In this document: positions 1-26,120 of the stretch, piece by piece
Position numbering within the stretch: position 1 is the stretch's first letter
Layout: each line of letters starts with the position of its first letter
DNA from: Fragilaria crotonensis
Lineage: Eukaryota; Bacillariophyta; Fragilariophyceae; Fragilariales; Fragilariaceae
Reading direction: 5' to 3'
Assembly: GCA_022925895.1 (NCBI GenBank)
Contig: JAKSYS010000777.1
Coordinates: 1-26,120 of the forward strand
DNA: 26,120 nt
Translations under genes and position numbers: made by a program
Notes under the pieces: generated by a model
What the model was told of the DNA's origin: nothing
What the model saw: the letters and a program-made list of their open reading frames with translations, nothing else
Databases searched by the model: none

Positions 1-427
1 CCCTAACCCCTAACCCCTAACCCCTAACCCCTAACCCTAACCCCTAACCCCTAACCCCTAACCCCTAACCCCTAACCCTAACCCCTAACCCCTAACCCCT
101 AACCCCTAACCCCTAACCCCTAACCCTCAACCCTAACCCCTAACCCTAACCCCTAACCCTAACCCCCAACCCCCCTAACCCCTAACCCCTAACCCCTAAC
201 CCTAACCCCTAACTCCCTAACCCCTAACCCTAACCCCTAACTCCCTAACCCCTAACCCCTAACCCCTAACCCCTAACCCTAACCCCTAACCCCTAACCCC
301 TAACCCTAACCCCTAACCCTAACCCTAACCCTAACCCTAACCCCTAACCCCTAACCCCTAACCCCTAACCCCTAACCCCTAACCCCTAACCCTAACCCCT
401 AACCCCTAACCCCCTAACCCTAACCCC
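1..427. repeat. Telomere, C-rich strand: mixed CCCTAA / CCCCTAA
   Basis: A continuous array of C(3-4)TAA units runs from base 1 to about 427, so the window starts at a left chromosome end. The 7-base CCCCTAA unit dominates, with 6-base CCCTAA units scattered through it and rare variants (CCCTCAA, CTCCCTAA, CCCCAA, a run of six C). On the G strand this is TTAGGG(G). The array stops sharply and passes into an ACGA-rich minisatellite. Mixed units could reflect telomerase slippage in the G run or homopolymer error in the reads. Confidence 0.97.
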
Positions 428-720
428 AACATTACGACAATACAACAATACAACAATACAACGATACGACATTAGCACGGTACAATATTACGACGATACG
501 ACATTAGCACGGTACAACATTACGACGATACGACAATACGACGATACGACATTAGCACGGTACAACATTACGACGATACGACAATACGACGATACGACAT
601 TAGCACGGTACGACGTTAGCACGGTACGACGTTAGCACGGTACGACGTTAGCACGGTACTACATTAGCACGGTACAACGATAACATTCAACGGTACGACA
701 TTAGCACGGTATGACATGAC
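428..720. repeat. Subtelomeric minisatellite (ACGATACGAC / TTAGCACGGTAC units)
   Basis: Short degenerate units directly follow the telomere. ACGATACGACA and ACATTAGCACGGTAC blocks alternate from 440 to 600, then a 16-base unit (GTTAGCACGGTACGAC) repeats about three times to 655, then weaker copies continue to about 715. Open frames across it are a by-product of repetition and are not called as genes. Confidence 0.85.
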
Positions 721-914
721 TTCAACGGTAAAATGTATAAACGATACGGCATCACTACAGTGCGGACACCACATGGCCACGGCATCAGATTCGTTCGACA
801 TCTGATCGGCACATGGTCACGACCACATGTCGTCACAACGTCGTCAACGGTACGATTACGTCGCCATTGAAGCGTCGCAATCGACACGTCGCCATCGACA
901 ACGTTGCAATCATC

Positions 915-998
915 GTTCGACGTTGAACGACATCGAAGATGAATTGTTGTGTGTGTCGTTCGACGTTGAACGACATCGAAGATGAATTGTTGTGTGTG
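915..998. repeat. Direct tandem duplication, about 43 bp unit
   Basis: The segment beginning TCGTTCGACGTTGAACGACA and ending in GAATTGTTGTGTGTG occurs twice, back to back. Each copy contains an inverted pair (GTTCGACGTTGAAC). No gene is apparent here. Confidence 0.7.
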
Positions 999-1072
999 TA
1001 ATGAAATCTTCACAGTACAAACCTACGTGGAATTTTACGTAGAATATTTCTTGTGTGATAATGGTTGACGCT

Positions 1073-1380
1073 ATCGTAGGCACACGTAGACTCTCAGTAT
1101 GGTACATACATCGTAGGCACACGTAGACTCTCAGTATGGTACATACATCGTAGAGACACATAGACTCTCAGTATGGTACATTCATCGTAGAGACACGTAG
1201 ACTCTCGGTATGGTACATACATAAAAGGTTTGCGCTGTCGTAGGCACACGTAGACTCTCGGTATGGTACATACATTGTAGAGACACGTAGACTCTCAGTA
1301 TTGTACAGACATCGTAGAGACACGTAGACTGTCACTATGGTACATACATCGTAGAGACACGTAGTCTCAGTACAGTACAT
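1073..1380. repeat. 37-bp subtelomeric minisatellite, about 8-9 copies
   Basis: A 37-base unit starting ATCGTAGRSACACGTAGACT and ending GGTACATAC repeats at 1073, 1110, 1147 and 1184. After a short insertion (ATAAAAGGTTTGCGC) it resumes from about 1237 to 1380 with drift. The regular period with point changes is typical of subtelomeric satellite DNA. Confidence 0.85.
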
Positions 1381-1397
1381 AAATGGTTGACGTATAG

Positions 1398-1460
1398 GAA
1401 CGTTCGTGCGAATACCGCACGAATTATGTACGTTGTAGATCGTACGAACGTTCGTGCGAA
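1398..1460. repeat. GAACGTTCGTGCGAA repeated, with an inverted copy between
   Basis: GAACGTTCGTGCGAA is present at 1398-1412 and 1446-1460. Between them, CGCACGAA (1416-1423) pairs with TTCGTGCG at 1403-1410, giving an 8-bp stem with a 5-base loop. It could be a protein site or a repeat edge; no function can be read from it. Confidence 0.5.
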
Positions 1461-1949
1461 ATATACTTGGGAATGGCTGTACAAGTACTTCCCTGAATGT
1501 ATACGTATGCGACGAAATCTACACATGAAAAGAAGATGTGTTACATTGTTTATACAAACGGGATAGCTAAGTAAATGTTTTCACTGATTCGTCATTCTTC
1601 GAATGTAACATATGAAGTTGTTAAGTAAATTAATGTGTTAACCATTTCTTATCATTTAAGTAATAATTATACTTAAGACGAAATGCTTCTAACTGATTCT
1701 ACACTCTTCCGAATTGATAGATAAAGATGTTGAGTTGGAGTTTCTGTGTCTTGTGGGACTTTATTTTCAGAAACAGTCATCGTTAATTAATTCGTATACA
1801 TAGAACTCCAAACGTGTAAATTGTTGCTTTGTGCGAATTCGACTCCCTATGGCTTTGGTATAATGCAATCGGTGCACAGCAGTTGTGTTGCACTTTGCAA
1901 AACTGATTGACATTGTCAACCGTAAGAGACAGAGCATTCTCATTCTGAT
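1461..1949. other. AT-rich interval without a recognisable gene
   Basis: This is mostly AT-rich DNA between the minisatellites and the palindromic sites. Three TAAGTAA motifs lie at about 1567-1665. No long frame, RNA gene or repeat array was seen. If the dioxygenase gene travels in a mobile element, that element's left edge would lie here or just beyond, but no terminus could be identified. Confidence 0.5.
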
Positions 1950-2319
1950 CTACCATTTGGTAGCGTTTGAGTCCCCTGCCTTCTGACTTGTCTACCATTT
2001 GGTAGCGTCAGTTTCGCAGACATTCAAACACCGACAAAGCACTTGTGCCGGCTGAGGACAAAAACATTCCGTCTACCATTTGGTAGCGTTTGAATTTGTA
2101 TCAAGCCATTCGGAGATCAGCGTCTGTTCAGCATTACTTACTCATTCTGGCAACTGCCACAAGCGAAATTGTAGTAGCTGTGGTTCGGTGACACCGTTGG
2201 CCACGCGGAAGCATTGCTCACCATTTGGTGGTATTGTGCTGGTCGTTACGGACACTGATTGGTTTCGAACTCCGTTGAAGATTGAAACCTCGACAGCTTC
2301 CTGACTCACCATTCGGTGG
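1950..2319. promoter_or_regulatory. Cluster of palindromic CTACCATTTGGTAG sites upstream of the dioxygenase-like gene
   Basis: Exact CTACCATTTGGTAG cores lie at 1950-1963, 1992-2005 and 2073-2086. Degenerate cores with CACCA arms lie at about 2219-2230 and 2308-2319. The arms CTACCA and TGGTAG are inverted around TT, so the site could bind a dimeric protein. Flanks alternate between two forms: GACTTGT-core-GCGTCAG and ATTCCGT-core-GCGTTTGA. The cluster ends about 140 bp before the ATG at 2460, which suggests a promoter or 5' region. The same two flank forms occur in the array at 11134-11614. Confidence 0.6.
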
Positions 2320-2459
2320 TTGGCCTGCTTACAGTGTTTTATCTTGAGACGGCCTGTTTCGAAGTGATAGCACGTCGCGACTTCCATTCGGTTGTCCGTG
2401 CAGCACTGCCAAGAAAGTTTGTAATAAATTTCTACGTGGAAACAAGTCTTTCTTTTCCT

Positions 2460-5400
2460 ATGTCGGAAACACACAAGAAAGGTAGCGCAACAGCGGGCCA
2501 AAAGGGAGCTGTCTGGAATAAGAGGACAAGAAGGGCATCATCGTCAACTCTTGGCTCGCGCGTTCGACAGCGAACATTTCCAAGTGAAACCGCTAGGCGC
2601 CTTATGGCGACCATGGCTTTGGATTGTGGCAACCCTCGTGCGTTGTTGAAGATGACTGGCGGGGTCGTCGGTCATGTTGATTCGCTTATGCCTAGATCTG
2701 ATTTTGTGGAATGCGATTCGGGTGACACCACCTTTCGTGACAACAAGGTTGGCGGTCGTCGCAAGACGGTCGAAGAAGCCGACAAATCCGACGAATCATG
2801 TACAACTGTTGGTGGTGAAGATGGGGATGAGAATGAACAAACCATTGACAAGCAATCGAAGAAGAAGAAGCGGAAAAAGTCCTTATGCTGCTTTTCTATT
2901 CCTTCGAAGCCGCAAATGGCACGTACATTCTCGAAGTGTATTCCAAAGCAGGATGTTGCGGAGTTTGAACGTCTTTTCAACTCCTTCCAAAGCCAAATGT
3001 CATGTCCGCCTGGGTGTGACAATCGTCGCGTCGACGTTAACGCATTGATCATCAAGACTCGGGTTGTCACCATTATTTGGGCACTTCAGCGGCTGTATGG
3101 TGTTGACAACGTTGTTTGCCAGAGATGCGTGGAAATGTGTGGAGAGCGCGTCGACGGTAAAGTTTTGTATAAGCAACACTTCGTAGAGATAGTTGCCATG
3201 GACGCTGTTTTGGCACGAACTCTGAGTCCCCCACGTGCTGTCACTGGAACAGAGACTGTTGACACTCCTGTCAGGTTCCTTGCTCAACGAAAAGAAATGT
3301 TGGATCCGAAATATGATCAATTGTTCCGCGCGTTTGTCGTCGTTGTCCCCGACGGCGCAACGTACTACTGCCACCGCGAGAGGCGGCGTGCCTGCATTGG
3401 TGTTGCCAACGCACTCATTCCGATGGACACGTCGTGGTTGAGAGTGAAACGAAATGGGAATCGCGGCGACCAATTCGCTCTTGGAGGCTACGTCTTGCGA
3501 CTTTGGGATGGGCAACCTTACTGGAAGTTTAAAATTCGCCGTGGAGAATCAAATTTCCAGCTGCGACCAATCCCAAGGAATCCGGCGGAGCGTCTCTCGT
3601 GGAATGTCAAACGGTCCAATTTGAAAGTCTTGTGTGCGTACCAGATGGCTGATGAAGTGGGACCAGCTATGCCCCCAGATTTTGTGGACGGGAAACAGCT
3701 TCAACATTGGCCGTCGTTGAGGCGCGCTTACCGAGCGGCTATCAACAACTCCCCTTCATCGAGGCGCGGTTGTAGGCACTACGCCCAATCACATCTTCAC
3801 CGCCGTATCGATCCGATGAAAACACTGGTCATCGACCCGAAAGAGGGAGATGTGGACCTCCGCATCGCGATTCAGGTTAAGCGTGCAGGTGACGAGAAAA
3901 AATTGGATTCTAGAAACGGACCCAAGCGTGATCGACTTGCACTTTCTCGTGAGTCGGTTGTGCAAATCCGCTACTTGCTGGACTTGGGAAGCGGAGCCCC
4001 GAAATTGGTTTCCGAAGTTTGGGAACACGCGAGCACTGCTACAAAATGGAATCGCCAGTCTGCTCGGCGTGGACTGGGTGATATGGGATCCATGCATCCC
4101 ATTGGAACACGCATTATGAAGGACAACAAGACTCGCGAGAGATACAAGACATCCCGTGGAACTCTCCAACAAGAAGCGTTGCGTAAGGCAGTTGTTGCGT
4201 CCGCTCGGCTGGCGGCTGTAACCATCCCTACTGTCCTGCGGATCATACAGGATGTTGAAGAGGATGGTGACCTTGACCCTCCCGAAGGTGGAATGAATGG
4301 TGATGGAGGGTGTCTGCGTGTGTCGTTCACGATGGATGTGAGCGTTGACCTTGCGAATGCTTCCCATTTCGATGTGAATGATGCGACACAAGGGTTCAGC
4401 ATATGGACCGAAGACGAACCTGGCACAACAAAGGAATGGTACTTCGTCTTGCCGAATGTATACGGGAGGAGGAGCCCCAGTGTGGACGGAAAACCCGGTG
4501 ACATTTATCATGGGGTTGCCATCAAGCTGACGCATGGTGTCCTAATTGGGTGGGATGGTCGCGTCATACGGCACTGTACGTCCGTAATGGATCGTGGAGC
4601 CCAGCAAATCACGTGTACGGTTCGTTTTTTGCGGCGAAGACTTCCGTCGTGGCGTACGGTGCGCGAATGGCTTTTGTGCGCGAAGCGTTGAGGAGAGTCC
4701 ATGCAAAGCAGGACCGAAGACGGGATCGACAAAGAACTGCTACCGGCGAATCTGTGGGAAAGGCTGTGACATGTGTTGGTGCGGGTGGTGAAGGACTTGG
4801 AGATGTTTTCGGTGCCCCGATTCCAAAGAAGAGTAAACAGGATGATATGACGATGGATCGTGGTTCTGCAGATGAGAGGTCAGTTGATGGTGAGGAATCT
4901 TGGAGTGACTACACTTACGCTAGTGGCGGCAGCGATTCCACTGGTGGTAAAGACGTTGGCTTCGTTTTGGAAAGGGATCCATTTGTTGAACGCGTGGAAG
5001 ACGATTTGAAGGAAACGAAGGCTGGTGATGTTGTTGCGGTTGGTAGGGAGTCGGCGTGTCCAGTTGCACAGGATACCGGTCCGTTAACGTGTGGTTTCCC
5101 TCGTGAGGTGTCGGTGCCTGGCAGCTGTGATCGCGCACCAATTGATCTCGTAGAATGTGACGACGAGATCGGCGGTTACCTGGATTGCGTGGCGCAGTGC
5201 CCTGGTGATGTCGCATCACGTGATACGGCTCCGAATTTCGAGGAAAATTCTGATCGACGTAGAAAAATCCGTTCTAGGGAACAACACTCGAGTTCCAGTG
5301 TGGCTGCTGGTTTCATCGGCGATTATGTTGATGGTGAACAACGAACAAGCGGTTGGGAATTGCATCGGAGGTGTCAGAACTTTTTGTCGAGAGAAGTTGA

Positions 5401-5959
5401 GGTATGCGGCACTCGAAACGCACGTTGTGAACACGGATGCGGTGGTCGGCAGCCGAATCGGAGCGGTGGCTATGAGGTGCCTGACTTTGGTGGCAGGGGC
5501 CAGGATGACAACCGACGGACTCCTTGCCGCGGTCGTGATCCTGGTTCGTGGCTAGGTGAACGGAAGCGCCCGCGTGGTGGGTTTTGGTGTGACACACGAG
5601 TTCGTGGCGAGCATTGTGACTTGGGACGAATCAATGGTGTGCCTGACTGGGAGCCTCGTGGACGTGGCGGGCACTGGGAACATCATCACGGAGAAGACTG
5701 CGTCGATGATCGTTGGTCTGGCATTCCTCTTGCCGGATCACACCGGCAAGAGGTTCGTGGGAACCACCAGTGGCACCCCCGACGCGATGGACTGGTATTA
5801 CCCCGCGGAGATCATTGTCATGATTTGCCGTCGGGTGGACGGAATCGTGGTGATTCGTCGTATAGGGGGGAAACACGAGGACGTGAATCATGCCTGATGA
5901 GGAATGATGGAAGGACGCCTGACGTAGATCAGCAACCTGCCAAATGTTTTCGGAAGTGA
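2460..5959 (+). pseudogene. 2OG-Fe(II) dioxygenase-like protein, possibly TET/JBP-type, with a -1 frame change near 4575-4631
   Basis: The start is the first ATG of the frame, at 2460; the longer open frame uses GTG. Frame one runs to a stop at 4689-4691 (743 codons). The continuing frame is open from before 4550 to the stop at 5957-5959. Visible parts: an acidic and basic low-complexity head with a KKKKRKK run near residues 134-140 (nuclear signal), a CQRCVEMCG cluster near 220-228, then a C-terminal core. The core has HFD at residues 636-638, WYFVLPN, then HGVLIGWDGRVIRHCTS with His at 705. An H-x-D plus a distal H inside a G-x-I-x-W-D-G strand is the metal-binding pattern of double-stranded beta-helix dioxygenases; assigning it to TET/JBP is inference. 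The second frame gives NHVYGSFFAAKTSVV, a plausible continuation, then an acidic stretch and a tail rich in RG, His and Trp. The gene may be broken by an indel, may frameshift, or may carry a sequencing error. Confidence 0.55.
4625..4631 (+). other. Slippery heptamer T TTT TTG in the frame of the first ORF
   Basis: In the frame used from 2460, codons here read CGT TTT TTG, giving the canonical X XXY YYZ arrangement. A -1 slip would enter exactly the frame that stays open to 5959. No strong downstream stem is obvious. The second frame looks more natural slightly upstream (NHVYGSF, about 4607-4627), which favours an earlier indel over programmed slippage. Confidence 0.3.
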
Positions 5960-6098
5960 AAGTGAAAGCGAAACGAAAACGCAGCGATAAGTCGTGAAAA
6001 TCATAAAACGAATTATTGTTACGCTGACTGGAGTTTTAAGACAAGGGAAATCAAGTACATAGAATCAATGAGGACACCAACTATCCATGTATCGGTGT

Positions 6099-7154
6099 TT
6101 ATAATGCTGTCTCCTGGGAGCTCAAGAATTGACAAAAAGATTCCTGGGTGGTGTAAATTCGTTCGATGTATTCCTGGAAGGTTCCCGGCATTTTTGAGCG
6201 GACAAAGTTGTGTGAAAGTAACCGTCGCAATCTTCCCTTCACGGGGCAGCTGTTGATTTCGTGCTTTGTAGCACCTGCTGCACCTTTGAAAACCCAGCAC
6301 TCACAGCATGCTCGCTTGTTCAAGTAATCCTTTTTAAAGGGACAAAGTTTGCGATCGTGTGTACTCACACCACATGCGTAACACATTTTCCATTGGAAAC
6401 ACACGTCTTTGTTCTCTGGCAGAGTCTTACTCCCAGTTCCTCGCAAGAGAGGTATTCCACGACATGTGGTTTTCCGACACACAAGACATGCCAATGACAG
6501 TTGGGTTAATACACGTCGCGAGGCACATTCGTTCGTTCGGGCGTGATGAATGCGGCTTGTGGCGTCTTTTTGGAGACTTGTCAATGGAATGTTGCGACAA
6601 AAGTGGCAGGCACCGCAATTGTGATCCATGGCTCTCCCAAACAAAGCTGACAAGATCTTGATTGCACATCCCCTTTGTCCTTGGGAGGTGTCAGATAACC
6701 AATCGCGAACTCCACTCGATGTCAGAACAGTTTTGAAGTTGGAATGGTCTTGTGAAGAAATAAAGTGCTCGTTCAAGAGCCGAGTGTAGCGGTGCTCGTC
6801 ATCCTTGGTTCGGTGATTGGACAATTTGTCGGGAACGGCAAATAACACTTGGCCGAAGGAGGTTCGCATGTAGCTTCGCAATCTACCGAAGGCTTGTACT
6901 ATCTGCATAGTATCGTACAGGTATCCTACGCAAACCAAATATCTGCAGGATGGATTTTCATTGCCAACCAAGCCCATGGTTGTCGATATGAGGATGTCTA
7001 ACTTTCCATTGCTCCATGCAGTGGCGATTCTTCCACTTCTTGGTGAGTAGAATCGGAGGAAACAAACTTGCATTTGTATGGGGTGGTGGTGGAAAGCTGC
7101 TCGAATAAAGTTATGCCATCCTTCTTCTCGGCAACAATAATGTGAGCAGCACAA
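6099..7154 (-). pseudogene. RecQ-like helicase, C-terminal lobe and Cys-rich tail
   Basis: From about 7045 downward the frame reads WSNGKLDILISTTMGLVGNE (motif V region) and then VQAFGRLRS (motif VI with its Arg finger). The first ~30 codons of the open frame are out of phase with the preceding helicase lobe and should be ignored. Beyond the ATPase come CGACHFC, CLVCRKTTC and a knuckle-like run MCYACG, H, C, then CCEC and HEINSCP. These probably bind zinc. The protein ends at the stop at 6099-6101, facing the + strand dioxygenase gene, whose stop is 140 bp away. Confidence 0.68.
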
Positions 7155-7807
7155 AGTGGACCTGATAGTCCTCCACTTGAGTCCATCTTTTTCTGTACGA
7201 ATCGGGCGGCGAGGTTTACGTACAGAGATGAAAAGGCCACCTTGATCTTGAACCCTTGCGGAAACTGACCCACAACATGATTCCCATGGATTACTTTAAG
7301 GTCGCTCATGTCATCGGTTTTGGACAAGCCGAGTTTCTTTGTAAATTTAGAAACCGCAAATGTTGGCATTGATCCACTTAACACGACGATGGGAATACCC
7401 AAACTTGGAAGTTTGGAATAAACCTTATATGTGTCGCGGAAACTTGTCTCAGAGAGGATGGTGTGGGCTTCATCTATTACAATTTTGTCGACAACATCCA
7501 CCCAAGACTTGAAAAGCTCCCCAGAGTAATGGAACAAATTGTTTAAGGCATCGAGGTTTAAGAACAGTAGGCTCGGGAGATTTTCTCTTCTCAGTTCTTC
7601 CGGCAAAACACCATCAGAAGTGATGTCTTGCCCCGTGAAAAGATGGATGTTGGCCTTGAGTCCATGCTTCTCGAAGGCTGCCGAACATGTGGCAAACTGA
7701 TATCCGGCCAGGAAGCGATATGGAGAAACATGGATGATGGTCTTGGAACTCTGGTTTGTAAGGAGGCGAGCAATAGTTGGGATTATATAGCATTCCGACT
7801 TCCTCAC
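6998..7807 (-). pseudogene. RecQ-like SF2 helicase, N-terminal ATPase lobe
   Basis: This frame begins within a split Walker A: the frame before it ends ALLAPGEE and this one begins RKSECYIIPTIARLL, so one base change would restore a G-x-GKS loop followed by the typical Y-x-x-P-x-x-A. Downstream are HVSPYRFLA (motif Ia region), VIDEAHTILSE (motif II, DEAH, bases 7463-7474) and VVLSGSMP (motif III position). The lobe then leads to the second lobe, where the frame changes again near 7020-7040. This segment shows the clearest homology in the element. The split at the ATP-binding loop means this copy is probably dead unless the break is a sequencing indel. Confidence 0.72.
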
Positions 7808-9440
7808 CTGGAGCTAGTAGAGCAATGCAATGTTGTGGTTTGGTGAAGGTTGTTCCATATCCGAACTCGACCAACTCTTTCTGCTGTAGTGACAAGTAAT
7901 TGTTGTTACTGTTGCTTGCTGATGCAGACATCGGATAGCGAAGACGCATTGCCGCACGCAGGTCAGCCAAGGAAAGTGTTGCCGGGGATCGCGAGGTTTG
8001 ATGTGATGTATCACCTATTGCAAAATGATATGCGCTGAAGTGTGTCTCCTCAGAACCTACTTGCTGGCTGGAGTAGGTCATCGAGTGCGTCAAGGAAGAA
8101 TGACCCATTTTTGAAGCTCCAATGGTGCTTGAGGAAAGGAAGTGATTGGGTTGGCCACCGGTCACAAAGTTGGAGACGCCAGCCCAAAAGTGCCGGACCT
8201 GTGTCATGTTTGGGACGGCGGATAAAGAAAAGAGATCTCGAATGATGTGTGATGGCCTGACATCAGAACGGTTGTTCCTTGTGGGGAAAATCAATCTGGG
8301 AGCATTGGAACAGCTGGGAAAGAAGCTTCCTTTTGTTTGGACAAGAGATCGAAACAATAAGAAGTAACGAGTAATGATGGGGGGTAACTTGCGTTCAATT
8401 TCCTTACAAGTGCGTTGTGACATGGCATTGAAGCCTTTCAAGGAAGAAAGTGTGTAGTAGATTGTATTGTTGGTGAACAAGCAGTGAAACATGGTTGGAT
8501 CACGCAACTCATTCAACCTTGCAGAGCCACCACCAAAACCATGAAATGCCATCTCCAACAGTGCTGTCAAATGGTCAAAATGATCCAGAGGAAAAACAGA
8601 ATCGGGCTTCCAAACGGGACATATATCTGCAAGGAAAAGGTCGCCGGTGTCGTCATCGACAACAACTTTTATGTTGCTCAGAACATCAACTACTGGCTCC
8701 CACCAGCTCCCGACCGCCAAGTTTGATACTGCCACATTCATCAAACACACCGTCTGCGGTACAATTTGTGACCAGTCATCAAACCGAAAAGAAAACTGAT
8801 CCACCGTGATGTTTCCTATTTCATCAATTGTTGTCTTCCTCCTTTTGGGAAGTCGGCGGTGCATTTCACGAATTTGTCGAAGCATCGGAGATAGAAAATG
8901 GAGAACATGCGATTTTCTTACAGCCATGATAAGAGCGGGACCGTGTAATGTGAAAGCGTCTTCCAAAAACGAACATATAACGGAACAAATGGCGGCTTTC
9001 AAAACTGATGCAACCTTTGCAATTACGGAAGAAATGGTGTCACAAGAGATCATTTTGATTTTGGAATCTTTCTTTTCAACGCGGAATCCCGTCATCAAAC
9101 AGAACTCAACTGCCAGGGGATGATGTTGCACGGAAGGTGGGATTTCAAGCATCAAATCCTTCAAGAAGTATGCAATTGAAAATCCGTCTCGGAAGTCAAA
9201 TGATTTGGCGGCAAAGAGACCACGTCGGTATGCAAATGATAAAAGCTTCTTGAGTTCAAAAAGTAAAGTAGATGGATCGTGTTGCATGGTGTAAGTCCAG
9301 CGTTGCGATACGTCTTCAACTTCATTGCCTTCAAATGTTTGCAACGCAGCACGGAGATTACCCGGCACCATCTTTATATTTTCTGAGCATAATTCAGAAG
9401 CCAAACTTCGGCAAGTTGGTGAAGTTTCACCAGAAAGGAC
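7808..9440 (-). pseudogene. Middle segment with a tyrosine-recombinase-like motif, leading into the helicase
   Basis: The frame is open from 9440 (after a stop at 9441-9443) down to the helicase start and has no upstream ATG, so it reads as an interior part of a longer protein. Most of it (about residues 1-360) is unrecognised alpha/beta sequence with LYTLSSLKG-like stretches. At about 8176-8208 it encodes TQVRHFWAG, and 30 residues later (8071-8109) MGHSSLTHSMTYS. R-H followed by G-H-S and a Tyr nine residues after the His copies the box I / box II layout of tyrosine recombinases. The usual His three residues before the Arg is absent. A Ser/Asn-rich linker follows, then QHCIALLAPG, the approach to a Walker A loop. 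Confidence 0.5.
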
Positions 9441-10304
9441 TCAGTCGCCGGATTTGGCGGTGAATGAATGGAGATAAAGTCAGTTTTGACTTTTCAACAA
9501 ACTGCCTGACACCGCCACAACGTGAAATAAGTGGAGTGAACATATGAGTGTACGTATCATCGTGCTTCTCCCTTGTGGAAGGAAAGGTAGAATTGCAGCT
9601 CTTGCCTCATTATAATCAAATTGTTGCTTGATCCTGGATGGTTCGGCACCCTGAAAAAATGATGTGACCTGTGATTGCGATACATATCTACCACATGAGA
9701 GCTTGATAAGATCAGCTTTCTGAAGTCTTGTTCCATTGCATCCCCATGTTTGGCAGTGACGATCAGCATTGGCCTTCCTCAAAAATGAAGGTCCGCATAT
9801 GCAGGAATAGCCAGAATAGGTATTTTTGTCCATTCGGAATTGTTCAATGCTTCCGGATGCCTTTGCTATGTTGAGTTGCATGTTATATCCATGAAGAAGA
9901 GATCGGACGGTTGTGATTCTGCTATCCATGCCATGTTTCTTGAGGTGGTTGCGAATGGATCGCTCATCCAATTTGATTGCTACATGTTTTTCACATTTGC
10001 GACAGCAGAGACCGAATGGGGAGAAGGTGAAGAGTGATTCTGGAATTGACTCGAGAGGGGAGTCAATCAAGTCGGATGTTGTTTTCCGTGTTTCGAATGC
10101 TTCTAATGAAAGCTGTTGTTGTTGGACAATGGATTCGGACACAAACGAAACCTCCGCTTTTCTTTTCAAAGAGGTGGAGCAAAGCATGGTGAAGATGGGA
10201 TGTATATGTGAGGGAGTGAACGAAAATGTGGCGCCACATGGAATTTCAAATGCTTTCGATGTACTGAAGTCTACGGCAGGAACTCCGTTGCTCACGATGC
10301 ACAT
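9427..10304 (-). pseudogene. Zinc-finger head of the helicase element (copy 1)
   Basis: ATG at 10302-10304 opens a 274-codon frame to 9480. About residues 100-125 hold CCRKCEK with an H-x3-H-like end (IRNHLKKHG), resembling the F9/orsellinic-cluster type finger domain found on some helicase proteins. A second finger reads CICG, then N-x2-RHC and GC. The segment from DERSI to LPFLP matches copy 2 at 12078-12614 very closely, so both derive from a real protein. Near 9575 the natural frame changes: the paralogue continues as TYTHMFTPL, and the same peptide occurs here in another frame that runs to a stop at 9427-9429. The two fingers probably bind DNA, perhaps the iterons just upstream; that is inference. 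Confidence 0.6.
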
Positions 10305-10445
10305 TCCCTTAAGTAAATATGACTCAGGATGTTCAAAAAATTACTCAGGATGTACAAACCCATATCAGAAATTACTCAGAATGTATCAAGTAAAAACATA
10401 TGTACCTGAAGAATTTTTATGTGTTTTTAGCCCCGCCCCCTTAGG
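10290..10445 (-). repeat. Terminal iteron module M1 (helicase element, copy 1)
   Basis: On the + strand, 10-base repeats lie at 10290 (GCTCACGATG), 10322 and 10343 (ACTCAGGATG) and 10374 (ACTCAGAATG). The spacings are 32, 21 and 31. TATCAAGTAAAA follows directly, then an AT-rich tail, GCCCCGCCCC and CTTAGG at 10440-10445, 66 bases after the last repeat starts. The first repeat lies within the first codons of the minus-strand gene starting at 10304, so the rest of the module forms that gene's promoter or 5' leader. Confidence 0.75.
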
Positions 10446-10757
10446 AATTTCATCACCAACCTTAACCCTATCAATCTTATGAAGGAATTTCAACACCAAC
10501 CTTAACCCTATCAGCCTTATGAAAGAATTTCAAAACCAACCTTAACCCTATCAATCTTGTGAAAATTTCTACACCAACCTTAACCCTATTAGTCTTATGA
10601 AAGAATTTCAACACCAGCTCTAACCCTATCAGTCTTATGAAAGAATTTCAACACGAACCCTAACCCTGTCAGTCTTATGAAACAATACCAACTCTAACCC
10701 TATTAGTCTTATGAAAGGATTTCATTACAAACAACCCTAACCCTATCAGTCTTATTA
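10444..10757. repeat. 40-bp minisatellite carrying a telomere-like AACCCTA, about 8 copies
   Basis: TTAACCCTATCA recurs at 10461, 10501, 10541, 10579, 10619, 10659, 10692 and 10736 within a unit that also carries GAATTTCAACACCAAC and CTTATGAA. The period is close to 40 bp. The array starts exactly at the end of module M1. Confidence 0.85.
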
Positions 10758-11133
10758 AAAACATTTATTCTTTTTAAGCGATCATAGTATCGGATCACTT
10801 GAAATTTTGACACTTAGGTAAACAAATTTTAGATGCTTTGTATCCCCTCATTGATTCTTGACGCCAAAATATTCTCACCGTACCATCTGGTTTTACATAC
10901 CATTCTTACTCAAGAACTGGTCTTAATAAAAAATTCAGTCCCTATTCAATTGGCATTCAGGACAATTCACTGCATTCTACATGTTTTTATATACAGTCCT
11001 TAATCATGCTCTGGTCTTATTAAATTTTTAGTCCAATTATTGACTCTTATAATGCGCTGTTGATCAAATTCAGATTTCATTCCTTCTTTGTTCCGGCCAT
11101 AAAATCAAGCATGGTCTCTACAAATCATTCCGT
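10758..11133. other. AT-rich spacer, nothing recognised
   Basis: No frame, RNA gene or array was seen. The sequence has many short T- and A-runs and a weak recurring TCTTATTAAA. Confidence 0.45.
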
Positions 11134-11614
11134 CTACCATTTGGTAGCGCTTGATTTGTCAAAGACCATGCTTGGAATCAGTTAACAATGATCCGATACT
11201 GGCCACTAGCCCTGCATTCCGACTTGTCTACCATTTGGTAGCGTCAGAGTTGCATGAGCGTGACGACGACGAATCATTCCGTCTACCATTTGGTAGCGTT
11301 TGATTTGTCATCGGAGCTCAGTATTGGTTGACCGACTTGTCTACCATTTGGTAGCGTCGGAGTTGTATGATCCTGCCGAGGACGAATCATTCCGTCTACC
11401 ATTTGGTAGCATTTGATTTGTCATTGGAGCTCGGGATTGGTTGACCGACTTGTCTACCATTTGGTAGTGTTGGAGTTGTACGATCCTGCCGAGGACGAAT
11501 CATTCCGTCTACCATTTGGTAGCGTTTGATTTGTTATTGGTGCTCGGCATTAGTTAACATCGTAACTGCAAGTGGCCCCTTGCACTGCATTTTGAGTTGT
11601 CTACCATATGGTAG
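11134..11614. repeat. Array of eight palindromic CTACCATTTGGTAG sites
   Basis: Cores lie at 11134, 11228, 11283, 11341, 11396, 11454, 11509 and 11601, each 14 bp. The inner spacings alternate 55, 58, 55, 58, 55, and the outer ones are 94 and 92. Flanks alternate between the same two forms as at 1950-2086. The last core (CTACCATATGGTAG) is a perfect palindrome. No gene follows on either strand, unlike the left cluster, so this may be the orphaned promoter or end of another copy of the dioxygenase-type gene. Confidence 0.75.
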
Positions 11615-11917
11615 CATCACTGTTGCATGTGCGGGAGTGCTGCTTGTAGTCCAAGCACTAGCGGCAGCCAAAGGCAAATCATTCAAGTACTGTAGAAGGT
11701 TTAATGCTAAGACGCATGTCCTTTTTTCATTGCAATGATTGGAAACGTGGACACAATGTCAATAGCAGACAATTGTGATGTTTGTTGCGATATCTTTGTG
11801 TTTGTGATATACTGATGGGGATTGGGAGGTCTGCGCCATATTTCGGTGGCTGATCCGCGCCTGCCATGCTGAGGATGTGATGACGACAAATAGGGACCCC
11901 TACAGCGGAGCTCTGTA
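11615..11917. other. Spacer between palindrome array and module M2
   Basis: No convincing coding frame. By analogy with M1 it could hold what is left of the body of the element that M2 terminates, but no similarity to the zinc-finger gene was found. Confidence 0.35.
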
Positions 11918-12075
11918 CCACCAAATGAAAAGGTTATGTATCTAAATGTACCACCCAATGCTGAAAAAGACACACCCGATGCAAGTTTTCCCATATTAGT
12001 ATTCCACCCAATGTATCAAGTAAAAAAATACATCCCCGAAGTTATTTTATATAGAAATTGGACCGCCCCCTTAGG
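11918..12075 (-). repeat. Terminal iteron module M2
   Basis: Repeats lie at 11918 (CCACCAAATG), 11951 (CCACCCAATG), 11972 (ACACCCGATG) and 12004 (CCACCCAATG), with spacings 33, 21 and 32. TATCAAGTAAAA follows, then the tail, CCGCCCCC and CTTAGG at 12070-12075, again 66 bases from the last repeat. I found the first repeat by looking where M1 predicted it. The CTTAGG edge abuts the coding sequence of the second zinc-finger gene. Confidence 0.75.
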
Positions 12076-12077
12076 GG

Positions 12078-12614
12078 TGTAAACATATGTGTGTACGTAT
12101 GATCCTGTTTTTCCCTTTTTGGAAGAATAGGAAAAAGCACAGCTCTTGCCTCACAATAATCAAATTGCTGTTTTGAATTGTGTGGTGATTCGTTGAAAAA
12201 TGAAGTGACTTTAGCATGAGTCACATACCTGCCGCAGCAAAGCTTGATGAGATCAACTTTCTGTAGTTTTGAAGAATCACAACCCACAGTCTTGCAGTGT
12301 CGATTTGCATTTCCAATCTTTACAAAGGATTGACCACACACACAAGAAAATCCAGCATAGGTTTTGCTGTCGCTCCGATACGGATCGATACTTCCCAAAG
12401 CCTTTGCATGAAGTAGTTCCTTTTTATATTCTTCAAGGAGAGAACGGACTGTCGAAAGCCTACTGTCCATACCATGTTTTTTCAGGTGAATTTGAATGGA
12501 TCTCTCGTCTGACTGGTATGATTTTATTGTGATTGCCAAGGGATGAATGGTATGATCGAGTTTAAATTCATGGATAGGAGAGTCTACAGAAGCAATCTGT
12601 AGCTCCCAATGCAA
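12078..12614 (-). pseudogene. Zinc-finger head gene, copy 2, truncated by module M2
   Basis: This is a paralogue of the 9480-10304 head. Shared runs include IHLKKHGMDSR, the CVCG / N-x2-RHC / GC finger, LQKVDLIKL-CGRYV, VTSFF, KQQFDY-EARA and TYTHMFTPL. The frame is open from 12614 to a stop at 12042, but the last codons (after TYTHMFTPL) come from module M2. Real homology therefore ends at about 12078, and the recombinase and helicase parts are missing. The frame starts at a TTG; no upstream ATG is evident, so the start codon may be lost. Its 5' side abuts module M3 just as copy 1 abuts M1. Unlike copy 1, the TYTHMFTPL region is in frame here, confirming that copy 1 carries a frameshift near 9575. 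Confidence 0.7.
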
Positions 12615-12757
12615 CTTTCCTTAAGTAATCAGTGGCTCTTGATGCAGAAAAATGGCTCCCGATGCAAATTTGCCTAAGTAAAATGGCTCCTGATGTATCA
12701 AGTAAAAATATACATATTTGAGGAAAATTTATCTAGTTTGAACCCCGCCCCCTTAGG
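12602..12757 (-). repeat. Terminal iteron module M3 (zinc-finger copy 2)
   Basis: Repeats lie at 12602 (GCTCCCAATG), 12635 (GCTCTTGATG), 12655 (GCTCCCGATG) and 12686 (GCTCCTGATG), with spacings 33, 20 and 31. TATCAAGTAAAA follows, then ACCCCGCCCC and CTTAGG at 12752-12757, 66 bases from the last repeat. As in M1, the first repeat lies inside the first codons of the adjacent minus-strand zinc-finger gene. Confidence 0.75.
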
Positions 12758-12955
12758 GCCTTCTCCTTAGGTGAACAGTTCTTGAATTGGACCAAAATCC
12801 AGCTGTCTCTTTTGGGTTGTGGACATGTCCATAGTTACTAGTGGATGCTTTGTTGTTCTGTGGTTGGCGATGTTGTTGCATGAGATGCATCGTACTTCTG
12901 CAACACCTGGGCGCGCCAATTGAGATGGTACGGGATCTACGGGAACGCGGCGTAG

Positions 12956-13121
12956 CACCCGACGTACACATCTCTAAATAAAAAGGGACACAGGTGCAAC
13001 AGGACATACAAAAAGTGACACCCACCGTACAAATCCTCAGTTAAAAATGTCACCCGCCGTATCAAGTAAAAGTATCTATATCTGTGGATATTTTATCTAT
13101 TTTTGGGCCCGCCCACTTAGG
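12956..13121 (-). repeat. Terminal iteron module M4
   Basis: Repeats CACCCGACGT (12956), CACCCACCGT (13019) and CACCCGCCGT (13051) are clear. Weaker copies lie between 12989 and 13007. ATCAAGTAAAA follows, then GGGCCCGCCC and CTTAGG at 13116-13121, 65 bases after the last repeat. Only about 200 bp separate it from the end of M3, and no clear gene remains there; a short minus frame with CISCNN and NH could be a remnant of another finger. Confidence 0.65.
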
Positions 13122-13440
13122 GGTACATAGCAAGTCCCGGCAGGTTCTTGCACGACATTAACCCTCTAATTAGTTCCTATTTTTAATTTACAATACTATT
13201 GTTCGCATCCCTTGTGCGTGCACATGTCAGAGCATAAACGCATGGTCACACGCCTGTTCGCACTAGCTCATACTGTACCGTAGAATCACGTGTCAGAGTA
13301 ATACTTGTTCGGTATGTACAGTGAAAGATATCCTCTACTATCGTACCAGCGAAGCACAGAAACAATAAAATACACTGATCGTGAAATTTTATCATGCTAT
13401 CTCCCATCCTACCTTAGTGGTTTCATTACACAATCCGACA
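13122..13440. other. Spacer between module M4 and the 190-bp satellite
   Basis: No coding frame or array recognised. Confidence 0.4.
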
Positions 13441-16102
13441 TTTCATGATGTATCTTCACTGAAAAGAGTCCAATATAAAATCTAAAACAAGCATCATATA
13501 GACCTTTAAAAGACAAACAGAGTTGAAGTGAAGACAATGGAGCGAAACGGTCCTGCTAAGTGGGTAAAGATCGATTTGCAGAACAATTTTGGAGTTTCCA
13601 ATCATTGTTGTTATGTGCACTGACGCCTCCTTTCATACTGTATCTTCACCAAAAATAGTCCAATTGAAAATCTGAAACGACGGACGATGATGCAAATTAC
13701 CCGTGAAGATAGTTTGATAGTAGGCCATCGAACGAAACGTACCGTTTAACGATGCAAACAGCAGAACGGCGAACGAATTTCGAGTCTTGAATCCTGACTG
13801 GCATGATGACCATCTCTGCATTTCATTATCTATCTTCACCAAAAATAGTCCAATTGAAAATCTGAAACGACGGACGATGAGGCAAATTACCCGTGAAGAT
13901 AGTTTGATAGTAGGCCATCGAACGAAACGTACCGTTTAACGATGCAAACAGCAGAACGGCGAACGAATTTCGAGTCTTGAATCCTGACTGGCAAGATGAC
14001 CATCTCTGCATTTCATTATCTATCTTCACAAAAATAGTCAATTGAAAATCTGAAACGACGGACGATGAGGCAAATTACCCGTGAAGATAGTTTGATAGTA
14101 GGCCATCGAACGAAACGTACCGTTTAACGATGCAAACAGCAGAACGGCGAACGAATTTCGAGTCTTGAATCCTGACTGGCAAGATGACCATCTCTGCATT
14201 TCATTATCTATCTTCACCAAAAATAGTCCAATTGAAAATCTGAAACGACGGACGATGAGGAAAATTACCCGCAAAGATAGTTTGATAGTAGGCCATCGAA
14301 CGAAACGTATCGGTTAACGATGCAAACAGCAGAACGGCGAACGAATTTCGAGTCTTGAATCCTGACTGGCATGTTGACCATCACAACATTTCATTATCTA
14401 TCTTCACCAAAAATAATCCAATTCAAAATCTGAAGCGACAGACGTTGAGAAACATTACCCTCGAAGTTAGTTTGACATATGGTCATTGAACGAAACGTAC
14501 CGATTAAGGAAGCAATCAACAAAATGGCGGACGAACTTCGAGTTTTCAATCGTGATTGGCATGTGCACCATCTGTGCATTTCGTACTCCATCTTAATCAA
14601 TAATCGTCGAATTTTATATCTGAAACGACGAACATTGAGAAGCGTTAATTGCGAAGAAAGTTGCACGACAGATCTTGAAACGAAACGTACCTCTTGATGA
14701 TCCAAGTAGTAAAATGGCGAACGAACTTCGAGTTTTCATCCGAGACTGGCATGTGCAGCATCTTTGCATTTTGTACTCCATCTTCGCGAATAATCGTCCA
14801 ATTTGATATCTGAAACAGCCAACATTGAGCAGCATTTAAGGTGAAGAAAGTTGCACAGTGGGTCTTGAAACAAAAGAACCTCTTGAGGATGCAAACGAAG
14901 GATGTGAAAGCAGCACTGATATCAGGAGTGTGGAGTGCACAGCTCCAATTTTGGGCTGCAAAAACATTCGGACAATACCATGTTACTACGTGTGATATTG
15001 TCTCCGTGTTGCGAGTGATTCTCCTCCGGACGTAGTAATTCCTAAGTAAAAAATCCCTCCGGACGTCAAAAATCCCCCTCCGGACGTAAAATCACCACTC
15101 CGGACGTATCAAGTAAAAGCATCTATACTTGAGGATTTTTTATCCAGTTCGAATCCCTTTTCCTTAGGATGGAAACAAACCTGTTGAGGATGCAAACAAC
15201 TGAATTGACAATGAATATCAAGTCCTTGATGGTGATTCGCACATGTACCAACTCCTTGTTCCATACTGTATCTTGACGAATTAGAGCCTGTTTTTAAATC
15301 TGAAACAAGAGACCTTGAGAAGAGTTGACGTGGAAGAATGTTGGACACAAGACCTCTGACGGAAACAAACCTCTTTAGAATGCAAACAATAAAATAGAGA
15401 TTAAGATTTGGTGTTCAATCGTGAATCACACATGAACTCACTCCTAGTTTCATACTGTATCGTCACGAATAAGGAGTCCAATTTTCAATCTGAAAGGACA
15501 GACTTTGAGATTGGTTTACCTCGAATAATGTTGGACCTCCAAACAACCACACCTGTTAAGAATGCAAACAATGAAATAGAGAATGAAATTTCAGTGTCCA
15601 ATCGTGATTCACAAATGATCCAACTCCGCATAACATTACTTCATCTTCACTTACAAAGCTGCTCAACAGATCTTCAAGCAAAAGGTACCTCTTGAGTTTT
15701 GAAACAACAATACGAATGGTACCTCTTGAGTTTTGGAACAACAATTCGCAGAATGACATTCAATTTTTAAACGTGTTCGGCATGTGCACCACATGTGTGG
15801 TTCATACTCCATCTTCACGAATAATTGTCCAAGGTACCTGGTAGTATCTGAAAGGATGCACGATGAGAACAGTGGAGATGAAACTTGCACAACAGATCTT
15901 TGAACAAAATGTACCTCTTGAGGATCCAAACAACAATTTACAGATCATCAATCGATAATTGATTTTTATCATGATTGGCATGTGCACCACCACTGCACTT
16001 CATATATCATCTTCCCAAACAATAATAGTCCAATCGAATATCTGAAACCACGGATGTTGAGAACAGTGGTAGGCACTTGCACAACAGATCTTCAAACAAA
16101 AT
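13441..16102. repeat. 190-bp satellite array, about 13-14 copies, interrupted once
   Basis: A unit marked by TATCTTCACCAAAAATAGTC, GAAACGACGGACGATGAG, CGAACGAAACGTACC and GATGCAAACA repeats with a period of about 190 bp. Four copies (anchors 13641, 13831, 14021 and 14209, then 14399) are almost identical. Copies before and after are progressively diverged (13451, ~14586, ~14776, ~15270, ~15455, ~15640, ~15812, ~16008). The antisense open frames in the array are repeats of one another and show no protein signature, so I do not call genes. Module M5 interrupts the array at 14885-15168, and M6 ends it at 16103. Confidence 0.88.
14885..15168 (-). repeat. Module M5 with flank; first copy of a 284-bp duplication
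   Basis: This block is almost identical to 16103-16386 (offset 1218; a few base differences). The right half is an iteron module: CTCCGGACGT at 15024, 15057, 15078 and 15098 (spacings 33, 21, 20), then ATCAAGTAAAA, a tail, and CCTTAGG ending at 15168. CTTAGG starts 65 bases after the last repeat. The left half, read on the minus strand, is open for about 45 codons beyond the iterons. By position it would match the start of a head gene. Confidence 0.78.
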
Positions 16103-16386
16103 GAGGATGCAAACGAAGGATGTGAAAGCAGCACTGATATCAGGAGTGTGGAGTGCACAGCTCCAATTTTGGGCTGCAAAAACATTCGGACAATACCATG
16201 TTACTACGTGTGATATTGTCTCCGTGTTGCGAGTGATTCTCCTCCGGACGTAGTAATTCCTAAGTAAAAAATCCCTCCGGACGTCAAAAACCCCCCTCCG
16301 GACGTAAAATCACCACTCCGGACGTATCAAGTAAAAGCATCTATACTTGAGGATTTTTTATCCAGTTTGAATCCCTTTTCCTTAGG
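16103..16386 (-). repeat. Module M6 with flank; second copy of the 284-bp duplication
   Basis: CTCCGGACGT repeats lie at 16242, 16275, 16296 and 16316, and the tail ends in CCTTAGG at 16386. Identity with 14885-15168 is near complete, so the two copies are recent relative to the diverged satellite between them. The transposase remnant starts shortly after. Confidence 0.78.
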
Positions 16387-16493
16387 GTCTTCATCTTGCC
16401 AATTCCTTGAGACAAGGAACAGACATAGCGAAAGCCATCACAGCGAAGCGGGCAAAGCAGAAGAGACACGCAACGGTCATAACAACAAGACAC

Positions 16494-16562
16494 AGAGCAA
16501 CAACCTGGAGATGAGACAATCTACCAGGCGAAGCAGAGCAACAACCTGGAGATGAGACAATC
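16494..16562 (+). repeat. 28-bp direct repeat in front of the transposase
   Basis: AGAGCAACAACCTGGAGATG through GACAATC occurs at 16494-16521 and 16535-16562, separated by 13 bases. It lies just before the recognisable transposase homology and may mark a rearranged 5' end. Confidence 0.65.
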
Positions 16563-18346
16563 ATGCTTCTGGGGTCTGGATATTGGAATGGCTTCATGAG
16601 AAGGCATCGACACGTAATTCGAAGCAAACGCTCTGTTACATTCGAAGCTAAACGCACCGAATGGTGCACTTACGAAAATTTCTCCGACATGTATGCCCAC
16701 ATTTATGAAGCGATGGTCGAGCACGGCATTGCATCAAAATGTGACAGGAAGGTGAAGCTGATGACGCGTTCGGACTGCCGACGCAATATCTCATGCTAAG
16801 ACCTGACAAACTAATCTTTGTCGATGAGGTGGGTTCAAATACCTGTACAACAAAGGATGTGCACGTTGGTGGTGAGAAATTCTTGTGCAAAGCAGACCAA
16901 AGACCACAAATAAAGGCGGCGACCAAAGACTCACATTTTACAGTGCTAGGGTTTACGGCGGCATCAGGTGAACCCGTCATGTGTGCAATAATATTTTCTG
17001 CGAAGGAAATGTGCCGAAGCTGGGTGTTAGGACTCAATGCATCTGCTCCATGGGTTGGTGACAATAAGGACTTACGAGCAAACACAGGTGGTATGGACAC
17101 ACGACACCCGCAAGGATCAGTGTGTCACTTCAACGGAAAGACAATTCCCACTTTCTGCTGCTGCTCCGAGAACGGAAGCATCACATCAGAGCTTCTGGTG
17201 GAAATGCTTCGTGCCGTCGACAACGCTGGCGCTTTTGATCGATCTGATGGCATTCATCCATTTCTTCTTGTCGACGGTCATGGCAGTCGTTTTGAATTGC
17301 CATTCTTGAGGTATGTGAACGACGCCGAGGGCACTGGTAGAAAATGGAATGCATGCGTGGGTGTGCCGTATGGCACAAGTTACTGACAGGTGGGAGACAG
17401 CAGCGAACAGAATGGCTGCTTTAAAATGGCGCTTACCAAGTACAAACGTGATCTGCTGAGAGCCAAAGAGTTAGCAGGACTTGAATTTGGAATAAACAAA
17501 GAGGACGTCACTTACCTTGTTTCTCAGGCATGGACGCATTCATTTGCTCGTGTTGCACAGAACAAATCAGCCATTGCAGATCGTGGATGGAATCCTCTCA
17601 ATTACAATTGCTTGCTTCACCCTGAAATTGTTGCGACAAGGTATAACAGAGAACAAGGACTTGGTGGTGGCGGTGGCAGCAACAGTTGTAGCAATGAAGG
17701 AGGCAGCAGTGACGATGACGGTCGGGAAGATGTCATGATACCGGCAGAAGGATTGCAGCTTGTGGACCAAATGAACTTATCGCAAGGGGTATCTGGATCA
17801 CTGATCAACACACTTCTTGAGAAAAGAAATCGCGATGATGCCAGGAATGGCATTAATTTTGAAGAAATCCGGCTCAAGAGAATTGAAACGTCGAAACAAA
17901 TTGTTGTCGATAAGAAAAAGAGATATACTTCTGGACTTCATGTGGCGTGTCAGAGATTCATGGTAGGTCCAGAGGTTCTCGACGACTTGGAAGAGCGAGA
18001 GCTGATGCAGGCAGCTATCATTTCTGGGCGTCAAGAGAAGAAGTTGATGGAGTTTTGATCTCTGAAGACGAAGGTTGATGCTTTAAAAGCATTGAACAAG
18101 AGTCCGAGTGATATGAATGTTAGTCAACTGAAACTCATGGTGACATGGTACAAACTTGCCGGCGATTTACCAGTTCCAACAACAAGAACAGCGCTCCTTG
18201 AACGAATGCGTGCCACCATTGGACGAGAAGATCCAAGGGAGCCTGCGATACCCACTCTTGTTCAAATGCCGCCACGGCCTGTGGCAGTTGCAGTGGCAGT
18301 GACAGCAGCGGCAACTGCCATGGTACAAGACGGACTTGCCGAATGA
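16515..18346 (+). pseudogene. DDE transposase (pogo/Tc1-like, DDE_1 type), broken by a frameshift and two in-frame TGA codons
   Basis: Three frames join into one protein. The first (16515-16750) encodes SGYWNGFMRRH and AEWC-like WCTYENFSDMYAH; the natural continuation AFGLPTQYLMLRPDKLIFVD lies in another frame, so an indel sits near 16750. The catalytic core has FVDEVGSN (Asp at 16823-16825), FLLVDGHGSR (Asp at 17273-17275) and QVGDSSEQNG (Asp at 17396-17398), spacing about 150 and 41 residues. Just before the last motif, GVPYGTSY is followed by TGA (17384-17386) where a Trp codon would be expected. A second TGA in the same frame (18056-18058) precedes a SAP/HeH-like segment (MNVSQLKLMVTWYKLAGDLP). 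A Gly/Ser/Asp-rich linker lies at about 17662-17735. The N-terminal DNA-binding region is missing. No terminal inverted repeats were found. Confidence 0.72.
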
Positions 18347-19951
18347 TATGTGAGTTTTGAGATTAAGTGTTGTTGTGTTGTTTCCAAACAACAACGACGA
18401 GAAGTCCCAGGTTACGAGCACAATTTTCAAGTCCCAGGTTGGTACAAGGCACACGGTGACAGCAGCGTAACAGTAGAACAAGAATTAGCCAAGATTTTAG
18501 GCCCTAAATTACGCGCGCACATATAAATTTCTTATCATGGATGGATAAATTTTTATGTTTTGCTTTGAACCAATATTACAGAAACGAGGCAATGAAATCA
18601 TTCGATACCTTGATGAATATCTAGTCCAGTAGAAGATTGATTCGATAGTAGCTTAAACAATTACATCGTGAAGAATTCTTAACGGAATGGAATTGGAGGG
18701 GGAAGCTTTGTGAAACACATAAATTGAGTCGAAACATGCGCTAAATTATTGGTTCTAAGTAGTTTTTAGGTGGTACTCTAGGAGCAACGATCAACGATAA
18801 TGAATATTCGAAAACCTTGCACGAATCTTCCTTCAACTGTGTGCACTCGAACCGCCGCATTGGAGCTAGTAGTAATCGACATAAAGCATTGTATGGCTGA
18901 CAACAGCATGAGGGAACGAAATCAAGATTCTTGTACTTGTAGCCCTGTTGCTGGAAAAGTGCTACTGGTAGTCTAACAGTATCACAATTCACAATATATG
19001 TTGAAACTGACAACAGACAGCACAAATCTGTCATACCTACTGTGCTACTGTATGGTTTCTAATTGATGCAGGATTGTTTAGATTACTTGTCAAGATCGAC
19101 AAGATATGACCTGAGAATTGCACTTCCCGTTCAATGAAGTGAATTCAACTTGGCAAGATTGACCTGATTTCACTTGATGCATGAATCTCCAAGGTTCATT
19201 TGATCTTGCCAAAGCTAACTTTTGCCAGCGAAATTAGATCATAACTTTAGGATCTGCTATTTGTGTAACCCTTCGCACTTACTGTTAGTGTGGTGATTTT
19301 ATCACAGCACCCTAAAGTACTGTCTACAGTATACTAGTATCTACGAACAGAGTACGCCTCCGGCTGTCAACTCTAAGTACCAGGTATATACAATTGTACG
19401 ATATATACCATATACCATGGACCTCCGGAATTTGTACTTATTTGCATGTAGCTTCTACGTGATGTCAATACCAAGAAGAGCTGGTTTTCCGGATGCCCCA
19501 TTACTGTTCGAAAATTTCACTACTAGCTGGTGGAGTCGTCTACTGGACTATTCTGTCTACCGGTGTGTTCATACTTCATACTTCATACTCGCCCTGGCCA
19601 CCAGGCTGATATGAAATCGATTCGTATGACATACCTATTTCTGCCCGTTGCCTAACCCGAATGCTGCACAGTAATAGCGCTCGACTTCATTTAATTCATG
19701 GTGGCTGTCACCCAATCCAGGGGGATGGTCATCCGTGTGAGTTGAGTATCCCAGTATGTGGGTACAGCGGCAGCACGGTAAACTAGGCTTTTGGTTTTTT
19801 TGTCCTTGCCTTCCTCTTGTTCTGTTTTCCTCAATGTATGTTCTCTGCTTCTGAAATTCAGTTTTTTCCTTCGCCCAAAATTCCTCTTGGAGAGTTCGGT
19901 TCGTAATCACATTTCCTGCATCCTTGTACTTTATCTCTTTTTTTGGGAGTC
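18347..19951. other. Gene-poor interval
   Basis: No convincing gene, although short frames exist. A 10-bp inverted pair TTGGCAAGAT (19150-19159) and ATCTTGCCAA (19203-19212) is present, and AAGTCCCAGGTT occurs twice near 18400-18440. The sequence is otherwise unstructured AT-moderate DNA. Confidence 0.5.
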
Positions 19952-20404
19952 CTAACTGCTCTCATCCGGCTGTCCATCGACCGTGATTCCTGCTGTGTCT
20001 CCAACGCGACTTTCGCCCAAGTAAATGTCCTCACACGTTAACGGAAGCAAAAATTCGCACATGAGCCAGAGAGAACTGACAACTCCAATGAAACCAGTCA
20101 CTAGGAAGAGACCAAGGCACATGAGTCCCATACATCCGGAGTAGAGTACAAACGCCGAAATGCCGCTTGCCTCGAGTTGCGTGAAGAACCACACAACGGA
20201 ATACATAAAGACGTAAAGAGCAACGCTTCCGGCTGTGCAGAAGGAACGCACCACAAAAGGTAATTCTCGGCGCGGAACTGGAAGTACTAGCTCCGTCCGG
20301 GTTGAAACTGTACCTCCGATAAAAACAGAGACGGCGCCAGAAAAATCTGATCTCGCACGTAGCAAGCTGGTACTTCTGTACAGGATTGACAATCCAACTT
20401 CCAT
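19952..20404 (-). pseudogene. C-terminal fragment of a TM9SF/nonaspanin membrane protein
   Basis: The first ATG of this frame is at 20404 and the stop at 19952. From about residue 50 it reads VVRSFCTAGSVALYVFMYSV, then WFFTQLEASG and two further hydrophobic helices (ISAFVLYSGCMGLMCLGLFL, and TGFIGVVSSLWLMCEFLL). This order (RSF-x-T-x-G, YVF-x-YS, a short FF-x-L-E turn, then TG-x-IG) is the last part of the nine-helix TM9SF proteins of Golgi and endosomes. The large N-terminal lumenal domain and most helices are absent, and the usual K-x-D end is replaced by an acidic tail. The region upstream (VFIGGTVS, PVPRRELP) may be a rearranged piece of the same gene. Most likely a truncated duplicate. 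Confidence 0.55.
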
Positions 20405-20450
20405 ACTCACAAAACCTACTTCCGAGGGAACACTAACAATAGCATCTACT

Positions 20451-21650
20451 ATGACACCCCAATCCTCAAACCTCCCTTCCCTAGATGATGTTCTCCGGAT
20501 TTATATCCAAGACTTGAGAGCATGATGGAGTGCTCACATGATAAACTCACTGGTGGGAGGAATCTCGTCAAAAAACTTGAAACAAGAGGCAGAATGCATG
20601 CGACACTGTGATAATCCACAAGTTGTTGGGCCTATTCCCTAATGTTGATGCCCTCTTATACAATACCATAAAGTAGATAACAGCTACATTGCTGCACAAC
20701 GCTCAAAGCATGCTGTGCGGCGAGAAGCACGTGAGGTGGCTACTTGTGCTGATGCAGAGTTTGTGAACAAGAGGCAATGCATCGAGGCCGAAAGAAAGAC
20801 ACAATGTGTGCGTGAACAAATCTTGGCTACTAACTTGACATCACCACCTTGTTTAACAAGCAAAAAAGTGAATCGGCATCAATCTGCAATCAGACCCGGA
20901 CAATATGTTCTCGTTTCACAAGACTTGTCATCAGGAAAGGTTTCGCACGATGGAGAGGCTTGGGTGCTGGCGGTCCATGGTTCTCAGGGAAGCATGGTGT
21001 GTGATGTAGAGTACATAAAATGCACCGCAGGGAACAGAACACGAGGAGCAAAAGCAGTGCCACTTTCCCGTCTCACTTTGAAGAACTGTGTCTGGCATGT
21101 GGCCCAGCTTTCGTGCAACAAGCGAGGGTCAAAGCGCCAGCAAGCACACATGACAACACCGCCACCCAAAAAGATGATGTCAAAGGATTCGAAGCCATTG
21201 AAGGATATTCTTTCTCTTGCCTGTCAATCAGGTATGTCGAATGGATGGAGAGCACGAGAGATGGGGTTTGACGCCTGTGCTTCAAAACAGAATGCTCGCT
21301 TTCGTGATTGCTTTTGTCGTGACTTGGCGGAGTTGAAAGGTTTTCTCTCAGCTGTTCCCAAAATACGGATGCACAGTGAGCGAGGTTGTGATGGATCATG
21401 GAAAGTACGGAGGCAACAACACAACCCTTTCACCATAAAGTACTTACAATATGCTTGGGGGGTTGGTGTGCATTATGCAAACAACCTTGTATCCTTGGAG
21501 CATGACGTTTCTGCGAAAGGAATCACCGCTGCGGTGAAGTTGAGCAAGAGTGTGATCGACGATCGTGCAGCGGCAAGGGCATGGTACACACCTCAGCGTC
21601 GATTCATTGACAGAGATGTTAGCATACGAGTCTCGAAAGGCAAAGAATAA
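20451..21650 (+). pseudogene. Unrecognised ORF with in-frame stops in its first part
   Basis: An open frame runs from about 20649 to the stop at 21648-21650 without an early ATG. The same frame has an ATG at 20451 followed by MTPQSSNLPSLDDVLRIYIQ and further protein-like sequence, but with stops at 20523 (TGA), 20640 (TAA) and 20646 (TGA). The stretch CCCTAATG to AACAG (20637-20691) could be the 3' end of an intron instead. The main part contains RPGQYVLVSQDLSSGKVSHD and VLAVHGSQGSMVCDVEYIK, an SH3- or BAH-like pattern, then a Lys-rich linker and a C-terminal region ending YTPQRRFIDRDVSIRVSKGK. I recognise no family with certainty. It could be a mobile-element accessory gene or a broken host gene. 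Confidence 0.45.
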
Positions 21651-23160
21651 AATAAAAATAAAATATAACCTAATTATTGGGTTCGCACCGTGTACCAGCC
21701 GGTAGACCAGTACTGTGTACCCACACCCGGAGGCATACCGCGGGGTGATTTGTTAATATCTATACTGAGACATATTCTTTCCATTTGGTGCTATATCAGG
21801 ACGGATGGCGTTGGAAGAAAGACGTCAATAGAGTTTGTTGAGAGCTCTCGTCTTTCCTGTAAGCATCCATGGATTGTTTCACAATGTGCAACCATCTTCT
21901 GCAGTTTGACGCAGACCCACCAGGAATAAGTCTGTCCAAGGATCTGGAGCAGTAGTGCTGGTCATGTGGAGGCAAAAGGTGTGGCATGCCGTGATAGAGT
22001 CGGATCTCCGCAATATCGGTGTCTCGAGTCTGCCTCACTTCGTCGTCTGCTTTATCGTGGAGGGCAGAGTTCCTTGAGAGCTGTGAGACCCTCTCTAGTA
22101 CAACGGCTCCACATACATTGACTCGCTTGGGAGTCGAGTTAGTGCGAGACCGTCAGAAACAGAAGGGGGGCGGGAACACGACAAGAACACAATGAACGGG
22201 AGCGCGGCGGTATCCGACGAGGAACGTAGTTGCGAAGGTATCGGTGATGGCGGTGTCGTGAGTTGTAGATGTGGACGAAGCAACAACTGTACCTCTTCAC
22301 CCTTACGATCATAGACCGGCAAGAATGCAGTGGAGGTAATAGTTTAGGCTTAGTTAAAAGTTGTGGGCAATGTCAAAAGACACTGCCTTAAACTAGTACA
22401 ATAGCTGGTTCGGCACTGCAAAGTAAGTCGGTAAAGCAGTAAGTCCGAGTAGATGTAGTGACTGTGCGCAGTAGGCGGTAGCACAGTGATGTCAACGATG
22501 AGATATGCACTGACAGTGTTCAACTTAAAAATCAAGAAGATTTCTCTTTTTGAAACACAAACAACCTGTCAGTGCATCTAGAACAAAGAGAACAACGCCG
22601 GCATTGTACCAAAAGCTTACCCATACTGGTGGCAGGATCTCTTTGATCCTTTCACAGTAATTCCTCAAGGAGCGTTAACACAAATGGACGTGCATCGATT
22701 GGCTTGCCCGAAGCCAGAGCACTCGTAGAAGACCAGAACACATGTTGAGCGAGGATCTGCAGGCATCGTGTGCTGTCGTGTGATTGTGTGTCGTGGTGTT
22801 TCGTATTCTATCTTCTATCTCTGACCAAGTTCCTACGCAGAGATCTGCGCAAATCATTCCTCGACATGTGTTCAGCAAATGCAAGTTGTGGTGAGGAACA
22901 AGGAAGTTTTGTTTAGGCTCCGGGTTTTATCAAAACTGCATTTCTGTTGCGTGAAATTTCGTGAACGATTCCGGCTTCACGAAACTGACTGCAAGTTTTG
23001 TGGGGATAGTGGATAAGGACCGTGTTTCACAAAACTCACGGTAAGTTATGTTTTTGTTGAACAGTTTTGTGTATCGTAAGCATCGGGCTCACTGTCACAC
23101 AACAGGAGCATTTTGCACTCATGCACAATATACAATGCGTTGCTCTATCACCTTAGCCAA
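21651..23160. other. Gene-poor interval and upstream region of the lumen-protein gene
   Basis: Only short frames without homology. From about 22920 to 23070, AAAACTG / CAGTTTTG-like motifs recur in both orientations (TCAAAACTGC, GCAAGTTTTGTGG, CACAAAACTCAC, CAGTTTTGTG). They are the only notable structure before the ATG at 23161 and may belong to its promoter or 5' leader. Confidence 0.45.
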
Positions 23161-24390
23161 ATGAATCTTGTCATGCGACTGTTAGCGCTAGTGCTTCTAG
23201 TGCTAGTTCTAGCCTCCTTTCTGGATGGCGTAAATGGTTTTCAAGTGCAGTACGTGAATGTTGGGGTAAGCAGTGTGGCAAGGTTGATCTTCACACAGGG
23301 AAAGATACTGGTAGTACCGAGGACAGCAACGCTCGAGTTACACACTCACACGCAGCAAGTATGGAGCAGCAGCAACGTGGCGAACATTGCCAACACATCT
23401 ACAGATGATGATGGAGACCCTCTTGTTCGGATTGTGTCGCGACGTCGGTTCGGGCAATTGTTGTTCCTTCCTGTAGCCTCTGGTGCGGCATGTATGTTAC
23501 TGTCGCCACAACTGGCTCTAGCTGCTTCGCCGATGACAAGTGGAGAAGCAGATGGGCTCAAGGCTCGCCTTGAACGAAGTCTTCGTCCAAAGGCTCCAAA
23601 AGTCCTTCGATCACAGTTAAATCAGGACTTTGCAGTGCTACTAATGCGAGCTTCTTACAATGCCTTGGATCAGATCGATTGTGTGGCCATGGACCAGTTT
23701 CAACGAGATTTCTTTTTTATTCGACAGGCAGAATACCTACCCTACATTGAACAACTTGGCCCAGGGGTTGTACAGCAAGGGATGCTTACCGATCCCTACT
23801 ATTTTGATTTTATTTCTTTCGCACAGTATTCAACCATATCGAGAGAGGTGAACAATTCACCAGCATTGGTTTTTCAAGAACAGCAGCCGTCCGCCGATTC
23901 AGGACCTGATGAGCCTCAAACATTCGTGTCGACAGTTGTTAGACGCGATCCTTCGATAACCAACGACATGCTTTCGGCTCGTCATGATCAATTGGTGGGC
24001 AAAGCAATTATAGATCGATTGACTGAAACCTTTCAAGGTACCGCTAGCGCTATTCCAACAATACCTGACACAGGGTTTGATGCGAACGCTACCCTTTTGG
24101 CCTTGACACAGCTGGTAAAATTGTTCCTTGTGAATGGATTTGCTATTGATGGCAGCGTCGACGTAACCTCCAATGATACGACCGGAACTGAGTTTTGTAT
24201 CACTTTGACGAACCCCGATAACTTGTGGTCGGGCCAGGCTTTGAAACAAAGAAATGCTAGTCCTACAAACTGTTTCATTCTAAAGGCAGCCGTCGAGCTA
24301 ATTAGCCGTGCAGGATTGAGTCTGGTTGCCTCCTCCGTCAAATATCAGGGATATCAGGAGAAGTCGTATCTCAAGATTCGACGGCTTTAG
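23161..24390 (+). CDS. Nucleus-encoded thylakoid-lumen protein, function unknown
   Basis: The gene has 409 codons from ATG 23161; an upstream TTG extension in frame is disregarded. Residues 1-26 form a Leu/Val-rich signal peptide, and Phe27 follows (GVNG/FQVQ), which fits the Phe-at-+1 rule for diatom plastid import. A Ser/Thr-rich transit region follows. Residues 94-121 form a second, twin-arginine signal: SRRRF, a hydrophobic stretch, then ALA before residue 122. The mature part (about 288 residues) is soluble and mixed alpha/beta. It has four Cys, AVLLMRASYNALDQIDCVAM near its start and a C-terminal KAAVELISRAGLSLVASSVK. The double leader implies a folded cargo sent to the lumen by the Tat route. 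I cannot place it in PsbP, PsbQ or another named lumen family. It converges with the minus-strand carrier gene; 327 bp separate their stops. Confidence 0.75.
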   Translation: MNLVMRLLALVLLVLVLASFLDGVNGFQVQYVNVGVSSVARLIFTQGKILVVPRTATLELHTHTQQVWSSSNVANIANTSTDDDGDPLVRIVSRRRFGQLLFLPVASGAACMLLSPQLALAASPMTSGEADGLKARLERSLRPKAPKVLRSQLNQDFAVLLMRASYNALDQIDCVAMDQFQRDFFFIRQAEYLPYIEQLGPGVVQQGMLTDPYYFDFISFAQYSTISREVNNSPALVFQEQQPSADSGPDEPQTFVSTVVRRDPSITNDMLSARHDQLVGKAIIDRLTETFQGTASAIPTIPDTGFDANATLLALTQLVKLFLVNGFAIDGSVDVTSNDTTGTEFCITLTNPDNLWSGQALKQRNASPTNCFILKAAVELISRAGLSLVASSVKYQGYQEKSYLKIRRL

Positions 24391-24717
24391 TGTCGCAGCG
24401 CAGCTGCACCACGGTAACTATTAATCAAGAGTCCAAGGAAGTTAGAGCCCCTGCTAGGCCGTAAGCCAGATGATTCTATTCAATACTGTAGATTCCCCGT
24501 GGTGTCACCTGATGCTGAGGTACATATTTAGCTCTTTCTGCAGGGAGGGCTTCCTAATGGAACCTTTCATCCCGCCGGTTGATCCTCCAGGCCACATCTT
24601 CATCATTCGAAATCGATGCGACGGCAACAGCGTTATCGGTGATAAACGAGCGGGTGCAAAAGTACTCCTTAGCAAAGGTGGAAGCCAGATGACGCGTTCC
24701 AGCATAAGCAAATCAAT
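24391..24717. other. Intergenic region between convergent genes
   Basis: This holds the 3' regions of both flanking genes. No further gene or repeat was seen. Confidence 0.5.
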
Positions 24718-25743
24718 CTAGAAGAAAAGCATGAAGGGTTTATCGCTGCCTTCCCTTCTTCCCACCTTAGGAGGAGTGCTGGGTTTCGGTTTGTTAATGC
24801 ATGTGCATAGTATAGATCTCTTTCCCAGGAATCTCGGTGAGCAGAAGAGAATGCCGGTCCAGGATCCGATTCCAATCATAATACATCGCACAACAGTACT
24901 CTCAATGAAACCGGTGTAATCTTCGGAATACAAACCCCTGACCAAGTAGGCACCAGGCACCAGACCGAAGATGCCCGCCACAATATTGCCAACAGCATGC
25001 CGCCCCGTCCAACGGGCAAAGACACCTGCTGAAAATGTGACAGTTACCGACGCCATGAAATTTGGCAAGTTCCCAAAGGGCGCGTGAGACAGAGCCCAAG
25101 ACGTCGCGAATCCTAGTGTCCCATGGAACCCCATCACTAAAAGGTCTGATAATGAGCTCGGACAAAAGAGTCCAGACCACGACGTTGCTGCCAGGGGGAC
25201 AAGTAGCAAAAACCACCATTCACTGATGGACTGATCACAAGCGAGGTTTTCAAAACCACTTGGTTGTCCCATTATGACTACCGCGAGACTTTGTCCAGTT
25301 TGAAGAAAGTATGCAATCAGGCCGGTGAATAGGATACCTTCCAGCAAATCAGCGCCTCCAGCGACAGTGTGCCTGCTCATAATCTCCATGACGGCAAAGA
25401 CAATCTTAAAACCATGCAGTATGTCAAGGACACCCGCGAGCGACATGGCACCGAAGCATGTATCATCCGGCCATTGCAATGCAATCAAGCCGGCGAAAAG
25501 CCCAACTAGAACACTAGCGATCACTTCCAAAGCGATTCGTTCGGGTAATCGTAAGGAAGGCAATTTTATCACTGCCACAAGGAGAGAAAGGAATGCAGAA
25601 ACTATCATATCTTGCCACGAACCATTGAACCAAAAGGCACAGGCACCTGCAGCACTAGCCATATGGAAGAAGGCAGTAACTGCCATTGGGTACGAAACGT
25701 CTGGGGTGCTCTGAATCTTCTTGATAGAGGCCAACGCCTCCAT
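24718..25743 (-). CDS. ThrE/DUF1212-type multipass membrane protein (amino-acid exporter family)
   Basis: The frame has 341 codons from ATG 25743, which sits in a perfect ACCATGG context, to the stop at 24718-24720. It has about nine or ten hydrophobic segments. Residues 1-20 (EALASIKKIQSTPDVSYP) and FWFNGSWQDMIVSAFLSLLV match the A-x2-L-x2-I...P-x-YP / F-G-x-W-x-D pattern of ThrE proteins. Later come DLLEGILFTGLIAYFLQTGQ, LLVPLAATSW and a second half with GIFGLVPGAYLVRGLY. Known relatives export Thr/Ser (ThrE) or are fungal Prm10-type vacuolar or membrane proteins; substrate and location here are unknown. The frame stays open 70 codons upstream of the ATG, with family-like sequence (KLDPSDALLEVSAS, ELFYQLV), so the annotated start may be internal. 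Confidence 0.75.
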   Translation of the reverse strand: MEALASIKKIQSTPDVSYPMAVTAFFHMASAAGACAFWFNGSWQDMIVSAFLSLLVAVIKLPSLRLPERIALEVIASVLVGLFAGLIALQWPDDTCFGAMSLAGVLDILHGFKIVFAVMEIMSRHTVAGGADLLEGILFTGLIAYFLQTGQSLAVVIMGQPSGFENLACDQSISEWWFLLLVPLAATSWSGLFCPSSLSDLLVMGFHGTLGFATSWALSHAPFGNLPNFMASVTVTFSAGVFARWTGRHAVGNIVAGIFGLVPGAYLVRGLYSEDYTGFIESTVVRCIMIGIGSWTGILFCSPRFLGKRSILCTCINKPKPSTPPKVGRREGSDKPFMLFF

Positions 25744-26096
25744 GGTGACCAGTTGATAAAAGAGTTCGCGAGTTGATGCAGAGACTTCGAGAAGGGCATC
25801 GGAAGGATCGAGTTTGTGACCAGCAGTCTCTGAGCAAAGTCGTCGCGATTCAAAAATGAAAACCAGGTTGAAGCGTTCGATGCGGAGTTGAGGATCTCCG
25901 CGGCAAGCTCGTCGCGCTCTGATGAAAAATCGTGTTGACAGTCGCAGCAGCTTTCACATTCACGCGTCGACGACGACGCAGAAATCGCCTTTCGAAACTC
26001 CTCAGGGTGAGGAAGCTTCGTCGACCCATAATTGGAGCGTGATGCAAAGCTCGCCAGTCGAACCGCTACCGGAGTCATGCGATTAAGTTTGTACAT
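25744..26096 (-). other. Possible N-terminal coding region of the ThrE-like gene, in another frame
   Basis: ATG at 26094-26096 (context GCCATG) opens a frame that gives protein-like sequence, including HDFSSERDELAAEILNSASN and FLNRDDFAQRLLV. From about 25830 downward the carrier's own frame (AGHKLDPSDALLEVSASTRE) is the better fit to the ThrE family. Joining them needs an indel near 25815-25830 or an intron I could not define (no splice pair tested gave the right phase). The first ~70 residues expected of the DUF1212 domain are not seen in any frame. Confidence 0.35.
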
Positions 26097-26120
26097 GGCG
26101 AAACCTCGGACAGTTGAAAA

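Follow-up and report, generated by a model that had tools for sequence, protein, structure and literature searches.

An iteron-bearing terminus, its linked zinc-finger gene and a possible polar chromosome-end element in Fragilaria crotonensis

Modules and genes of the window

The window, i.e., the whole stretch of 26,120 nucleotides that was analysed, is contig C754 of the freshwater diatom Fragilaria crotonensis, a chromosome end opening in telomere repeats. The genome searched comprised 62.1 Mb on 881 contigs. The following features were assigned (window positions):

1..427, no strand: telomere repeat (CCCTAAC/CCCCTAA), which terminates the type A unit
2286..5959, + strand: second gene of the unit, convergent, in two overlapping frames here; has relatives in the protein collection
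6099..10304, - strand: gene beside M1 for a predicted zinc finger, tyrosine recombinase and helicase protein, reading toward the telomere; start codon uncertain
6099..7813, - strand: DEAD and Helicase_C domains
8043..8840, - strand: predicted tyrosine-recombinase fold, placed on the window from residues 410-675 of the C490 protein
9894..10034, - strand: ZnF1 of the M1-side gene; recognition-helix position +6 is Asn (codon 9948-9950)
10291..10445, + strand: M1, type A; iterons CTCACGATGCA, CTCAGGATGTT, CTCAGGATGTA and CTCAGAATGTA, tail, CTTAGG end
11919..12075, + strand: M2, type B; joined to a GG site within the type C gene of M3
12045..12620, - strand: type C zinc-finger gene next to M3, truncated where M2 cuts it
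12603..12757, + strand: M3, type C; adjoins a 14-bp stretch (12758-12771)
12956..13121, + strand: M4, type D; second iteron decayed
15024..15168, + strand: M5, type E; adjoins a 190-bp satellite
16242..16386, + strand: M6, type E; similarity of its unit to the C783 copy stops at the CTTAGG of M5

Six modules in one orientation, made up of four iterons, a constant tail and CTTAGG each, had been noticed in the letters of this DNA, and all were confirmed at the given places on the + strand. Exact matches to GTATCAAGTAAAA lie at 10383, 12013, 12695, 13059, 15106 and 16324 of this strand. The spacings given for them were reproduced by computed iteron starts: 32/21/31 for M1 and 33/20/31 for M3 (scored on the identical copies C490_10183 and C121_85950, respectively), 33/21/32 for M2 and 33/21/20 for both M5 and M6. 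M4 retains iterons 1 (12956), 3 and 4, and only its last step (32) is clear, as had been noted, because the second iteron has decayed; type D spacings are 33/21/32 in two modules and 32/21/32 in one.

The stretch 12758-12771 between M3 and M4 is identical to the final 14 bases of a type F end. In many arrays, the broken gene side starts at the CTTAGG of another module; in the window, M6 is broken at M5 and the gene of M3 at M2. Since broken gene sides begin at other modules' CTTAGG, the window can be read from the telomere inward as a complete type A unit (10.4 kb), B, C, an F remnant, D and an E pair.

Module family, linked protein and finger-iteron correspondence

A strict pattern of tail plus CTTAGG gave 60 matches in the genome, with one module counted twice, and the reversed control pattern gave 0. 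From the sequence examined, 63 modules were extracted, 47 of them distinct. In 42 of the 47 distinct modules, the best four-iteron score was higher than in any of 235 shuffles (maximum 26.1); the remaining five comprise M4 (26.1) and other copies that are truncated, decayed or divergent. The commonest spacings were 33/21/32 (13 modules) and 33/20/31 (8). The iteron word varies between modules and is nearly uniform inside one module; all share a C[TA]C...G skeleton with a differing core. The 17 labelled types carry about 13 iteron words (13 as listed), the majority words being:

Type A: CTCAGGATGTA
Type B: CACCCRATGYA
Type C: CTCCYRATGYA
Type D: CACCCGMCGTA
Types E and T: CTCCGGACGTA
Type F: CACCAGTGGTA
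Type G: CTCCTRTGGTA
Types H, S and V: CTCCCGTGGTA
Type I: CTCGCAACGTA
Type J: CACCCACCGTA
Type U: CACACRATGCA
Types X and Y: CTCCCGACGTA
Type Z: CTCCGGAGG

With a wider end pattern, outside which the divergent C199 module falls, 85 ends were obtained in the sequence examined; these lie on 28 contigs and have 75 different right flanks, and a simple satellite was therefore rejected. The two outcomes named in advance as contrary to the original interpretation, randomly placed modules and one simple satellite, did not occur. On the + strand, the tail also permits a GT...AG intron reading.

The genome-wide module search with a listing of adjacent genes, which had been proposed, showed that 35 of the 63 modules have a long match to the zinc finger no more than 1.5 kb away on the opposite strand, to which the search was confined. 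At least two of these 35 (M4 and C411_8645) borrow the gene of a neighbour. A short match was obtained for four further modules and none for 24. Zinc-finger or helicase neighbours had been expected; the linked gene is predicted to combine a zinc finger, a tyrosine-recombinase fold and a helicase. The window copy is frame-broken, and the C490 copy, 99.7% identical, is open for 1324 aa. Above the Pfam cut-offs, this protein matches DEAD (5.2e-14) and Helicase_C (2.7e-6), and 37 relatives were found in the protein collection at E ≤ 0.001 (7,992 candidates scored); none were confirmed in viral and prokaryote contigs. In a 32-row alignment including two relatives at ~25% identity, R517, E520, K544, R625, H656 and Y665 are invariant. 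By our own motif assignment, R517, K544, R625, H656 and Y665 match the tyrosine-recombinase catalytic core (R, K, xxR, H, Y). The predicted structure model (pLDDT 78) matches tyrosine recombinases and TopoIB over residues 410-675, in a comparison where helical models can reach middling Z by chance, and gives a predicted tyrosine-recombinase fold for this region; with Foldseek alone, there was no match at E ≤ 0.001 and Cre ranked first at E 0.13. The N-terminus is a predicted C2H2 finger (C-x2-C...H-x3-H) with strands 12-15 and 18-21 and helix 34-43 around C21, C24, H40 and H44; Pfam gave no finger match in the 1324-aa protein. The second gene has a relative named F. crotonensis MHU86_21152, gave no Pfam family above cut-off, and its predicted model has a pLDDT of 35, too low for use.

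In C2H2 fingers, contact rules relate helix residues to bases, such as +6 Arg to G. In all 14 gene-linked types, the residue at +6 of the ZnF1 helix matched base 8 of the majority iteron word (N/I with T, D/E with C, R with G); six of these types stood outside rule formation. The rule was seen in the eight types A-H and written down; then further helices and after these their modules were read, and the majority words of X, Y, Z, V, U, T, S and a second D copy agreed with it. This extension was not entirely blind: an X module, a module with Z-like words and Y- or T-like words had been seen beforehand. V and S share the iteron word of H. Single iterons deviate at base 8, i.e., the first iteron has T in type Z and A in type Y. 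In a scan of 189 residue-by-base pairs, +6 with base 8 ranked first and +5 with base 7 second (uncorrected p-values). When near relatives were merged (12 types), the former was still first (p 0.0004, uncorrected) and the latter dropped to fifth (p 0.011, uncorrected). For the six types outside rule formation, +6 with base 8 was first of 161 (p 0.018, uncorrected). Position +6 also tracks iteron base 10.

ZnF1 of types C and G is 57% identical, against 100% for the remainder of the protein, and ZnF1 and iterons differ together; therefore, module and ZnF1 travel as a cassette. Since both lie close together and share cassette descent, the p-values of the code are inflated. When the test was restricted to branches with strong support, no more than 1 to 3 independent pairs were left. 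The base 8 label requires 8 changes on the tree of the rest of the protein (shuffled mean 9.4) and 6 (shuffled mean 7.4) on a ZnF1 tree from which the two contact columns had been removed, both trees having weak branches. As 6-8 label changes are needed, the link is not simple descent; for strict sign tests the pairs are too few. The protein of each element likely recognises its own module through ZnF1, as judged from these sequence comparisons.

Terminus, target and polarity

Module pairs of the same type mostly diverge within a few bases of CTTAGG, and their similarity on the gene side runs for 3 to >1,500 bp; pairs that depart from this look like copies of a single junction. CTTAGG is thus a sharp terminus at the level of sequence, which bears out the suggestion that the module is the end of a mobile family. 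An intact target homologue was found for 38 of the 75 different right flanks, leaving 37 without one in the sequence examined. GG stood exactly at the join in 32 of these 38, the target consensus being AGG|G, whose letters match the element end TTAGG. At control offsets, GG ending 1-20 bases before the join was seen 0-4 times. GG one base past the join was seen 20 times, because position +1 is often G (45 of 75 right flanks). Six of the 38 junctions have no GG (C84_82872, C592_13728, C431_33705, M1, M5 and C588_16721), which counts against the explanation preferred below. For C84_82872 and C592_13728, the first "intact homologue" was itself a module; re-pairing changed the count from 33 to 32 of 38. 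These two look like one junction, as do C273_33564 and C578_13795, and merging each pair gives 31 of 36 with GG. A classic target duplication was rejected: the junctions compared show AGG|G and no duplicated target was seen. Reciprocal exchange was also rejected. Target left halves joined elsewhere at GG were sought, most matches coming from C84_82872 and C592_13728 with a module as homologue; the others were weak or repeat matches in eight other events.

No common second terminus was detected among the copies compared, and the other end of the element is variable or absent; a single terminus was found where a Crypton-type element would have two, the distal sequence compared being limited to 0.7-9 kb. 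In 26 of 32 testable events, no left half of the target was found in these 0.7-9 kb distal to the unit; some left halves may be missed because the compared sequence is short. A left half was present in three of the 32 (C84_75942 with 399 bp missing, C592_14300 with 1,214 and C592_15702 with 0), the last being a 196-bp tandem copy. A further three of 32 second-end events are repeats or microsatellite. Insertion was internal in three events; the unit is therefore not terminal in every case, which likewise counts against the preferred explanation.

The 85 ends lie on one strand per contig, with no contig showing both orientations and 19 contigs carrying at least two ends; this is a firm polarity result. 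The count by nearest contig end (59 of 85) is weak because contigs in this assembly are broken. C490 and C754 share a block from CTTAGG to the telomere region and differ in their inner flanks; the compared parts are 97-99.7% identical, ~4.3 kb in between lying outside the comparison for C490. A clean telomere run at the start together with modules occurs only in C490, C592 and C754, and in all three the gene reads toward the telomere. C23 has a clean telomere run and neither module nor zinc-finger match. Telomere-type runs are also present on C71, C320, C411 (inside), C427 and C438. The unit thus shares with telomeric non-LTR retroelements one precise end, a truncated other end and one orientation relative to the telomere, the clean telomere relation being limited to three contigs. 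A replicative intermediate was not seen.

Interpretation and comparison with known systems

Our preferred explanation, which we place just over the balance of probability, is that the modules form the only fixed end, facing the centromere, of a polar chromosome-end element, whose own protein likely binds the iterons via ZnF1 and is predicted to join CTTAGG to AGG|G. ZnF1 would bind the four iterons on nearly one helix face and present the recombinase at CTTAGG; the finger would let each element tell its own end from those of relatives. The recombinase may then exchange one strand within AGG, at AGG|G sites in other chromosome-end DNA, while the helicase would open the donor. Helicase-aided copying would run outward until it reaches the telomere or switches template by chance; hence, the unit would need no second terminus. 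Each new unit would cap and truncate the preceding one. Such a mechanism would give one polarity, nested truncation and precise inner junctions. Besides the junctions lacking GG and the internal insertions, the points that weigh against it are the absence of replicative intermediates among the sequences seen, the short distal sequence, the small number of module-bearing contigs with clean telomere runs, the few independent pairs behind the code, the single iterons that deviate, the Foldseek result and the broken frame of the window copy. The original interpretation is supported, and we infer binding and recombination by the element protein from sequence features. It did not extend to the AGG|G rule, the polarity, the lack of a second end or the code that links iterons and finger.

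An ordinary two-ended tyrosine-recombinase transposon (Crypton- or Starship-like) inserting at AGG, with second ends lost later by subtelomeric exchange, appears unlikely. It would agree with the predicted recombinase fold, the short core match, the frequent nesting and a gene at the terminus reading inward, the position that captain genes have in Starships. However, random insertion should give both orientations on a contig, which no contig shows; the copies compared have no common second terminus, and target left halves are absent or shortened in the sequence examined, save for one tandem copy. We give still less weight to the module as a mere promoter or operator, at which ZnF1 controls its own gene and the sharp boundary stems from other rearrangements. 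In most module-gene pairs, the tail begins ~230-380 bp upstream of the codons for ZnF1, and a GC box and a TATA-like stretch were seen by eye in the tail on the gene strand, but a terminus common to the base and the GG target rule would be left unexplained. Promoter control and recombination could coexist. Least probable of all seems target-primed copying of RNA or ssDNA with the 3' end CTTAGG, primed by CC at the target and using a borrowed reverse transcriptase. A 2-nt match could prime, and telomeric non-LTR elements are reported to combine one precise end with truncation (FoTeR, available text of PMC12857005); yet such a template would run antisense to the gene, Pfam showed no reverse-transcriptase family in the pieces scanned (helicase protein and gene 2), and the unit has a recombinase-like domain instead.

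Beyond the preferred explanation, we tentatively propose, at somewhat less than an even chance, a categorically new mobile element with the telomere as its second end: a finger-recombinase-helicase protein would mark its own end by a heritable protein-DNA code, join that end to AGG|G and carry along all of the chromosome tip distal to the joint. Chromosome ends would thereby compete with and replace each other, each with a private word, at least 13 in one genome. If true, one genome would hold at least 14 natural finger-site pairs, and both the joint change of specificity in a mobile-element protein and its ends and the rebuilding or exchange of chromosome ends without retroelements would become testable. 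Recognition of the module through ZnF1 would make this a natural system for studying how mobile DNA distinguishes its own ends from the ends of related elements.

Among the matches listed in a literature search, most subscription journals being outside its coverage, there was no finger-recombinase-helicase element and no description of F. crotonensis chromosome ends. The combination of HUH Rep nuclease and Pif1-type helicase known from Helitrons was not found; the helicase is DEAD/Helicase_C and the domain upstream is the predicted recombinase fold. For the CTnDOT and integron integrases, a match of 2-3 bases is enough, or a single strand is exchanged and replication completes the process. The F. 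crotonensis element would resemble these tyrosine recombinases in such minimal-match or one-strand exchange; they differ in being bacterial and in having no chromosome-end polarity. CryptonS are known from a diatom, and most Crypton groups have 4-6-bp direct repeats at both ends, none being found in animals (PMC3212892, available text). The likeness lies in a DNA element, a protein with tyrosine-recombinase catalytic residues and a short core at the junction, whereas the F. crotonensis element has one end only and joins finger and helicase in one protein; the word 'helicase' is absent from the available text of PMC3212892. With the Starships of Pezizomycotina (PMC12134995, available text), it would share a recombinase gene moving large, variable cargo; it differs in being non-fungal, in having one orientation per contig and in the second end, which was not found. 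The Starship captain family DUF3435 was absent from the Pfam matches at E ≤ 10 of the 1324-aa protein, submitted in two pieces to a scan that drops most weak matches. With the fungal telomere-linked helicases and FoTeR/MoTeR elements, the F. crotonensis element shares a chromosome-end position, one orientation, more truncated than full copies and helicase genes nearby; FoTeRs encode a reverse transcriptase (PMC12857005, available text). In contrast, the F. crotonensis helicase protein itself carries the recombinase-like domain, at the fixed end. If the explanation holds, some of the helicase genes at chromosome ends, known in fungi as telomere-linked helicases, may belong to mobile elements that carry a recombinase, which we offer as a lead.

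Second gene of the unit

In the complete type A unit, the helicase gene is accompanied by a second gene, to which it is convergent:
2286-5959, + strand, gene 2 of the unit

The product of gene 2 is 1,175 aa long in P0040, one of 18 relatives in the protein collection, of which four are named F. crotonensis. A Pfam scan of gene 2 returned zero families above the cut-off, and structure prediction gave no usable fold. Open frames adjoining module M6 (window 16560-18058, + strand) resemble, by eye, a broken DDE-type transposase; a Pfam match was not found for them at E 0.1.

Module tails and the outer part of the units

Every module tail starts with GTAAAA and ends with CTTAG|G (e.g., window 10389-10444, + strand). 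Read on the strand that does not encode the gene, the tail could therefore be mistaken for a short GT-AG intron. Contig C199 carries a divergent module at about 61,850-61,973; its tail is shorter, and a zinc-finger gene is absent from the examined stretch around it.

Repeats of the imperfect palindrome CTACCATTTGGTAG occur distally in the type A unit (window 1948-2100) and also in the type B unit, which has no gene (window 11130-11600). It is possibly a mark of the unit's outer part.

Satellite and telomere-type repeats

A 190/378-bp satellite at window 13641-14894 was found again on contigs C776, C783 and C588. On contig C551, interstitial TTAGGGG repeats near 29,880-30,030, whose sense is opposite to the usual telomere strand, are flanked by a piece of gene 2 on one side and a type D unit on the other.
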